A DNA stretch of 64,000 nt from Bdellovibrio sp. ZAP7. Lineage in GTDB: Bacteria; Bdellovibrionota; FAC87; UBA2466. The DNA is taken from the NCBI GenBank assembly GCA_945878405.1, contig CAMCTJ010000005.1:86350-150349 (forward strand). The letters run 5' to 3'. The position numbers were made by a program, and so were the translations under genes. The notes below the pieces were generated by a model. That model saw only the letters and a program-made list of their open reading frames with translations. It did no database searches and was not told where the DNA came from. The first letter of the stretch is position 1, and the number at the start of each line of letters is the position of its first letter. Below are positions 1 through 64,000 of this stretch, piece after piece.

Positions 1-2
1 TT

Positions 3-161
3 GCTCTCTTACTACAAGCAAATCCCAAACTGACCGTTGCGGAAGTGAAACAATTGCTTTTAGAAACTTCGGAAAAGAAAGCTGACAACCAATTTGGTTA
101 CGGAATTGTAAACGCCTACGAGCTAGTAAAGGCTGGAATTCAGAGAAAGGGGAAGGGGTGA
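3..161 (+). CDS. C-terminal end of a subtilisin-like (S8) serine protease, 5' truncated
   Basis: Frame 3 is open from the left edge to a TGA at 159-161 and encodes about 52 residues ending in a GYGIVNAYELV stretch. That pattern (Gly-x-Gly-x-Val-Asn-Ala) is typical of the last helix of S8 subtilase catalytic domains, where the preceding residues (ALLLQANPKLTVAEVKQLL) form the helix after the catalytic Ser. The catalytic triad lies outside the window, so activity cannot be judged. The stop codon overlaps the start of the next gene (TGATG), so the two are probably translationally coupled. The family call rests on a short C-terminal segment only. Confidence 0.6.
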   Translation, partial: ALLLQANPKLTVAEVKQLLLETSEKKADNQFGYGIVNAYELVKAGIQRKGKG

Positions 162-664
162 TGAAACTCAAAACATGGTTAGTGGGTCTCTTATGGGTGG
201 TTCCAGCCTTGGCTGTTGTTGAAATTGGAGAAAAAGCTCCAGAACTGTGTTGGAAAAAATCCGATACGAATGAAATCTGTATCAAAGAATTAAAAGATAA
301 AGTGAGTGTTTTAGTTTATAGCACCGGCTGGTGCCCTGGATGTCAGGATGAAATGAAAGAGTTATCCGCTCGCTATCCCGAAATAAAAAATTCCGCTCTC
401 AAAATCATTTCTCTTTCCGCGGAAGGGTTTAAACATGGACAAGCGGCCGATGAAGAGTTCCTGAAGGCGTGGCAGAAAAAGTACAATATCCCGTTTGAAG
501 TGGCTGCTTCTCCCAATAATGCGGGCAAAGAATTTTTCGCCCCACCGTACTACATCCCTGCGACGGTCATTTTAGATCGAAGTGGTGTTGTGAGGTTTAA
601 AAAAGTAGACGCGTCTGTGGACGAGATTTTCCAGCAGGTGAGAAAGCTTCTTCAAGTAAAATAA
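161..664 (+). CDS. TlpA/AhpC-type thioredoxin-fold protein, exported
   Basis: A 167-residue protein with an N-terminal signal-like segment (charged MKLK, then a hydrophobic stretch ending near ALA at about residue 19) and a thioredoxin fold. The redox motif WCPGC places the two cysteines at residues 58 and 61, and the cis-Pro region appears as YYIPATVILD. The family reduces or exchanges disulfides in the periplasm, often on cytochromes or secreted proteins. The ATG at 161 is chosen over the GTG at 158 because it overlaps the upstream TGA in the usual coupled way. It follows a subtilisin-like protease and converges on the next gene with an 8-base gap. The physiological partner is not evident. 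Confidence 0.75.
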   Translation: MKLKTWLVGLLWVVPALAVVEIGEKAPELCWKKSDTNEICIKELKDKVSVLVYSTGWCPGCQDEMKELSARYPEIKNSALKIISLSAEGFKHGQAADEEFLKAWQKKYNIPFEVAASPNNAGKEFFAPPYYIPATVILDRSGVVRFKKVDASVDEIFQQVRKLLQVK

Positions 665-672
665 AGAAATCA

Positions 673-1608
673 TCAGAGTAAAGTTACAAACTGATGGTCA
701 CTAAATAAGTTTACATGATATTTGGAAAGCATAGTCGACTGCTTCTTGGTAATTCTGCCTCTGAATTTTACTAAGCTATTCTTGCCGGAGAGACTAAAAA
801 GGTGCATCACAAAGGCATCAAACCCAATGTACAGTTCAACATTCGGGTGCCTGACTAACTCAAAAAGTTCGACCACATTTGTTTTTCCGCGCAAATCGAT
901 ATGGCTAAACCCATATTGGCCTCTATCCGCTAATTTATCTTTTAGTCCCCCAACAAAGACCACCTGATAATTAGGATCCGAAGCATAACGTTCAACCGTT
1001 TTTATTAATTGCGCTCTTTGACGTCGACCAACCAGGTAAGCTGAGGAATCACAGTAGACATTGAATAAAACTAGTCTCTTGTTCTCAGGCAATTGTAGTT
1101 TTTTCAATATCGTGGGGTTATTGAACGGGTCAAACTCTACTTGTGAAGCAAACCGTCTTTCAAAGTATTGAGAAAAGGAATGTAGGAGCTGGCTACAAAT
1201 TGGCATCTTCAAATTCTGACTGACATGAACTAAAAGCGACTCGTATTTGGCTAATTCGGGCATGAGTTCGAATCTGCTGATCACTAAATCATAAGCGCCG
1301 TAAGGCTCGCCTTCTGAAACCACTGGTAGCTGGAGTCGATTAAAGAAATCAAACATGGTTTTAGAGACGCTTACTTTCACATGACAACCAGCGTCTATAA
1401 AAGATTTTATAATGGGTAAGAAAAAGAGATGATCTCCTAGGTGAATAAATTCCGGATTATTGAGTTCGAAGAGAACTGAGCGTACATCCGGAAGTTCTTC
1501 TCTGCTCACATTAAATAAATAAAAATTGGGTTCTAGAAAGTGGTTTTTACCAAGAGCTTTTGAGAGCATCAGAAGCCCAGCTTTTCTCATATAGCTTTTA
1601 ATTTTCAA
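673..1608 (-). CDS. Glycosyltransferase family 9-like protein
   Basis: 311 residues resembling the GT-B fold of heptosyltransferase-like GT9 enzymes. An N-terminal HLGDHLFFLPIIKSF segment matches the acceptor-side GD motif, and a C-terminal FVGG...DLRGKTNVVELFELV...YIGFDAFVMHL stretch corresponds to the nucleotide-sugar site. The usual DSG/H motif is altered to FDAFVMH, so the donor may differ from ADP-heptose. The start is TTG at 1608, preceded at normal spacing by AAGGA; an ATG follows at 1590. It lies 9 bases after the sugar-phosphate transferase and is surely co-transcribed with it, suggesting both act on one glycan. Substrate unknown. Confidence 0.6.
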   Translation of the reverse strand: MKIKSYMRKAGLLMLSKALGKNHFLEPNFYLFNVSREELPDVRSVLFELNNPEFIHLGDHLFFLPIIKSFIDAGCHVKVSVSKTMFDFFNRLQLPVVSEGEPYGAYDLVISRFELMPELAKYESLLVHVSQNLKMPICSQLLHSFSQYFERRFASQVEFDPFNNPTILKKLQLPENKRLVLFNVYCDSSAYLVGRRQRAQLIKTVERYASDPNYQVVFVGGLKDKLADRGQYGFSHIDLRGKTNVVELFELVRHPNVELYIGFDAFVMHLFSLSGKNSLVKFRGRITKKQSTMLSKYHVNLFSDHQFVTLL

Positions 1609-1617
1609 AGACAGTCC

Positions 1618-3036
1618 TTAATACGCATTGGGATGAATAAAACCTCGAAGCGGGGTTAAGATAAGAATTTTAAGATCTAGAAGAAGCGACCAATTTTGAA
1701 TGTAGAACAAATCGTGGTTGATACGTTCTTCTAAACAAGTATTTCCTCGCCAACCGTGGATCTGCGCCCAGCCGGTTATTCCCGAACGAACTTTGTGTCG
1801 CAACATGTACCGCGGCACCTGATCTCTAAATTGCTCGACGAAAACTGGACGTTCTGGCCTAGGGCCCACGAGACTCATGTCCCCTTTGAGTACATTGAAA
1901 AATTGAGGGAGTTCATCGAGGCTAGTGCGTCTTAGAAAGCCACCGATTTTTGTTACCCTTCCATCATTCTTGATGGCCCAAACGGCTCCGGTTTGTTTTT
2001 CGGCATCCAGAGGCATGCTTCTAAATTTGTACATTGAAAATATTTTCCCATCGGCCCCCATTCTTTTCTGGGAATAAATAACCGGTCCAGGGGAGGATAG
2101 CCGAACTAGCAAAGCAATCATTCCGTAGAGCGGTGCAAACAAAATTAAAAAGCTGATTGAGCCCACGATGTCGATGAGGCGTTTGAGTGCCCTATCTGAG
2201 CCGTCCATGGGGGAAACATTAAATTCAAGAACTGGGATTCCGATTTCGTGTCCGGCTTGATAAGTGAAAGTGCTAAACTTTCCAAAATCAGGGATAATCT
2301 TAATACTCGCTAATTCATGAGATAGCAGTTTGAGCAGAGTTTCATAGCGACTGGGATCTTTCGAGGGAAATGAAATAATCACTTTATCGACCCGCTTCGA
2401 GCGTACGGTAGATAAAGCTAAATTATCCTCCCCCAAATAGGGGACCGTTTCCATTTCTAATGCACTTGCCTGTGGTCCCAATCTTCCGACCCAATGAATC
2501 GGGTAGGGCTTCAGGGATTCAAACTCATGAAGATAATATTTCAGGAGTTCTCCATAACCAATCAGGAGAACTTTTAAAGGCGAAATCAGTCGGCGACTGA
2601 TGAAAAACCACGCGAGTTGCATAAAAAAGCGGCCCAGGATTAAGCCGAGAAAACCTAAAACTCCAAAGATGAGAAGATAAATTCTTGAGAAACGGGTGAT
2701 TTCTGTGAAGTACAGATACGAAACCAGGACAAGGGTGCTAAGCACTGCTCCTTCGAAAACCTTCTTAGCTGCCCGAAATCCAAATTTAATCCGATCTGCA
2801 CGGTAGGCCCCAATGACGTGAAGCACCGCGCTAAAAATAAGGGCCAAAGGAAGGGTAACGGAGGAGTAGATGTCTATCGGGGGAACTCCGTTGGCTACCG
2901 GAAAAACGTTTGTTGTAAATCGCAGGTACCAGCTGAGCCACCAAACAGCGACTACGATGCCGATATCAACCAACTTCGTGGCCACCGTAAAAAGAAAAAA
3001 GATTTGACCTAACTGCATAAAAACCCGCAGCATCAT
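1618..3036 (-). CDS. Polyprenyl-phosphate sugar-1-phosphate transferase (WcaJ/WbaP type)
   Basis: A 472-residue membrane enzyme expected to load the first sugar phosphate onto undecaprenyl phosphate. The N-terminal half has about four membrane segments followed by a Rossmann-like cytoplasmic domain (CoA-binding-like, around VLLIGYGELLKYYL). The C-terminal catalytic domain shows SPGPVIYSQKR, YKFRSM, TSLDELPQ, MSLVGPRPE and SGITGWAQI, the diagnostic bacterial sugar transferase motifs. The start is the first of two Met codons at 3036, with AGAGGT upstream. It is the first gene of a two-gene operon with the GT9-like gene. A second enzyme of this family lies at 37692-39158, so the cell probably builds at least two glycans. 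Confidence 0.88.
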   Translation of the reverse strand: MMLRVFMQLGQIFFLFTVATKLVDIGIVVAVWWLSWYLRFTTNVFPVANGVPPIDIYSSVTLPLALIFSAVLHVIGAYRADRIKFGFRAAKKVFEGAVLSTLVLVSYLYFTEITRFSRIYLLIFGVLGFLGLILGRFFMQLAWFFISRRLISPLKVLLIGYGELLKYYLHEFESLKPYPIHWVGRLGPQASALEMETVPYLGEDNLALSTVRSKRVDKVIISFPSKDPSRYETLLKLLSHELASIKIIPDFGKFSTFTYQAGHEIGIPVLEFNVSPMDGSDRALKRLIDIVGSISFLILFAPLYGMIALLVRLSSPGPVIYSQKRMGADGKIFSMYKFRSMPLDAEKQTGAVWAIKNDGRVTKIGGFLRRTSLDELPQFFNVLKGDMSLVGPRPERPVFVEQFRDQVPRYMLRHKVRSGITGWAQIHGWRGNTCLEERINHDLFYIQNWSLLLDLKILILTPLRGFIHPNAY

Positions 3037-3075
3037 AGCTAAAGACCTCTGACGGGCACAACAGCTGTTTTTTCT

Positions 3076-3103
3076 TTGATTGGTTTTAAAAAAAACTTAT
3101 AAT
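3076..3103 (+). promoter_or_regulatory. Sigma70-type promoter of the HU/IHF gene
   Basis: TTGATT (3076-3081) and a perfect TATAAT (3098-3103) are separated by 16 bases. A transcript would start near 3110, giving a leader of about 36 bases with AAGGAGG just before the GTG at 3146. This argues against the longer reading from TTG 3080, which lies inside the -35 box. Confidence 0.65.
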
Positions 3104-3145
3104 AATGAAGTACTTAGCGTTCATTCATTTCCCCAAGGAGGGATT

Positions 3146-3421
3146 GTGACTAAATCAGAGTTGATCGAGACGATATCTCGCAAAGCCAACCTCACTAAGA
3201 AAAAAGCCGAGGAGCTTGTAAATACCATTTTTGACGGGTTTTTTATGTCGATGGTTAAAGGGGATCGAATTGAAATTCGAGGCTTTGGAAGCTGGTTTGT
3301 AAAAAGCTACAAGTCTTATGTGGGCCGTAACCCAAAAACAGGAGCAGATGTTTTTGTTCCCGAAAAGAAATTGCCATTTTTTAAAGTTGGAAAAGAACTT
3401 AAAAAACGTATCGATTCCTAA
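3146..3421 (+). CDS. HU/IHF-family DNA-bending protein
   Basis: A 91-residue nucleoid protein. It begins VTKSELIETISRKANLTKKK and contains the DNA-binding arm signature (IRGFGSWFVKSYKSYVGRNP, followed by KTG), close to the integration-host-factor subclass. The family binds DNA as a dimer and bends it sharply. GTG at 3146 is preferred because it gives the normal family length, follows AAGGAGG, and lies downstream of a good promoter; an in-frame TTG at 3080 would add 22 residues without homology. It is monocistronic, bounded by a promoter and a strong hairpin terminator. HU and IHF subtypes cannot be separated with certainty by eye. Confidence 0.92.
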   Translation: MTKSELIETISRKANLTKKKAEELVNTIFDGFFMSMVKGDRIEIRGFGSWFVKSYKSYVGRNPKTGADVFVPEKKLPFFKVGKELKKRIDS

Positions 3422-3447
3422 TTCTAAAAAATTTAATCAAATAAAAA

Positions 3448-3480
3448 GGCCGACGCTTTCGCGACGGCCTTTTTTCTTTC
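3448..3480 (+). terminator. Rho-independent terminator after the HU/IHF gene
   Basis: Stem GGCCG-A-CGC / GCG-A-CGGCC with a TTTC loop (3448-3469; one A.A mismatch), followed by TTTTTTCTTTC. An A-tract precedes the stem, so it may also stop the convergent gene at 3493-4116. Confidence 0.85.
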
Positions 3481-3492
3481 TTATGAATGAAT

Positions 3493-4116
3493 TTAGACGG
3501 TTTGACCGACTTTAAAGCCCATTCGGATCATTCCCCACATCACAAAAAGAGATCCAGCCGAGACTAGTCCAAAGACCGTCCAACTGAAGTAACCAAAGTT
3601 ATTGGGGCCAATCATGCAGAAGAGCATGGGGGCTGAAAGATAAGCATTGGTTCTTGAGAAGAGCAGGGCTCGTTTCGCAAGAGCTGGCATTTCCGGTGGA
3701 TTTTGCCCACCTTTTACCCAAGTAATGATTTGTCTTTGAGCCGGCCAAATCACAAACCAGACGTTGAACCACATGATGGTTCCTAGAGTGGATCCCATCA
3801 TGATCCACTGGGCACGTCCGGTTAATCCGCCATCAGCGTCTCTCCAGAGATTGCCTTCTGAACCAGGCAGACCATATTTCGAAAAAAGAAGAACCAATCC
3901 GAAAACGAAAGTCATCATGGCACCCCATCGGAACCACCAGAGGGCTCTGGGAAGTAAAAGGGGATTTACTTTCGGTTTAACTTCTTTATCGAGAACTCCC
4001 TGCAAAGGAACGTTTACGAAATTGAAGAAATACAAATGCCCGATCCAAATGATGCCTGAAAACACGTGACACCACCTGAGTAAGAAAAGCCACGCTGTGA
4101 ATAAGTCACTTTGCAT
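3493..4116 (-). CDS. Urate oxidase N-terminal (PuuD)-like membrane protein
   Basis: 207 residues with about five hydrophobic segments. The beginning LLRWCHVFSGIIWIGHLYFF and the following LPRALWWFRWGAMMTF resemble the membrane domain called urate oxidase N-terminal (PF06181), found in the PuuD urate hydroxylase. Full PuuD carries a C-terminal cytochrome c domain; here no CXXCH is present, so this is the membrane part alone. Histidines in the first segments (H17, H27) could bind haem, but that is inference. AGGAGG precedes the start. No purine catabolic genes are nearby, so a urate function is not supported by context. Confidence 0.6.
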   Translation of the reverse strand: MQSDLFTAWLFLLRWCHVFSGIIWIGHLYFFNFVNVPLQGVLDKEVKPKVNPLLLPRALWWFRWGAMMTFVFGLVLLFSKYGLPGSEGNLWRDADGGLTGRAQWIMMGSTLGTIMWFNVWFVIWPAQRQIITWVKGGQNPPEMPALAKRALLFSRTNAYLSAPMLFCMIGPNNFGYFSWTVFGLVSAGSLFVMWGMIRMGFKVGQTV

Positions 4117-4165
4117 ACTAAAAACCTCCTAAGTTGAAAATTTCACTGAACTTTTCACCACCTTG

Positions 4166-4195
4166 TTCATTCTGTCAATAAATCGACAGAATGAA
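4166..4195. promoter_or_regulatory. Perfect 11-bp inverted repeat, operator-like
   Basis: Arms TTCATTCTGTC (4166-4176) and GACAGAATGAA (4185-4195) are perfect reverse complements around an 8-base AT-rich spacer. It lies about 50 bases upstream of the leftward membrane-protein gene and 180 bases before the rightward coiled-coil gene. No T-run follows, so it looks more like a dimeric repressor site than a terminator. The binding protein is unknown. Confidence 0.45.
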
Positions 4196-4375
4196 AATAA
4201 AGAAATTTCGGTTATTTAGAATGGGATCATCAACGGAGTACGGGACTTTTCCACCTGTCGAACTTTAGTCCAGATAAGAGATTCAAGGACTTAGTCCGAA
4301 TACAACGAGTATTCACCCGTTGGCCGAAAGAATGCACCCTCTAGAGAGCGTACGACACTAGGTTTCGGGGAGAAA

Positions 4376-5191
4376 ATGGGGAAAACCGTTCACATTACCG
4401 TCATTGCGCTTTTTCTAGCGTTGACCAGCACGCTAAAAGTTCACGCTGAAAATGGCGAAGTTCTTTTTGGAGCAGCTGCAATTACCGGAGCTGTCAGTGC
4501 GATGGTTGTTCCTGGGATTATGGCTCAAAGCCAACAAAACATTGCTAAAATTAACGCTCAAACATCGACTACAATCAGCCAGATCAATTCTCAACAAGCT
4601 CTTTTTCAGTCTCGATTACAAGCTCAAACAGCTTTGGCCAACGCAGCTTCTTCGATGCAAGTTGCCAGCTACAACCAGCAAAGTCAGACACGAGATCTTC
4701 TCTCTCAGTTGCAGTTTCTTGCTTACAATCGCGCTTTGGATACTGAATTGTCTAAATTCAGAATGGCCCAAGAGCTAGAAATGCAAAATAATTTGATGGC
4801 TCTTGAGATGAAGAAACTCGAGCTTTCTCAGGTGCTTGCAGAATCGCAACAATTGGCGGGATTGGGGGCTCCGGTAACAACGACTCCCAATTTAAATAGT
4901 TTGCTTCCTGTAAATCCAGGAGCCACGACACCTCTCTCAGCAACTTTAGGAGCTAATGCTCAGTTGAACTCAAGTCTAGGGGCAGCTCAGTCAAGTACCG
5001 GCCTTAGACGAGCTTTAACGGCGAGTGTTTCCAGCGGATCTACTCTTAATAGTCGACGTTCGATTAACCGTGACCTAACCAACTTAATTAATTCAACCGT
5101 TGTAGATGCGTCGTTAGCAGGCGGTGCAGTCTCTCGCCGAGCTCGCGGTGTCTCTCAATCTCGATCGCTTGCAAGTCACCACCGAAGATAA
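4376..5191 (+). CDS. Secreted Gln/Ala/Ser-rich coiled-coil protein, family unknown
   Basis: I do not recognise this 271-residue protein. Residues 1-24 look like a signal peptide ending VHA-EN. A hydrophobic segment VLFGAAAITGAVSAMVV (29-45) follows, then a long Gln/Ala/Ser/Leu-rich predicted coiled coil (about 50-165), then a low-complexity tail with Arg pairs (SRRSINRDLTNLI, ending SHHRR). The hydrophobic segment, the AQSQQNIA start of the coil and the RDLT tail motif recur in the C-terminal half of the next gene, so the two are paralogues. The protein is probably exported and anchored or oligomeric. GGGGAG precedes the ATG. No homologue with known function comes to mind. Confidence 0.7.
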   Translation: MGKTVHITVIALFLALTSTLKVHAENGEVLFGAAAITGAVSAMVVPGIMAQSQQNIAKINAQTSTTISQINSQQALFQSRLQAQTALANAASSMQVASYNQQSQTRDLLSQLQFLAYNRALDTELSKFRMAQELEMQNNLMALEMKKLELSQVLAESQQLAGLGAPVTTTPNLNSLLPVNPGATTPLSATLGANAQLNSSLGAAQSSTGLRRALTASVSSGSTLNSRRSINRDLTNLINSTVVDASLAGGAVSRRARGVSQSRSLASHHRR

Positions 5192-5415
5192 GTCTTCGAT
5201 TTCCCACTTCAATTGGCCCCAGTTTTTCTGTCGTTAAGTTTTTAGATATAAATAACCATGTAATTTCAGTTACTTATCAATTGTGAGGGTGCCCCTTAAA
5301 AAACCTAAGCACCTGTTCTCAAACTAGGCATCTTCACAATCAAGTCTTTTCAATCAGTTAAGTCAGAAAGAAGGACCGTATACTTGGCAAGCCCTGTGCA
5401 GTCTTCACTATTCAA

Positions 5416-7362
5416 ATGAAACTCGGAAGAAATAAATTACAGTTTCAAAAAGCTTTGAGCGTAACACTCATTTATTCTTTAATCGCTCCTAGTTTTATTA
5501 GAGCTCAAGAAGATTCGGATGCTCCTAATGCATCTACAAAGTCTGCGATCATGCAATTAGGGTCCATGCAGACCGCGAACACAGCTCTTCAGAATTTAAA
5601 TAAGGCCATGGAATCGGCCGCTCAAAATCCAAATGATGATTGGCGAAGAGATGAAGTGCGCAAAGCCGTCCAGGCAGTGCCTTCAGCTGTTCAAGGGGTT
5701 GCGAGTACTTTTGCAGTCAATTCAATGGCCAATAGCGCTTTGCCTTTTGTGCTTTCCACTTTAGGGGCAGCAATTGATGTCGATGCTCCGAACTCTTTTG
5801 ATAAGCATTTAAAAACTCCAGCAGCGATTCAGAAATCTTCTGAAGCTGCTACTGAAAGTAAGCGCCCTGAAGAATTAACTTATGTTGTGAAAGAAGAGCC
5901 TCAAGGATTTGAAATTCCGGTAGTGAAAATGGGTACCAAAGTAGCCCTGCCTGCACTCCCTGTGTCTGATATTGCTCAAGTGACTTTTACTTCGGTTTCG
6001 CAAGAGACCAAAACTGAACCCGGTACAGTATTTTCAGAAATCGTCAGACGGAAAGAATCTGGCGAATCAGAGATTTTATCGTCCGTGGTTCCAAGTCTTC
6101 ACGAAGACATTGCGATTGCTGAAGCAGCTTTGAAACAAACCGAAGAGGTTAAGACACGTGAGCTGAGCTCCATCGAAGAACCTGAGTTTTCATTTGAAAA
6201 AACACCCAAGAAGGATTCAAAAGCTCGTGGAGAAAAAAGACCACGCCAATTAAAGCCGACTTCGTGGTTACTCGCCCCCGTATTTTACTTAGCAAGTTTT
6301 GAAAATGAAGCCCATGCAGAGCAAGGTCCAGGTCAAACTGGAAATAATGATCCTACTGGGGGAAGTCCAACAAACCCCGGAAACGGAGCCGGTGGTGGTG
6401 CTGGAGGTGTACTTTTTGGAATCGCAGCGATTATCGGTGCGGTGGCTCCTATGATTGTGGCAGGCACCCAAGCTCAATCAGAACAAAATATTGCACAAAC
6501 GAATTCTCAAGCTCAGATTCAACAAGCTGAGATTCAAAGTTCTACACAAAAAGAAATGGCTCAGTTGAGTTCTCAAACAGCTCTGGCTCAAGCAGAAGCT
6601 CAAAGACAAGTCGCTCAAATGAACAACGATTCGCAAACTCAGCGTTTACAAATTAATTTAGCTGCTCAACAACAACAGAGAAATGAGCAACGCCAGCAAG
6701 AAGCTGAGCAACTCGCTCTTCAAAAACAATTATCGGCTCAACAAACAGCTCTTGCGATGCAAAAGGCTGATCAGCAGATTATGCTGGTTCGACAGAGCAA
6801 CGAAGCTCAGAAATTACAACTGGCTGCCGCAGGTTCATCTGCCAGTGTTGCTACCCAGCAAGCGGGTGCGAATGCAAGAACAGCCTCAGGAACCTCTGCA
6901 GGAAGTCCCATTGCAGCAGCTTTGGCTGCGCAAGCAGTAGCCGAGAGTGCTGCAACTTCGAATGTGGCTCAAGGCGTTCGAGGGCTTACTGAACAAAATG
7001 TGACCGCAGCTTCACGAGGGTTGATCGCTCCTTCGAGTCGACTGCTAGCTTCCGTTGATGACGGAGTTTTAAACCAAGCAGAAAATATCCCTGCAGTAAG
7101 AAATGCTTTGGGTCGCACGAGAGGATTAGTTAGAGGCGTTCGTAATAAAGGCCTAACAAGAGTCCTTCTTTCCAGTCCACGAGGTTTCTACCGAAGTGGA
7201 TTATCACTGACTGCAGCGGGCTCATTCGCCGAAGGGCGAGCAAATAGCCAACGCGATTTGACTCAGTTCGCTTTAGAAGTGGATCAGAGCCAGAGCAGCG
7301 AACCACAAGTTTTTCAGTCCCGACGTTCATTAAGACAGAACACAGCGGGTAAAACTCACTAA
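5416..7362 (+). CDS. Secreted two-part protein with C-terminal paralogue of the preceding gene
   Basis: 648 residues of unknown function. A signal peptide (1-30, ending IRA-QE) is followed by about 245 residues of Ala/Ser/Glu-rich, weakly structured sequence. At about 279-302 lies a second signal-peptide-like segment (Arg/Lys, then WLLAPVFYLASF, then EAHA-EQ), then a Gly-rich linker, VLFGIAAIIGAVAPMIVAG (332-350), a Gln/Ala coiled coil (350-480) and a tail with RDLT and SRRSL. From about 290 on it mirrors the whole preceding protein including its signal peptide, so it looks like an old fusion to a P1-type gene. A hairpin terminator follows. No enzymatic motif is visible. Confidence 0.7.
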   Translation: MKLGRNKLQFQKALSVTLIYSLIAPSFIRAQEDSDAPNASTKSAIMQLGSMQTANTALQNLNKAMESAAQNPNDDWRRDEVRKAVQAVPSAVQGVASTFAVNSMANSALPFVLSTLGAAIDVDAPNSFDKHLKTPAAIQKSSEAATESKRPEELTYVVKEEPQGFEIPVVKMGTKVALPALPVSDIAQVTFTSVSQETKTEPGTVFSEIVRRKESGESEILSSVVPSLHEDIAIAEAALKQTEEVKTRELSSIEEPEFSFEKTPKKDSKARGEKRPRQLKPTSWLLAPVFYLASFENEAHAEQGPGQTGNNDPTGGSPTNPGNGAGGGAGGVLFGIAAIIGAVAPMIVAGTQAQSEQNIAQTNSQAQIQQAEIQSSTQKEMAQLSSQTALAQAEAQRQVAQMNNDSQTQRLQINLAAQQQQRNEQRQQEAEQLALQKQLSAQQTALAMQKADQQIMLVRQSNEAQKLQLAAAGSSASVATQQAGANARTASGTSAGSPIAAALAAQAVAESAATSNVAQGVRGLTEQNVTAASRGLIAPSSRLLASVDDGVLNQAENIPAVRNALGRTRGLVRGVRNKGLTRVLLSSPRGFYRSGLSLTAAGSFAEGRANSQRDLTQFALEVDQSQSSEPQVFQSRRSLRQNTAGKTH

Positions 7363-7418
7363 GTAAGTGAGAGATTTTTTAGTAGGGTCCGAGTTACCGG
7401 GGTACAAGGGAAAAAGCA

Positions 7419-7456
7419 GGCGCAAGTGCCCAAAAGGCATTGCGCCTTTTAATTTT
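7419..7456 (+). terminator. Rho-independent terminator
   Basis: GGCGCAAGTGCC (7419-7430) pairs with GGCATTGCGCC (7436-7446) with one bulged G and a CAAAA loop, followed by TTTTAATTTT. It separates the 648-residue gene from the giant gene downstream. Confidence 0.75.
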
Positions 7457-7545
7457 GTGCGTAGCATTGTGAAGAAATCGACATAATTGGAGAGTGGAAT
7501 TGGGGCTTCCGGAACGGGTATAATAATAGTTAAGCCTGGGCACGT

Positions 7546-10500
7546 ATGTTCCAAACCCCTCTTTTCATTTTCGCTCTTTTATTCGGCTTTTCTGATAGCA
7601 CTTTGGCCGAGAGTTCCATTGAAAAATTGCAGTCCACTGCCGCTCAATCCATCAAAGAAGCAGCTGGTTTATCGCAAGCTCAGATTGCAGTGAGTTTGAT
7701 TCAATCCAAGTTTTTTCCAGATGCTGAAGGGAATCCACCGGTTTGGAGAGTGGTTTCAGATCCGAACTCTTCCGACAAACCGAGAATCGAGGCCACAGAA
7801 TTTAATGCACAAGGGACCATAGTAAATTTAGCTTCGAGTTGGGGAAACTCAGATTATATTGTAGATCAAAGTGGGCTTGCAGCTCTTAAAAAAACTTCCT
7901 CTCTCTCGGATCCCGGCCTGGAACAAGATGGATTCATTGGCATTCCCAATTTGTCTGGATTGGCTAGTGCTGAGAAAGATACTTATTTCGGGAGCGCGAC
8001 TTCCAGATTCCCCGCTTCAACTAATGCAATTCAGAAAGTACCCATTACCTTTAAGAGCCTCTCGACTGGAACAGGAGCGTTAGCACTTTTAAATGTGCAA
8101 GTAGGTTCGATGAATGTGGAGATACCGGTGCCAATTAATTCATCCGGACTTTGGTATCAGGAAGCGTATATTAAGGCGGTGAATGCAGGGGCAGATGACC
8201 TCTTTGGGTACAGCAATTCTATTTCCGGGGACACGATTATCGTTGGAGCGTATGAAGAAGACTCAAACCAAACAACGATTACCAACGGCGCTACAGCAAG
8301 TTCGAACAATTCCAATTCTAACTCTGGTGCCGCATATGTCTTTAAGCGTACGGGTTCGGTATGGGCCCAAGAAGCCTATTTAAAAGCTTCGGATAATGAT
8401 AATGGGGATATTTTTGGATATAGCACTTCCATTTCTGGCAACACAATTGTAATCGGCGCTCCTTGGGAAGACTCAAACCAAACAACGATTACCAACGGCG
8501 CTACAGCAAGTTCGAACAATTCCAATTCTAACTCTGGTGCCGCATATGTCTTTAAGCGTACGGGTTCGGTATGGGCCCAAGAAGCTTATTTAAAAGCATC
8601 AAATGCTGGAAACGGTGACCAATTAGGCATTTCTTTAGGAATATCCGGGGATACCATCGTGGTGGGAGCTTATGGAGAAAGCAGCAACCAAACTACTATT
8701 ACCAACGCTGCTTCTGTTAGTAGTGATAGTAGCCTACTGGGTAGCGGCGCCGCTTATGTATTTAAGCGCGCGAATTCCACATGGGCCCAAGAAGCTTATT
8801 TAAAAGCATCAAACGCTGGAGCTGACGACGTATTTGGTTATCTCTCTCGTATTTCAGGTGACACCATAGTCATTGGTTCACAACGAGAGGACTCCAGTCA
8901 AACCAATATCACTAACGGTGCTACAGCAAGTAGTAATAATACGAGTACTGATAGCGGCGCCGCTTATGTCTTTAAGCGTGCGGGTTCGGTATGGGCCCAA
9001 GAAGCCTATTTAAAAGCTTCGAATAATGACGCGGGTGATTTGTTTGGAGTTGCGGTATCGATTTCCGGGGACACGATTGTCGTTGGATCGTACGGAGAAT
9101 ACTCAAACCAAACAAGTATCACTAACGGCACGACGGCAAGCTCGAACAATTCCAATTCTAACTCTGGTGCCGCTTATGTCTTTAAGCGTACGGGTTCTAC
9201 ATGGGCCCAAGAAGCCTATTTAAAGGCACCTAACAGTAACGCTAACGATCGATTCGGTAATTCTGTAGATGTTTCTGACGATACAATCGTGATAGGGGCG
9301 TGGTTAGAGGATTCTTCTCAAACGACAATCACTAACGGCACGACGGCAAGCTCGAACAATTCCAATTCTAACTCTGGTGCCGCTTATGTCTTTAAGCGTA
9401 CGGGTTCTACATGGGCCCAAGAAGCTTATTTAAAGGCCTCTAATGCCGGTGCCAGTGACTTTGTGGGTTTCCCAAGTGCTATTTCCGGGGATACGATCGT
9501 CTTGGGGGCTCATGGTGAAAGCTCCTCCCAAACCACGATTACCAATGGCCAAAGTGCGAGTAGCGATAATTCGAAGTCGCGAAGCGGCGCGGTCTACGTG
9601 TTTCGACGGCGAGAAGTAGAGAGCACTCCGTCCATTAGCTCCGTAACCCCTTCTACTGCATTTTGTCCGGGGAATAGCATTATTATTTTCGGCAGCGGCT
9701 TTATGAAAGACGCAACGGTGAAAGTGGGAGATCAACCGTGTCTCTCTAAAACGACACAAGGGCCGAATGAGATTGTGTGTGAGTTGCCACGCCAGCCTGT
9801 GGCGATCCCGGGAGATTTGTTAAACATCACGGTGACGAATCCGAATGGAAGTGTTTCGACATTAGATGATAGTTTTTCCTGCGATGGCTGGTATCAGGAG
9901 GCGTATATTAAGGCGCCTAATGCGGGGGCGGGGGATCGCTTCGGAGAAGGCATCAGCCTTTCAGAAGACACACTGGTGGTTGGCGCTCCACGAGAGAGTT
10001 CTAATCAAACCACAGTCACGAATGGAACGACTGGCAGCGCAGATAATAGCAAGGCATCCAGTGGTGCTGCATATATCTTTAGTAGAAACGGTTCAATTTG
10101 GTCGCCGCAAGCTTACCTAAAGGCACCGAACGCAGATGCAAACGATATTTTCGGAACTTCTACATCCATTTCGGGTGATACGATCGTGGTGGGAGCTAAC
10201 TACGAAGACAGTAACCAAACCACAATCACGAATGGAACGACTGGCAGCGCAGATAATAGCAAGGCATCCAGTGGTGCAGCTTATGTCTTCAGGAGAACTA
10301 ACTCGGTTTGGGCACAAGAAGCCTACTTAAAGGCATCCAATGCAGATTCACCAGATCAATTTGGCGATTCCGGATCTGTTGCCATCTCAGGGGACACAAT
10401 CGTCGTAGGAGCTAACCAAGAATCGAGCAATCAAACAACTATTACTAATGGTACGACTGCCAGTGCAGATAATTCCAAAATGAATAGTGGAGCAGCTTAC

Positions 10501-13182
10501 GTATTTAAGAGAACTGTTTCTGAGTGGCAACAAGAAGCTTACTTAAAAGCCCCAAATACTGATGCAAGTGACTATTTTGGCAGAGTGATCTCCCTTTCGG
10601 GTGATACGATTGTTGTGGCAGCATATGTTGAGGACAGCAACCAAACAACGATCACCAACGGTGTGACCGCAAGCGCCGATAATATTCGGAGTGGAAGTGG
10701 TGCCGCTTATGTATTTAAGAGATCTAGTTCTACGTGGGCCCAGGAAGCTTACTTAAAGGCACCGAATGCAGACGTAAATGACTACTTTGGATTTGGATTA
10801 TCGATTTCTGGCGACACCTTAGTGGTGAGTACGAGGGACGAAGATAGCAATCAAACAACGATTACAAATGGAACGACGGCAAGTGCTGACAACTCTAAAA
10901 CCTCAAGTGGCGCAGCTTATGTCTTTAGGAGAACTGGCTCAACGTGGGCCCAGGAAGCTTACTTAAAGGCATCGAATGCCGATTCAAACGACTATTTTGG
11001 CGCTTCCTCCGCCATATCTGGGGATTCGATAGTTGTAGGGGCAATGTGGGAAAATAGCAACCAAACGACGATTACTAATGGCAGGGGAGCCAGCGCTAAT
11101 AATAGCGTAGGGAGTGCAGGTGCTGCTTATGTTTTTAAACGTCTAGGGAGTTCTTGGGCACAAGAAGCCTACTTAAAAGCTCCAAATGTAGACGTGAACG
11201 ATTTCTTTGGTTTCAAGACATCCATTTCAGGAGACACTGTTGTTGTGGGTGCCTTCCAAGAATCAAGCAACCAAACGACCATTACTAATGGTCAAACGGC
11301 GAGCGCTGATAATTCAGCTCTTTATAGCGGCGCGGTCTACGTTTTCCGTCGCCCTGAGAAATCTGCAACTCCTGATATTACTTCCGTCACCCCTACCCAA
11401 GCCTTTTGTCCTGGAAGCAATATCGTAATTTTTGGAAGTGGGTTTATGAAAGATGCGGTTGCTTCCGTGGACGGAGTAGACTGTTCTTCCACTACTGTAC
11501 AAGGACCCAATGAAATTATTTGCACCACCCCTCAGGTCACCTCTACAGAAGGTACTGCGCTCACCATTCGCGTGACGAACCCCAACGGCAAAATGGATAC
11601 TTTCTTAGATACAAGCAATTGGGTGCGCACGACTTCGGTTAATGCGACAAATTCGGATTGGATCCCCTCGGGAATTACGGTCACGAAAGGAAAGCCATTC
11701 TCAGTTACTGCAACGGGCACTGCAAGTTTTGGCGTGGGTTTTCCTGGGGTTGGGCCCAATGGAGTGAACTCTGGAGCGACTTACAACTATTGCAAGTTTA
11801 CGGACACTGTCTCCTATTACGGCGGGGCTCTTCTTGGAAAAATCGGAAAATCTGGAACCCCCTTTTTAATTGGGACATCCTACGCCCCTTCTTCTTCAAG
11901 CGTTTCCGGTGAGTTGTATTTGATATCTAATGATCCCTACTGCGCTTCTGACAACTCCGGCACCTACAGCGTTACCATCACCGCTCCAAAAGCCTTTAAC
12001 TGTGATTTACCGGATGTTCCAGTTATCAGTATCAGCCAACAGCCAACGGACCAAACAGCCGTTGGTGGGAATGCGTCCTTTAGTGTGTCTGCTTTTGTTA
12101 CTCAGGGGGCTACACTATCCTATCAATGGCAAGTGAGTACGGACGGGGGAAATACCTTTAGTAACTTGAGTAATCAAACAGGCGCTACCTTGAGTCTTAG
12201 TGGTCTTACAATTGCTCAAAATAATTTTAAATACCGAGTCGTTCTTTCTTCCTCACAAGTTTCAGTTTCTGGACTAGGCTTAACCTCGGCAACTCCAGTC
12301 ACCAGTAATAATGCAACCTTAACCGTTCCTCCTCCGGTCACGCAATGCTACGTTAGTGCAAGGGGTGGAACCTTATTGCCAGACTTAGTTCTTGGAACAG
12401 AAAAATACCGTATTCATGAGTTTAAGACCGTGGGACCAACGAATTTCACTATTGATTCCTCTTGTCCCTCGGCTGTGGAAGTCCTCATTGTTGCGGGCGG
12501 CGGTGGTGGCGGGCGGGGATTTAAAGCATCTGGTGGCGGCGGTGGCGGAGGAGTTATCTATAATAAAACGCAAGATCTCCCAGCGGGTTCATACACAATC
12601 ACCGTTGGATCCGGGGGGCCAGCGGGGGCTAAGGGTAACAATTCGGTAATCGCCGGAAACGGAGTAAGTCTTGTTGCGATCGGTGGCGGACGCGGAGGCG
12701 ACGGGGAGAATTGTTGTTCTAATCGTGCGGGGGGAGATGGGGGATCTGGTGGCGGGGTTGGCCAAAGAAGCGGCTCGGGAGCTATCGGAAATGGGACACC
12801 CGGACAAGGCTTTAGGGGCGGCGATGCACGTGGGGGAAATTGGATCGCGGGTGGCGGCGGTGGCGGGGCAGGGGGCGCTGGTCAAAATGGATGGGGGGCA
12901 GGGGATACCGTAGGTGGAAACGGGGGGGCCGGCAAACAAGTTGATATTTACGGTGAAAGAAACCCCAATGGTAGTATCAAGTACACTTATTTTGCCGGTG
13001 GTGGTGGTGGGCAAAGTGAATCTTATGGCAGTGCCGGAAAGTGGCCTGGAGTAGGAGGTACAGGCGGTGGTGGATTAGGCAACGGGACCGCAGGTACAGC
13101 AAATAAAGGCGGCGGTGGCGGAGGAGGTAGTGGTCCGGGGGGTAGCGGAATTGTAGTCATCCGCTATCGAATTGCTCCTTAA
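7546..13182 (+). CDS. Giant secreted double beta-propeller / IPT / lectin-like / glycine-rich protein
   Basis: A 1878-residue exported protein (signal peptide 1-21, ending TLA-ES). Residues 203-692 and 782-1273 each hold seven FG-GAP-like repeats of 70 residues with the core WAQEAYLKA...D.FG...SGDTIVVGA...NQTTITNG...SGAAYVFKR; seven repeats suggest a closed seven-bladed propeller each. Each array is followed by an IPT/TIG domain with a Cys pair (about 693-778 and 1272-1355). Then come a PA-IL (LecA)-like domain (about 1359-1481), an Ig-like domain (1491-1596) and a glycine-rich C-terminal domain ending GSGIVVIRYRIAP. Such domains bind ligands or carbohydrates outside the cell. TATAAT lies at 7519-7524. 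The stop overlaps the convergent gene by 4 bases. Function is inferred to be adhesion or surface structure. Confidence 0.85.
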   Translation: MFQTPLFIFALLFGFSDSTLAESSIEKLQSTAAQSIKEAAGLSQAQIAVSLIQSKFFPDAEGNPPVWRVVSDPNSSDKPRIEATEFNAQGTIVNLASSWGNSDYIVDQSGLAALKKTSSLSDPGLEQDGFIGIPNLSGLASAEKDTYFGSATSRFPASTNAIQKVPITFKSLSTGTGALALLNVQVGSMNVEIPVPINSSGLWYQEAYIKAVNAGADDLFGYSNSISGDTIIVGAYEEDSNQTTITNGATASSNNSNSNSGAAYVFKRTGSVWAQEAYLKASDNDNGDIFGYSTSISGNTIVIGAPWEDSNQTTITNGATASSNNSNSNSGAAYVFKRTGSVWAQEAYLKASNAGNGDQLGISLGISGDTIVVGAYGESSNQTTITNAASVSSDSSLLGSGAAYVFKRANSTWAQEAYLKASNAGADDVFGYLSRISGDTIVIGSQREDSSQTNITNGATASSNNTSTDSGAAYVFKRAGSVWAQEAYLKASNNDAGDLFGVAVSISGDTIVVGSYGEYSNQTSITNGTTASSNNSNSNSGAAYVFKRTGSTWAQEAYLKAPNSNANDRFGNSVDVSDDTIVIGAWLEDSSQTTITNGTTASSNNSNSNSGAAYVFKRTGSTWAQEAYLKASNAGASDFVGFPSAISGDTIVLGAHGESSSQTTITNGQSASSDNSKSRSGAVYVFRRREVESTPSISSVTPSTAFCPGNSIIIFGSGFMKDATVKVGDQPCLSKTTQGPNEIVCELPRQPVAIPGDLLNITVTNPNGSVSTLDDSFSCDGWYQEAYIKAPNAGAGDRFGEGISLSEDTLVVGAPRESSNQTTVTNGTTGSADNSKASSGAAYIFSRNGSIWSPQAYLKAPNADANDIFGTSTSISGDTIVVGANYEDSNQTTITNGTTGSADNSKASSGAAYVFRRTNSVWAQEAYLKASNADSPDQFGDSGSVAISGDTIVVGANQESSNQTTITNGTTASADNSKMNSGAAYVFKRTVSEWQQEAYLKAPNTDASDYFGRVISLSGDTIVVAAYVEDSNQTTITNGVTASADNIRSGSGAAYVFKRSSSTWAQEAYLKAPNADVNDYFGFGLSISGDTLVVSTRDEDSNQTTITNGTTASADNSKTSSGAAYVFRRTGSTWAQEAYLKASNADSNDYFGASSAISGDSIVVGAMWENSNQTTITNGRGASANNSVGSAGAAYVFKRLGSSWAQEAYLKAPNVDVNDFFGFKTSISGDTVVVGAFQESSNQTTITNGQTASADNSALYSGAVYVFRRPEKSATPDITSVTPTQAFCPGSNIVIFGSGFMKDAVASVDGVDCSSTTVQGPNEIICTTPQVTSTEGTALTIRVTNPNGKMDTFLDTSNWVRTTSVNATNSDWIPSGITVTKGKPFSVTATGTASFGVGFPGVGPNGVNSGATYNYCKFTDTVSYYGGALLGKIGKSGTPFLIGTSYAPSSSSVSGELYLISNDPYCASDNSGTYSVTITAPKAFNCDLPDVPVISISQQPTDQTAVGGNASFSVSAFVTQGATLSYQWQVSTDGGNTFSNLSNQTGATLSLSGLTIAQNNFKYRVVLSSSQVSVSGLGLTSATPVTSNNATLTVPPPVTQCYVSARGGTLLPDLVLGTEKYRIHEFKTVGPTNFTIDSSCPSAVEVLIVAGGGGGGRGFKASGGGGGGGVIYNKTQDLPAGSYTITVGSGGPAGAKGNNSVIAGNGVSLVAIGGGRGGDGENCCSNRAGGDGGSGGGVGQRSGSGAIGNGTPGQGFRGGDARGGNWIAGGGGGGAGGAGQNGWGAGDTVGGNGGAGKQVDIYGERNPNGSIKYTYFAGGGGGQSESYGSAGKWPGVGGTGGGGLGNGTAGTANKGGGGGGGSGPGGSGIVVIRYRIAP
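8152..9621 (+). repeat. Seven exact-length 210-bp tandem repeats (propeller 1)
   Basis: The repeat-opening Trp codon occurs at 8152, 8362, 8572, 8782, 8992, 9202 and 9412, so each unit is exactly 210 bases with no indels. Neighbouring units share identical stretches of about 95-118 bases (around 8256-8373 against 8466-8583, and 9121-9216 against 9331-9426), pointing to recent duplication or gene conversion. Confidence 0.95.
9889..11364 (+). repeat. Seven tandem repeats of 210 bp, one of 216 bp (propeller 2)
   Basis: Repeat-opening Trp codons lie at 9889, 10099, 10309, 10525, 10735, 10945 and 11155. Only the third unit differs, by two extra codons. Units 1 and 2 share a nearly identical tract of about 60 bases (near 10000-10065 and 10210-10275). 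This array is more diverged than the first and uses different filler sequence (TASADNSK instead of TASSNNSN), so the two arrays evolved separately after duplication. Confidence 0.95.
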
Positions 13183-14168
13183 TTCCCCGGCTCAATTTTT
13201 TCGTAAATCTCTCGGTACTGAAGGGCGAGTGCAAGAGGTTCAAAAGCTCCCGAAGCTTTTAGTTTCTGATGAGCTTTTTCTGTTTCTTTCAGAAGAATTT
13301 CTCGTTCTGGGTGTTCCACCAAAAACTTGGTGAGTGTGAGTCCCGACTGGGGCAGCACTTCCCGCAAACTTGCATTTTCTTCATTGAAGATCGTTGGAAT
13401 TTTATAAAAGAGAGTTTCTAGTGCCAAAGTACCCCAATCAAAGGGCTTCGTCGTTAAGTAAAAACAAAGTTCAGTGTTTGCTAAAAGCCCCATCCAAAGT
13501 TTGGGTCCCAAAACATCCTTGTTTTTCATTACAACTACTTTGTTTTCCAAATGGGGAAAGCGGCTTTTTACCACTTTGAGAAGTCTTCCCAGCTGACTCG
13601 GATTTTCTTTGTCGCCTACCAAAAACAAAGCAATGGGTTTTTCGGGTTTTTGAAGTTCCTGGAAATGAAGAAATCTTCGGACCGTAGGTCTCGCTACAAA
13701 AATACGTTCTTTAGCAATTTGATATTTCTGGTGTAAAAACTCTAAATCTTTTTCTGAAGGCACACAGAAATATTGATTGGGCCTTCTGGTGATAAAAAAC
13801 GGCAGTTTTTTTCGGGGAGGAAGAACCGTCGTTAGAGTCATGATCGGACAAGCCACATTCATTTGATCAATCGCGCGAAAGCGATGAAAAAAACTAATCC
13901 CTGCTGTTTTTACAAATTCTTTTTCCCAGAGCCAGTAGAGGGGAGAAGTTCCTATTTTACGTTTCGTTTCATACCGACGGAGTTGTCCGCTAAAAACCTG
14001 TCCCGGGTGGCTTAAAAGCACCGTTCGGTGTTTTTGAATCCACTCACTTGCTGCCTCTTCCCCATTGGCTGCTACCAATTGATCGATTAGCTCTTGAGCC
14101 ATGATTCCCGTTTGAGGCAGTTCCACTGCAGTTCGGCTATCAATACAAAGTCTTGGAGTGTGTGGCAT
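13179..14168 (-). CDS. Putative GT-B glycosyltransferase
   Basis: About 329 residues with a layout like GT4/GT-B enzymes. An N-terminal acceptor half holds SHPGQVFSG and a Tyr/Trp-rich segment. A linker with VARPTVRRFLHF follows, then a C-terminal donor half with ALFLVGDKENPSQLGRLLKVV and PFDWGTLALETLFYKIPTIFNE, the last matching the E-x7-E-like conserved region. The ATG at 14168 is preferred over that at 14189 because a TTGAAA-17-TTAAAT promoter ends 6 bases before it. The gene overlaps the convergent giant gene by 4 bases, and its start shares a CATG with the divergent gene. The call is tentative: no close family is recognised. Confidence 0.5.
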   Translation of the reverse strand: MPHTPRLCIDSRTAVELPQTGIMAQELIDQLVAANGEEAASEWIQKHRTVLLSHPGQVFSGQLRRYETKRKIGTSPLYWLWEKEFVKTAGISFFHRFRAIDQMNVACPIMTLTTVLPPRKKLPFFITRRPNQYFCVPSEKDLEFLHQKYQIAKERIFVARPTVRRFLHFQELQKPEKPIALFLVGDKENPSQLGRLLKVVKSRFPHLENKVVVMKNKDVLGPKLWMGLLANTELCFYLTTKPFDWGTLALETLFYKIPTIFNEENASLREVLPQSGLTLTKFLVEHPEREILLKETEKAHQKLKASGAFEPLALALQYREIYEKIEPGN

Positions 14169-15075
14169 GAACTTATTTAACCACCGCATCGCATTGTTTT
14201 CAATATCCTTGATTCTTATAGGGCTTTGCGTGTTTCGTATTTACGAGCGTTATTTTTCCCGAGAGGCAGAGATTCTCTTTTTCGACACAGGCCAGGGGGA
14301 ATCCATTCTTCTCAAGCTTCCCCGCGGAAAAGCTTTCTTGGTGGATCTGGGGAGTAGCTCATACCCCTGGCGAGTGGGGGAGGAAATCGTTCGAGAGCTG
14401 GGCCGAAAAGGTATTCTGACTTTAGACGGTCTAGTGATTTCTCATCCAGACGGTGACCACGTGGGGGGTGTGTTTTCCCTATTCAGACACATCTCGATAA
14501 AAAGCCTTTTTTATTCAGGGGCTCTTGAGACCAAACTCCGTTCACCCTCTAAATTGCTTGAACAGCTCAAAGCAGAAGCCTTAAGCCGAAAGACTACCCT
14601 CAGCCCCATTTCCGAAATGCAGGTTATAAAAGACCCGGACTATCAACTCACTCACACTTCGGTGGTTCCACAGAAAAAAGTGACTGCGAATAATTTAAGT
14701 TTAGTTTCTCTTCTCGAAATTTACGGATGCCGATTTCTTCTGACAGGAGATATTGAAAAAGAGACAGAACAAGAACTACTTAAAAAGGTTTTGAATCCAG
14801 TTCACGTGCTTAAAGTAGCCCATCATGGGAGCATCACCTCAAGTCATCGAGAATTTCTTGAAAAGCTGAGACCCTTGCATGCCGTGATTTCAGTGGGAGA
14901 AAAGAACCGCTATGGACACCCACGAAAAGAAGTGTTGCAACGACTCAGGTTTTTCAAAGTAATAACATTTCGAACAGATTTCCATGGGTTTGTTTCTTAT
15001 CGGGTTTTTCCCGGAGGCAAAGTCAGATGTGGAAATGCTCTGGGATCTTGCGGGGAGTTCAGGTGTGAGGGTTAA
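14167..15075 (+). CDS. ComEC/Rec2-like metallo-beta-lactamase-fold hydrolase, stand-alone
   Basis: 302 residues: one N-terminal membrane anchor (about 8-25), then an MBL-fold domain. Visible motifs are [14 protein letters not shown], the metal motif HPDGDHVGG, the FLLTGDIE strand and [11 protein letters not shown], exactly the order in the C-terminal nuclease-like domain of ComEC. ComEC proteins have a large N-terminal channel domain; it is absent here, so DNA-uptake function is uncertain. The family includes secreted or periplasmic phosphodiesterases or nucleases. ATG at 14167 is chosen over GTG 14158; it shares CATG with the divergent gene's start. The 3' end overlaps uvrB by 4 bases. Confidence 0.75.
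14175..14203 (-). promoter_or_regulatory. Leaderless-type promoter for the 13179-14168 gene
   Basis: On the minus strand TTGAAA (14203-14198), a 17-base spacer and TTAAAT (14180-14175) are followed only 6 bases later by ATG (14168). Transcription would begin at or next to the start codon. Confidence 0.5.
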
Positions 15076-17060
15076 AGCTCTAGCTGCTTCTTTTTAAGCT
15101 GGGTGAGTCGGTCTCGGAGCTCTGCCGCTTTTTCAAACTCAAGTGCCTTAGCTGCTTTTTTCATCAATTTCTCAATCTTAGAAATTTCCTTGGGGAGGTC
15201 TTTTTCATTGATGATTAACTCTTTTTTCCCAGGGGTCTTAATCTCAAAATAATCCGAATCTTCATTGGCGTAGAGTGAGCTTTGGATGTTTTTCTTAACC
15301 GAAGCTGGGGTGATTCCGTGCTTTAGATTGTAATCCCGTTGAAGTTCCTTCCTTCTTTCGGTTTCCCGGATGGCAAAGGCAATCGATTCTGTCTGCTTAT
15401 CCGCATACAAAATAACCGTGCCGTCGACATTTCTTGCAGCTCTTCCAATCGTCTGAATCAAAGAGGTCTGACTTCGAAGAAACCCTTCTTTGTCTGCATC
15501 CAAAATAGCTACTAATGAACACTCGGGGATATCTAGACCCTCTCTGAGAAGATTGATGCCAATGAGAACATCAAAAGTCCCCATTCGTAGTTGACGGATA
15601 ATTTCTACACGCTCAATCGCATCAATATCCGAATGCAGATAAACAGCTTTCACTCCCATTTTTTGGAAATACTCGCTTAAGTCCTCAGACATTTTCTTAG
15701 TGAGGGTTGTAACGAGAACCCGTTGTTGTTTTTCGACTCGTTTTCGAATTTCACCATAGAGATCATCCACAGCTCCCCGTGCCGGGCGCATAATAATCTG
15801 GGGGTCCATGAGCCCGGTTGGCCGGATGATTTGCTCGACCAGATGCCCCCGAGATTTCTCCATCTCGTATTTTCCAGGAGTAGCCGATACATAAACCACT
15901 TGATTGATGAGGCTTTCAAACTCGGAAAAGTTCAGGGGGCGGTTATCGAGGGCTGAGGGCAAGCGAAAACCATGTTCTACCAGTGTCATCTTTCGAGCTC
16001 TATCTCCACGATACATTCCCCCAATTTGTGGGACAGTGACGTGGCTCTCATCGATAAACAAAAGAAAGTCTGAAGGGAAGTACTCCAAAAGGGTTGGGGG
16101 AGGAGCTCCTGGGTTTCGTCCTGTTAAGTGGCGGCTATAGTTTTCAATGCCATTGCAGTAGCCCATTTCTTCCAGCATCTCGATATCATAATAAGTGCGG
16201 GATTCGAGACGTTGGGCTTCCACGAGTTTATTGAGTTTGTTGAGTTCTTGAAGCCGAACTTGAAGTTCATCTTGAATAGAGCGAATGGCCTTTTTGAGCA
16301 TGTCTTTGGGAGTGACGTAGTGACTTCCGGGAAAAATATCGAGCGACTCTACTTCCGCAACTACCATTCCCGTAATGGGATCAATTTTACATATTTGCTC
16401 AATCGAATCGCCCCAAAACTGGATACGATAAGCATGGCTTTCTTCGAAAGCGGGAAAAACTTCAATTACGTCACCACGCACTCTAAAAGTGCCTCGATGA
16501 AAATCGTAATCATTTCGCTCGTACTGAGTTTCGACTAAGTAAAGGAGAAACTCGTCACGACGCTGTTCAGCTCCTTTTTCTAAGTGAATCGCCATTTCTC
16601 GATAGAGTTCCGGAGAGCCAAGACCGTAAATACACGAAACACTCGCAACAATAATCACATCTCTTCTTGAGAGAAGACTTCTGGTAGCTGAGTGGCGAAG
16701 TTGGTCGATTTGGTCATTGATGGATGAATCTTTTTCAATAAAAGTATCTGAAGAAGGAATATAAGCTTCTGGTTGGTAGTAATCGTAATAGCTGACAAAG
16801 TACTCGACTGCATTCTCGGGAAAAAGTTCCTTGAATTCGGAATAAAGTTGAGCTGCGAGAGTCTTGTTGGGAGCCAAAATCAGCGCAGGGCGATTGAGTT
16901 TGGCAATGACATTAGCGACAGTGAATGTCTTTCCGCTACCGGTCACCCCTAAGAGAACGATATCCCTCTGTTTTTTTTCAATCTCCTGGCACAACTTTTC
17001 AATAGCTTGGGGCTGATCTCCCCGAGGAGCGAATTCAGTTGTGAGTTTAAAATTTGGCAT
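15072..17060 (-). CDS. uvrB: UvrABC system protein B (excinuclease subunit)
   Basis: 662 residues, normal length for UvrB, the damage-verifying helicase-like subunit of nucleotide excision repair that bridges UvrA and UvrC. Motifs seen: Walker [16 protein letters not shown] near the N-terminus, the beta-hairpin tyrosines in [60 protein letters not shown] and a C-terminal UVR motif ([14 protein letters not shown]) that contacts UvrC. Nothing is missing. It is alone on the minus strand between the ComEC-like gene and ilvC; uvrA and uvrC are not in the window. No LexA-type box was recognised upstream. Confidence 0.98.
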
Positions 17061-17097
17061 TTTCTTAAGCTTTCAGTATAGGGTATAGCCTGAACTT

Positions 17098-18033
17098 GTG
17101 CACTTAAATCAACGAAAAATAGCGGTTCTTGGCTACGGCAATCAAGGCCGTGCGCACGCCCTCAACTTAAGAGATTCGGGTTGTCAGGTGATTGTGGGAG
17201 CTCGGCCCGGCAAAGGATTTGAACTAGCCCAACGAGATGGCTTTACCCCTTTGCCCATTGAGGAAGCTGCTCAAGCATCTCAAGTGATTTTATTTCTCTT
17301 ACCGGATCTGATTATTCCTGAAGTCTATTCCCAGCTTTCCCCACTCTTTTCCGAAGGGCAAAGAGACATCGGGTTTTGTCATGGCTATGCTTATCACTTA
17401 GGTGGAATCGAGAAATTTCCCAAGACAGGATATTTTTTGGTGGGACCAAAAGGCGCTGGGGTAGTTTTACGGGAGACTTTTCAAAATGGAAAAAGCCTTC
17501 CGGGGGTTTTCGCCATTGTCTCTCCCCGCAAAGAGACTCGTGAGTTAGCACTAGCTTATGCAAAAGCGGTGGGGATTTCTGAAAAAACGTTAATTGAAAC
17601 TACCTTTCAAGAAGAAACAGAATGCGATTTGTTTGGCGAGCAGGTGGTACTTTGTGGGGGAATCTTGGAATTGATGGAAACTGCTTTCCAAGTTTTAATT
17701 GAAAAAGGGCAGACTCCAGAAATGGCCTTTTTTGAGTGTTGCTACGAGGCAAAACTAATTCTTGATGTATGGATGAAAGAGGGGCCCCAGGGCCTTAGTA
17801 AAAAGATTAGCCCTACTGCTTTTTTCGGAGGGCTAACTCGAGGGCGACGTTTGATTGATGAGAACACCCGCGAAAAAATGCGGGTCATGTTCGATGAAAT
17901 CCGCAGCGGTCACTTTAGCGCGGAATGGAAAGCCGAGGCTCAAGCTGGCTTTCCCACTTTGGAGAAGCGACTGCAGGAGCAGAGCCAGTCGGAACTCCAA
18001 AAAACTTATGACCGCCTTAAAGGAACCTGGTAA
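17098..18033 (+). CDS. ilvC: Ketol-acid reductoisomerase
   Basis: 311 residues. KARI converts acetohydroxy acids to dihydroxy acids in branched-chain amino acid synthesis, using NAD(P)H and Mg. The dinucleotide fold reads IAVLGYGNQGRAHALNLRDSG; the catalytic His is in FCHGYAYH; the metal ligands lie in ETTFQEETECDLFGEQ, all conserved. It is a short (class I) form, slightly truncated in front: most homologues have about 13 more N-terminal residues. An in-frame TAG at 17086 limits the start, and GTG 17098 is the only good candidate, without a Shine-Dalgarno; a TTGGCA-17-TATAGG promoter lies at 17054-17082. No ilvB, ilvN or ilvD is adjacent. Confidence 0.9.
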   Translation: MHLNQRKIAVLGYGNQGRAHALNLRDSGCQVIVGARPGKGFELAQRDGFTPLPIEEAAQASQVILFLLPDLIIPEVYSQLSPLFSEGQRDIGFCHGYAYHLGGIEKFPKTGYFLVGPKGAGVVLRETFQNGKSLPGVFAIVSPRKETRELALAYAKAVGISEKTLIETTFQEETECDLFGEQVVLCGGILELMETAFQVLIEKGQTPEMAFFECCYEAKLILDVWMKEGPQGLSKKISPTAFFGGLTRGRRLIDENTREKMRVMFDEIRSGHFSAEWKAEAQAGFPTLEKRLQEQSQSELQKTYDRLKGTW

Positions 18034-18046
18034 AAATAAGGTTTTA

Positions 18047-18118
18047 GTCCCTGTAGTTAAATGGATATAACGGAGGATTCCTAATCCTCAATTACAGGTT
18101 CGATTCCTGTCGGGGGCA
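18047..18118 (+). tRNA. tRNA-Arg (anticodon CCU)
   Basis: A cloverleaf can be drawn by hand. The acceptor GTCCCTG pairs with CGGGGGC with G-U pairs, and the D arm is GTTA/TAAC. The anticodon stem GAGGA/TCCTC holds loop TTCCTAA (anticodon CCT). The T arm ACAGG-TTCGATT-CCTGT and discriminator A follow. CCA is not encoded. The product reads AGG codons. No copy of the 3' end was noticed elsewhere in the window, so there is no sign of integration here. Confidence 0.93.
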
Positions 18119-18133
18119 ATTTAGGAGCGACTT

Positions 18134-19264
18134 ATGGAAATTCTGCACGATTTTTGGCCTTTGGTGGTGGTTCTTCTTTCTGCTTTTGTGATTGGCTGGG
18201 CAGCGGAAACTGCCGAAAATTTTATTTCTCGTGCTTTAGCCTTAAGCATTTTGGCTTGGTTGCAAACGCTTCCTGAATTTGCTGTAGAGGCTGAGTTAGC
18301 GTGGCGCCAGGAAAGAAGCCTCATGATTGCAAACCTCACTGGGAGTTTAAGACTTCTCGTGGGACTCGGTTGGCCGATGATCTTTTTCACGCAATTTTAT
18401 TTTCAGGGGACTAAGCAGAATAAATTCATTTCAAAAATTGATTTGGGAAAAGAAGATTCGTTGAGTGTTCTTTTCTTGTTTTTATCGATTCTGTATTTTG
18501 TAGTCATTTTATTGAAAGGTTCTTTAACCTGCTGGGATTCCGCAGTTCTCATAGCGATTTACGGTGCCTATCTTGTCATTCTCTTTAAACTGCCGAGCCA
18601 CGAAGTGGAAGATCCCAATGACCTTCCGTGGATTGGAAAGCAAATTTTAAAGTTGAACCGAGGCCCCCAAATTCTGTCGACGATTGGGCTATTTTTAGTT
18701 GGAGGGGTCGCTCTTTATTTGTCGGTCGAACCCTTTATTGATGTTTTGGAAAAGTGGGCCATTGCTGCCGGAATAAGCACTTTTGTGTTTATTCAGTGGG
18801 TATCTCCTTTTTTGTCTGAGTTTCCAGAAAAGTTATCGGCTTTCAATTGGGCTCGGCAAAAAGGAAAAGCTCCCATGGCTTTTATGAACATGGTGAATAG
18901 CAATATCAACCAGTGGACCATGCTAGCTGCCATGATTCCCATTGTGTTTAATTTATCGCTGGGGCGATTTGAAGCTCTCACGTTTGATGAAGTTCACCAT
19001 GCGGAATTAGCTCTCACTATTGCGCAGTCACTTCTTGCTGGGATTGTTCTCCTCGATTTAAGCTTCTCCATTTGGGAAGCTACTTTTATTTTCGTTTTGT
19101 GGCTCGTCCAATTCATTTGGTCGGGTCTGCGTTGGGAAATCACTTACGTCTATTTGGCGTGGACAGTTTTTGAAGTTTCGAAATGGGTCTATCTTTATGT
19201 GACTCAACGAAAAATGCCGCGGGCCCTCGAGGTTCTAAAAAACCCTCGAGAGATATTTAAGTAG
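18134..19264 (+). CDS. CaCA-family cation/Ca2+ antiporter-like membrane protein
   Basis: 376 residues with about ten membrane segments in two halves. Each half carries a version of the alpha-repeat that binds cations in Na+/Ca2+ exchangers: AETAENFIS...LQTLPEFAVEAELAW...IANLTGS near residues 24-75, and WVSPFLSEFPEKLSAFNWA...AFMNMVNSNINQW near 225-270. The Pro-Glu pairs and Asn residues match the family's ion-binding positions, though the sequences are diverged. AGGAG precedes the ATG. It starts 15 bases after tRNA-Arg and may be read with it. The transported ion is not determined. Confidence 0.75.
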   Translation: MEILHDFWPLVVVLLSAFVIGWAAETAENFISRALALSILAWLQTLPEFAVEAELAWRQERSLMIANLTGSLRLLVGLGWPMIFFTQFYFQGTKQNKFISKIDLGKEDSLSVLFLFLSILYFVVILLKGSLTCWDSAVLIAIYGAYLVILFKLPSHEVEDPNDLPWIGKQILKLNRGPQILSTIGLFLVGGVALYLSVEPFIDVLEKWAIAAGISTFVFIQWVSPFLSEFPEKLSAFNWARQKGKAPMAFMNMVNSNINQWTMLAAMIPIVFNLSLGRFEALTFDEVHHAELALTIAQSLLAGIVLLDLSFSIWEATFIFVLWLVQFIWSGLRWEITYVYLAWTVFEVSKWVYLYVTQRKMPRALEVLKNPREIFK

Positions 19265-19332
19265 TTGAAATATAATACTTTTCTTCTAAGGTACCCGCTT
19301 TCTGAAAAGTGTGTTATACAACGCACGTTGTT

Positions 19333-20355
19333 ATGGTTGATATCTCTCAATTTAGCCCCGAAATCGAAAAGCTAAAGAATGCTTTATCGAGATCCCAGCG
19401 AGTTTTAATCACAGCTCCCGGAGCTGCAGATGGAGATTCGATTGGAGCTCAGTTAGCACTTCAAAGAATGCTACGAAATCGGTTTCCCGAGAAGCAAGTG
19501 TTTGTGGTCAACGATGAACTCTTGCCCCCCCGATACCAGTTTTTACCGGATGCAGAGACCGTTTACGCCCCTGAGACCTTTTCTCAAACAGGAGAGAAAG
19601 CCGAATTTGATATTGCTTTTGTAGTGGATGGCGGAATCGACAGAGCAGGGCGAGTAAAATCATGGTTTGATAAGACACCGATTACGGTTTTTATCGATCA
19701 CCATGCGATCAGTTGTGAGTATCCCTATTCAGTGCGAATTGTTGATCCTCTCGCTTCGGCAACTACGGAGCTTGTTTATCATCTTTCTCAAAGTGATTTG
19801 TTTCAAACTCCTATCGAGCCGTTATTTGCTCAACAAATCTATTTGGGCTTGGTTTTTGATACAGGATTCTTTAGGCACTCCAACACAACTCCAGAAGCCA
19901 TGATTCTCGCGGCAGATCTCCTAAAAACAGGTTTTGATTTCACTCGAGTGGGTGAAAGAGGAATGTTAGAGCGAAGTTTAGGAAGCCTTCGGCTCATGGC
20001 GGATACGCTCTCCCTGGCAAAAACAGCTTGCGGTGGGAAGATAATCTGGTCGGTGCTCAGTCAATCCATGCTTAAGAAATACGATGCGATTCCGGACGAC
20101 CGAGAAGGAATTATTGACCATTTATTTCTTACCAATGGGGTAGAGGTAGCCCTTCTGCTTTTTGAACTAGGAAATTCTGAAGTAAAGGTTTCTCTGCGTT
20201 CCCAAGGAAGAGTCGACGTGGCACAGTTTGCTCGCTCTCTTACCGTTCGGGGTGGGGGACACACAAAAGCAGCTGGAGCTCTTTTGCAGATGCCGATTGA
20301 ACAGGCCACAAGTTCGGTACTCGAAAAATTAAGTCTCGTAGTTTCAGATTCCTAA
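19333..20355 (+). CDS. DHH/DHHA1 phosphoesterase, NrnA-like
   Basis: 340 residues. The DHH family hydrolyses short oligonucleotides (nanoRNA), pAp or cyclic dinucleotide products. Motifs: AADGDSIGAQLAL (metal-binding Asp), VVDGG, the name-giving DHH at about residues 122-124 (VFIDHHAIS), the DPLASATTEL helix, GLVFDTGFFRHSNT and the DHHA1 GGGHTKAAGA near the C-terminus. Length and order match NrnA. ATG at 19333 is chosen over GTG 19309 because it begins the homologous region. It could remove pGpG made by c-di-GMP breakdown, which would suit the many c-di-GMP proteins here; that link is inference. Confidence 0.88.
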   Translation: MVDISQFSPEIEKLKNALSRSQRVLITAPGAADGDSIGAQLALQRMLRNRFPEKQVFVVNDELLPPRYQFLPDAETVYAPETFSQTGEKAEFDIAFVVDGGIDRAGRVKSWFDKTPITVFIDHHAISCEYPYSVRIVDPLASATTELVYHLSQSDLFQTPIEPLFAQQIYLGLVFDTGFFRHSNTTPEAMILAADLLKTGFDFTRVGERGMLERSLGSLRLMADTLSLAKTACGGKIIWSVLSQSMLKKYDAIPDDREGIIDHLFLTNGVEVALLLFELGNSEVKVSLRSQGRVDVAQFARSLTVRGGGHTKAAGALLQMPIEQATSSVLEKLSLVVSDS

Positions 20356-20358
20356 ACT

Positions 20359-21261
20359 TCAAGCCGCTTCTGCAATCGTTTGATTTCGGCCATTCTGTTT
20401 AGCTTGATACAAAAGCTCGTCTGCTCTCAAAAGAAGTTCTTCAGAAGTCTGGAAGTTTTTTCCATTAAAGGTTGCAACCCCTAAACTGATCGTGAAGTTG
20501 ATTTCTTGGCTTTTGCTCATGACCTTTTGACTTTGAATCGTCCCACGAATTCGCTCAGCTACTTGGCGAGCTTGGAGGCTGGAGCACCCCCGAAGGACAA
20601 TAGCAAATTCTTCGCCCCCAAAACGACATGCAATATTTTCTAAACGAGTTTGAGAAGTCAAAATCGTCCCGACAAGTTTTAGGATTCTGTCACCAGCGAT
20701 GTGTCCATAAGTGTCGTTAATACGCTTAAAAAAATCGATATCGAATAAAATCAAACTTAAAGGCTGGTGACTTCTTTTGCTAAAACTAAATTCCTTCTCT
20801 AGCGACTCCATGAAATAGCGTTTGTTGTAAAGCTGGGTTAGGGCGTCGGTATTCGCAGCTTTGAAAAGGCTTTGTTGATAGGTTTGGTCAACGGCATCTT
20901 GATAGACCAATTTAAAATACATCTGAGTGCCAATTAAAATCTTGTCACCATTATGGAGGTGTTCTTCAGAAACTTTTTTTCCATTAACAAAGACTCCGTT
21001 GGTGCTGCCCAAGTCTTTAATCATTAGTTCGGAGCCTTGCCAGAAAATCTCGGCATGAAACCTAGAAATTTGAGGATTATCCAAAATGAGGTCACAATCC
21101 ACCTCACGCCCAATTTTCAGGTTCCGGTTTTTTAGCGGGATAGCCTTCCCTGTTTCTCTTCCTGAAATCGAAACAAAAAAGGGCTCAGCCGTGGAGGGCT
21201 TCTCAGCTTCTTTTTTTAAATTAACAATAATGGTTTTATCGCTGCGTTCTTCGTTAGCCAT
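20359..21261 (-). CDS. FHA-GGDEF diguanylate cyclase (DgcB-like)
   Basis: 300 residues. A short N-terminal tail with Thr10 (DKTIIVN) is followed by an FHA phosphothreonine-binding domain (about 27-120; GREVDCD, SRFHAEI, GSTNGVFVNG). A GGDEF domain (about 135-297) follows, with catalytic GGEEF, FDIDFFKRIND and YGHIAGD, so c-di-GMP synthesis is expected. The inhibitory RxxD site is altered to RLEN, so product inhibition may be weak. The architecture equals that of DgcB, the Bdellovibrio cyclase needed for prey invasion, where FHA binding of an N-terminal phosphothreonine activates the enzyme (recalled knowledge). Orthology is inferred from architecture only. It stands alone, convergent with the DHH gene. 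Confidence 0.88.
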   Translation of the reverse strand: MANEERSDKTIIVNLKKEAEKPSTAEPFFVSISGRETGKAIPLKNRNLKIGREVDCDLILDNPQISRFHAEIFWQGSELMIKDLGSTNGVFVNGKKVSEEHLHNGDKILIGTQMYFKLVYQDAVDQTYQQSLFKAANTDALTQLYNKRYFMESLEKEFSFSKRSHQPLSLILFDIDFFKRINDTYGHIAGDRILKLVGTILTSQTRLENIACRFGGEEFAIVLRGCSSLQARQVAERIRGTIQSQKVMSKSQEINFTISLGVATFNGKNFQTSEELLLRADELLYQAKQNGRNQTIAEAA

Positions 21262-21391
21262 ACCCTTCTATCGGAAGGCCTCTAGGAACTTTTTAAGAAA
21301 ATGCACAAATTGAATTGGCGTAGCCAAGTAGCCGAAAAGTTACTATAATTTTGGTATTAACTGGGTAGTTTTTTTACAAGCGGAGTGACTC

Positions 21392-21640
21392 ATGGCGGCA
21401 GAACCAACCCTTAAAGAACTTGTCGAAACAATGGTGAAAGCTCTTGTGGACGTTCCCAATGAAGTAAAAGTCTCTGAAATAGCAGGGGAACAAACCACCG
21501 TATTTGAGTTAGTTGTCGCTAAAGGCGATCTTGGAAAAGTAATTGGTAAACAAGGAAAAACTGCCAAAGCATTGAGAACGATTCTTACCGGAGCTTCTAC
21601 AAAACTCAGAAAACGTTCTGTTCTTGAAATTATCGAATAG
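21392..21640 (+). CDS. khpA: KH-domain RNA-binding protein KhpA
   Basis: 82 residues forming a single KH domain with the GxxG loop in [18 protein letters not shown]. KhpA, usually with KhpB/Jag, binds RNA and affects cell division and shape in other bacteria. Length matches the family (75-85). GGAG lies before the ATG, and a TATAAT at 21354-21359 suggests its own promoter. In many genomes it sits in the rpsP-rimM-trmD operon; here it stands alone between a diguanylate cyclase and sdhB. Confidence 0.9.
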
Positions 21641-21649
21641 TTAATCTGT

Positions 21650-22393
21650 TTATTCCACCCAGGCAGCTCTGACCATTTCCCGATTCAATCGAGCAATATT
21701 CTCTAACTTAATTTCCTTTGGGCATGCAGCTTCACACGAACCCGTGTTTGAGCAGGCGCCAAACATTTCTTGATCCATCTGAGCCACCATATTTCTTACT
21801 CGGCGTCCTCGTTCTGGATTACCTTGAGGGAGCAGGGCTAGTTGAGAAACCTTAGCTGAAACAAACAGCATCGCAGAGGCATTTTTACAAGCCGCTACGC
21901 AAGCCCCGCAACCAATACAAGCAGCTGAGTCCATGGCTTTCTCAGCTGTCTCTTTGCCAATGAGAATGGCATTCGCTTCCGGCGCATTTCCGGTATTTAC
22001 CGAACAAAATCCGCCAGCTTCCATGATGCGATCAAACGCGGTTCGATTTACAGACAGATCTCGAATCACCGGAAAGGCTTTTGCTCTGAAAGGTTCAATG
22101 ACAATCGTATCGCCATCTTTAAATTTTCTCATGTGAAGCTGGCAAGTTGCTGTTCCTGTTTCTGGACCATGAGGATTTCCATTGATGACCAGCGAACAAG
22201 ATCCGCAAATCCCCTCGCGACAATCATGATCGAATTGAACTGCTTCTTCTCCCTTTTGAACAAGGCTGGTATTCAAAAAGTCGAGCATTTCCAAAAATGA
22301 CATGTGCTCCGACGCATTGTCGACGGAGTAATCTTTGAACGATCCGGCTTCTTGTGGACCTTTTTGACGCCAAATTTTTAAATGGAGTTTCAT
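21650..22393 (-). CDS. sdhB: Succinate dehydrogenase / fumarate reductase iron-sulfur subunit
   Basis: 247 residues. It carries the three Fe-S clusters linking the flavoprotein to the quinone site. The ferredoxin-type cluster is CREGICGSC with a later Cys in TATCQ; the other two clusters are formed by [11 protein letters not shown] and [12 protein letters not shown]. It is the third gene of sdhCAB, 12 bases after sdhA. The sequence is of the type found with single cytochrome b558 subunits. The enzyme acts at the inner membrane and can run as dehydrogenase or fumarate reductase; with aconitase nearby a TCA role is likely. Confidence 0.95.
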
Positions 22394-22405
22394 TTAGTTT
22401 GCTCC

Positions 22406-24307
22406 TTATTTATAACTTCTTTGAGCTAGGTGAATATTTTCAAAAACCAGTGCTTCTTTATGCAGCTTTGGAGTTTTACCCGTAAATTCCCAAGCAGCGA
22501 CATGAGAGAAGTTTTTATCGTCTCGAAGCGCTTCTCCCTCGGGAGTTTGCATTTCCTCTCGGAAGTGCCCCCCGCAGGATTCTTTTCTTTCAAGAGCATC
22601 GAGGCACATCAGCTCCCCTAACTCAAGAAAATCTGCGACTCGATTTGCCTTTTCCAGTTCGGAATTAAGCTGGTTATCGCCGGGAACTCTCACATCATTA
22701 GCAAACTCTTCTTTGAGTTTTTGGATAGAGACCATAGCTTCGTTTAGGCCGGCTTCATTTCGAGCCATTCCACAATTATCCCAGATGATTTTTCCCAGTT
22801 TCCGGTGCAATTGATCCACAGACTGACTTCCCTTGGCCTTCATGAGAGCTTCCAGACGAGTCTGGCTTTCGGCCAATGTCGCCTTTGCAGACTCATGATC
22901 ATTCTTTATCGGACTGAGTTTTGTTCCCCCGATATAATTCGCAATACTATAGGGAATGACAAAGTAACCATCGGCTAATCCCTGCATCAGCGCAGAAGCA
23001 CCCAAGCGATTAGCTCCGTGGTCTGAGAAGTTAGCTTCTCCAGCAACAAACAATCCTGGAATGGAGCTCATTAAGTTGTAATCTACCCATAAGCCCCCCA
23101 TCGTATAGTGAACAGCGGGAAAAATTCTCATTGGCACTTGGTACGGATTCTCATCTGTGATTTTTTCGTACATCTGAAATAAGTTGCCGTACTTTTCTGA
23201 AATGGTTGCATGGCCAAGCCTTTGGATTGAATCTCGGAAATCCATGTAGACTGATAAACCAGTGGGGCCTACTCCCCGACCTTCATCACACATCCGTTTT
23301 GCAGCTCTGGAAGCAATATCTCGGGGCACCAAATTGCCAAAAGCTGGGTACATGCGCTCTAAGAAGTAATCCCTTTCATTCTCAGGGATATCTCCTGGAG
23401 CTCTTTTTTCTCCTGCTTTGAGAGGTACCCACACGCGGCCATCGTTTCTTAAAGATTCCGACATCAGTGTCAGTTTGGATTGATAATCACCAGATACGGG
23501 AACGCAGGTTGGGTGGATTTGAGTAAAGCAAGGATTTGCAAAATAAGCTCCTCGTTTATGAGCTCTCCAGCAAGCAGAAGCATTAGATTGTTTGGCATTG
23601 GTGGATAGAAAGAAAACGTTTCCATAGCCGCCCGTGGCCAAAATAACGGCATCAGCTGTGTGGGTCGTGAGTTCCCCCGTGACAAGGTTTCTCGCTATAA
23701 TCCCTCGTGCTTTTCCCTCAACGACGATCAGGTCGACCATTTCTTGTCGAGAAAAAATCTCAATAGTCTTTTGACCGGCTTGTCTCATTAAGGAACTGTA
23801 GGCACCTAAAAGAAGTTGTTGGCCCGTCTGTCCTTTTGCGTAAAACGTTCGCGATACTTGAGTTCCGCCAAAGGAACGATTGGTCAGTGTTCCGCCGTAC
23901 TCTCGAGCAAAAGGGACCCCCTGAGCCACACACTGATCGATGATGTTTACTGAAACTTCTGCCAATCGATAAACATTCGCTTCACGAGATCTAAAATCGC
24001 CACCCTTGATCGTGTCATAAAAAAGTCGATAAACCGAGTCGCCGTCATTTTGGTAATTTTTGGCAGCATTAATTCCACCCTGAGCAGCAATGGAATGCGC
24101 TCTTCTGGGACTCTCGTGAAAAGTGAAAACTTTTACTCGATAACCCTGCTCTCCCAGCGTGGCAGCAGCTGAGGCACCCGCCAGCCCTGTTCCCACCACA
24201 ATGACAGTATGTTTACGGCGATTAGCCGGATTTACTAAATTGCTCTCAAACTTTCTGTTTTTCCATTTCTGATCAATAGGGCCAGAAGGGATTTTTGAAT
24301 CCAACAT
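22406..24307 (-). CDS. sdhA: Succinate dehydrogenase / fumarate reductase flavoprotein subunit
   Basis: 633 residues. The FAD-binding dinucleotide fold ([17 protein letters not shown]) is followed by [14 protein letters not shown], the covalent-FAD His motif, and catalytic-region motifs [21 protein letters not shown] and [10 protein letters not shown]. The C-terminal [15 protein letters not shown] segment is also typical. Length fits type-B quinol enzymes. It lies directly between sdhC (adjacent, no gap) and sdhB. The enzyme couples succinate and fumarate to the quinone pool. Confidence 0.97.
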
Positions 24308-24979
24308 TTAGTTTCCTCCCCAAAAGTACATATATAAAGGCTGAATAAAGAACCCGCCCCCGACCAAAACAGCGAAGATAAAGCCGGATCTTTTTAGAAG
24401 TTTGTTGCGACTACTTTGAAGTCCAAGACTTTGAAAAGCCGCTGTAAAGCCATGAGAAAGGTGAGTAAAAAGAATCACCATACAGACTAAATAAAAAGCC
24501 GTGTACCATTCCTTTTGGAATTCTTCGGCAACTAATCGGTAGAGATCTCTCATAGGAACTCCATCCACGGTCGTTTCATAATAAGTTCCAAATTTGAAAG
24601 TAACCAAATGCAAAACAGCAAAAGCAAGAATCATCAGCCCAGAAAGAGCCATGGTGCGGGATGCAAAACTTGCTCGTTTCACTACGTTACTCGGCAGTTG
24701 ATTCGGAGCAACTGGCCGGGAGGCTCGATTTTCCCGAGTGAGCTTCATGGTCAGTCCGAAGTGAGTCAGAAAGAGAACGATTAAACCAACCTCTGCTATG
24801 TAAATCAAAGGAGTGCTGGTGAGTTTGTGCCCATAAAGATTGTAAGCATCAGGCCCCACAAACAGGAGAAGATTTCCCAACATATGAGTCAGAACAAATC
24901 CCGAAAGTCCTAGACCCGTAATAGCTACTAAAAACTTTTGACCCACTGATGAGCCAAGAAAGGATTTACATTTCATCAT
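24308..24979 (-). CDS. sdhC: Succinate dehydrogenase cytochrome b558 subunit
   Basis: 223 residues with five membrane segments and spaced histidines (for example THMLGNLLLF, LTHFGLTMKLT, LHLVTF, THLSHGFTAAFQSL) expected to bind two haems, the type-B anchor found in Bacillus, Wolinella and Bdellovibrio-like bacteria (no SdhD needed). The start is set at ATG 24979, where the family sequence (MMKCKSFLGSSVGQK) begins. A GTG at 25057 would add 26 hydrophilic residues without homology. First gene of sdhCAB, divergent from aconitase across an intergenic region of about 160 bases. Confidence 0.9.
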   Translation of the reverse strand: MMKCKSFLGSSVGQKFLVAITGLGLSGFVLTHMLGNLLLFVGPDAYNLYGHKLTSTPLIYIAEVGLIVLFLTHFGLTMKLTRENRASRPVAPNQLPSNVVKRASFASRTMALSGLMILAFAVLHLVTFKFGTYYETTVDGVPMRDLYRLVAEEFQKEWYTAFYLVCMVILFTHLSHGFTAAFQSLGLQSSRNKLLKRSGFIFAVLVGGGFFIQPLYMYFWGGN

Positions 24980-25100
24980 AGTGTAACTCGCTTGTTTCCA
25001 ATTACTTTGGCCGATAGGGTAACCAGAAAGGTCTTTAAATTCAATCTCTAAACCCACAGATAATACGACGCGTTAATATGTTTTTTGATTCACTAAGGGA

Positions 25101-25130
25101 CTGACAACCTTTGGTTCCCTTGTTTATAAT
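25101..25130 (+). promoter_or_regulatory. Promoter of aconitase giving a leaderless mRNA
   Basis: CTGACA (25101-25106), an 18-base spacer and perfect TATAAT (25125-25130) lie only 9 bases before the ATG at 25140. The expected start of transcription is within about 3 bases of the start codon, and no Shine-Dalgarno sequence is present. Confidence 0.7.
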
Positions 25131-25139
25131 CTGGCCACT

Positions 25140-27413
25140 ATGCCAAACATCGAAACTTCTAAAGAAATGGTCCAAAATTTATATCAAAAAATGGATGAGC
25201 GCTTAGCGATCGTCCGCAAACGATTGGGGCGACCCCTGACGTTCGCTGAAAAAGTCCTTTTCGGCCATCTCAACGACCCCGCCGAACAGAATTTGGAAGC
25301 GGGACAAAGTATTTTAGCTTTGCGGCCCGATCGAGTAGCCATGCAAGATGCGACAGCTCAAATGGCTCTCCTACAGTACTTAAGTGCTGGAAGAAAAACG
25401 ACTGCGGTTCCTACCACTGTGCACTGTGATCATTTGATTCGTGCCAATCACGGTGCCCAGTCGGATATGAAAACAGCCCTTGATGAGAATCGAGAAGTTT
25501 ATGATTTTCTGTTAACGGCTTCGCAGAAAGCTGGAATCGGTTTTTGGAAACCTGGCTCGGGGATCATCCACCAAGTGGTTTTGGAAAACTATGCTTTCCC
25601 AGGCGGAATGATGATTGGAACCGATTCACATACTCCCAATGCAGGAGGACTGGGAATGGTCGCTTGTGGGGTAGGGGGGGCCGATGCAGTGGATGTTATG
25701 GCTGGGCTTCCTTGGGAAGTGAAGAATCCTAAGCTCATTGGGGTTCATCTAAAGGGAGAAATGAAGGGCTGGACCTCTCCCAAAGATATCATTTGTTATC
25801 TGTGTGGGGTCTTAACTGTGAAGGGCGGCACCAATAAAATTATCGAATACTTTGGGCCAGGCGCTCGTTCGATAAGCTGTACCGGAAAAGCCACTATCAC
25901 GAATATGGGAGCCGAACTCGGTGCGACCACTTCTATTTTTCCTTATGATTCTGAAATGGAAAATTATTTGAAATCTACACGCAGAGGAGATTTGGCGGAG
26001 ATTGCCAACCGCTATTCAGCTCTTCTTCAGGCAGATCCTGAAGTTGAGAAGGAACCTCAGAAATATTTTGATCAAGTGATTGAAATCGATCTTTCAAAGC
26101 TTGAACCTCAAGTGGTGGGTCCGCACTCTCCCGATGTGGCACGACCCCTTTCTCACTTAGCTCAAGATGTGAAAAAGAACGGATGGCCAGAAAAATTAAC
26201 ATCGGCTCTGATTGGAAGTTGCACCAACTCTTCTTATGAGGATATAAGCCGGGCCGCTGATTTAGCCCGCCAAGCAGCTCAAGCGGGCTTAAAGATGCCC
26301 ATTCCCTTTTTAGTTTCACCGGGGTCTGAGCAAATTTATGAAACTATCAAGCGCGATGGACAAATGGCAGCGCTTGAAGCGATTGGTGCTACGGTTTTGT
26401 CCAATGCGTGTGGTCCCTGTATTGGTCAATGGAAACGCGACGACGTCAAAAAAGGTGAAACGAACTCTATTATCAGTTCTTTCAATCGTAACTTCCCAGC
26501 TCGAAATGATGGCAATCCTTCTACGCTGAGTTTTATTGGGAGTCCTGAAACAGTGATTGGTATCGCGTTAGGGGGACGATTAACTTTCAATCCCATGAGC
26601 GACGAGTTGGAAGGAGCCGAAGGGAAGAAGTTCCGATTAGAAGCTCCGAAAAAGGCAAATCCCCTCCCGCAAAAGGGATTTCAATTCTGTGACTCTGGGT
26701 ATGTGAAACCTCCTGAAAATGGGGCTCACGTGGAAGTGAAGGTCTCTCCCCAAAGTGAAAGACTCCAACTGCTTAAGGCTTTTGAACCCTGGGATGGAAA
26801 AGACTTTGTTCAGCTACCTCTGCTTTTAAAAGCCAAAGGGAAATGTACGACGGATCATATTTCTCCTGCCGGACCTTGGCTTAAATACCGTGGGCACTTG
26901 GATCATATCAGTGACAATATGTTTACGGGGGCTATCAACGCTTTCACTCAAGAAGCAGGTAAAGGAAAGAATTTGGAAACGGGTGAGACATCACAGTCTT
27001 TTCCAGCGATTGCTCGAAATTACAAAGCCAAAGGGTTGCGATGGCTCGTGGTGGGAGATGACAACTATGGTGAGGGGAGTTCCCGAGAACATGCTGCGAT
27101 GTCGCCTCGATTCTTAGGGGCTGCAGCAGTTATCACTAAGAGCTTTGCCCGGATTCATGAAACCAATCTCAAAAAACAAGGGATTTTACCTCTCACATTT
27201 GCTCAACCGAGTGATTATGAAAAGGTTCATGAAGAAGATCATTTAAGTCTTTTAGGCCTCAAAGATTTAGCACCTGGAAAAACAGTTACTTTGGTGCTTC
27301 ACCATAAAGATGGAAAAGAGGAAAAGCTTCACCTGAATCATTCTCTGACGGCAGAGCAAATTGAGTGGTTTAAAGCGGGTTCAGCTTTGAACCTATTAGC
27401 TAAAACAAGTTAG
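25140..27413 (+). CDS. acn: Aconitate hydratase (mitochondrial-like type)
   Basis: 757 residues, length of the mitochondrial-type aconitases. It interconverts citrate and isocitrate with a 4Fe-4S cluster. Cluster cysteines appear in SCTNSSYED and NACGPCIGQW; other signatures are IGTDSHTPNAGG, GVGGADAVDVM, TTDHISPAGPW and GEGSSREHAA in the swivelling C-terminal domain. All expected catalytic regions are present. A strong promoter ends 9 bases before the ATG. It is divergent from sdhCAB, another TCA-cycle enzyme, and an ABC-exporter gene follows 8 bases later, which may be co-transcribed. Confidence 0.97.
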   Translation: MPNIETSKEMVQNLYQKMDERLAIVRKRLGRPLTFAEKVLFGHLNDPAEQNLEAGQSILALRPDRVAMQDATAQMALLQYLSAGRKTTAVPTTVHCDHLIRANHGAQSDMKTALDENREVYDFLLTASQKAGIGFWKPGSGIIHQVVLENYAFPGGMMIGTDSHTPNAGGLGMVACGVGGADAVDVMAGLPWEVKNPKLIGVHLKGEMKGWTSPKDIICYLCGVLTVKGGTNKIIEYFGPGARSISCTGKATITNMGAELGATTSIFPYDSEMENYLKSTRRGDLAEIANRYSALLQADPEVEKEPQKYFDQVIEIDLSKLEPQVVGPHSPDVARPLSHLAQDVKKNGWPEKLTSALIGSCTNSSYEDISRAADLARQAAQAGLKMPIPFLVSPGSEQIYETIKRDGQMAALEAIGATVLSNACGPCIGQWKRDDVKKGETNSIISSFNRNFPARNDGNPSTLSFIGSPETVIGIALGGRLTFNPMSDELEGAEGKKFRLEAPKKANPLPQKGFQFCDSGYVKPPENGAHVEVKVSPQSERLQLLKAFEPWDGKDFVQLPLLLKAKGKCTTDHISPAGPWLKYRGHLDHISDNMFTGAINAFTQEAGKGKNLETGETSQSFPAIARNYKAKGLRWLVVGDDNYGEGSSREHAAMSPRFLGAAAVITKSFARIHETNLKKQGILPLTFAQPSDYEKVHEEDHLSLLGLKDLAPGKTVTLVLHHKDGKEEKLHLNHSLTAEQIEWFKAGSALNLLAKTS

Positions 27414-27421
27414 GAGTTTCA

Positions 27422-28252
27422 TTGCGAACTCTGATTAGCCCTCGAAACTCAGTTGTCTGGATCGATTGGAAGCTTCTTTACCAATACCGAGATCTTCTGG
27501 GGTTGTGGGTTAAACGAGATATTGTTTCAAAGTATCGTCAGACTTTTTTGGGCCCTCTTTGGTTTGTGTTTCAGCCCCTTATTACAGCCTTAGTGTTTGT
27601 AGTCATTTTTTCTAAGGGATTGAAATTATCTACGGATGGTGTTCCGGCCGCTTTGTTCTATTTAACGGGTCTTGTCGTCTGGAACTATGTTTCCCAGTGT
27701 TTGAATTCCACTTCTATGACTTTAGTGGCTCATTCAGGCCTCTTTAAGAAGGTGTTTTTTCCTCGACTCATTTTACCCTTTTCTTATTGTCTGTCCTCCT
27801 TGGTTTCAATGGGAATTCAAAGCGGGGTCTTGGCAGGTTTTTATTTGTATTTTGTAGTCCAGGGCGCAACTACAAGACCGGACACAGGTGTTTTTTTTCT
27901 TCCTGTGCTTGTTCTCCAATTGATTTTATTGGCCTTTGGATTGGGGCTGTGGATTGCTGCCTTGAGTGTAAAGTATCGAGATTTTCACCATGTCTGGAGT
28001 TTAATTTCTCCCCTGTGGCTTTATGCAACCCCCGTTTCTTATCCCCTATCGGCTATTCCTCCTGATTGGCAGTGGATTATCAAACTAAATCCCTTAACGA
28101 CTATTATTGAGGGATTTCGATTAGGAATTCTGGGGGCGGGAACCTTCTCAATGGGAGATTGGCTCCCCTCAGTTTTGTTTACTTTGATTATTTCGGTATC
28201 GGGAACGATCTTGTTCCAGACCGTAGAAAGAAATTGCATTGATTCCCTTTGA
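27422..28252 (+). CDS. ABC-2 type polysaccharide exporter permease (Wzm-like)
   Basis: 276 residues with six membrane segments. The N-terminal LLGLWVKRDIVSKYRQTFLGPLW and the C-terminal NPLTTIIEGFRLGI are the signatures of permeases that export O-antigen, teichoic acid or other polysaccharides. Translation starts at TTG 27422, preceded by TTAGGAG that overlaps the acn stop codon. It overlaps the ATPase gene by 14 bases, so the two form one transporter. The transported glycan is unknown; no glycan genes are adjacent, but two glycan loci are in the window. Confidence 0.9.
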   Translation: MRTLISPRNSVVWIDWKLLYQYRDLLGLWVKRDIVSKYRQTFLGPLWFVFQPLITALVFVVIFSKGLKLSTDGVPAALFYLTGLVVWNYVSQCLNSTSMTLVAHSGLFKKVFFPRLILPFSYCLSSLVSMGIQSGVLAGFYLYFVVQGATTRPDTGVFFLPVLVLQLILLAFGLGLWIAALSVKYRDFHHVWSLISPLWLYATPVSYPLSAIPPDWQWIIKLNPLTTIIEGFRLGILGAGTFSMGDWLPSVLFTLIISVSGTILFQTVERNCIDSL

Positions 28253-29036
28253 AAACAATTTGAGAGTCCGAGCGCAGGGCTTATCCAAGTGGTATTTTAG
28301 CCAAAGAAAAAACCGCTCTTCTTTGCAGGAAGTTTTTCGGGAGCACTGGAACCGACTCTGTCGCCGTCAAATGGCTGAGGAAAGTGAGGAGTTGCCTAAA
28401 CCCACCAGACAGGGCCCTCAAGAGGGGACCCTGTGGGCAGTAAAGGACTTAAACTTTGAAATAAAGAAAGGCGAAGTCTTGGGACTTGTCGGCTCTAATG
28501 GTGCAGGAAAGTCTACTTTAGTTCGCTTGTTATCCCGATTGACGGATCCCAGTGAGGGGGAGGCCTGGGTCGAGGGTAAAGTAGCCTCCGTGCTGGAAGT
28601 CGGTTCAGGTTTTCATCCCGATCTGAGTGTCCGAGAAAATGCTCTCCTCAACGGCGTGTTTTTGGGAATGCGAAAAAATGAAGTGGAAGACCGGATGGGA
28701 GAAATCCTGGAATTTTCTAACCTGAAGGATCATCACTCCCTCGCGGTGAAAAAGCTATCTCAGGGCATGCAGTATCGTTTAGCTGTTTCAGTGGCCCTTC
28801 ATTCCCATGCAGATTTTTTGTTATTGGATGAAGTCCTTGAGGTGGCTGATCGGGATTTTGAGTTGAAGTGTTTTGAGAGGGTTCAAAACGAACAAGAACG
28901 AGGAAAATCTTTTTTGTTTGTTAGCCATAATATTTCTCAGATAAAGTTGTTCTGTTCTCGGCTTTTATGGCTCAATGAAGGGTCTATTCAGATGGAAGGA
29001 ACTCCAGAAAAAGTTTTGGAAGCTTATTTAAACTAA
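28239..29036 (+). CDS. Polysaccharide ABC exporter ATP-binding protein (Wzt-like)
   Basis: 265 residues: Walker A GSNGAGKST, Q-loop region, signature KLSQGMQYRL, Walker B FLLLDEV and switch His in VSHNIS. The EVGSGFHPDLSVREN stretch is typical of the polysaccharide/polyol export subfamily. The N-terminal region carries a charged insertion of about 40 residues before Walker A. The C-terminal carbohydrate-binding extension of O-antigen Wzt is absent, so it resembles TagH- or KpsT-like short forms. The start is TTG 28239 within the permease end; an M48 protease gene follows 1 base after the stop. Confidence 0.9.
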   Translation: MIPFENNLRVRAQGLSKWYFSQRKNRSSLQEVFREHWNRLCRRQMAEESEELPKPTRQGPQEGTLWAVKDLNFEIKKGEVLGLVGSNGAGKSTLVRLLSRLTDPSEGEAWVEGKVASVLEVGSGFHPDLSVRENALLNGVFLGMRKNEVEDRMGEILEFSNLKDHHSLAVKKLSQGMQYRLAVSVALHSHADFLLLDEVLEVADRDFELKCFERVQNEQERGKSFLFVSHNISQIKLFCSRLLWLNEGSIQMEGTPEKVLEAYLN

Positions 29037-29037
29037 T

Positions 29038-30171
29038 ATGAGAATTGCTAAAAAGAACTTACCCTCGGAGTGGTTGGAACACGATAAAAAGATTCGGCCC
29101 TACCTTTGGAGTCACCGCGTTTTGGGGATTTCTTCGAAAATAGTGAGCACCCTGTTATTTTTATCGTTTATCGTAACTCATCGCTTTGTTCGACTTGAGC
29201 AGATACTCCAATCCTGGGGGCTGTCTCCCTTGGTGCTTTGGGCGTTCTATTTTGGAGCTCTCGCTCTTTTGTGGGAGCTCGTTTCACTCCCGTTTTCCAT
29301 CTCTCATCATTGGGTCGAACGGGCACACCATCTTTCGAAGCAACGCTACCTTTCATGGTTTGTAGACAGGTTAAAAGGGTATGCGGTGGGAGCTGTGATC
29401 GGATTTGTGGCATTATCTATTGTTTTTTTAAGCCTTAGCTTAGCAGGGGATAGTTGGTGGCTGGCCACTTATATTTGTTTTGTTCTTCTCTCGGTGATTT
29501 TAGCCCAGCTTGCGCCAGTTGTTTTGATCCCTCTCTTTTTTAAATTAAAACCGTTAGAAGAAGGGGATTTAAAAAATCGTTTATTAGCGCTCTCCCAGCG
29601 TTTTGGCGTGAAAGTTGAGAATGTTTACCACTTGGGAATGGGGGAAAAGACTGAAAAAGGAAATGCAGCTTTTGTGGGAATCGGGAAAACAAAAAAGATT
29701 CTCATCGGAGATACTCTTTATAAAAACTTCCCCATCGAGGAAGTGGAAGCTGTATTTGCTCACGAATTAGGGCACCAAGTTCATGGAGATCTCATCAAGG
29801 GTATTTTCTTTTCTTCAATTGTTCTTTTTATTAGTTTCTTTTTGTCGCAACTTCTTTGTGAAGAATTGATTTTCTCTGCTTTTAAGACCGATAGGTCGCA
29901 TCCGTTTGGCGTCCTGATGTTTTTCGTTGTTTTGTCCGTGATTCAGTGGCCATTAGGAATTCAGCTCAATGGATTTAGTCGTTGGAGAGAACGGTTAGCC
30001 GATCGTTTTGCTAAAGAGAATTTCAAATCCGGAGATTTGTTGGCCTCAGCACTCGAGCGATTGACCTTCCAAAATCGAGGGCTCTTCCGACCCAATGGAC
30101 TCATTGAATTTCTGACTTATTCCCATCCAGCACCCTGGCGACGGATTTCAACGCTAAGACAGTCTGATTGA
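29038..30171 (+). CDS. M48 (Ste24/CAAX protease-like) membrane metallopeptidase
   Basis: 377 residues. About four membrane segments precede the zinc motif HELGH (His242) in VEAVFAHELGHQVHGD, with the third ligand in the later RERLADRFA segment and a C-terminal SHPAPWRRI. The order equals Ste24-type M48A proteases rather than shorter HtpX. Bacterial members probably process or degrade membrane proteins. It follows the ABC exporter by one base and abuts lon tail to tail. Confidence 0.88.
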   Translation: MRIAKKNLPSEWLEHDKKIRPYLWSHRVLGISSKIVSTLLFLSFIVTHRFVRLEQILQSWGLSPLVLWAFYFGALALLWELVSLPFSISHHWVERAHHLSKQRYLSWFVDRLKGYAVGAVIGFVALSIVFLSLSLAGDSWWLATYICFVLLSVILAQLAPVVLIPLFFKLKPLEEGDLKNRLLALSQRFGVKVENVYHLGMGEKTEKGNAAFVGIGKTKKILIGDTLYKNFPIEEVEAVFAHELGHQVHGDLIKGIFFSSIVLFISFFLSQLLCEELIFSAFKTDRSHPFGVLMFFVVLSVIQWPLGIQLNGFSRWRERLADRFAKENFKSGDLLASALERLTFQNRGLFRPNGLIEFLTYSHPAPWRRISTLRQSD

Positions 30172-32583
30172 TCAGTGGGGCGCCGATGTTTCAGTTTCTA
30201 AGCCCGCACCAGTAACAGGCGGCACGGGAACGCCTGCAAGAGCGATTGCTTTTAAATCAGCTAGAGCCAATAATTCATACACATCTTTTACAAAATGAAA
30301 GGCAAGTTCCTTTTTAACCTCTTCAGCTACGTCCCTTAAATCAGACCGATTACGTTCAGGTAAAATAACTCTTTTTACCCCGGCTCGGTGCGCAGCAAGA
30401 ACTTTCTCTTTAATCCCACCAACCGGTAAAATAGATCCGCGAAGCGTGATTTCGCCAGAGCAAGCTAATTTTGTATCAATGGCCTTGTTCTGAATTAAAG
30501 ACGAAAGCGCGAGAAAAATAGCCACGCCCGCTGAGGGTCCATCTTTGGGAATAGCTCCGGCGGGAACATGAATATGAAAATCTAATTTATCAAAATGAAT
30601 GGGAAAATGCTTTCTGACCTGGCTTCGTAGGAGGCTCAATGCGATTTGAGCTGATTCCTTCATGACGTCTCCTAACTGGCCGGTCAAGATGAGATTGCCT
30701 TTTCCTTCCATTTTGGTGACTTCTACATGAAGGATCTCCCCACCAATTGGGGTCCATGCGAGCCCTGTAACGACACCAGGCTTCCCCTGATCGATTGTCA
30801 TTTCAGTGAAGTATTTTTGCGGACCCAGAATGTCTTCTAATTTCTGTTGAGTGATCTTAATCGGTAGGACGGCCTCCGGCTCGATCACTTCAGTCGCAGA
30901 GGAGCGAATGACATTGGCGAGTTCTCTGGTTAATTGTCGGACCCCAGCTTCCCGAGTGTAACCTTCAATTAACGTGTCCAGAGCAGCGGGTTCAATCAGG
31001 AGTTGCTCTTTATTCATCCCATGTTCGGATAAAACCTTTGGAATCAAATGATCCATTCCAATGTGGCTTTTTTCTAATTTGGTGTAGCTCGACATTTCGA
31101 TGATTTCCAGCCTGTCGCGAAGGGCAGGGGGAATCGTATCGAGCATATTTGCTGTGGTAATAAAAAAGACGCGGGATAAATCAAACGGTACATCCAAATA
31201 ATGATCAGTGAAGGTATGATTTTGTTCGGGATCTAAAAGCTCTAAAAGGGCAGCTGCAGGATCGCCTCTAAAATCCATTCCAATTTTATCTACCTCATCC
31301 AATAGAATGACCGGATCATTCACTCCAGCCCGTTTTAGGCTTTGGATGATTCTGCCAGGCATTGCACCGATATAGGTTCTACGGTGTCCTCTGATTTCAG
31401 CCTCATCTCGAACGCCCCCCAAACTCATCCGAACAAAGCTTCGGCCCAAAGACGTTGCAATACTTTTGGCCATACTGGTTTTGCCCACCCCAGGAGGGCC
31501 AGCTAAACAAAGAATGGGCCCTTTCATATCTTTTTTTAGTTTTGTGACGGCAAGAAACTGAAGAATTCGGGTCTTAACCTTCTCAAGTCCATAATGGTCT
31601 TTATCTAAAACTTCCTTGGCTTTGGTTAAGTTAATTTGTTCGCTTGATAATCCGGTACTCTTATTCCAGGGAAGCGAAACCAGAAGCTCTAAATAAGTTC
31701 GAATCACTTGATGTTCAGGAGAAGATCGGGGGACTTGAGAGAGCCTTTGAGATTCTTCTTTAGCTACTTTTAAAACATCTGGAGGAAGTCCAGCCTCTTC
31801 AATTCGTTTTGAAAAATCCTCACTCGGCGACTTTTCTTCTCCTAGCTCCTCGCTAATGGCCCGCATTTGTTCTCTGAGGAGATGATCTCGCTGGTCCTTA
31901 CTCATTTTTTCAGCAAGCTTAGATTGGATTTCAGTTTGAATTTCTAAGCGATTTTTTTCCCGGACAAGATGTTCCAGAAGCTTAAGAAGGCGTTGCTCAA
32001 CATCCATCATCTCTAATAATTCTTGTTTTTGGGAGACAGGTAAATGCAGCAAAGTACTTGCGAGGTCAGCAATTTGTCCCGGATCAGTCAGCTGGGTCAA
32101 AATTTTGATGATTCCTTCTCTTCCCGATATGGCAGCCAGCTTAAGGATTCCCCTGGTCAGACTTTTAATTTCTTCCGACAGAGTTTCTATCCGAGCGGTT
32201 AGAGTCGATGAGACTTCAGGAAGTTGTTGGCCCTGAGCTGAAATAAAACCATTTTCTTCAAGATATTGAGAAACCTTGAAGCGAAATAATCCATTAACAA
32301 TAACCTGGAAGTTATCTTTCTCGATTTCGGTAACTTTTGAGATGTGGCAAACGACCCCTACTTGGTAGAGATCAGAAGTTTTGGGATCATCAACGCTTCC
32401 ATCACGTTGAGTGACTACGAGGACAATATCTCCCATTTTCTTGGAAGCTCGAACTGCTTCCACGCTTTTTTTTCGGCCAACAACCAAAGGAACCGCTGCG
32501 TGGGGAAACAGAACAGTATTACGCACTGCTAATACTGGTAACAATTCCGGAACTACTACAGATGGGGTCTTTGAGTTTTCCAT
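30172..32583 (-). CDS. lon: ATP-dependent protease Lon
   Basis: 803 residues: N-terminal substrate-binding domain (LPVLAVRNTVLFPHAAVPLVVGR), AAA+ ATPase with Walker A GPPGVGKTS and Walker B ILLDEVDKI, and the C-terminal Ser-Lys protease domain (PKDGPSAGVAIFLAL, with Lys in GGIKEKVLAAHRAG). It degrades damaged and regulatory proteins in the cytoplasm. The N-terminus MENSKTPSVVVPELLPV is normal. An AGGGA about 10 bases before the ATG is a weak Shine-Dalgarno. A short Pro/Gly/Thr tail ends the protein. No heat-shock promoter was confidently identified. Confidence 0.98.
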   Translation of the reverse strand: MENSKTPSVVVPELLPVLAVRNTVLFPHAAVPLVVGRKKSVEAVRASKKMGDIVLVVTQRDGSVDDPKTSDLYQVGVVCHISKVTEIEKDNFQVIVNGLFRFKVSQYLEENGFISAQGQQLPEVSSTLTARIETLSEEIKSLTRGILKLAAISGREGIIKILTQLTDPGQIADLASTLLHLPVSQKQELLEMMDVEQRLLKLLEHLVREKNRLEIQTEIQSKLAEKMSKDQRDHLLREQMRAISEELGEEKSPSEDFSKRIEEAGLPPDVLKVAKEESQRLSQVPRSSPEHQVIRTYLELLVSLPWNKSTGLSSEQINLTKAKEVLDKDHYGLEKVKTRILQFLAVTKLKKDMKGPILCLAGPPGVGKTSMAKSIATSLGRSFVRMSLGGVRDEAEIRGHRRTYIGAMPGRIIQSLKRAGVNDPVILLDEVDKIGMDFRGDPAAALLELLDPEQNHTFTDHYLDVPFDLSRVFFITTANMLDTIPPALRDRLEIIEMSSYTKLEKSHIGMDHLIPKVLSEHGMNKEQLLIEPAALDTLIEGYTREAGVRQLTRELANVIRSSATEVIEPEAVLPIKITQQKLEDILGPQKYFTEMTIDQGKPGVVTGLAWTPIGGEILHVEVTKMEGKGNLILTGQLGDVMKESAQIALSLLRSQVRKHFPIHFDKLDFHIHVPAGAIPKDGPSAGVAIFLALSSLIQNKAIDTKLACSGEITLRGSILPVGGIKEKVLAAHRAGVKRVILPERNRSDLRDVAEEVKKELAFHFVKDVYELLALADLKAIALAGVPVPPVTGAGLETETSAPH

Positions 32584-32649
32584 TCGGCACTTATCCCTCT
32601 TAAATTTCTAGTACTAATATGAAACTAAAATGGGAAAGGTCAAATGAAA

Positions 32650-32672
32650 GGGGATGTGAAAATCACATCCCC
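32650..32672 (-). terminator. Hairpin terminator of the small basic protein gene
   Basis: A perfect 10-bp stem GGGGATGTGA / TCACATCCCC with a 3-base loop. On the minus strand it is followed by TTTCATTTG, a modest U-rich tail. It lies 22 bases beyond the stop at 32695 and just upstream of lon, insulating lon from that transcript. Confidence 0.65.
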
Positions 32673-32694
32673 TTGAATCCATTGCAAAAATATT

Positions 32695-32847
32695 TTAGCG
32701 CCGACGTAATTTTTTTGCAGTCATGCGCTTCTTAGCCTTTCTTCTTCGGGCTAATTTGGGATCTTGTCGTTGTTGTTGACGTCCTCGTCGAAGCTTACTT
32801 TTTCTCGCTGCTTTTCTGCGAGCTGTCTTTTTTCTGTTTTTTACCAT
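32695..32847 (-). CDS. Small, extremely basic protein (50 residues)
   Basis: Reading the minus strand gives a 50-residue protein beginning MVKNRKKTARRKAARKSKLR, of which roughly half the residues are Lys or Arg, with a QQQRQDPK stretch in the middle. It has its own promoter (32882-32909), AAAGGA nine bases before the ATG, and a perfect terminator hairpin, so it is a real gene. The composition suits binding of rRNA or DNA: a small ribosomal-subunit-associated peptide or a histone-like nucleoid peptide. I do not recognise the family. An in-frame ATG at 32856 would add three residues but leaves no room for the Shine-Dalgarno. Confidence 0.75.
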   Translation of the reverse strand: MVKNRKKTARRKAARKSKLRRGRQQQRQDPKLARRRKAKKRMTAKKLRRR

Positions 32848-32881
32848 GGCAGACATTCCTTTCTTGAGACTAAGTGGCCCT

Positions 32882-32909
32882 ATTGTAATGGTCCTCCCTC
32901 TATTTTCAA
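32882..32909 (-). promoter_or_regulatory. Promoter of the small basic protein gene
   Basis: On the minus strand TTGAAA (32909-32904), 16-base spacer, TACAAT (32887-32882). The predicted start near 32875 gives a leader of about 28 bases containing AAAGGA. Confidence 0.6.
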
Positions 32910-33039
32910 GTAGAAGTTCGGCGCATAGCGACTTCAGTTAAGGGATCCACTTTTGTTTCCATGAAACCCATGGCACTATTCTTCTTTCGAAAAAACACTA
33001 AAAAGCAATTTTTAAGCAGTTAAAGAAGCAAAGGGCAAG

Positions 33040-34176
33040 ATGGCGCAAACAGTAGTGATCATTCAAAATAGGCTACTGCACTACCGAGTGGGTTTTTTTG
33101 AGAAACTATTGTCAAAGTGTAGGGAAAATCAGATCGACCTCACGTTAGTTCACGGCAATCCCTCAAAAAGAGATAAAGTTCGCAACGATACGGGGATACT
33201 TTCTTGGTCAAGTCAGATTCGAAATAGCTTTATCTCTGTTGGAGGACTTGAGCTTATTTTTCAATGGATTCCCTTTAGATATTGGACAGCAGACCTTATT
33301 ATTCTTCAACAAGAAAACCGTGTTTTATCAAGTTATCTCATTTATTTATTCAGAAAAGTAAGGGCTTTACCAGTCGCCTTTTGGGGACACGGGATTAATT
33401 TTCAAAGTAAATATCCAAGCGGATTAAGAGAAAAGTGGAAGAAAATGTGGGGTAAACGGGTTGATTGGTGGTTTGCCTACACATTGCTTACGGAACGGGT
33501 GCTGATGAGTTGGGGATATCCGCCCTCTCAAATCACTCGATTAAATAATTCAATCGACACCGAAAAACTAAGAAATGATTTGGTCAGCTGGTCTGATAGC
33601 GAAATCAAAAGCAAAGCCCGAGAATTGGGGATCTCAGAGGGGTGTCCTGTGGGGCTTTTTTGTGGATCTTTATACCAAGAAAAACGCTTGGACTTTTTAA
33701 TTTCAGCTGCCGATCTGATTAAAGATAAGAACCCTGATTTTCATTTAATTATCGTTGGAGATGGTCCTAAAAGGGGAGAGATTGAGATTGCCGCTCAAAC
33801 TAGACCGTGGATACATGTGATGGGGGCTCGAGTCGGAAAAGAAAAGGCTCTTTATTTTAGAATGGCCCAAGTGTTGATGAACCCGGGGCTGGTTGGTCTC
33901 CCATTGATCGATGCTTTTGTTGCTGGTCTTATTATGGTTACCACTGAGAACGCTAAACATTCCCCAGAAATAATCTATTTAGAAAAGGAAAGAAACGGAG
34001 TTGTTACCGTCGATAATGTATCTAGCTACGCGCAATCAGTTAACAAAATTTTTGATGACGAAAATTATTCTGGTCACCTTTCACGGCAAGCCTTGGAAGC
34101 TGGGAAAGTTTATTCCTTGGATGCGATGGTAGATAACTTTGTAAAAGGGATCAAGAGTGCGATTAGTAACTACTAA
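33040..34176 (+). CDS. Glycosyltransferase family 4
   Basis: 378 residues with the GT-B/GT4 pattern. The N-terminal acceptor half starts VVIIQNRLLHYRVGFFEKLL; FWGHGINFQ lies in the middle. The donor half has GLFCGSLYQEKRLDFLISAA, LIIVGDGPKRGEI, a degenerate PGLVGLPLIDAFVAG in place of the usual E-x7-E motif and HSPEIIYL. The family adds sugars to lipid-linked oligosaccharides on the cytoplasmic side. It is the first gene of the rightward part of the polysaccharide locus (GT4, polymerase, GT2). Donor and acceptor cannot be named. Confidence 0.85.
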   Translation: MAQTVVIIQNRLLHYRVGFFEKLLSKCRENQIDLTLVHGNPSKRDKVRNDTGILSWSSQIRNSFISVGGLELIFQWIPFRYWTADLIILQQENRVLSSYLIYLFRKVRALPVAFWGHGINFQSKYPSGLREKWKKMWGKRVDWWFAYTLLTERVLMSWGYPPSQITRLNNSIDTEKLRNDLVSWSDSEIKSKARELGISEGCPVGLFCGSLYQEKRLDFLISAADLIKDKNPDFHLIIVGDGPKRGEIEIAAQTRPWIHVMGARVGKEKALYFRMAQVLMNPGLVGLPLIDAFVAGLIMVTTENAKHSPEIIYLEKERNGVVTVDNVSSYAQSVNKIFDDENYSGHLSRQALEAGKVYSLDAMVDNFVKGIKSAISNY

Positions 34177-34205
34177 ATGGTCAAAAGTTGCGATAAAATC
34201 CGTGG

Positions 34206-35531
34206 GTGTCTCCCAGGAAAGCTTCTATTGTAGAACAAATATTAGTTCTGTTTGTTTTTATCAGTTATTCCTATTGCATAAATTATCCGCTGCCTTCTCG
34301 ATTCGATAATCCTATTTTGTTATCTATTTTTCAGAAGGGTGCAAAACTGATCGCAGTCCTGTTGCCCGTGGTTTTCTTGGCCAGACAACCCAGGATGTTT
34401 CTAAGAACGATTACACAATCTAAGCCGCTTCTCTTGTTCTTTTTTTGGTGTAGTGCTTCCATTTATTGGTCGGCAGATCCTCTTTTAACTTTAAAAGAGG
34501 TAACCCTGCTTGGAATAGTAATAGTTTTTTCGACTTACTTGGCATGCAATTTCAGCCTCTCCAATATTTTATTCTTAATTGTTGGTTGTGGAGGGCTAGG
34601 AGCCTTTCTCAGTTTGATTATGTGGCTGTTTTATCCACAAGAGTCTTGGTCAAGTATTACTCTGGGAGCAGACGGGGAAGAGTTGTTGGGTTTTAAAGGC
34701 TCCTATGTGCATAAGAACCATCTGGCCTTTGCAATGAACGTTTCTATCTTAAGCTTGTTCTTTTTGTGGCGAATGAGACAAATATCTCTGACTCTTGCAT
34801 TGCCCCTGTTAGCACTTTTTAGTTTTCTTTTGTTTTGCAGTTCCTCAGCTGCAAATTATATTGGGTTTTTCTTAGTGCTTTTTCTCTGTGCCTTCGGCTT
34901 TTTGCTTTCTGAGAAGAAATCCTCAAGCAGACGTTATATTTTCCTTGCGGCATTAATTATGATTGGCTGTTTAGTCTCTGGAGGAAGCGGAACCTACCAT
35001 CTAGTTGCTAAAAAATTAAACAGATCTAGCTCATTAACTGGCCGAACACAGATCTGGAAACTTTCAGTATATGCTATAAAAAAGCAACCCATTTTGGGCT
35101 ATGGGTTCAATAGTTTTTGGCCCAAACACAAAGACCTTAGCAAGTTTTCAGAAGCCTCTACGATATGGAACAAATTAAAGTGGTCTGTACCTCAGGCGCA
35201 TAATGGATATTTGGATTTGGTATTGAATACGGGGATGGTGGGTGCAGCTATCATACTCGGACTTTTTGTAATTCAGATAATTCAACTCACAAAAATGTTT
35301 CAGAACGCCAACTTCGATCAGAGAGTAAGAGAGGTAGCTGTTTTTGGATTAAGTTACTGGATCTTGATTATCTACATAAATTTCGCCGAAAGTTTTTTGT
35401 TAAATATTCGCTATTATTATCAGTTCGTCCTTCTCTACTTTGTTTTTGTTGCAGGCGGGCCTCTCAACTTTAAGAATATCCCAATCAATCTATTTGTTTC
35501 AAAAACAAGCGGTGATGGGGATTCAAAATGA
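34206..35531 (+). CDS. O-antigen polymerase/ligase-like membrane protein (Wzy/WaaL type)
   Basis: 441 residues with about eleven membrane segments and a periplasmic loop holding NRSSSLTGRTQIWKLS and GYGFNSFW...VPQAHNGYLDLVLNTG. The R-x-x-W and H-N-G-Y-L-D signatures are those of the O-antigen ligase/Wzy superfamily (PF04932). It polymerises or transfers a lipid-linked glycan outside the inner membrane. The start is GTG 34206 without a clear Shine-Dalgarno. The 3' end overlaps the GT2 start by 17 bases. Polymerase is likelier than ligase given the neighbouring flippase, but this is not proven. Confidence 0.82.
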   Translation: MSPRKASIVEQILVLFVFISYSYCINYPLPSRFDNPILLSIFQKGAKLIAVLLPVVFLARQPRMFLRTITQSKPLLLFFFWCSASIYWSADPLLTLKEVTLLGIVIVFSTYLACNFSLSNILFLIVGCGGLGAFLSLIMWLFYPQESWSSITLGADGEELLGFKGSYVHKNHLAFAMNVSILSLFFLWRMRQISLTLALPLLALFSFLLFCSSSAANYIGFFLVLFLCAFGFLLSEKKSSSRRYIFLAALIMIGCLVSGGSGTYHLVAKKLNRSSSLTGRTQIWKLSVYAIKKQPILGYGFNSFWPKHKDLSKFSEASTIWNKLKWSVPQAHNGYLDLVLNTGMVGAAIILGLFVIQIIQLTKMFQNANFDQRVREVAVFGLSYWILIIYINFAESFLLNIRYYYQFVLLYFVFVAGGPLNFKNIPINLFVSKTSGDGDSK

Positions 35532-36411
35532 AGAGCCCACAAGTTATAGGAGAGAGTTTGTGAGAGGAGCAAATGTTGTTGTTCTCATGGCTAGTCATAA
35601 TCGAAGAGAGTTTACCCTAAAGGCAATAACGGCCCTTCAAAATCAAAAAGTTAATGAAGCCCTTCCGTTTGCTTGGAATCTAGTTCTTGTGGATGATGGT
35701 TCATCCGATGGTACGGCTGAATCAGTTCGGCAGCTTTTACCGGAGGTTCATCTCATCCGTGGTAATGGTAATCTTTTTTGGGCTAAGGCAATGGCTCTTG
35801 CGGAATCTGCCGCCATCACATTCCCTTATACGCATATCTTATGGTTAAACGATGATACGTTTCTTGATTCCAACGCCCTGTTGGAGCTTTTGGCAGCATC
35901 CCAGGAAGCCCCTTCTGCAATTATTGTAGGGGGTGCTAGAGATCCACTTAGCAAAGAACTTACCTATGGTGGTTTAAAGAAAAAAGATTACCACCCCTTA
36001 AGATTTAGCAACTTGGCTCCGTCAAACAAATTACAAAGTGTAGATACTTTCAATGGAAATATAGTACTGATTCCACGAGCGGCTCACGAACACATTGGGC
36101 TTATCGATAATGGGTTTTCTCATGGTTATGCCGATCTTGACTACGGACTCAGAACTAAAAAAAACGGCGTTGCGATATTTCAGGCAAAGGGAACTCTTGG
36201 GGTGTGTTCGCGAACCGTGCACACTCAAAAATTCAATTTAAACATTGTTAAAAGATGGATGTTTCTGGAGTCGCCAAAAGGCATACCCTGGCACTCAGAA
36301 TATAGATTTCTAAGACGGCATGGAGGGGGGCTTTGGTGGTTTTTTCTAATATTTGGTTATTTAAAGCGCCTCTTTTTTGGAGTCAGCAAGAAGATTCATG
36401 AAGCCGATTGA
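35515..36411 (+). CDS. Glycosyltransferase family 2
   Basis: 298 residues. GT-A motifs: VVVLMASHNRREFTLKAI at the N-terminus, LVLVDDGSSDGTAES, the GNGNLFWAKAMALAESAA stretch and the metal-binding LWLNDDTFLD. The GNGNLFW pattern occurs in rhamnosyl- and galactofuranosyl-like GT2 enzymes. The ATG at 35515 is chosen because the upstream extension to 35440 lies inside the polymerase gene and lacks homology. The gene converges on the flippase with a 7-base gap, marking the border between the rightward and leftward halves of the locus. Confidence 0.85.
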   Translation: MGIQNEEPTSYRREFVRGANVVVLMASHNRREFTLKAITALQNQKVNEALPFAWNLVLVDDGSSDGTAESVRQLLPEVHLIRGNGNLFWAKAMALAESAAITFPYTHILWLNDDTFLDSNALLELLAASQEAPSAIIVGGARDPLSKELTYGGLKKKDYHPLRFSNLAPSNKLQSVDTFNGNIVLIPRAAHEHIGLIDNGFSHGYADLDYGLRTKKNGVAIFQAKGTLGVCSRTVHTQKFNLNIVKRWMFLESPKGIPWHSEYRFLRRHGGGLWWFFLIFGYLKRLFFGVSKKIHEAD

Positions 36412-36418
36412 GCTTGCT

Positions 36419-37708
36419 TCATATCAACCCTCGCAGCAAGATCAGGCTTCCCAAAAGAAACCAGAGTCCCAAGGTCTTGTGCCAGGCAAAAGGCCCCAAC
36501 TTACTTTGTATGATAAGAAGTGGAAGAAGGGAGACAAGGCTCGCACTGGCTTCTGCCATTGCCCATCCAGTTATTCCAAAATGGGGGATGAGTAAAACAC
36601 CGAATAGAATGAGGCTAATGAGGGATGCGATCGCCAGGAAAAAACGGGTTCGATGAGCCTCTAACGAAATTAAGGCGGCCTGAAGCACATAAAGTGAAGA
36701 GGTGGTAAATGTTGAAAAACAAAGCCATGGGAGCAGGGTGAAACTGCTCTTCCACTGTTCTCCCAGAATGGTTTCAAAAATTAAATTGGGTGTCCAAGCG
36801 AGTAAGACAAAAAGAATTCCAAAAGCTAGCGTATTTCCAAAAAGATTTGCGGAGATGAAACTTTTCAGCCTAAGGGTGTCCGCAACATGATTTCCACACA
36901 CAATGTTTGAGATTCGCGTATTTGGGCCTTGTAGAAAACTCGCTCGGGAAATAATTTTTCTGACCAGGCCCAGTTCACCGGTGCTAGAAATGCCTAGCTT
37001 GGCAGTCGTAATAAAGCTGAAACTAAGGCCTTCTAGCCCAGAAATCAATGAGACCCCAACGACGGGAGCTCCGCTTTTAAGGATTGATTTCAAAGTGGAG
37101 CGATGCAAGCCGAATCTGGGGCGATAGGAACTTAATGAAATGAGACTGAAGAGAAGCGTAAGGTTTTGCGCCCACCATGCAATTACAGGGGCCCAAACTC
37201 CTTTTTGTAAATAAGCTAAAGCGCCTCCCACCGTGAGAAATACTAAATGAGCGGCTATTTCGGCACTGGCGATTTCTTTGGATTTTAATTCCTTCTCGAG
37301 TGAGATTCGGAAAGCGGTGTTGGCCAGGAAAAGAGGCAAAGAAAAAATCAGCCATTTTGCAGCTTGAATCGTTTCGAGTTGACTCGATTTGAAAAAGAAA
37401 AGTCCCAAAAAAATAAGAGCGGAGATAAGAAGAGATAAACCAAGAACAAAAGTAAAGTATAGGTTTAATCCTTGATTAAAGTTTTGTGGTTTCTCGCGAT
37501 AAAGAAATGGAGGGATTCCAAACTGGCAGGCCTGGACCAGGTACTCAAGTCCTGTAGTGCAAATAAAATAAGCACCATAAGCGGTAGGACCAATCTGACG
37601 GGCTATCAGTACAGCACTTCCAAAGGAAAGAGCCATGCTGAGAGCCTGTCTTCCAATAAAAAACTGATAGGCTTTACTAATTTCTTGGGAGCTAAAAAGC
37701 ATGCTCAT
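36419..37708 (-). CDS. Polysaccharide flippase, Wzx/MATE-like
   Basis: 429 residues with twelve or more membrane segments, starting with FIGRQALSMALSFGSAVLIARQIGPTAYG, the usual first segment of oligosaccharide flippases of the MOP superfamily. It would move undecaprenyl-linked repeat units across the inner membrane. It overlaps the upstream sugar-phosphate transferase by 17 bases (ATG 37708; ATG 37702 is an alternative), so the enzyme that starts the repeat unit and the flippase are coupled. The C-terminal segments (GITGWAMAEASASLVSLLPL) are normal. Confidence 0.85.
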   Translation of the reverse strand: MSMLFSSQEISKAYQFFIGRQALSMALSFGSAVLIARQIGPTAYGAYFICTTGLEYLVQACQFGIPPFLYREKPQNFNQGLNLYFTFVLGLSLLISALIFLGLFFFKSSQLETIQAAKWLIFSLPLFLANTAFRISLEKELKSKEIASAEIAAHLVFLTVGGALAYLQKGVWAPVIAWWAQNLTLLFSLISLSSYRPRFGLHRSTLKSILKSGAPVVGVSLISGLEGLSFSFITTAKLGISSTGELGLVRKIISRASFLQGPNTRISNIVCGNHVADTLRLKSFISANLFGNTLAFGILFVLLAWTPNLIFETILGEQWKSSFTLLPWLCFSTFTTSSLYVLQAALISLEAHRTRFFLAIASLISLILFGVLLIPHFGITGWAMAEASASLVSLLPLLIIQSKLGPFAWHKTLGLWFLLGSLILLRGLI

Positions 37709-39158
37709 CGCCTACGAATACCTTAGGAATGCTTCTGAGAAGAATCAGGCAATCAAAGAAAAGGGACCAGTGCTTCACATAATACAAATCGTAGTCGACC
37801 CTAGATTGCAATTGCTCCGTGGTTTCGATCAGGCCTCGATGGCCGTTTACTTGAGCCCAACCTGTCATCCCCGGTTTAATTTTGTGTCTTAAGCTATACC
37901 CTTGTATGACATTTCGATATTTCTCTGAGTGCTCCCAAGCAAAAGGTCGAGGCCCGACGAGACTCATTTCTCCCCGAATGACATTTAATAATTGAGGCAG
38001 CTCATCTAACGAATATTTTCTCAACCATTTTCCGAGCCGAGTGATTCTAGGGTCGTTTTTTTCAGCGGGCATAGGATAATTCTCTGCAGGCTGCACATAC
38101 ATGCTTCTGAATTTCCAAATATCGAGAGGCTTCGTTCCCAGCCCCACTCGTTTTTGACGAAAAAAGATGGGGCCCGGTGAAGACAGTTTGATGAGGGAGG
38201 CAATTATCAAAAAGACTGGAGAAAGTACAAGTAGGATTGTAATGCCCAAAACGAGATCCATGGTTCTTTTTAGGAACCGTTTTCCACCATAAAAGGGAGT
38301 GTCGCGAAGAGTAATCACCGGAATACCCGAGAGTTCTCCAAGCGATGAATTCATCAGATCAAACTGAAAAATATCAGGTACAAAAGCTACTGAAGCCGTA
38401 GTGTCTGACAAGAGAGTCATGAGCTCAAGAATTCTTTCTTCTTGTCGCATGGGCAAAGTAATTATTACGAGATCAATTTCTTCGTTTTCGATGTGTTGAA
38501 CCAGGGCCTGTGGAGAATCCAAAAATGTTGCTCCAATAGGCACTGGGATCCTCTGCTCTTTTCTGTAGTCAAAAAAACCAACGACGTTTAAATCAGAAAT
38601 AATGGATGACCGGCTTCTATTGTAGAGTTCTGTACCGATAGGAGTTACTCCCACAACTACGGCGCGTAGTCTTACACTGTTGAGCAAGGGACGGGTTTTT
38701 TGTAAGCCCAGTGAAGTTATCCAAAGACTCAAGGGTATGGTGAAAGCACTGAATATCCATTGATGGGGAGAAAAAGGACCCTGGCCAAGATGGTTTGCAA
38801 AAAGCTGAAAATAAACAAAAAGAGTCAGGCACCATCCCAGAGCTAATTTAAAAAGAACCTTAAAACTTTCCCGCCAAGTGGCATCATTAGTAGAGGAAAT
38901 GAAAGTTCTAAAACTCAAAAATGAGATCGAAAAGAAACAGGCCCAATCCATAAAGAACGTGGGACTGTTAAAGGTTTTCCATCCGGAAAGACTCACAGAG
39001 CCAAAAAAAGACGCGAAGAGAGCAAAGCCTAAGGATTCATTACGCTTTTGAAATGACCAAGGAGCTGAGTGGGTAAGGTTTGCTCGTCGAGTCGTTAAGT
39101 TCCCACCAGGCAGAAGTGTGGAAACTTTGGGTTTTGTTTTTTTTTCGGGTGAAGACAT
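37692..39158 (-). CDS. Second polyprenyl-phosphate sugar-1-phosphate transferase
   Basis: 488 residues. The N-terminal half has four membrane segments and a Rossmann-like domain (VVVGVTPIGTELYNR). The catalytic C-terminus shows SPGPIFFRQKRVG, IWKFRSMY, YSLDELPQLLNV, MSLVGPRP and PGMTGWAQVNGHRG. It should start lipid-linked repeat-unit assembly, as its paralogue at 1618-3036 does; the two are similar mainly in the catalytic domain. Genes are ordered transferase then flippase on the minus strand. The N-terminal 40 residues are hydrophilic, Lys/Thr-rich and unusually long for the family. Confidence 0.9.
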   Translation of the reverse strand: MSSPEKKTKPKVSTLLPGGNLTTRRANLTHSAPWSFQKRNESLGFALFASFFGSVSLSGWKTFNSPTFFMDWACFFSISFLSFRTFISSTNDATWRESFKVLFKLALGWCLTLFVYFQLFANHLGQGPFSPHQWIFSAFTIPLSLWITSLGLQKTRPLLNSVRLRAVVVGVTPIGTELYNRSRSSIISDLNVVGFFDYRKEQRIPVPIGATFLDSPQALVQHIENEEIDLVIITLPMRQEERILELMTLLSDTTASVAFVPDIFQFDLMNSSLGELSGIPVITLRDTPFYGGKRFLKRTMDLVLGITILLVLSPVFLIIASLIKLSSPGPIFFRQKRVGLGTKPLDIWKFRSMYVQPAENYPMPAEKNDPRITRLGKWLRKYSLDELPQLLNVIRGEMSLVGPRPFAWEHSEKYRNVIQGYSLRHKIKPGMTGWAQVNGHRGLIETTEQLQSRVDYDLYYVKHWSLFFDCLILLRSIPKVFVGDEHAF

Positions 39159-39243
39159 TATTAAATGGGGAGAGTGGTTAGAGGAACCTATTAAAATTAT
39201 AAGGCAAAAAAAGAAAGAATGAAAGCTGTAGGGGAAGCTAAAG

Positions 39244-40004
39244 CTAAGACTGTCTGGTGCTTACTTTTAGTTTAGCCTCACGATAAATATGCATCAGCTT
39301 TTCATAGTTTGCCGACTCTGTGTATCGAGCCGAAAACTCCTTCAACGCACCTAAGCTAAGTTCTCGAAGCTTATCCGGAGCATTCCAAATGGAGACAAGA
39401 CTATTGTATAAGCTTTCTGAGTTTCCAGATTGAAATACGACGCCGTTCTCATGATGCGAAACCAACATCCCCAGGGAGCCGATATCGGAAACGGCAACTG
39501 GAGTTCCATGGGCAAAGGCCTCAATGATCACCCGTGGAAAACATTCAAACCATTCTGAAGGCACTACTAAAAGGCGAGATTTTGCAATTTCCCTGATGGT
39601 CGACTCATTTGAAAGGTACAAGGTGAGCCATTTCTGAACAGCATAGCAGAGGGACAAAACAAGCGATAATTGTGAAGCGTGAGAACTTTTGCAGCATCAC
39701 CCCTAACCGATTGAAAAATAGCGGGGGATATCAAGGGAAACGTATTGTGGGCATGGATAATATCGGGCCTGAAGGTGCGGGCTATTTTTGAAAGTCGACG
39801 TGTTTCCCAGGGATTCCAGGGAGTACTCAATGCACCCAATAAAGTTCCAAAGGCGCCTTTAGAGGCTAGCTCGTCGCTGTGTCTTTTGTGAACAAAAACT
39901 TCATGGCCTCGTGACTCAAGCATTTCCCGCTCAGCTTCGAAGACCTTATTCTCTCCTGAAGGAAAATCGGATCGGTAGTGGTTATGAACGAGAAGTATTT
40001 TCAC
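39244..40004 (-). pseudogene. Glycosyltransferase family 4 broken by an internal deletion and frameshift
   Basis: The first reading frame (40004-39567) encodes a normal GT4 N-terminus (MKILLVHNHYRSDFPSGENK ... LTLHNYRLFCPSAMLF) and then runs into nonsense. A second frame (39657-39244) encodes a normal C-terminus (YLSNESTIREIAKSRLLVVP, then SEWFECFPRVIIEAFAHGTP). The two parts together are about 250 residues against the usual 380-400, and the middle of the protein is missing. The junction lies near 39630. A deletion of roughly 400 bases, not a multiple of three, explains it. GTG 40004 overlaps the upstream lipoprotein stop by 3 bases (GTGA). A sequencing error alone could not explain the missing middle. 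Confidence 0.8.
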
Positions 40005-40834
40005 CCATCAAACCGCGTAATGGGGAGCAGAAAACTTTTTTGATTTACCCATTCCCAAAGGGCCTTTCTTGGGGCTACAGAAACAGAAAAATCATAGGAG
40101 TTTTTTGCGTTGGGATCTCTTCGGACAATCAAATAACCAAACCAAAAAGGAACCATCTCAGGAAAAATTTTACCGGTCTCGGTTTTGCTCAGCACCTCTT
40201 TTTTCAATTGATCTGAAAACCAAGGCTCCTTTGGAATCGTGAAATTGTTACTGGCTATTCCTCGGCTGGTATCCCACTGAATTGTCTTGTCGGCTTCAGA
40301 GAATGTGCCACGAAAAAAGGGGAGACCCATTTCGCCTGCGATCATTTCAAGTTTTGTGGGATCTGCCTTTGCTCGATTGAGAAGTGTTGATGCGACAGAG
40401 ATTTCTTTTTCGTGAAAAACTTTATCGTTATCGAAAATATTTTTTATCTTTTTATCAACTATTTTGGGGTAAAGATAGACCTCCGAAAAAGAATGGTTTC
40501 GTTGATAGCCTCTGAGGAGTGCTGCAACTTTTGAATCCCATTTCGCTTCCTTTTTCATGGTCTCTATTTCGGTAGTAATTTCCTGTGGGGTAATTCTCTG
40601 TCCCAACCCCGCTAAAATTTCGCTTCTCACTTTGTAACTTATGAGCTGCTCCATTGCTTCCTTTTGGGTAATTTTTGGATTAGCCAATTTCATCATTTCG
40701 TATCGAAGGTTAACGTCGTTTTTACTAATCCGTTGATTTCCAACGGAGGCAAGCCACTCCGTTCGATTGATACAGCTAGTAAGGTTGAGCAGGGCAATTA
40801 ATCCAATTGCGACGGGGGAAAGAAGCTTTGGCAT
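40001..40834 (-). CDS. SurA/parvulin-like lipoprotein, copy 2
   Basis: 277 residues with a lipobox (LNLTSC, Cys21), so a membrane-anchored periplasmic protein. It resembles the N-terminal chaperone part of SurA/PpiD-type peptidyl-prolyl isomerases (ASVGNQRISKNDVNLRYE...AMEQLISYKVRSEIL). No clear parvulin active-site motif is seen in the second half. It is a paralogue of the upstream gene (40907-41740), and both end with a YLIVR...YDFSVSVAPRKALWEW-like block. Such proteins (for example EpsD-type) occur in exopolysaccharide loci. Here it lies between glycosyltransferase genes, suggesting a role in glycan export or folding of its outer-membrane parts; this is inference. Confidence 0.65.
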   Translation of the reverse strand: MPKLLSPVAIGLIALLNLTSCINRTEWLASVGNQRISKNDVNLRYEMMKLANPKITQKEAMEQLISYKVRSEILAGLGQRITPQEITTEIETMKKEAKWDSKVAALLRGYQRNHSFSEVYLYPKIVDKKIKNIFDNDKVFHEKEISVASTLLNRAKADPTKLEMIAGEMGLPFFRGTFSEADKTIQWDTSRGIASNNFTIPKEPWFSDQLKKEVLSKTETGKIFPEMVPFWFGYLIVRRDPNAKNSYDFSVSVAPRKALWEWVNQKSFLLPITRFDG

Positions 40835-40906
40835 GAAAACCTCCTGACCATAATCTTAACGGAGGAATGGCTAAGAGCGCAACGTGCGATGAGCCAGATT
40901 GAGGTT

Positions 40907-41740
40907 CTATTTTTCGGCATTGGACTTAAAACGTGAAATCTGAATCATCATGCTATTTTCTTTTTCCCAGACCCAGCGCCCTTTTCTCGGGGCAACGGCC
41001 ATTGAAAACTGGTAACTATCTTTGGTGGACTTGTCATTTCTGACTATGAGGTAACCAAACCACAAGGGCCAATGAGCTGGTGCCACTTTTCCCAATTCGG
41101 ATTTTTGTAGAAAGTTACTTCTCAGGGCATTTCCAAACCAAGCTTTATCGGCTGGTACTTTAGATTGGCTAGCTACATCTCGATCTTGTTCCCATTCGAT
41201 CATGCCAGTTTGATTGTTTAAACTTCCTCTTAAGAAGGGAACCGAGAGTTCCTTGGCAATCGCTTCGAAGCGGGCGGGTTCTGATTGAGCTTTTTGCAGC
41301 AGATGATTTGCAAACTCCAATTCCTTTTTATGGAAAGCTGCATCTTTTTCGTAAAGGTCTCCAACTTTTTTATCGGCCACCTGGGGATATAGATAGACAT
41401 CTTTAAACGAGGAATCTTTTTCAAAAGTTGTTAAAAAGCTAGCAAGAGTCGGGTTCTTTTTTGCTTCGTTTCTTTGGCCCTCTAAAAAAGCATTGAGTTC
41501 AGATTCGCTAACGGATAATCCTTTCCCTTCCAAAATAATTTTTCTCACTTCAAAGGCGATCATTTGGTCCAATGCTGCCTTCTCATTCATATTGGGATCG
41601 AAAACCTTCATCATTTTTTCTCTCAGCTCGACAGTGTTTTTGCTGATTCTTTGATTGCCGACTGCAGCTACCCATTTTGTGCGGGTACAGCCCATCAGAG
41701 CGGTGAGGGTTAGCGCTAACGATAACAAAGCTTTGGACAT
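40907..41740 (-). CDS. SurA/parvulin-like lipoprotein, copy 1
   Basis: 277 residues with a lipobox (ALMGC) followed by WVAAVGNQRISKNTVELREK, a SurA-N-like helical region and a C-terminal block WPLWFGYLIVRNDKS shared with the next gene. Overall similarity to that gene runs through the whole length, so this is a tandem duplication with substantial divergence. ATG at 41740 follows GGAGGC at good spacing. It is divergent from the GT39-like gene. A full parvulin catalytic domain is not obvious; a chaperone-only role is possible. Confidence 0.65.
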   Translation of the reverse strand: MSKALLSLALTLTALMGCTRTKWVAAVGNQRISKNTVELREKMMKVFDPNMNEKAALDQMIAFEVRKIILEGKGLSVSESELNAFLEGQRNEAKKNPTLASFLTTFEKDSSFKDVYLYPQVADKKVGDLYEKDAAFHKKELEFANHLLQKAQSEPARFEAIAKELSVPFLRGSLNNQTGMIEWEQDRDVASQSKVPADKAWFGNALRSNFLQKSELGKVAPAHWPLWFGYLIVRNDKSTKDSYQFSMAVAPRKGRWVWEKENSMMIQISRFKSNAEK

Positions 41741-41868
41741 AATCGCCTCCAACTAAATTTAACGGCAAAGGCCGGCCGGTTTATGAGGAAATTTTAGGAT
41801 GTGTCAAAAGCTGAGGTGCCTGTTACAATTAATTATTTGTTAAAACCAAGTGATTATTGAACTTTTCC

Positions 41869-43284
41869 ATGTTTCACTCCCTAGAGATTAATGAAAAAAA
41901 ACAGAGCGTTTTCGCGTGGGGCGTTTGGTTACTTGTTGTGGGACTTATTATTTGGAATGTTTTTAGCCTGATAAGCTGTTCCAAAACTCTTGTTCTTCAT
42001 GAAGACGAGTACCAACACACCCATCTGGCTTGGAATACATTACGTGGAAAAATTCTTTATCGAGATTTTGATGAATCTCATGGTCCGTTAAGCACATTTC
42101 TTTACAGTCTCTTTTTAAAAATTAAGCCCCATGCTGTAGAGTCTATTTCTACTTTTTATTATCTCCGTTTTTTAAATGTGTTTTCGGTGTTGATTACCGG
42201 AGTGGTTTTGGGATTGTGTGTTTTTCAGCTCACAAATCTCAAGTTAGCTGGAGTCTTTGGGCTTTTGATTTACCTAGCAAGTCCCGCAGTGAGATCTTTA
42301 GCATTTAGAATTCGCCCTGATTGTTATGTGGCATTGTTTTCAGTGCTTTCCCTGTTTTGTTGGCTAAAAGGGAAAAAGTTTTTGATGGGCTTGTGCTTGG
42401 GTTTAGCTCTTGGGTTTCACGCAAAGTATTTGCCCATAAATTGCTTTATTCTTCTAACTGCTTTTGCTTTGAAAGTGAGAGGTAAAAATAAATTCTCTCT
42501 TTGTGTCTTGGGAGAAAGCCTCATTGGGGTGTCTCTAGGTTTATGGTTTTGGTACCACCGAGCACTTTCCTTTGCCTGGGAGAGTTTGTTGGTGGGTAAT
42601 TTCAGAACTGCCTATAAACGTCTGTTTGTGGAAGGGGATGTGACCCGCCTTTTTCGTATGGCCTCTCAAACCGAAGTTTGGGTGGGTGTTTTGGTGGTTC
42701 TAGCTTTTTTGACCTTCGGATTTCATTTCGTAAAAAAGAGAAAAATCGTTTCAAACACCGATTGGATAATGGCAGCCAGTTATTTTCTAGCAAGCATTTT
42801 ATTTCTTTTTGCGCCTGTGTGGAGTCATGCATTAGTCTTCGTAATTCCCACCGGATTAATTTTCTTGGTCTCTATTTTTTTTATTCCTTTCAAGTTTCAG
42901 AACGTTCTCCTAATGATGATTCTGGCTCTTTGTATTGCCTTGTCTTTTGTGGATCCCATTGAAAAAGACAGAGGAAAGGAAATATTTAGTCAACAGCTTC
43001 AATCGTTGGAGGCAGCCCTTAGAGAGACTAAACGCTCTGATAGAGTTTTTTATATTTGGACAAGTCGTTGCCCGGCTTATGTGTTTAATGAAGATCCTTC
43101 GAGAACTTGGATGAACGAATTTTCTCGAACGGTTCCCAACCAACCGATTCGAATGCTTCCTCCCATCGATTATTTGGCAATTCATCCGATGTTTTTGGGG
43201 TTAATAGATCAAGAGGAGAGAGACTATATTCAAAACCACTTCAAAGTTGACGGCTGCTTTTGGAAAAGAATCGAAAAAGGGTAA
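41869..43284 (+). CDS. GT39/GT83-like membrane glycosyltransferase
   Basis: 471 residues with about eleven membrane segments. The first periplasmic loop carries HEDEYQHTHLAWNTLRGKIL, then YRDFDESHGPLSTFLYSL. The acidic D-E pair and the GPL/F motif correspond to the catalytic loop of protein mannosyltransferase/ArnT-like enzymes, which use polyprenyl-phosphate sugars outside the membrane. It could decorate the neighbouring polysaccharide or a lipid. ATG 41869 is chosen; a TTG at 41857 would add four residues. No Shine-Dalgarno is seen. Confidence 0.72.
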   Translation: MFHSLEINEKKQSVFAWGVWLLVVGLIIWNVFSLISCSKTLVLHEDEYQHTHLAWNTLRGKILYRDFDESHGPLSTFLYSLFLKIKPHAVESISTFYYLRFLNVFSVLITGVVLGLCVFQLTNLKLAGVFGLLIYLASPAVRSLAFRIRPDCYVALFSVLSLFCWLKGKKFLMGLCLGLALGFHAKYLPINCFILLTAFALKVRGKNKFSLCVLGESLIGVSLGLWFWYHRALSFAWESLLVGNFRTAYKRLFVEGDVTRLFRMASQTEVWVGVLVVLAFLTFGFHFVKKRKIVSNTDWIMAASYFLASILFLFAPVWSHALVFVIPTGLIFLVSIFFIPFKFQNVLLMMILALCIALSFVDPIEKDRGKEIFSQQLQSLEAALRETKRSDRVFYIWTSRCPAYVFNEDPSRTWMNEFSRTVPNQPIRMLPPIDYLAIHPMFLGLIDQEERDYIQNHFKVDGCFWKRIEKG

Positions 43285-43443
43285 TGCTTTCAAAGCCCAC
43301 TGATTGAATACAGGGAGCCTTTTGAATGGGTGTCTAAGAATGGGCCGGGCAAAGTCCAATAGTTTAGAGGCGTTAGATGTTTTGAAAATCAGGGTGAAAA
43401 AAAGTTAGACGGTTGGAAATCCAATTTGCACCTGTCGATTTTG

Positions 43444-43456
43444 GCAAGTAACTTGC
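43444..43456. repeat. Short palindrome in the 43285-43496 gap
   Basis: GCAAGT-A-ACTTGC, six-base arms, lies about 40 bases before the 43497 gene. The rest of this 212-base gap shows no gene, terminator or clear promoter. The palindrome could be an operator but may be chance. Confidence 0.25.
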
Positions 43457-43496
43457 TCATTAAGAGAAGAAGATTAAGGGGTTTCAGGGGTAGGAT

Positions 43497-43976
43497 ATGC
43501 AATACAGATTTTGGCGCATAGGGTTTATTTTGTTCTGGGGGGTAATTGCCATAGCTGGAGAGGAAAATTATCTTCCCACTCAGAAACAGATTCAAACTCT
43601 CAGAGATCGCTCTGATTGTTCTATCTATGTAGCTATCAGGGGCAGAACAATGAGGCGTTATCGCGAGTTAGTATCGGCTCAAGTAAAAATTAAACAGATT
43701 GCAAAGCAACGTCGGGAGGCTTTGGTATTATGTGGGGCACCTTTCGAAGCTTCCCGACGAGCTTTGCAAGACGATGAATTGGCCAGTCGATGTCCCGGAG
43801 ATTATCAAGAGTGGCTAAAAACAGGTGAGAGCTACTTAATCAATCAAGCAGAGATGAACGAAACTTATCGAAACTTGCAGAGTCTGGCGGGTCTTATTTC
43901 GTATCAATGTGGGCGAGTGCCAGAAGTTCCAGAATCATTACCTGCCGAACCAACGCCTGCCGAAAACCCATCTTGA
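43497..43976 (+). CDS. Small secreted protein with four cysteines, unknown family
   Basis: 159 residues. A signal peptide (about 1-20, IAIAG) is followed by a Gln/Arg-rich helical region and four Cys (in SDCSI, VLCGAP, ASRCPGD, SYQCGRV) that could form two disulfides in the periplasm. The tail is Pro/Glu-rich (VPEVPESLPAEPTPAENPS). I do not recognise the family. AGGGGTAGG lies before the ATG. Its last 73 bases overlap the convergent trmL gene, so one of the two tails may be a recent extension. Confidence 0.6.
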   Translation: MQYRFWRIGFILFWGVIAIAGEENYLPTQKQIQTLRDRSDCSIYVAIRGRTMRRYRELVSAQVKIKQIAKQRREALVLCGAPFEASRRALQDDELASRCPGDYQEWLKTGESYLINQAEMNETYRNLQSLAGLISYQCGRVPEVPESLPAEPTPAENPS

Positions 43977-44428
43977 CGCAGTGCCTCATAAAGAACTACC
44001 GAGGCACATTGGGCTAGATTCAGGCTTCTTACAATTTCAGTCCGCATGGGCACCTTTAGGAAAAGCTCTGGATATTTTTTCCAAAGATGCTCTGGAAGTC
44101 CGTTGGTTTCACTCCCAAAGACAAAGTAAATTGGTTTTTCTTTGAAGGATTCATTCCAAAAAGAACGATTTCCAAATTTACTGAAGAAAAATAAGCGTTT
44201 GGGAGATTCACTTTCTAAAAACTTGTCCCAAGAATCATGATTTTTTACCTGAACATGGGGCCAATAATCTAATCCAGCTCGCCTAACAGAAGCCTCATCT
44301 ACTTGAAATCCCAAAGGATGAACCAAATGCAAAACGGCTCCCGTGCAAGCACACAGTCGAGCGATGGAGCCCGTATTTTGAGGGATCACCGGCTCGACGA
44401 GTACGATGTGAAAAGCTTGGGTTTCCAT
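43904..44428 (-). CDS. trmL: tRNA (cytidine/uridine-34-2'-O)-methyltransferase TrmL
   Basis: 174 residues of the SPOUT class. Motifs: PVIPQNTGSIARLCACTGA, LGFQVDEASVRRAGLDYW, FVFGSETNGLPE and the knot segment VPMRTEIVRSLNLAQCASVV. Length and order fit TrmL, which methylates the wobble base of tRNA-Leu isoacceptors. The last 20 residues (Gly/Ser/Thr-rich) extend beyond the usual end and overlap the convergent gene by 73 bases. It is divergent from miaB; in E. coli TrmL needs the A37 isopentenyl-type modification on its substrate, so the pairing makes functional sense. Confidence 0.9.
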   Translation of the reverse strand: METQAFHIVLVEPVIPQNTGSIARLCACTGAVLHLVHPLGFQVDEASVRRAGLDYWPHVQVKNHDSWDKFLESESPKRLFFFSKFGNRSFWNESFKEKPIYFVFGSETNGLPEHLWKKYPELFLKVPMRTEIVRSLNLAQCASVVLYEALRQDGFSAGVGSAGNDSGTSGTRPH

Positions 44429-44447
44429 AAGTCAGACCATTAAATAC

Positions 44448-44476
44448 TTGAGCTGGACTCAATGCGCCACTAGAAT
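44448..44476 (+). promoter_or_regulatory. Promoter of miaB giving a leaderless mRNA
   Basis: TTGAGC (44448-44453), 17-base spacer, TAGAAT (44471-44476). The miaB ATG (44485) begins 8 bases after the -10 box, and no Shine-Dalgarno is present. Confidence 0.55.
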
Positions 44477-44484
44477 CCGAGCGC

Positions 44485-45873
44485 ATGTCGGAAACCAAAA
44501 AAAGCCTCTACATAAAGACATTTGGATGCCAAATGAATGTCTACGATTCCGATCGAATGTCTGGGCTTTTGGAATCTCAAGGCTATCAGCTCGAAAAAGA
44601 CATTAGAAAAGCAGATGTGGTGTTGATCAACACCTGTAGCATTCGAGATAAATCAGAACATAAGGTGTTAAGTCTCTTGGGAGAGCTCAGACCCCTAAAG
44701 CAAAAGAATCCAAATAAAGTTTTTGGTATCACCGGTTGTGTGGGGCAGCGAATGGGGCGAACCCTTCTTCAAAGAGTACCCCATTTAGATTTAGTGATGG
44801 GACCTGATGCGATTGATCGAATAGGCGGTCTTGTTGGAACAGTTTTAAACGAAGGCAAACGCGTTCTCGATGTGAATTTTGATGCTGACCGAAAGAAAAC
44901 CTATAGCCAGCCCTCAGTTGTTCATCGAGCAAAGCCCTCCGAGTTTTTGACTATCATGAAAGGGTGCGATCACTTTTGCACTTACTGCATTGTTCCTTTC
45001 ACAAGAGGCAGAGAAAAGAGCCGGCCAATTGCTGAAGTCATTTCAGATGTACGGAGCTTTGTAGAAAAAGGGACTCGGGAAATTACTTTTTTAGGACAAA
45101 ACATTAATACTTACGGAAAAGGAACTTCTGAAAGCCTGGCTCAGCTCATTGAGCAGGCAGACCAAATCGAAGGGCTTGAGAGAATTCGTTATGTGACTTC
45201 TCATCCTCGAGATTTAGGCGAAGACCTGATGGCTCAGTTCGGACATGTTTCCAAGCTTTGTCCTGCTCTTCATTTACCCTTTCAATCGGGTAGCGATTCT
45301 GTGCTTAAAGCGATGTCGCGACTTTATACTCAGAGCCAATATCTAGAAAAAATTGAAAGACTTCGACATTACTGTCCAGAGATTGCGCTCTCAGCGGATA
45401 TCATCGTGGGCTTTCCCGGCGAAACGGATGCCGACTTCAAAGAGACTTTGAAAGTGCTCGCCGAAGTAGAATTTGCGGGAGTATTCATGTTTAAATACTC
45501 GCCCAGACCTGGCACTCGAGCGGTTTCTTATGAAGATGAAGTTCCCGAATCAGTGAAAGACGAAAGATTGTACCAAGCTCAAGCTCTGGTGCATTCCATT
45601 CTCGATAGACAAAACCGAGCTCTCATTGGAAGCAAGACTCATGTTCTTATCGAGTCATTAGACAAAAAAGGAAAATGTTTCACGGGACGTAATCCCCACG
45701 GGAAAATTGTTCATGTTTTTAATGCGGGAATGGCTTGCGTTGGAAAAACTATCGAAGTTGAAATAACTGAAGCGAATGGCTCTAACTTGAGGGGGTTTTA
45801 TGTCGGAGCACCGAGAACCATCAGGGAAGACGGATCCTTATCTTCCCCATCTGTTTCACAAGCCCCAAATTGA
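44485..45873 (+). CDS. miaB: tRNA-2-methylthio-N6-isopentenyladenosine synthase MiaB
   Basis: 462 residues. The N-terminal MTTase domain has three cluster cysteines (TFGCQMN, NTCSIRDKSEHK, TGCVGQR). The radical-SAM motif is CDHFCTYC (CxxxCxxC) followed by IVPFTRGREKSR, and a TRAM domain closes the protein. SIRDKSEHKVLS identifies MiaB rather than RimO or MtaB. It adds a methylthio group to i6A37 of tRNAs that read U-starting codons. The 3' end overlaps the gamma carbonic anhydrase gene by 74 bases. Confidence 0.97.
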   Translation: MSETKKSLYIKTFGCQMNVYDSDRMSGLLESQGYQLEKDIRKADVVLINTCSIRDKSEHKVLSLLGELRPLKQKNPNKVFGITGCVGQRMGRTLLQRVPHLDLVMGPDAIDRIGGLVGTVLNEGKRVLDVNFDADRKKTYSQPSVVHRAKPSEFLTIMKGCDHFCTYCIVPFTRGREKSRPIAEVISDVRSFVEKGTREITFLGQNINTYGKGTSESLAQLIEQADQIEGLERIRYVTSHPRDLGEDLMAQFGHVSKLCPALHLPFQSGSDSVLKAMSRLYTQSQYLEKIERLRHYCPEIALSADIIVGFPGETDADFKETLKVLAEVEFAGVFMFKYSPRPGTRAVSYEDEVPESVKDERLYQAQALVHSILDRQNRALIGSKTHVLIESLDKKGKCFTGRNPHGKIVHVFNAGMACVGKTIEVEITEANGSNLRGFYVGAPRTIREDGSLSSPSVSQAPN

Positions 45874-46372
45874 TCCTACTGTTTTTCTTGCTTCAGGATC
45901 TAAAATTATTGGGGACGTCCATATTGGAAAAGATTCCAGTGTTTGGTTCAATGCTGTGATTCGCGCGGATGTAAACTTTGTGCGAATTGGAGAACGAACC
46001 AACATTCAAGATTTAACTCTGATTCACGAGTCCTATCAAGCCAGTCCAACACTCATTGGGAATGGCGTTACGATTGGCCACTCCTGTGTTCTTCATGCAT
46101 GTACGATTAAAGACTTTTGTATGATTGGAATGGGAAGTACCCTCTTGGATGATGCTGAATTAGGAGAGTTTGTTTTGTTGGGGGCGGGGAGTTTAGTGAC
46201 CCAAGGAATGAAAATTCCTGCTTACAGCAAAGTTCTCGGACGGCCTGCCAAGGTAGTGGGGCAATTAACCGAAGCTGAGATCGAAAAACTCAAATGGCTA
46301 TCCCAGCACTATGTAAAATTGAGTCAAATTTACCGAACGCATTCAGGGACTTCTTGTCTAATTGACTCTTGA
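45800..46372 (+). CDS. Gamma carbonic anhydrase-like hexapeptide-repeat protein
   Basis: 190 residues forming a left-handed beta-helix. Hexapeptide repeats begin at GSKIIGDVHIGKDSSVWFNA, and the metal-site histidines occur in LIHESYQ and IGHSCVLHAC, with WFNAVIRAD and GRPAKVVGQLTEAE typical of the gamma-CA/YrdA/PaaY group. The group contains active zinc carbonic anhydrases and proteins of unproven activity. ATG at 45800 follows GAGGGGG. The first 74 bases lie inside miaB, so it is translated by coupling. Confidence 0.9.
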   Translation: MSEHREPSGKTDPYLPHLFHKPQIDPTVFLASGSKIIGDVHIGKDSSVWFNAVIRADVNFVRIGERTNIQDLTLIHESYQASPTLIGNGVTIGHSCVLHACTIKDFCMIGMGSTLLDDAELGEFVLLGAGSLVTQGMKIPAYSKVLGRPAKVVGQLTEAEIEKLKWLSQHYVKLSQIYRTHSGTSCLIDS

Positions 46373-46384
46373 TCTTTTCAAGAG
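46366..46384 (+). other. Hairpin at the end of the carbonic anhydrase gene
   Basis: CTCTTGA-TCTTT-TCAAGAG, a 7-bp stem that includes the stop codon region and lies just before the next ATG (46397). No T-run follows, so it is at most a weak attenuator or mRNA-end stabiliser. Confidence 0.3.
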
Positions 46385-46396
46385 CAGTTTGCCAGG

Positions 46397-48052
46397 ATGA
46401 AAGTTGTACTTGTATTTATTTTTTCTTTTTCGCTGAGTATTTTCGCAAGCTCTCTCACTCAGCTAACCCCCAACGAGATCCTCGAAACGACAAAGAGAAT
46501 AGACGATTTTTTTTCTTTGCCTTTGAAATCAGAGGCCATGAATGTTCAGGGAACTAAAACCGATCCCAAAACTGGTTTTCCTTTGAATGTGCACACTGAA
46601 CTGGTTGATGAACTAAAATCAAAAGAGTCCCCTCTTCTCTTCCAAGCTCAGATAAAGGCTACCCAAAAGTATCAAAGTTGGTACTGTCGAACCGTTTTGA
46701 AAAAAATATCACCACACTTTCCTTGTGATGAAAAAAGGTCGTGGGGAGATTTTCAAAGAGACGACCGAGTTTCTGATTTAACAGACTCATGGGTGAAAGA
46801 GGTAACGTACTCGCCGGATGAAATTCCTGTGAAAGGTGAATCGGATAGACCCCTGTGGTCTGATGATTACTGGGCCATGCAACACGGTCTGACTTCGTAT
46901 CGGTATTCAGAAGCAAATTGGTTTGAGGATTATCGAACCGCAATTGATTCTTATCTTCAACCGCAAGCATGGATTGCACTTGAAAATCTTAGTTTAGAAA
47001 AAGTTAACAGCGAGATTGTTAAATGGTCTCCTGCCGAGAAATACGATCTGTCCATTCAGGATCTAGAATTTTCGTTGACCAACGAGCAAAAAAAAGAAGG
47101 GGAATGGTATCAAAATGAGGAGGGAGAAGTCGAAGGGTGGATGGGCCTTTGCCATGGTTGGGCTCCCGCCTCAATCATGGTGCCGCGCCCGTCAAAACCA
47201 GTCGAATGGGTAGGTCCTAAAGGGACTTCGGTTATTTGGTATCCGAACGATATCAAAGCGATGATTACTCTGGCTTGGGCAAATGGAGATTGGGAAAGTA
47301 ATTTTGTAGGGCGTCGATGTGAACAGAAAAAAGTGAAAACATTTCCCAATGGAAGGATTAACTCACAAGATTGCTTTGATAATAATCCGGCTACTTTCCA
47401 CTTGGCTCTTGGAAACATGATTGGAAAAGAAAAGGCCTCCTTTGTAATGGACAAAGCTTACGATTATCAGGTCTGGAATCAGCCCATCGTCGGGTATGAG
47501 TTTGAATACTTTAATCCGCTCAAACCGGAAAAGAAGAGCAAAGAATGGTCAGAGGTAGCAGTAAAGTATGATCAGAAATTTAAGAGGAAAGATCGGTTCC
47601 AAAATCCGCTTACTCGAGGAAAATTTCGGGAAGGAGCTGAGCGGATGAGAAATCTCCGAACAGAACCTCAAGATGCACATATTGAGAAAGTAGTCGGAGT
47701 GATAGCCACCGTAGTTTATTTAGTGGAAACGGTTCCTCCAGATTTCGGGCCCAGACCTAGTCGAGACAATTATGGGCGTGACATTTATCTCTATGACTTA
47801 GAAATCGCAAAAGATGGGGAGCAATGGATGATTAGCGGAGGAGAATGGTATCAAAATAATCACCCGGACTTTCTCTTCGTGCCCCGAAAAGAAAGTATAG
47901 CGAAAGCCTATTGGGATTACTTAGCAGAGGATCCTCAGCTGGTAGGGCCTCAAGCCAGCAAAAGAAGTGGCTATCCACTCTGCAAGCTTTTAAAAGGCCT
48001 AGTAGAAAGCTCCGCCCAAGAAAGTGTTACTTATGATTGCTCAGTTCGCTGA
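46397..48052 (+). CDS. Secreted transglutaminase-like protein (TGase elicitor family)
   Basis: 551 residues with a signal peptide (1-17, SIFA-SS). The central GWMGLCHGWAPASIMV places a probable catalytic Cys at residue 252 in a Cys-His-Gly-Trp-Ala context, followed by VIWYPNDIKAMITLAW and later NPATFHLALGN (His) and VWNQPIVGYEFEY (acidic). These fit the Phytophthora transglutaminase elicitor-like family (PF16683), which cross-links proteins outside the cell. The downstream YDLEIAKDGEQWMISGGEWY block is also characteristic. Several Cys at the ends may form disulfides. The substrate is unknown: cell-wall or prey protein are options. Identification is from remembered motifs, not a search. Confidence 0.6.
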   Translation: MKVVLVFIFSFSLSIFASSLTQLTPNEILETTKRIDDFFSLPLKSEAMNVQGTKTDPKTGFPLNVHTELVDELKSKESPLLFQAQIKATQKYQSWYCRTVLKKISPHFPCDEKRSWGDFQRDDRVSDLTDSWVKEVTYSPDEIPVKGESDRPLWSDDYWAMQHGLTSYRYSEANWFEDYRTAIDSYLQPQAWIALENLSLEKVNSEIVKWSPAEKYDLSIQDLEFSLTNEQKKEGEWYQNEEGEVEGWMGLCHGWAPASIMVPRPSKPVEWVGPKGTSVIWYPNDIKAMITLAWANGDWESNFVGRRCEQKKVKTFPNGRINSQDCFDNNPATFHLALGNMIGKEKASFVMDKAYDYQVWNQPIVGYEFEYFNPLKPEKKSKEWSEVAVKYDQKFKRKDRFQNPLTRGKFREGAERMRNLRTEPQDAHIEKVVGVIATVVYLVETVPPDFGPRPSRDNYGRDIYLYDLEIAKDGEQWMISGGEWYQNNHPDFLFVPRKESIAKAYWDYLAEDPQLVGPQASKRSGYPLCKLLKGLVESSAQESVTYDCSVR

Positions 48053-48057
48053 GGAGC

Positions 48058-49386
48058 TTACTCTTCTACGATACCGTAGTAAGTAAGACCCAAGTGGTTG
48101 ATTAGCTCTTCTTTTCCCAAAAACCGCAACGTATTGTGCAGTTTTAAGAGTTGAACTTGTAAATCATGCTCTGGCTTTAAGCCTTCTGCTGCCAAAGGAC
48201 TCTTGAAGTAGAAGGAGAGCCATTCTTGAATGCCATAGAAGCTACTTCTTTGAGCAAGATCCATGAAGATAGCCAAATCAAGCACGATGGGAGCTGCAAG
48301 GATACTGTCTCTGCAAAGAAAGTTAATCTTGATTTGCATGGGGTATCCTAACCAACCCACGATATCGATATTATCCCAACCTTCTTTGTTATCACCACGA
48401 GGAGGGTAGTAATTGATTTGAACTTGGTGATGAACTTTTCCGTAGAGAGTAGGATAGGTTTCGGGTTCCAAAATTTGTTCCAAAACAGATAACTTGGAAA
48501 CTTCCTTTGTTTTAAAGGAACCAGGGTCCGCCAACACTTCGCCATCACGATTTCCAAGAATGTTAGTGGAGTACCATCCCGATAAGCCTAACAAGCGAGA
48601 CTTTAGTCCTGGGGCCACCAAAGTCTTCATGAATGTTTGACCCGTCTTAAAATCACTTCCGCAAACGGGTACTCGAAGCTCTCGAGCAAGTTCTTGGAGT
48701 GCTGGGATTTCCACACTGCGGTTTGGAGAGCCGTTTGCGTAAGGCACTCGTTCCTTAAGGGCTGCGTAAGCATAAATCATGCTCGGCGCAATCATCGGAT
48801 CATTTTCCAAAAGCGCTTTCTCAAAGGCTTGAACAGTTTGGTGGCAAGGGCTTGGATCTGTGTACCGTTCAGTGCTAGCACACCAAACCATAACCAATCG
48901 ATCGCAACCGTTGTTTTTCTTAAAGTTTCGAATGTCTTCTCTGAGTTGGTCGGCAAGATCCATTTTGGTCTTACCTTTTTTTACGTATTCGCCAGAAATT
49001 TGTGTGATGTAATTCGGATCAAAAACGGCTGGCATGGGCTTTATTTGAGAAAGCTCATTTTTCAGCTGGCTTAATAGTTCTGGCTCAAGAACTTTTGCTT
49101 TTGCAGCTGCTTCGTAAGCGGAGTCAGGAAAAATATCCCAGCCACCAAAGACTAAATTATTTAAATCAGCTAAAGGAACAAAATCTTTAATCGCAGCCGA
49201 TCGGTTTTCACTGCGCTTACCGAGACGTAAACGTCCCATTTGAGTTAAAGAACCAATCGGTTCAGAAAGCCCTTTTTTTACGGCTTCGACACCGGCTATA
49301 AAGGTGGTTGAAACAGCCCCCATGCCTGGTAACAGAACGCCTAGTTTTCCTGAGGCAGGTGAAATAGAAACTTCAGTTTTTGTCAT
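48058..49386 (-). CDS. ino1: Myo-inositol-1-phosphate synthase
   Basis: 442 residues. The enzyme converts glucose 6-phosphate to inositol 1-phosphate with NAD. Visible are the N-terminal nucleotide-binding GVLLPGMGAVSTTFIAGV, FGGWDIFPDSAYEAA, VWCASTER, the core VPVCGSDFKTGQTFMKTL, STNILGNRDGEVL and the FLCRDSILAAPIVLDLAIF segment. GAGGAAT precedes the ATG. It is divergent from the hydrolase gene and convergent with the transglutaminase-like gene. Bacterial uses include inositol phospholipids and compatible solutes; none of those genes is in the window. Confidence 0.93.
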   Translation of the reverse strand: MTKTEVSISPASGKLGVLLPGMGAVSTTFIAGVEAVKKGLSEPIGSLTQMGRLRLGKRSENRSAAIKDFVPLADLNNLVFGGWDIFPDSAYEAAAKAKVLEPELLSQLKNELSQIKPMPAVFDPNYITQISGEYVKKGKTKMDLADQLREDIRNFKKNNGCDRLVMVWCASTERYTDPSPCHQTVQAFEKALLENDPMIAPSMIYAYAALKERVPYANGSPNRSVEIPALQELARELRVPVCGSDFKTGQTFMKTLVAPGLKSRLLGLSGWYSTNILGNRDGEVLADPGSFKTKEVSKLSVLEQILEPETYPTLYGKVHHQVQINYYPPRGDNKEGWDNIDIVGWLGYPMQIKINFLCRDSILAAPIVLDLAIFMDLAQRSSFYGIQEWLSFYFKSPLAAEGLKPEHDLQVQLLKLHNTLRFLGKEELINHLGLTYYGIVEE

Positions 49387-49489
49387 GGCTTTATTCCTCG
49401 CGTCAGCGTTTAACCATGTTTTAGCCGACTTGGAAAGAATAATTTAAAAAAACCGTGCGATATAAAAGATTATTAAATACAATTACTTA

Positions 49490-50359
49490 ATGGCGGCATG
49501 GCAAGGACTTTTTAAAGCTTCAGATGGAACTTCACTCTATTACGAAGTTCAGGGGAAGGGAAGACCACTAGTCTTTTGTTATGGTCTCACTTGCCGTAAG
49601 GAACATTGGCATCACCAAATAGAGCATTTTTCAAAGAGCTACCAGGTCATCACTTTTGATTATCGGGGACATCATTGTTCTTCGATCCCCGCAAACGATC
49701 AACACCTTACTCTGGACTGGTGTGCAAAGGATTTGGTGGATTTATTTGAGCACTTGGATTTGAAAGAAGCTGTCGTTTTGGGCCATAGTTTTGGAGTCCC
49801 TGTTCTTTCGAAATTTATTCCGCTTTTACCCGATAAAGTTGCGGCGGCTGTGTTCATTTGTGGCTCTGTCACCAATCCGTTCGCCAATATGTTTCACTCC
49901 AATCGTATGACCCGAGTCCATCAACTCACTTCATTAGTTCAAGATCAAGTTCCTGAACTGATGGCCAGGATCTGGCAAAAGTTTACTGAGAAGAACCGCT
50001 TGAGTTTCTTGATGACCTCTCAGTTAGGATTCAATGCCTCGCGGGCCCAGGAAAAAGATGTTTTGAATTACATTGAAGGAGTCAATCGTACTCCATTTAA
50101 TATTTTTTACTCCTTGATAACCGATTATTCGCGATACGATGGGCGCCCCTTTTTAAAGCAAATTCAGTGTCCGACCCTTTTGTTGGCTGGGGACGCCGAT
50201 CACATCACGCCTTTCGCGCTTCAAGAAGAGATGGCTAATCTCCTACCGAATTCCCAATTAGTAAAAATTCCCGGGGGAAGCCACAATGCCCACATGGATT
50301 TTCCTGAAAAAGTAAATCGTTCCATTGAATCATTTTTGTCCGAATTGGAATTTGAATGA
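49490..50359 (+). CDS. Alpha/beta hydrolase
   Basis: 289 residues. Oxyanion region FCYGLTCRKEHW, FDYRGHHCSS, nucleophile elbow GHSFG (Ser100), acid in LAGDADHITPF and catalytic His in GGSHNAHMDFPE complete a standard triad. It is cytosolic, with no signal peptide. Substrate specificity cannot be judged; the fold covers esterases, lipases and C-C hydrolases. TACAAT ends 6 bases before ATG (49478-49483), so a leaderless start is possible, though the -35 region is weak. It overlaps the following lipoprotein gene by 4 bases (ATGA). Confidence 0.88.
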   Translation: MAAWQGLFKASDGTSLYYEVQGKGRPLVFCYGLTCRKEHWHHQIEHFSKSYQVITFDYRGHHCSSIPANDQHLTLDWCAKDLVDLFEHLDLKEAVVLGHSFGVPVLSKFIPLLPDKVAAAVFICGSVTNPFANMFHSNRMTRVHQLTSLVQDQVPELMARIWQKFTEKNRLSFLMTSQLGFNASRAQEKDVLNYIEGVNRTPFNIFYSLITDYSRYDGRPFLKQIQCPTLLLAGDADHITPFALQEEMANLLPNSQLVKIPGGSHNAHMDFPEKVNRSIESFLSELEFE

Positions 50360-51165
50360 AAGCGTTGATTTTCTCAATAGTAATAGCACTGGTTGGAGCC
50401 TGCGCTCCACTGAAGACCCATGACGAACTTTCTCAAATCCCATTGAGCCGCGAGGAATTTATTCGAGGACAGGTTCGGCGAGAAGAGGCCCTTTCTGCAG
50501 TAGAGGGGAAAATGCAAGTTCGTTACTCGGTAAAGCAGGGCTCGTTTTCAGGGGGGGCACGATTTATCAAACACCAAGGACAATCGAGATTTGAAGTCAG
50601 CGATCCTATGGGTCGTGTTCGTTATTGGTTGATTGGAGGGCCTGAGGGAATCCTCGCTTTTTATGAATCTGACCAAATTGCTTATTCAGCAGGTGAGGGA
50701 GGTCGGAGTTATTTTCAGAAGTTTTTTGGATTGAATATCACTGGTCAGGAGCTAGAAAATATTTGGATGGGAATTCTCCCTAAAAAGTGGCGAGAAAGCA
50801 TCAGTGAAACATGGAATTATGAATCGGACGTCTATCGAGGACAAGTCGAGAAAGCAGAAGGCCAGGTGATTTACTTTGAAGTTAAAAGAAAAACTCAGCA
50901 ACTGAGTAGAGTTTTTTCAACGCAGGTAAAAAATGAGTTTGAGATAAGTTTTAGTGATTTTGACTCTTGTTGTGCACAAGGGAGAAGTGAATCCATTTTA
51001 GGGCACAGCGTATCTATCAAATTACCAGACCCATCTGAGAAAATTGAGTTAGAATGGGATGAGTTAAATATTCTGGGACAGGCACCAAACCCGCTGATTT
51101 TTAATAAAAAACTTTCGGGTCGCGTTAAGGTCATTAATTTAGATAAGGAAAGAAAAAGACGATGA
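50356..51165 (+). CDS. LolB-like outer-membrane lipoprotein
   Basis: 269 residues with lipobox LVGAC (Cys16). The mature part resembles the LolB/LolA-like half-barrel: AVEGKMQVRYSVKQGSFSGGARF, SRFEVSDPMGRVRYWLIGG, a middle helix and C-terminal strands. LolB accepts lipoproteins from LolA and inserts them into the outer membrane. Similarity is by fold and length only, and no ispE follows as in E. coli, so the role is tentative. It overlaps both neighbours by 4 bases, making a tight operon of hydrolase, lipoprotein and MshEN protein. Confidence 0.55.
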   Translation: MKALIFSIVIALVGACAPLKTHDELSQIPLSREEFIRGQVRREEALSAVEGKMQVRYSVKQGSFSGGARFIKHQGQSRFEVSDPMGRVRYWLIGGPEGILAFYESDQIAYSAGEGGRSYFQKFFGLNITGQELENIWMGILPKKWRESISETWNYESDVYRGQVEKAEGQVIYFEVKRKTQQLSRVFSTQVKNEFEISFSDFDSCCAQGRSESILGHSVSIKLPDPSEKIELEWDELNILGQAPNPLIFNKKLSGRVKVINLDKERKRR

Positions 51166-51851
51166 ATAAAAAAATAAGTTCTCGAACTGCTTCCAATATG
51201 CCTTCCTTACGAGAATTATTATTGAAAGAAAAAACCATTTCTTCCGCTCAAGCGAACGATCTCGATCGACTGTGCTTTGAAACCGGTATTAACTTTTCAA
51301 CTGCCCTTATGTTTAAGGGTTATTGCTCCGTTTCAAAATTGGCACAACTTCTAGAAGAAAGACTTTCTATTCGTTATTTTCCAGTTAAATCCATTCCGGG
51401 CGTTGGAAAAATCAAAAATCTTATCAGCGAAGAAAAAGCGAAAGAACTGCAGGTTTTTCCATTAACGCTAATTGAAGAATCAGGACAAAAAGTTATTCTT
51501 TTAGGAATGACAGATCCTTTGGATCTCCCCGCAATTAGAAAGGTTGAGTTTCTAACACACTTAAAGGTTCAGCCTGCATTTCTGCCTTTAGATGAGCTCC
51601 AGGATCTTTATTTAAAATATTACAGAAGAGGCCTGGAGATTTTTCCCGTGGAAGTTACTTTTTATGGCGAAAAAACCTCGGTCAGCCGAGCAAGTGCTAT
51701 CAATCCTACTAAAGAAAAAGAGAACGGTGGGGACGGTGACAAAATCGGTATGAAAGCTCTGGTTCAGCTTTTGGTTCAGAAAGGAATCATCACTGTCACT
51801 GAATTTGAAAACGAGTGCCAAAAGCTTCTTCTTGAAGCTTCAAAAGCTTAA
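51162..51851 (+). CDS. Stand-alone MshEN (GspE/PilB N-terminal-like) domain protein
   Basis: 229 residues. About residues 14-160 follow the type II secretion/type IV pilus ATPase N-terminal domain: LRELLLKEKTISSAQANDLD, LAQLLEERLSIRYFPV, ISEEKAKELQVFPLTLIEES, LGMTDPLDLPAIRKVEFLT. MshEN domains bind c-di-GMP through two RLG-like motifs; here those motifs are diverged, so binding is uncertain. No ATPase domain follows; the C-terminus has a Glu/Gly-rich linker and a second helical piece (MKALVQLLVQKGIITVTEFE). It is coupled to the lipoprotein gene by a 4-base overlap and convergent with a receiver-like gene. Confidence 0.72.
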   Translation: MNKKISSRTASNMPSLRELLLKEKTISSAQANDLDRLCFETGINFSTALMFKGYCSVSKLAQLLEERLSIRYFPVKSIPGVGKIKNLISEEKAKELQVFPLTLIEESGQKVILLGMTDPLDLPAIRKVEFLTHLKVQPAFLPLDELQDLYLKYYRRGLEIFPVEVTFYGEKTSVSRASAINPTKEKENGGDGDKIGMKALVQLLVQKGIITVTEFENECQKLLLEASKA

Positions 51852-52261
51852 TGGCTTTTGACTTTTTTGGAGATCCGACGAACTAAATCCACTGTCTCTT
51901 CTACTTCTGACTCGTTTAAAGGAAGATAGAGAATGTCAAAAATTCCAGCCTGATAAGCTTCTCGAATAAAAGCTTCCTGCTTTTTTGATTTTTGTTTTTT
52001 GAGAATGAGAACAATGGGAGCTCCACAGAACTTTTCCAAATAAGGAACCAGTTGAAGGGGATCAGTCCAAGAAAGATCAGCCCGAATCAACACAAAAGCA
52101 GGCCGAGATTGAGAGAGAGCTTTCAGGAGATCTTCTTCAGATTGAACAGAACAAACGGGATGTCCTTTAGAGGCGGCCAGTAAATTCTCGTGAATGCTTT
52201 CCTCTCCAATATAAAACCAAGGCGAAAGCATTCGTCCCGGAAACGGGATGACATTAGACAT
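51848..52261 (-). CDS. Degenerate response-regulator receiver-like protein
   Basis: 137 residues. The central part follows a receiver-domain pattern (VCSVQSEEDLLKAL, then FVLIRADLSWTDP, then PIVLILKKQK, then GIFDILYLPLNESEVEETV), but the phospho-acceptor Asp is replaced: the expected site reads RAD. The conserved Thr/Lys positions are also uncertain. It probably works as a phosphorylation-independent partner. ATG 52261 is chosen because GGGGGAG lies just before it; a longer reading to 52393 lacks homology. It lies divergent to a classic response regulator. Confidence 0.55.
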   Translation of the reverse strand: MSNVIPFPGRMLSPWFYIGEESIHENLLAASKGHPVCSVQSEEDLLKALSQSRPAFVLIRADLSWTDPLQLVPYLEKFCGAPIVLILKKQKSKKQEAFIREAYQAGIFDILYLPLNESEVEETVDLVRRISKKVKSH

Positions 52262-52290
52262 GGTTTTCTCCCCCGCCCCTATTCTATTAA

Positions 52291-52307
52291 ACAGAATAAA
52301 TTTCTGT
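52291..52307. promoter_or_regulatory. Inverted repeat between divergent regulator genes
   Basis: ACAGAA-TAAAT-TTCTGT with six-base arms lies in the 175-base gap between the receiver-like gene and the response regulator gene. It could be an autoregulatory operator. The rest of the gap shows no clear promoter. Confidence 0.35.
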
Positions 52308-52436
52308 CTATGAATTAAAAAGGGCACAGTTGTTTCCCTACAGTCCTGCAGGCGCAATGAGTCAAAAAGAAAGAACTTAAGTGGAATCGCCAAATTTCCG
52401 ACACATTTAGTAAGAACTTTGGGGGTAAAACGGGCT

Positions 52437-53156
52437 ATGGAAAAAATTCTTGTTGTTGAAGACAGTAAAGATTTTCAATTTTTGATTCAAACAGCTCTGA
52501 GTGGCGACTATAAAGTAGTTTGTGCTGATAACGGTCGTCAGGGAGTAGATATTGCCCAGGAATTTAAGCCCGATTTGATTCTATTAGATATTTCACTGGG
52601 TGAAATGGACGGGTTCGAAGTTTGCCATCTTTTAAAACACAATAAAGAGACTGCTCATATTCCCATCATCTTTTTATCTTCCAGAGTAGATACCCACAGC
52701 AAAGTTATGGGATTCGATTTGGGAGCTGAAGACTTCTTAGAAAAGCCATTTGAAGCGGGAGAACTCAAAGCTCGAGTCAAAGTAAGATTACGACAGAGCC
52801 AAACCAGTAAGGAGAATATCTCCGTATTTGAAGTCCCCGGACTTCGAATTGATTTTGTACGCCACCGTGTATTTATCGAAGAGAAACAAACATTGTTCTC
52901 GGCTCTTGAATTCAAATTGTTATCATTTTTCGTCCGTCAACCAGACCGAGTGCTTTCACGCGAGCAAATTTTGAATAGCGTTTGGGGCGTCGACACTTTC
53001 GTTACAGATCGTGTGGTCGATTCACATATCCGTAGTATTCGCAAGAAACTTGGGTCCTACAAAGACCATATCGAGTCTATCTACGGAGAGGGATATCGGT
53101 TCAATCCGGCTCCTGTTTCTCATCAGAAAAAAGACAAAACTCAAAAAGCTGCTTAA
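52437..53156 (+). CDS. OmpR/PhoB-family response regulator
   Basis: 239 residues. The receiver domain has acidic pocket ED at 8-9, phospho-acceptor Asp51 in LILLDISLGEMDG, Ser in FLSSRVD and Lys in EKPFEAGELKARV. The C-terminal winged helix carries FSALEFKLLSFFVRQPDRVL, SREQILNSVWG and DRVVDSHIRSIRKKLG. It should bind DNA as a dimer on phosphorylation. ATG 52437 starts the domain. No histidine kinase is adjacent, so it is an orphan regulator near c-di-GMP-type genes. Confidence 0.93.
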   Translation: MEKILVVEDSKDFQFLIQTALSGDYKVVCADNGRQGVDIAQEFKPDLILLDISLGEMDGFEVCHLLKHNKETAHIPIIFLSSRVDTHSKVMGFDLGAEDFLEKPFEAGELKARVKVRLRQSQTSKENISVFEVPGLRIDFVRHRVFIEEKQTLFSALEFKLLSFFVRQPDRVLSREQILNSVWGVDTFVTDRVVDSHIRSIRKKLGSYKDHIESIYGEGYRFNPAPVSHQKKDKTQKAA

Positions 53157-53183
53157 ACGGGCAGTTGGAGCTATAATGGGTGC

Positions 53184-53846
53184 ATGCAAAAGCGCCCACT
53201 CACATTGATCGTAGCTTCCTGCATTTTTCTCTTTTCGCCAATTAGCCTTATCAATGAGTTTCTCCTTGGGAAAGCTATCAATTCGGTGGATTGGCTTCTC
53301 AGTGGCCTTTTACCTCTAGGCCTTTGTGTCGGGCTCTTAAGAGTCAATCGTATTGCCTGGTATACTCTGTTTGGCTTTGTCTTTTTGTGGGGAGTTCGAG
53401 ATCTTCACGGCCTACAAAACACGTCTGGGAACCTCATTCAGGTTCTATTGAATCTCTTCATTTACACGCTCAGTTTAACCTATTTTATAAATCCTAGAAT
53501 TAAGCGCCTCTATTTTGATCCGAGGCTCCAATGGTGGAGAACAAAAATAAGATACGAAACCCATGGACCCGCTATTATTGAAGTAGGAACCAAAACTCAT
53601 TATCCCACTTTAAAGAATATCTCTGAGGGGGGATGTTTTCTGGAGACGCCGCATACCCAGGAGCAATCTGAACAGATTCTTATCACGATCCCACTTCCTA
53701 GCCCGGTCCCAAGATCGAGCCTTAAATTGATAGGAGAGGTTCGGTGGGTTTCCTCCCAACCCGAAAAAATGGGAATGGGAATTCAATTTCTTTCCCTCTC
53801 TAAAGAGGACCGGATTAATCTGAAAAAATTCGTTGCCCAACATTAG
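53184..53846 (+). CDS. Membrane protein with C-terminal PilZ domain
   Basis: 220 residues: three or four membrane segments (about 7-100), then a PilZ domain (about 118-218). The c-di-GMP motifs are present as RTKIR (RxxxR) and NISEGG (D/NxSxxG). So it is a likely membrane c-di-GMP effector. A perfect TATAAT lies at 53172-53177, 6 bases before the ATG, pointing to a leaderless transcript, though the -35 region is weak. It overlaps the region just before kamD, which may be co-transcribed; no functional link to lysine metabolism is evident. Confidence 0.82.
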   Translation: MQKRPLTLIVASCIFLFSPISLINEFLLGKAINSVDWLLSGLLPLGLCVGLLRVNRIAWYTLFGFVFLWGVRDLHGLQNTSGNLIQVLLNLFIYTLSLTYFINPRIKRLYFDPRLQWWRTKIRYETHGPAIIEVGTKTHYPTLKNISEGGCFLETPHTQEQSEQILITIPLPSPVPRSSLKLIGEVRWVSSQPEKMGMGIQFLSLSKEDRINLKKFVAQH

Positions 53847-53856
53847 TCCCCAAGAG

Positions 53857-55446
53857 ATGATGGCAACCATGTATTCCAAAGAGCTTCCTTTAAATGAACG
53901 AAAAATAGCTCGCTGTCGAAAGATTGCCGCTGAAATTGGCAATGAGGTGGCATCCCTCATTCACCAGAATTCTACAGTAGGAACCGAACGGGGAATCCTT
54001 AGAATGCTTGGCTTGAATGGCGCTTTAAAACACCAGGGACTCCAATATCCCGTAGCCAACTTGATAGTCGACCAACTGAAAGAAAATAATCGTCTTCAAG
54101 AAGGAGCCCTTTTTTGGGTTGCGAATGCGCTTTTGGCCGAAAATATCCAGATGGACGTTCTAGAGAAGGGAATAGCAGGACGGACAATCAACATCGGAAA
54201 AGTAAAACCACAAGATACCAAAAAGACGAGAAAGTTTGCTCAGGAATTAGCTGAAAAAGCCTACCGCAATCTCAAGACCTATCGAGAAAAAAGAAAAAAG
54301 ATCATGAGCCACCAGAAGGATCCGCTTCGGGAAAAGCGGCCTCTCAAGTATGTGATTGTGGCTACTGGAAATATTTTCGAAGATGTCACTCAAGCCAAGA
54401 GTGCGGTTCATGATGGGGCGGACATTATTGCAGTGATTAGAAGCACTGCTCAATCTCTTCTCGATTATGTTCCTCATGGAACAACGACCGAAGGATTTGG
54501 CGGGACCTATGCAACCCAAGGAAATTTCAGGGTCATGCGAGAGGCCCTAGATGCGATGGGCCCCGAGGTAAAGCGGTATATTCGTCTTACCAATTATTGT
54601 TCCGGCCTCTGCATGAGCGAAATTGCCGCCTTGGCGAGTCTCGAGGGTTTAGATTGTCTTTTAAATGATGCCATGTATGGAATTTTATTTCGTGACATTA
54701 ATCCTCGTCGTACGCTCATCGACCAGCATTTTTCTCGATTGATTTGTTCAGTTTCGGGAATCTGGATTATGACTGGGGAAGATAATTACATGAAGACAAC
54801 TGACGCCGTTAAAGCAGGCGATCAGGTGCTAGCTTCCCAATTCATCAACGAAGTGTCCGCTCTCAATGCAGGAATGAAGCCAGAGCAAATGTCTATAGGA
54901 CATGCGATGGAAATGGATCCTGCCTATGAAAAAGTAATACTCATGGAAATTGCGAGAGCTCAAATGACGAGGCAGATTTTTCCCAAAGCTCCTCTTAAAT
55001 ATATGTGCGCCACAAAATATAAGAGTGGGGATATTTTTACGGCTCATGCATTAGATACAGTTTTCAATCTTATCGGTTCAATGACCAATCAGGGTGTTTT
55101 ACTTCTTGGGATGCCAACTGAGGCCATTCATACTCCCTGGATGCAAGATCGCAGCGTTGCTTTACGTAATATCAATTATGTTCTCAATGGAAGCTTGGGG
55201 CTCTCTCAGGAGTTTGGATTTAACACCGAGGGGTTTATCGCAAAGTTTTCCCAGAAAGTTTTGGATGATTGTTTAACATTGTTGGAAAAAATTCATCGAG
55301 ATGGCTTCTTTAAAGCAATTGAGAAACGCGTTTTTGCTGATGTCTCAAGAACCATTAACGGAGGAAAGGGAGCTGACGGCGTTTTTGAGATTGATCGTGA
55401 TGTTTACCTGAATCCATTTTTTAAACTCATGGGGAGTAAGATTTAG
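53857..55446 (+). CDS. kamD: D-lysine 5,6-aminomutase alpha subunit
   Basis: 529 residues. This large subunit (TIM-barrel type) holds substrate, PLP and adenosylcobalamin with KamE, moving the terminal amino group of D-lysine or L-beta-lysine from C6 to C5. Recognisable segments are RGILRMLGLNG, IVATGNIFEDVTQAKSAVHD, GADIIAVIRSTAQSLLDYVP, TTTEGFGGTYATQGNFR, LTNYCSGLCMSEIAALA and the C-terminal NGGKGADGVFEIDRDVYLNP. Several starts are possible (TTG 53833, ATG 53857, ATG 53860, ATG 53869); 53857 with AAGAG before it is chosen. It starts just after the PilZ gene and is followed 2 bases later by kamE. Confidence 0.93.
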   Translation: MMATMYSKELPLNERKIARCRKIAAEIGNEVASLIHQNSTVGTERGILRMLGLNGALKHQGLQYPVANLIVDQLKENNRLQEGALFWVANALLAENIQMDVLEKGIAGRTINIGKVKPQDTKKTRKFAQELAEKAYRNLKTYREKRKKIMSHQKDPLREKRPLKYVIVATGNIFEDVTQAKSAVHDGADIIAVIRSTAQSLLDYVPHGTTTEGFGGTYATQGNFRVMREALDAMGPEVKRYIRLTNYCSGLCMSEIAALASLEGLDCLLNDAMYGILFRDINPRRTLIDQHFSRLICSVSGIWIMTGEDNYMKTTDAVKAGDQVLASQFINEVSALNAGMKPEQMSIGHAMEMDPAYEKVILMEIARAQMTRQIFPKAPLKYMCATKYKSGDIFTAHALDTVFNLIGSMTNQGVLLLGMPTEAIHTPWMQDRSVALRNINYVLNGSLGLSQEFGFNTEGFIAKFSQKVLDDCLTLLEKIHRDGFFKAIEKRVFADVSRTINGGKGADGVFEIDRDVYLNPFFKLMGSKI

Positions 55447-55448
55447 CT

Positions 55449-56210
55449 ATGGCTGAGATAAATCTACACCAGCTACTTCCCTATGGAGATACGACTCAGG
55501 ACGGTGCTGTTCAGTTGAGTTTTACTCTTCCTGTTGAGCCATCTGCAAAGGCTAGAGAAGCGGCCACTCAATTGGTTCGTAGTTGGGGATTTTTTGATGT
55601 GAAGATTGCTCACATGTCTTCGATTGGTGTGGGATATGCATTTTTTGTGGTGATGGCCCGTACTGAAAAGAGTATCGACTATCCCAAGGTTGAAGCGCCT
55701 CAATTAGATCTTCAAAAACGAGATTATAAAGAAATCGATAAGAAGATTCTTCAGGAAGTGAAGCGGCCCATTCGCTTGGTCGGTGCAACTACGGGATTCG
55801 ATGCTCACACGGTAGGTTTAGATGCCATTTTAAACATGAAGGGATTTGATGGCGATATTGGGCTTGAGCGGTATAAAGGGTTCAAAGTGGTGAATATGGG
55901 GAGTCAGGTTCCTACCGAAGAGCTAATTGATCGCGCAGTTAAAGAGAATGCAGATGCCATTCTTCTTTCAAAAGTTGTTTCTCAAAAAGACATACATATT
56001 CATGACATGCGTGATCTGATTGCTCAGCTGAAAAAAAGAGGGCTCGAGAACAGGTTTGTCTTAGTGGTTGGGGGGCCTCGAGTGACTCATAAGCTTGCCT
56101 TAGAGCTGGGATATGATGCAGGATTTACCATTGGGAGTCGTCCCAGTGACGTTGCAAATTTCTTGTACGAGAAAATGGTCGAGAAAAAAAATGGCAAAAC
56201 CAAAAAATAA
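55449..56210 (+). CDS. kamE: D-lysine 5,6-aminomutase beta (cobalamin-binding) subunit
   Basis: 253 residues. The B12-binding motif DxHxxG appears as GFDAHTVGLDAI with cobalt-ligand His120. Lys131, 11 residues later, matches the spacing of the PLP-binding Lys in clostridial KamE (His133/Lys144). The Rossmann fold ends in VVGGPRVTHKLALELGYDAG. An N-terminal dimerisation part (ATQLVRSWGFFDVKIAHM) is normal. The 3' end overlaps the MoxR gene by 20 bases, so the aminomutase and the ATPase are made from one transcript. Other lysine-fermentation genes (kamA, kdd, kce) are not in the window. Confidence 0.94.
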   Translation: MAEINLHQLLPYGDTTQDGAVQLSFTLPVEPSAKAREAATQLVRSWGFFDVKIAHMSSIGVGYAFFVVMARTEKSIDYPKVEAPQLDLQKRDYKEIDKKILQEVKRPIRLVGATTGFDAHTVGLDAILNMKGFDGDIGLERYKGFKVVNMGSQVPTEELIDRAVKENADAILLSKVVSQKDIHIHDMRDLIAQLKKRGLENRFVLVVGGPRVTHKLALELGYDAGFTIGSRPSDVANFLYEKMVEKKNGKTKK

Positions 56211-57039
56211 AATTGTAGGTCGACAAAAGGAATTAAAGGCACTGAAAAGGGCCGTTAGCCTCAATCGAAATGTTTTAATCGAAGGACCTGTTGGAGTTGG
56301 AAAAACCTTTTTAGTTCGTGAGGTCTTAGAAGAACTGGATCGTGATTTTGAAAGAATTGATGGGGATACTCGCTATACGGAAAGTAAACTCACTGGCTGG
56401 TTTGATCCGCCACTTGTATTAAAAAAAGGATACGCCGCGAGCTGTTTTATTGACGGACCATTGGTGTCTGCCATGAAAAAGGGGAAGATCCTTTTTATTA
56501 ATGAGTTAAACCGAATGCCTGAAGCAGTTCAAAATATTCTGTTACCTGCGATGGATGAGCGGCACATTACGATTCCAAAATTAGGTCGAATTGATGCAAA
56601 ACCTGGTTTTCTTGTAGTAGCAACTCAGAATCCACGTGAATTCACCGCGACTCATGCGGTTTCGGAAGCTTTATTAGATCGATTTGAGATGCTCCCTCTC
56701 CACTATCAATCTCGTGAGGAAGAGCTGCAGATCGCCTCTCATCAAACTCAGGGAAAGGTGAGTACCGAATTGCTAGAACGAGCAGTAGATATTGTGCGTG
56801 CCACACGGAATCACCCCTCGATCAAAAGAGGCGCGAGTATTCGAGCTGCTTTAGCTATCATCACTTTGGTTAACGGGGGGATGGATTTGGAAGAGGCTTG
56901 TTTGATGGCTTTGCCTTCTCGTATTGAGATGATCTCCTCAGATGAGGATGCCCTTCAAATTATTCGTGAGCTTGTTTCTACAGATACCTTTTCGGAGTTT
57001 AAGGAAAAAAAAAGCCCGCAAAAGTCATCAAGGGGCTAG
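56191..57039 (+). CDS. MoxR-family AAA+ ATPase linked to the aminomutase
   Basis: 282 residues: Walker A GPVGVGKT (32-39), Walker B KGKILFINELNRMP, sensor 1 VVATQNPREF and sensor 2 SIRAALAIITLV. MoxR ATPases work with VWA proteins to remodel or activate enzymes (CbbQ-CbbO on Rubisco, RavA-ViaA). ATG 56191 lies in the end of kamE. The 0 frame ends at 57039, but over a run of nine A (57005-57013) the -1 frame continues open into the VWA gene, so a 574-residue fusion is possible. Roles in reloading cofactor or removing damaged B12 from KamDE are inferred from context. Confidence 0.88.
   Translation: MAKPKNKIVGRQKELKALKRAVSLNRNVLIEGPVGVGKTFLVREVLEELDRDFERIDGDTRYTESKLTGWFDPPLVLKKGYAASCFIDGPLVSAMKKGKILFINELNRMPEAVQNILLPAMDERHITIPKLGRIDAKPGFLVVATQNPREFTATHAVSEALLDRFEMLPLHYQSREEELQIASHQTQGKVSTELLERAVDIVRATRNHPSIKRGASIRAALAIITLVNGGMDLEEACLMALPSRIEMISSDEDALQIIRELVSTDTFSEFKEKKSPQKSSRG
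57005..57014 (+). other. Possible programmed -1 frameshift site (A9G)
   Basis: Nine consecutive A followed by G at the end of the MoxR frame (codons GAA AAA AAA AGC). A -1 slip reads AAG CCC GCA and enters the open VWA frame, which has no stop from 57003 on. A Shine-Dalgarno-like GGAG (56994-56997) lies about 7-10 bases upstream, the spacing known to stimulate -1 slipping in dnaX. A homopolymer sequencing error would look the same. Confidence 0.5.
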
Positions 57040-57149
57040 ATCCTAACGAACTTGGCCGTTTCGTCGAAGTATTTCTCCCTCCCGAGCTTGCCTCTCAGAC
57101 AGTTTTTGAGGGGTGGGAATCTGGCAGTGAAAATCGCCAATCTGAGCTC

Positions 57150-57914
57150 ATGCGGCAGCTTTATTTTAAGCAGCTTCATACTTCACAATCAGATAAGAAA
57201 AGCGATCAAGCCTTGGTTTCGTTGATCGTTGAGCATGCCAAGAAAGTAGTTGCTCATCCCGCTCGCCCCACTCATCTCAAAACAGAATCGTTTCTTGAAA
57301 AGCCCGATGCTGACTTAGCTATTGAAGAGACGATTGAGGAGAGTCCCATCGTGGAGGGGCCAGAAAATCTTTTAGTGCAGTATCAACAGGAAAAGCCTTT
57401 TTCGTGTGTGGTGATTCTCGATACAAGTTCGTCCATGTCGGGAGATAAGCATTTACTTGCCAGTATTGCTGTTGCGGTCCTGGTTTTGGAAGTGGTTTCA
57501 AAAGATAATGCCTTGGTTGTTTTTGCCTCGGAAGCAAAAACAATAAAAAAGTTAGGGGTTTTAGAAAAGCCTGAGGAAACCATTTTAAGGTTTTTGAAAC
57601 ACCAGCCCAAGGGTTTTACGAATCTGTCGGCAGGGCTTGAAGAAGGATTAAAACAATTAAAATCTCACGCTGCTCGCAAACGAAAAGTCGGCCTGATTGC
57701 CACTGATGGCCGCTCGACAGAAGGGGGAAACCCACTCAAAGTAGCTTCTCAATTTGATTTTTTGGTAGTGCTTCATCTTTGTGGCGCGGGCAGTGATCTT
57801 GAAGCTTCGCAAGAAATTGCTCAAGCTGGAAAAGGGGTTTGTTTACAGGTCGAAAAGTTTGAGGATCTCCCGCAACGTTTATATGAATCTTTGAGAATGT
57901 TATCTCGGAGATAA
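57150..57914 (+). CDS. VWA-domain protein, partner of the MoxR ATPase
   Basis: 254 residues from the first ATG. The MIDAS metal site is complete: DTSSSMSG, Thr in FTNLSAGLEEGL and Asp in ATDGRS. Its frame is open 49 codons further back to 57003, encoding protein-like sequence (GLDPNELGRFVEVFLPPELA) but with no ATG, GTG or TTG. So either translation begins at 57150 with a very weak Shine-Dalgarno, or ribosomes enter from the MoxR frame by -1 slipping at 57005-57014. MoxR-VWA pairs act as complexes; ATPase and MIDAS are both intact here. It ends the kamDE-moxR-VWA unit. Confidence 0.85.
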   Translation: MRQLYFKQLHTSQSDKKSDQALVSLIVEHAKKVVAHPARPTHLKTESFLEKPDADLAIEETIEESPIVEGPENLLVQYQQEKPFSCVVILDTSSSMSGDKHLLASIAVAVLVLEVVSKDNALVVFASEAKTIKKLGVLEKPEETILRFLKHQPKGFTNLSAGLEEGLKQLKSHAARKRKVGLIATDGRSTEGGNPLKVASQFDFLVVLHLCGAGSDLEASQEIAQAGKGVCLQVEKFEDLPQRLYESLRMLSRR

Positions 57915-57922
57915 TTCAGCAC

Positions 57923-58111
57923 TTATTTAGGGGGGGGCTGAGGATCGGCGCAATTAGCACAAGGCCTTGCAATCGCGCTGGCCAGAGCCGTCCAGAATTC
58001 CAAGATTCTTCCGTTGGAGTTTCTGATAATAACCGCTACGGTAACTGAAATCACCAAAACCAAAAGAATGTATTCCACTAGGGTTTGGCCCTTTTTTGCC
58101 TTCAGCCGCAT
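57923..58111 (-). CDS. Small prepilin-like (Flp/TadE-like) protein
   Basis: 62 residues: a short basic leader MRLKAKKG, then QTLVEYILLVLVISVTVAVII. This is a type IV prepilin-like cleavage site with Glu at +5 and a hydrophobic helix, as in Flp-family minor pilins. The tail has two Cys and a Pro-rich end (PCANCADPQPPPK). No pilus assembly gene is adjacent. It is convergent with the VWA gene (8-base gap) and lies just downstream of the CPBP protease gene. Confidence 0.65.
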   Translation of the reverse strand: MRLKAKKGQTLVEYILLVLVISVTVAVIIRNSNGRILEFWTALASAIARPCANCADPQPPPK

Positions 58112-58118
58112 AACCCCA

Positions 58119-58787
58119 TCATAACATGAACCAAAGTTTCCAGTCGGCAGCTAAATTTAAAAGCAAATGAGCAAGAAAACAGGGCCAGAGTTTTCCCGTC
58201 TGCCATTTGACAACCCCTAACCAAATTCCCACAAAAAATGTGTAACCCAATTGAAAAATAAGAAAGGGAAGTTGTCCGTGTTCATAGTTTTGAATATGCC
58301 AGAGCGAAAAAGCGATAGCCGAGCCCCACAGAGTGAGCGGAAAAAGGGGTGCTATTGCTAAGAAAGTGTTTTTATTTAATCGATTTAATATTGAAGTCAG
58401 CCAACCTCGAAAAAGAAGTTCCTCTCCCAAGGGTCCAATAAGCCAGGCCCAAGTAACTTGTTTCCACAACAGATTAGAGGAAGAACTAAACTCAAGCGGA
58501 ACGTTTTTAGTTGCGCCGAAGCCAGCAGAAATAACAATCGGCAAAACGCAGAGTGTTAAAAGTCTCTTTGTTGAAAGCCGAGAAAAAACCGCGCAGGGGA
58601 GGTCTGGAAGAGAAACAAAGAAAATCAGAGCTAAAAGGGGAAATCCCAATTGATTCACGGGACCTAAAACCCAGCTAAATAAACGGTAACTTAGGGGAAC
58701 AAACCCATATGCTAAAAAACATCCAAGAAAAAGAGAGAGGGTCAGACTTAAACCTACTTGCCTTTTATTAGCGATTTGAAAGGGCAT
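58119..58787 (-). CDS. CPBP-family intramembrane metalloprotease
   Basis: 222 residues with about seven membrane segments and the family motifs in order: EELLFRGW (EExxxR), FSLWH and HLLLN. CPBP (CAAX protease/bacteriocin-processing) enzymes cut within membranes; in bacteria many act in immunity or peptide processing. ATG 58787 is chosen over 58808 because a TATAAA (minus strand, 58802-58797) ends 9 bases before it. The starts of this gene and waaF face each other across 27 bases, with overlapping promoters. No bacteriocin gene is adjacent. Confidence 0.8.
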   Translation of the reverse strand: MPFQIANKRQVGLSLTLSLFLGCFLAYGFVPLSYRLFSWVLGPVNQLGFPLLALIFFVSLPDLPCAVFSRLSTKRLLTLCVLPIVISAGFGATKNVPLEFSSSSNLLWKQVTWAWLIGPLGEELLFRGWLTSILNRLNKNTFLAIAPLFPLTLWGSAIAFSLWHIQNYEHGQLPFLIFQLGYTFFVGIWLGVVKWQTGKLWPCFLAHLLLNLAADWKLWFML

Positions 58788-58823
58788 GGCAGATGTTTTA
58801 TACCTCATCTACAGATGGAGCAA
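58776..58823. promoter_or_regulatory. Overlapping divergent promoters of waaF and the CPBP gene
   Basis: Plus strand: TTGAAA (58776-58781), 17 bases, TATACC (58799-58804), then 10 bases to ATG 58815. Minus strand: TATAAA at 58802-58797, then 9 bases to ATG 58787, with a TTGCTC-like -35 about 15 bases upstream of its -10. The two -10 boxes share bases 58799-58802, so both promoters cannot be occupied at once, and both would give leaderless or nearly leaderless mRNAs. Confidence 0.5.
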
Positions 58824-59810
58824 CCCCAACGAATTTTAGTCCGAGCCCCGAATTGGCTGGGAGATCATATTATGGCCTTAGGCTGTTATCAGCTTATTCG
58901 CCAGCTGTACCCTACGAGCCACCTCATTTGTTGGTACCCCGCCGGATTAAGAGGCGTCATTCCGAAAGGTCTTTTCAATGAAGAGTGGGAATTTCAGAAA
59001 GCCGATCTGAAAGACCGAAAAAAGTCTCGCGAATGGATAAAAAGAATTCAAGAAGCCAAATGTGATCTCAGCATTAATCTCACAGCAAGTTGGTCGAGCG
59101 CTTGGTTGCTTTTTCGAACAAGGATTCCTCGTCGAGTGGGCTTTTCTGAGAGCGGAAGTCAAATTCTCTTAACCGCTTCCAAACCTTTTAGAGGAGTTAA
59201 AGTGGGGATTCATAAATCCCAACTGTACTCAGAGATTCTCTCATTATTGGGGAAGAATCTGCCGGCTCCCTTGAGCCGTAAGTATGAAAATAATTCTGAT
59301 TCCTCAGAAGAAAAATTCTGGGTTATCGCTCCCGGAGCGGCTCTTCCTCTTCGTGAATGGCCGTACTTTCCTGAACTGATTTTTGAAATCAACAAAATAT
59401 ATCCAAACAAAAAATTGAAGATCGTTGGCACTGCCGTGGAATCAGCTTGGAAATCGCGGATCTCAAGATGGAAACTGGAAGGGGTAGAGGACCGTATTGG
59501 AAAAACTTCCCTGGTCGAGCTCAAAGATTTGTGTGCCCATGCGGAATTGGTGATTGCAAACGATTCTGGAGTGGCTCATCTGTCTTCTACTTTAGCTGGT
59601 GCCCGAACATTGGTTGTGTTTGGTCCTGGAAATCCAACTTATATTGCGCCGCAAGGCCCGAAAATGGTGCCTGTTTTGGCGAATCCCAAAGTCGCTTGCA
59701 GTCCTTGTGAAAAAGCCTACTGTCGGGCACCCTTCGGATATCAAAAGTGCCTCAAAGATATTTCGGTCGAAACCGTTTTAAAACAAATAGAAACTACCCT
59801 GTCCCTTTGA
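58815..59810 (+). CDS. waaF: ADP-heptose:LPS heptosyltransferase (GT9)
   Basis: 331 residues. The first motif VRAPNWLGDHIMALGC contains the GD acceptor-site signature; the donor-side half has WVIAPGAALPLREWP, VGTAVES, GKTSLVELKDLCAHAELVI and ANDSGVAHLSSTLAG, then VVFGPGNPTYIAPQGP and CSPCEKAYCRAPFGYQKCL. These match heptosyltransferase II. It adds heptose to the LPS inner core in the cytoplasm. ATG 58815 starts the fold; a TTGAAA-17-TATACC promoter lies 10 bases before it. It is followed 34 bases later by the MlaC-like gene. The 673-1608 gene is a more distant relative. Confidence 0.88.
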   Translation: MEQPQRILVRAPNWLGDHIMALGCYQLIRQLYPTSHLICWYPAGLRGVIPKGLFNEEWEFQKADLKDRKKSREWIKRIQEAKCDLSINLTASWSSAWLLFRTRIPRRVGFSESGSQILLTASKPFRGVKVGIHKSQLYSEILSLLGKNLPAPLSRKYENNSDSSEEKFWVIAPGAALPLREWPYFPELIFEINKIYPNKKLKIVGTAVESAWKSRISRWKLEGVEDRIGKTSLVELKDLCAHAELVIANDSGVAHLSSTLAGARTLVVFGPGNPTYIAPQGPKMVPVLANPKVACSPCEKAYCRAPFGYQKCLKDISVETVLKQIETTLSL

Positions 59811-59836
59811 CAAGCGGGGCACGAAACCTTTAGATT
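59807..59836 (+). promoter_or_regulatory. Promoter of the MlaC-like gene giving a leaderless mRNA
   Basis: A perfect TTGACA (59807-59812) overlapping the waaF stop codon, an 18-base spacer and TAGATT (59831-59836) lie 8 bases before ATG 59845. No Shine-Dalgarno is present. The strong -35 inside the end of the preceding gene suggests independent expression. Confidence 0.65.
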
Positions 59837-59844
59837 ATTTGTCT

Positions 59845-60444
59845 ATGAAAAAAATTTCCGTTCTTATTTTTGTTTTGATTTTCTCTTTTTTCGCAAATGC
59901 TTCTGAGCAAGACTCACTCAAGCTTCAATTGGAGAATCTCTTTGAGGTATCTAAAAAAGTGAACACTCCTGAATCTGAGAAAGAGAAGTCCCGAAAAGAA
60001 ATTGAGGGTGCGATTGATTGGGAGGGGATCGCTCGTTTGTGTTTGGGGGAGTCTAACTTCAAAAAACATAAAGGAAAAAATTTTAGCGAATTTAGAGATT
60101 TGCTCAAAGAAGTTATCTCTAAAACCGCATTCTCTAGAATGGATAAGTTCTGGGCCGCTGGAACCAAATCTCAAATTGATAAAGTGGATGTTCAGGGAAC
60201 AAAGGCCCACGTGGCAGCCAAGTTTATTACTAACGGTGAAACGTTTTCTTTGGATTACTATCTAAATAAAAAAGGTAATCGATGGTCAATTGACGATATT
60301 GCCTATGAAGACATGAAATACACAGTGAATATTAAAGAACAGCTAGATGCCTTCTTAAAAGAAAAGCCTTTCAGTGAATTGTTGGTAAAGCTTCGCAAAA
60401 AACGCGACGAGCTTGATAAGCCAGCAAAGCCAAAGAGTAGTTAA
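59845..60444 (+). CDS. MlaC/Ttg2D-like periplasmic phospholipid-binding protein
   Basis: 199 residues with a signal peptide (1-19, FANA-SE). The mature protein follows the MlaC family: IDWEGIARLCLGES near 45, FSEFRDLLKEVISKTAFSRM, KAHVAAKFITNGETFSLDYYL, RWSIDDIAYEDMKYTVNIKEQ and a charged C-terminus. MlaC shuttles phospholipids between the outer-membrane MlaA complex and the inner-membrane MlaFEDB transporter. The other mla genes are not in the window, and the middle region is diverged, so a variant role is possible. A strong leaderless-type promoter lies directly upstream, near LPS-core waaF. Confidence 0.75.
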   Translation: MKKISVLIFVLIFSFFANASEQDSLKLQLENLFEVSKKVNTPESEKEKSRKEIEGAIDWEGIARLCLGESNFKKHKGKNFSEFRDLLKEVISKTAFSRMDKFWAAGTKSQIDKVDVQGTKAHVAAKFITNGETFSLDYYLNKKGNRWSIDDIAYEDMKYTVNIKEQLDAFLKEKPFSELLVKLRKKRDELDKPAKPKSS

Positions 60445-60451
60445 CGGTAAA

Positions 60452-60823
60452 TTATCCTCGAGTCAGTTCGCAGGATAAATCAGCCAAATGTTGAGGGGCT
60501 AGCGGATAAATTTGCTCATGTGCAATTTCAGCTGAACCTTTTTCTCCAACCATAACGACTCCAGCTAAATAACGGCCGTCTCCTGCACGATCTTCTTCAC
60601 AGGTGTAAGAAACGTTGTTTTGTTGAAACTCACCTTGGCATTTGAGAGTCATGTGTCTTCCTGAAAAACTTAAAGTCGCAGTCTTGTAAGTGGGGACAGC
60701 AGTTTCTCTCAACACTAAATTGTAGTGTTCGTTTCGGCAGGTAATTGTTTCTTGTGTGGGGCCTCCTGCGAAAGCAGTCAGCTGAAGAGTAGAAAACACT
60801 AAAAAGCTCAAACCAAGTTTCAT
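60452..60823 (-). CDS. Small secreted protein with four cysteines, unknown family
   Basis: 123 residues. A signal peptide (about 1-19, TAFA-GG) is followed by a compact domain with four Cys (TITCRN, LKCQG, YTCEED, LSCELTRG), probably two disulfides. No known fold is recognised. AAGGAG precedes the ATG at 7 bases. It is convergent with the MlaC-like gene, with a 7-base gap. The next 167 bases to 60991 hold no gene. Confidence 0.6.
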   Translation of the reverse strand: MKLGLSFLVFSTLQLTAFAGGPTQETITCRNEHYNLVLRETAVPTYKTATLSFSGRHMTLKCQGEFQQNNVSYTCEEDRAGDGRYLAGVVMVGEKGSAEIAHEQIYPLAPQHLADLSCELTRG

Positions 60824-60990
60824 AGAAACGCTCCTTTTAAAAACTGAGTCTTTATACCCCAGCTAGATGCGCTGAGTCAATAAGCTGAAAAGATAAATAA
60901 AAACAAATGCTTGTGAATTGTGCGGGTCCTTTCATCGAACTCTGCGTCAACTTGTCGATAAGGATGCTTGAGTGACTTGAAGGAGAGACC

Positions 60991-62862
60991 ATGAAGCAAT
61001 TCCTACTGGCCCTTATCAGTTTTACCCCTGCTATTTTTGCTTACGAAACGCCTAGTTGGGTGAAAGAGAAGTATCAGGATATCTACAACTCTCAAATAAA
61101 AGTGGAAGCAGATGGCTCTAAGAGCTTTCATCAAGGGCGTCTTTTTAGAAGGGGAGGAATCCGCGTTCTTTCATTAAAAGGGGACGATTTTGAAATGGCT
61201 TTCCAGCACGGACGTCTTTTACAGTCGGAAACTGCTGAAGGAGCTCTTCCAGAAACTGCGGCTTTATTAGAAAAATCGGTACGAAATATTCTACCGGATA
61301 TCCCAGTCGTGACCTCCAGTGTAGTCGACTATTTCTACCGCAACTACACAGATAAGATTTTGCAATACGCCATCAAAAACAAAGGCGGTGATCCTAACCA
61401 GATTCTCTTGGAAGCTTATGGTTTGGCAGAAGGCGCTCAAATTTCCGCAGATACAGTGATCCGTGGAGTTTTGGGCCCCGAATCGCTCCAAGTCGTCCTA
61501 GGGGAGCGATTTAAGGGGAATAAGCTTCTTCCTGCAGCTGGCTCAGCCAACTCCTGCACTGACTTTGTAGTCCGAGGGGAAGTGACCGCTCAAGGTGAGA
61601 TGGTGATCGGAAGAAACACTGATTATCCCCTAAATGGTTTTTTCGATAAGTTTCCCACCATACTTTATTATCACCCGACCAATGGAGCTCAAAAGCACCT
61701 GTCAGTGACTTCTGCAGGTCTCCATAATGCCGGAGTCATTGGCTATAACGAATCGGGTCTTTTCATCGGTGTCCATACGATTCCTACCGCAGAAGTATCG
61801 ACTTCCGGGAATCCGGTCTTCTTAGTTGGGCAAGAAGTGATGAGGTATGCGAAAACTTTTGATGAAGCAGTGGCTATCTTTGAAAAATATAAGCCGGCAG
61901 CGGGTTGGACCTACACTCTGGCAAGTGTTTACGAAAATCGAATAGCATCCATTGAACTGACGAACAAACGAATCTCAGTTCGTGAGTCGAAAGGCGGTTA
62001 CTATGCGCAAAGCAATCACTTTCGAACGCCACAGATGTTGGATGCAAATTTGGAGCTCAATGCTTCTGTCACTGAAGACAGTCAGGCTCGTTTGATTCGA
62101 GCTGAGCAGCTGATTCGCCAAAATCAGGGAAGCTTCTCCGTCGAAGAAGCAGTCAAAGTTCTCTCTGACAAGTTCGATCCTATCAATGGGGAAATAAAAG
62201 GCTTTGGAAATGTCATCGCAGTGCACACGACCTTATCGAGTGCCGTTTTTGATCCCGCTCGAGGGCGTCTTTTTATGGCGAGCGGAATGGGCCCTGTCTC
62301 TCTGACCCCTTATATTGAGCTTCCGTTGATTCGTGAATTTGATGAATCCCTTTTTGCTTCTGCAGATTACAAGCACCTAGAAAACAGTTCTTTTAATCAG
62401 GATTTTCCTTTGCTGGCAAAAGCAGAGCAGAAATACATCGAGGCAAAAACTGCTTTTGAAACTGAAGGTAATCCCAAAAAAGCAAGTGTGATCCTCAGAG
62501 AATCGGTTTCACTTGATCCTGATAATTCAGCTTACTCTTTTGTTCACGGCATTTTGTCACTGAAAGCCGGAGATTTCAAAGGCGCTGAATTCTCTTTTTC
62601 ATCAAATCTAAATAAAAAATATAAACATTATCGCCTAGCAAGTCTCTATTACTTAGGAAGAATTTGGGCAAGCCAAGGAAAAAACTCTTTGGCGAAGCAA
62701 GCCTTCGTAGGGGTCTTGGCTGAGGCAGATCCAGTGATTGAAAGAACTCTTATTGCAGCAGTGAAAACTTATCTTCCAAAAGTTAAGAAGTGGGGAAAAA
62801 CTCCGCTCAATGCAAGCGCATTGCTTATCTTTATGCCAGAAGGGGACATGCTCGAATATTAA
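60991..62862 (+). CDS. C45/acyltransferase-type Ntn hydrolase with TPR-like tail, secreted
   Basis: 623 residues with a signal peptide (1-17, IFA-YE). Residues about 170-460 form an Ntn-hydrolase fold of the C45 (penicillin acylase/acid ceramidase-like) family. The probable nucleophile Cys189 lies in SANSCTDFVVRG, followed by MVIGRNTDYPLNG and GVIGYNESGLFIGVHT. Such enzymes often cleave themselves in front of the Cys and then hydrolyse amide bonds of acyl amino acids, beta-lactams or ceramides. Residues 470-600 look helical and TPR-like (ESVSLDPDNSAYSFVHGILS). GAAGGAGAG precedes the ATG. The substrate is unknown; the protein probably acts outside the inner membrane. Confidence 0.72.
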   Translation: MKQFLLALISFTPAIFAYETPSWVKEKYQDIYNSQIKVEADGSKSFHQGRLFRRGGIRVLSLKGDDFEMAFQHGRLLQSETAEGALPETAALLEKSVRNILPDIPVVTSSVVDYFYRNYTDKILQYAIKNKGGDPNQILLEAYGLAEGAQISADTVIRGVLGPESLQVVLGERFKGNKLLPAAGSANSCTDFVVRGEVTAQGEMVIGRNTDYPLNGFFDKFPTILYYHPTNGAQKHLSVTSAGLHNAGVIGYNESGLFIGVHTIPTAEVSTSGNPVFLVGQEVMRYAKTFDEAVAIFEKYKPAAGWTYTLASVYENRIASIELTNKRISVRESKGGYYAQSNHFRTPQMLDANLELNASVTEDSQARLIRAEQLIRQNQGSFSVEEAVKVLSDKFDPINGEIKGFGNVIAVHTTLSSAVFDPARGRLFMASGMGPVSLTPYIELPLIREFDESLFASADYKHLENSSFNQDFPLLAKAEQKYIEAKTAFETEGNPKKASVILRESVSLDPDNSAYSFVHGILSLKAGDFKGAEFSFSSNLNKKYKHYRLASLYYLGRIWASQGKNSLAKQAFVGVLAEADPVIERTLIAAVKTYLPKVKKWGKTPLNASALLIFMPEGDMLEY

Positions 62863-63494
62863 TTCGAAGAAGTTTTCTCAAGCAGATGTCTGATTCTTAA
62901 TTTTTCTTTTCTAATCGCAAGGATGTCATTCCCATTCTTTTCGATGAGATCAGGGGTATTCATTAGATGTTCAGACCATAAATAAGCTGAATAGGCTGAG
63001 CCAAAAATGGGAATGCCGTATTGCCAGTGATAATCATGTTGTACTGCTGAGTTACTAGCCATAGTGATCCCTAAAATACCGACATTAAAGCCAAGACTTT
63101 TCAGTCGCTCAATTCCACCCGTTTTCACCCAAGAAAGCAGTCTCTGGGAAATCGCTTTGCTGGCTCCCATCACAGCACCTTTACCAGCGCCATCAGCAAT
63201 GGTTGAGGCGCCCACCAATCGCGCAGAGAAATACCCATCAATAGCCGCTTTAAGCATGAAAAAGGGAATTTTTACTAAGCTATAATCAGCATTTTTTAAT
63301 AAAGCCTCGTTCGCTGCTGAAAGCTCTTTGTCTCGTTTATCTAAAAGCTCTAAGTACATTTTGAGATCTGAATCCGAGGGCCGCTCAACGACTGGACGGG
63401 TTTGTGAAGCCTGGTGATCGGTCGATTTTGCAGTAAGTGAAATAATCAGGCCCAAAGAACAAATTAATAAATAGTAGGAACTACGTACGTTCAT
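62859..63494 (-). CDS. Hypothetical exported or membrane-associated protein
   Basis: 211 residues. I do not recognise it. It begins with MNVRSSYYLLICSLGLIISLTA, a signal or membrane anchor. A Glu/Lys-rich helix (DLKMYLELLDKRDKELSAANEALLK) follows, then a region with Ala/Gly-rich hydrophobic segments (VGASTIADGAGKGAVMGASKAI, then FNVGILGITMASNSAV) and a charged C-terminus. ATG 63494 is set because GGGGGAAAG lies before it; the longer reading to 63602 has no homology. It converges on the C45 gene with a 4-base overlap. Confidence 0.55.
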   Translation of the reverse strand: MNVRSSYYLLICSLGLIISLTAKSTDHQASQTRPVVERPSDSDLKMYLELLDKRDKELSAANEALLKNADYSLVKIPFFMLKAAIDGYFSARLVGASTIADGAGKGAVMGASKAISQRLLSWVKTGGIERLKSLGFNVGILGITMASNSAVQHDYHWQYGIPIFGSAYSAYLWSEHLMNTPDLIEKNGNDILAIRKEKLRIRHLLEKTSSN

Positions 63495-63628
63495 CTTTCC
63501 CCCAAATCCCCCGGATCTCGCGATCCGAAGTGAAGCAGAGCAAAAGGTGTGCACAAAGAATCTAGACTGAGAAACTTGAAAAGGTGGGCCTGGAACAGTC
63601 AAAAGGGACGTTATTTGTTAAACACTCG

Positions 63629-64000
63629 TTAGCAAAAAAGGGCAAATGCCATTTCCTTCAGGTTAGGACAGATAGAAAGAGTTGCAGCGGTAGACTTTTT
63701 AATATGTTCGACACTGACTCCAGGAGCATATTCTTTTAATTCAAATCCCTTATCAGTAACGTCAATGACCGCAAGTTCCGTGACGATTCTTTTAACAACT
63801 CGAACACCAGTCAGTGGAAGCTGGCATTTTTTTAAAAGTTTACTCTCACCAGATTTGGAGACGTGTTGCATAGCCACGATGAGGCGACTGCCAGAGGCCA
63901 CGAGATCCATGGCCCCCCCCATCCCTTTCACCATTTTTCCGGGGATGATCCAGTTAGCAATATCTCCCTTTTCGTCGACTTCCATGGCGCCCATGACGGT
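63629..64000 (-). CDS. 3-oxoacid CoA-transferase beta subunit, C-terminal part
   Basis: The frame runs past the right edge and encodes the last ~122 residues of the beta subunit of a succinyl-CoA:3-ketoacid (or acetoacetate) CoA-transferase. Typical blocks are GKMVKGMGGAMDLVA, IVAMQHVSKSGESKLLKKC, LPLTGVRVVKRIVTELAVID and EYAPGVSVEHIKKSTAA. The catalytic Glu lies in the missing N-terminal part. The enzyme moves CoA between succinate and acetoacetate, and lysine breakdown through KamDE yields acetoacetate, so a pathway link is possible. The start is outside the window. Confidence 0.9.
   Translation of the reverse strand, partial: TVMGAMEVDEKGDIANWIIPGKMVKGMGGAMDLVASGSRLIVAMQHVSKSGESKLLKKCQLPLTGVRVVKRIVTELAVIDVTDKGFELKEYAPGVSVEHIKKSTAATLSICPNLKEMAFALFC

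Follow-up and report, generated by a model that had tools for sequence, protein, structure and literature searches.

The window analysed here comprises 64,000 nucleotides of a Bdellovibrionota metagenome-assembled genome (MAG; 2.24 Mb in 24 contigs) and carries on its forward strand the gene order kamD, kamE, moxR and a VWA frame. kamD (53833..55446) encodes the alpha subunit of D-lysine 5,6-aminomutase (PF09043, 690.8 bits; NCBIfam NF052384, 692 bits against a cut-off of 600), and kamE (55449..56210) encodes the B12-binding beta subunit of lysine 5,6-aminomutase (PF16554 and PF02310; NCBIfam NF052385, 322 bits against a cut-off of 280). The start of moxR overlaps the 3′ end of kamE by 20 nt. 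In the zero frame moxR (56191..57039, ATG to TAG) yields a MoxR AAA+ ATPase of 282 amino acids. The AAA_3 and AAA_5 profiles (PF07728, PF07726) both score above cut-off, Walker A (GPVGVGKT) and Walker B (ILFINE) are found in the translation, and its closest relatives among solved structures are midasin, NorQ and CbbQ. The extension in the −1 frame (57012..57914, 300 codons) is an open frame that comprises a linker, a helical segment and a VWA domain, as seen from PF00092 above cut-off and from an alignment with 17 relatives. Within the VWA domain (57408..57872, PF00092) lies the MIDAS motif DTSSS (57420-57434), of which D136, S138 and S140 are invariant in this alignment. Among PDB structures, the model of the VWA part resembles the VWA domain of NorD, the MIDAS domain of midasin and further VWA folds. 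With PF00092, the invariant DxSxS and the fold match to NorD, the locus has the MIDAS-bearing VWA domain expected of a MoxR–VWA pair of the NorQD/CbbQO type. Identity as a chlD chelatase subunit is rejected, as the BchD-ChlD/Co-chelatase models score far under their cut-offs (TIGR02031, 27 bits against 499.55; TIGR02442, 25 bits against 779.45).

The two frames meet at a run of nine A's (57005..57013), which is read in the zero frame as GAA AAA AAA AGC and is followed by G57014. The VWA frame is −1 relative to MoxR at this junction, and in the zero frame the short MoxR terminates at a TAG (57037..57039) 23 nt 3′ of the run. The earlier note had described a VWA frame of 57003-57914 with its only standard start at 57150, and a fusion of 574 residues beside the MoxR of 282. 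Both the coordinates and the arithmetic are correct: the frame has no stop from 57003 to 57914, its first ATG is at 57150 with in-frame TTG and GTG only further downstream, and a −1 slip on A_AAA_AAA (57006-57012) would join 274 and 300 residues. Exact A9 occurs 42 times on both strands of the 2.24-Mb genome, and among the 11 A9G sites this alone lies where one long open frame gives way to another. The sole other A9 run within the window is at 39137-39145 on the reverse strand. Further A9–A11 runs are located inside long uninterrupted ORFs of the same genome (L209, L214, L215, L217, L218), where polymerase slippage would yield truncated products. In standard annotation the MoxR would pass as complete and the VWA would be given a false internal start.

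The segment 5′ of this first standard start (57015..57149) was claimed to encode protein, and the comparison with relatives agrees. In genus g6, the best-sampled in the family, the 42 codons between the run and ATG57150 show 134, 96 and 345 differences at the first, second and third codon positions, and pN/pS is 0.26. In the window's own genus, represented by three sequences, pN/pS is 0.70, so the constraint there is either weaker or less well measured. The segment also contains a VFxPPEL motif that is conserved in the alignment with 17 relatives. When the VWA part is modelled (pLDDT 85), ATG57150 falls on residue 46, in the middle of a predicted helix spanning residues 29-55. Most loci have no ATG, GTG or TTG in the VWA frame until at least 14 codons past the run, the largest distance being 140.

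A search of 59 relatives returned 10 family-level orthologues and 7 more distant copies, and in each of the 17 the junction has A9 or A10 and the VWA is −1 to MoxR. The survey was then extended to 369 genomes of the phylum and to a scan of GTDB contigs, which used one short peptide motif and may miss other phyla. Named relatives are Bdellovibrionales, Bacteriovoracaceae and Oligoflexia MAGs, which places the window in Bdellovibrionota. After removal of duplicates, inclusion of two loci whose contigs break off shortly after the VWA begins (G014 in L136, G350 in L221) and omission of L165, which has N in its sequence, we count 55 distinct −1 loci in Bdellovibrionota: 26 with A9, 27 with A10, one with A11 and one with A6. 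A run of at least nine A's is thus present at the MoxR/VWA junction in 54 of the 55, across several families. Outside the junction, nine runs of at least nine A's occur in 370 kb (both strands of 28 loci with flanks), which corresponds to 0.0005 expected per 40 nt. The runs differ among loci in length and phase, and the −1 relation is kept in all of them; the zero-frame stop usually follows 0–3 codons 3′ of the run, with a median of one codon over all loci. The comparison of orthologous loci suggested by the earlier note therefore finds the A-run and the two-frame layout retained in nearly all bacterial relatives. A conserved slippery run at the frame junction and a coding −1 frame, the features expected of programmed −1 slippage, are both found.

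A few bacterial copies deviate. L149 (G327:C79:3500-6500) has A8 and a +1 relation of MoxR and VWA, unlike all relatives, and is either an assembly error or a true variant. L158 (G339:C93) is the sole bacterial in-frame MoxR-VWA fusion seen; it has no run, evolves fast and is the second copy of its genome, the other being an A11 slip copy. In L009 and L038 (G002) the VWA frame is broken near its C-terminal end, by assembly error or decay.

Homologues are also found in archaea. Six Thermoplasmata loci show A9 and the −1 layout as in bacteria, and in 13 other Thermoplasmata the homologue is one uninterrupted in-frame MoxR-VWA ORF without an A-run. These fused homologues indicate that a MoxR-VWA fusion is nothing unusual in this family, and they are a natural control for the slip loci. 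From a fused gene no separate short MoxR is made, which means that mixed rings are not required in every organism. One archaeal copy (L168, G622) has the VWA in the −1 frame and no A-run at the junction; four in-frame fusions (L047, L052, L054, L057) have a class-III aminotransferase and an M55 D-aminopeptidase in their neighbourhood; and the fused L048 contains masked bases. An archaeal fused protein modelled without an alignment reached a pLDDT of 35, too poor to use. The slip in bacteria and archaea may be ancestral or convergent, the tree of both groups being unrooted, with long branches and based on a quick search.

From comparative sequence, we consider it very probable that programmed −1 slippage on the nine A's lets this one locus give two proteins, so that standard reading would produce the short MoxR and a slip the longer MoxR-VWA from the same start. 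Slip-made MoxR and MoxR-VWA beside a B12 enzyme were the central proposal of the earlier note, and more than 50 loci, the fused archaeal homologues and the coding pre-start segment now stand behind it. Two separate proteins, with the VWA translated from its own internal start and coupled to the MoxR stop, would fit the −1 overlaps common in operons and the GTG or ATG found 3–17 codons past the run in some loci. Such a start is very unlikely here, as the long distance to the first start codon in most loci, the conserved motif in the coding segment upstream, the position of ATG57150 inside a predicted helix and the fused archaeal homologues all speak against it, and coupling leaves the conserved A-run unexplained. 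For most loci we reject it on the start distance and the coding pre-start segment. We give still less weight to a contingency locus, in which DNA replication slippage would switch between split and fused forms from cell to cell. A run of 9–10 A's is mutable and L149, with A8 and +1, may be such a variant, but not one A-run bacterial locus is fused in frame, although gain or loss of one A should give some, and the sole bacterial in-frame fusion (L158) is without a run. Hardly credible at all is a homopolymer error of sequencing or assembly in a single fused gene. The source is a MAG, homopolymers are error-prone and one relative (L149) has A8 and a different frame, yet the survey rules this out: over 50 loci, sequenced in many different projects, are all −1, have A9, A10 or A11 in matching phases and share the early zero-frame stop.

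Which machine slips is a separate question. We think it probable, though less firmly than the slippage itself, that the slip would be due mainly to insertion of an extra A by RNA polymerase. This is favoured by the near-constant length of 9–10 A's, the lack of enriched stimulators and the presence of two Lys tRNAs, tRNA-Lys(UUU) and tRNA-Lys(CUU), in the window's genome, as for dnaX of Thermus thermophilus, in which a run of nine makes RNA polymerase slip and two Lys tRNAs are present (PMC5009743). The homopolymer of about nine or more that characterises a transcriptional slippage site is found here. Transcriptional slippage is efficient in vivo at nine As or Ts, the RNA:DNA hybrid being 9–10 bp long (PMC5009743), and insertions become exponentially more frequent as the run lengthens (PMC5574713). 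Ribosomal −1 frameshifting on A_AAA_AAR would give the same two products, and we regard it as possible but doubtful as the main mode. Each run of at least nine A's holds a zero-frame A_AAA_AAR or A_AAA_AAC, one locus (L078, with A6) carries a canonical ribosomal signal, and A-runs alone shift frame well in reporters, an A9 cassette giving 40% frameshifting (PMC3711429). Against this, seven bases would suffice for the ribosome, yet 54 of the 55 sites have at least nine A's; neither SD-like sequences (mean z −0.05) nor downstream hairpins (mean z +0.22) are enriched across the sites; and the genome has its two Lys tRNAs. The earlier note had pointed to a GGAG upstream of the run as in dnaX. The motif is indeed there (56994-56997), but its role as a dnaX-like stimulator is rejected, since it is absent in relatives and not conserved. 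With no downstream hairpin at the window site (z +1.09) either, a dnaX-like ribosomal signal is not supported for this gene.

An SD-like stimulator together with a hairpin, as in a dnaX-type ribosomal site, is found only at L078. Here the junction has A6 only (7701-7706; CGA AAA AAG ACC TGA, with A_AAA_AAG), and L127 is the same sequence. An SD-like GGGAGG lies upstream (−9.8 kcal/mol), and the hairpin has −33.9 kcal/mol (z −2.53). From its sequence, L078 looks like a ribosomal frameshift site that took over; coming from one high-G+C genome, it is a lead rather than proof.

MoxR proteins act as hexamers with a VWA partner. For NorQD, the data are consistent with one NorD per six NorQ (PMC9976466), and a twisting motion has been proposed as the means by which the complex remodels its client (PMC13036017). 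For the locus described here we lean towards a single ring in which both products are mixed and VWA arms are few. The arms would stay few because the fusion would be made in limited amounts against many copies of MoxR, and slippage would set the ratio of MoxR to MoxR-VWA.

More distant members of the phylum have the order kdd-kamD-kamE-moxR//vwa. KamD is found in 57 genomes: 40 of them match the two-frame pair (MoxR//VWA), 10 carry KamC, the MutS-like component of the KamBC reactivase, and none has both. Without correction for ancestry, the exclusion of KamC and MoxR//VWA has a Fisher p of 4.5e-7, and the association of MoxR//VWA with KamD a p of 1e-26. The KamC profile has no match at 1e-40 in any MoxR//VWA genome, and MoxR//VWA itself lacks the homology to KamC by which a KamBC reactivase is recognised. 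In the remaining seven KamD genomes, KamD is on contigs that end close by. Two of these (L136, L221) show MoxR, A10 and the start of the VWA, and counting both raises the KamD genomes with MoxR//VWA to 42; L220 and L223 have a cut MoxR, and in L219, L222 and L224 the contig ends before it. Every KamDE in the phylum with enough visible neighbourhood thus has MoxR//VWA or, in 10 genomes, KamBC, and never both. The simplest reading of this mutual exclusion is that MoxR//VWA replaces KamBC. In the KamDE-linked genomes MoxR//VWA could then act as an ATP-driven activase or reactivase of lysine 5,6-aminomutase that stands in for KamBC, and we judge it, on balance, a plausible candidate for this role. 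KamDE cannot be its sole client: 17 genomes have MoxR//VWA without a KamD match, and in 11 of them, which form one clade, the neighbours are an amino-acid permease and DUF455; this points to other clients or uses. In family f13 (L092, L097, L099, L068, L087), MoxR//VWA with A9 or A10 and without KamD is adjoined by an amino-acid permease and a DUF455 protein of ~660 aa. In family f8 (L059 9656-16352 and relatives), ETF alpha/beta and a CCG-domain Fe-S oxidoreductase are conserved downstream of the kam cluster and are followed by dapB/dapA homologues.

Taken together, we tentatively suggest a phylum-wide AAA+ machine with its ratio set by transcriptional slippage on A9/A10, which would replace KamBC as reactivase of the B12/PLP enzyme lysine 5,6-aminomutase. 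One lineage would have swapped to a ribosomal signal, and the archaeal slip would have been swapped for, or have arisen from, gene fusion. The locus would represent a deeply conserved case of slippage making two forms of a ring motor. The A9/A10 slip, the one ribosomal-type site and the plain fusions offer natural controls for the number of VWA arms per ring, and the association with KamDE offers a testable alternative lysine 5,6-aminomutase reactivase in Bdellovibrionota. In the literature search we found no report of slippage making two forms in the MoxR-VWA family.

Several known systems share parts of this arrangement. In the chlD-type chelatases, the longer product carries a VWA domain in ChlD. 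The likeness to these genes drawn by the earlier note is fair, as frameshifting in Mg/Co-chelatase AAA+ genes is published (PMC5009743, PMC9227772); there, as proposed here, frameshifting at an A-rich A_AAA_AAR lets bacteria and archaea make a longer form beside the short AAA+ protein (PMC9227772, PMC5009743, PMC3711429). In contrast, the AAA+ part here is of the MoxR/CbbQ-NorQ class and not ChlI/ChlD, its neighbour is KamDE, and most sites are A9–A10 without downstream structure, whereas chlD signals are usually structured downstream (PMC9227772). The KamB/KamC reactivase of lysine 5,6-aminomutase (NCBIfam NF052386, NF052383), found in the KamDE genomes without MoxR//VWA, is likewise an ATPase whose genes adjoin kamDE, but KamC is MutS-like and unrelated to MoxR. 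To our knowledge no frameshift is known for KamB or KamC. dnaX of Thermus thermophilus shares the run of nine A/T, the two Lys tRNAs and products with a common N terminus (PMC5009743), but its standard frame leads to the long form, while here it leads to the short one. NorQ/NorD, CbbQ/CbbO and RavA/ViaA also combine a MoxR AAA+ with a MIDAS-type VWA partner (PMC9976466, PMC13036017); in these systems the two are separate proteins, whereas the VWA described here would be a slip-dependent C-terminal extension of MoxR itself. In tssM1 of Citrobacter rodentium, an unrelated protein with a run of 11 A's, poly-A is likewise followed by a stop, and transcriptional slippage gives a short and a full-length form, both of which are needed in a ratio (PMC4256274).
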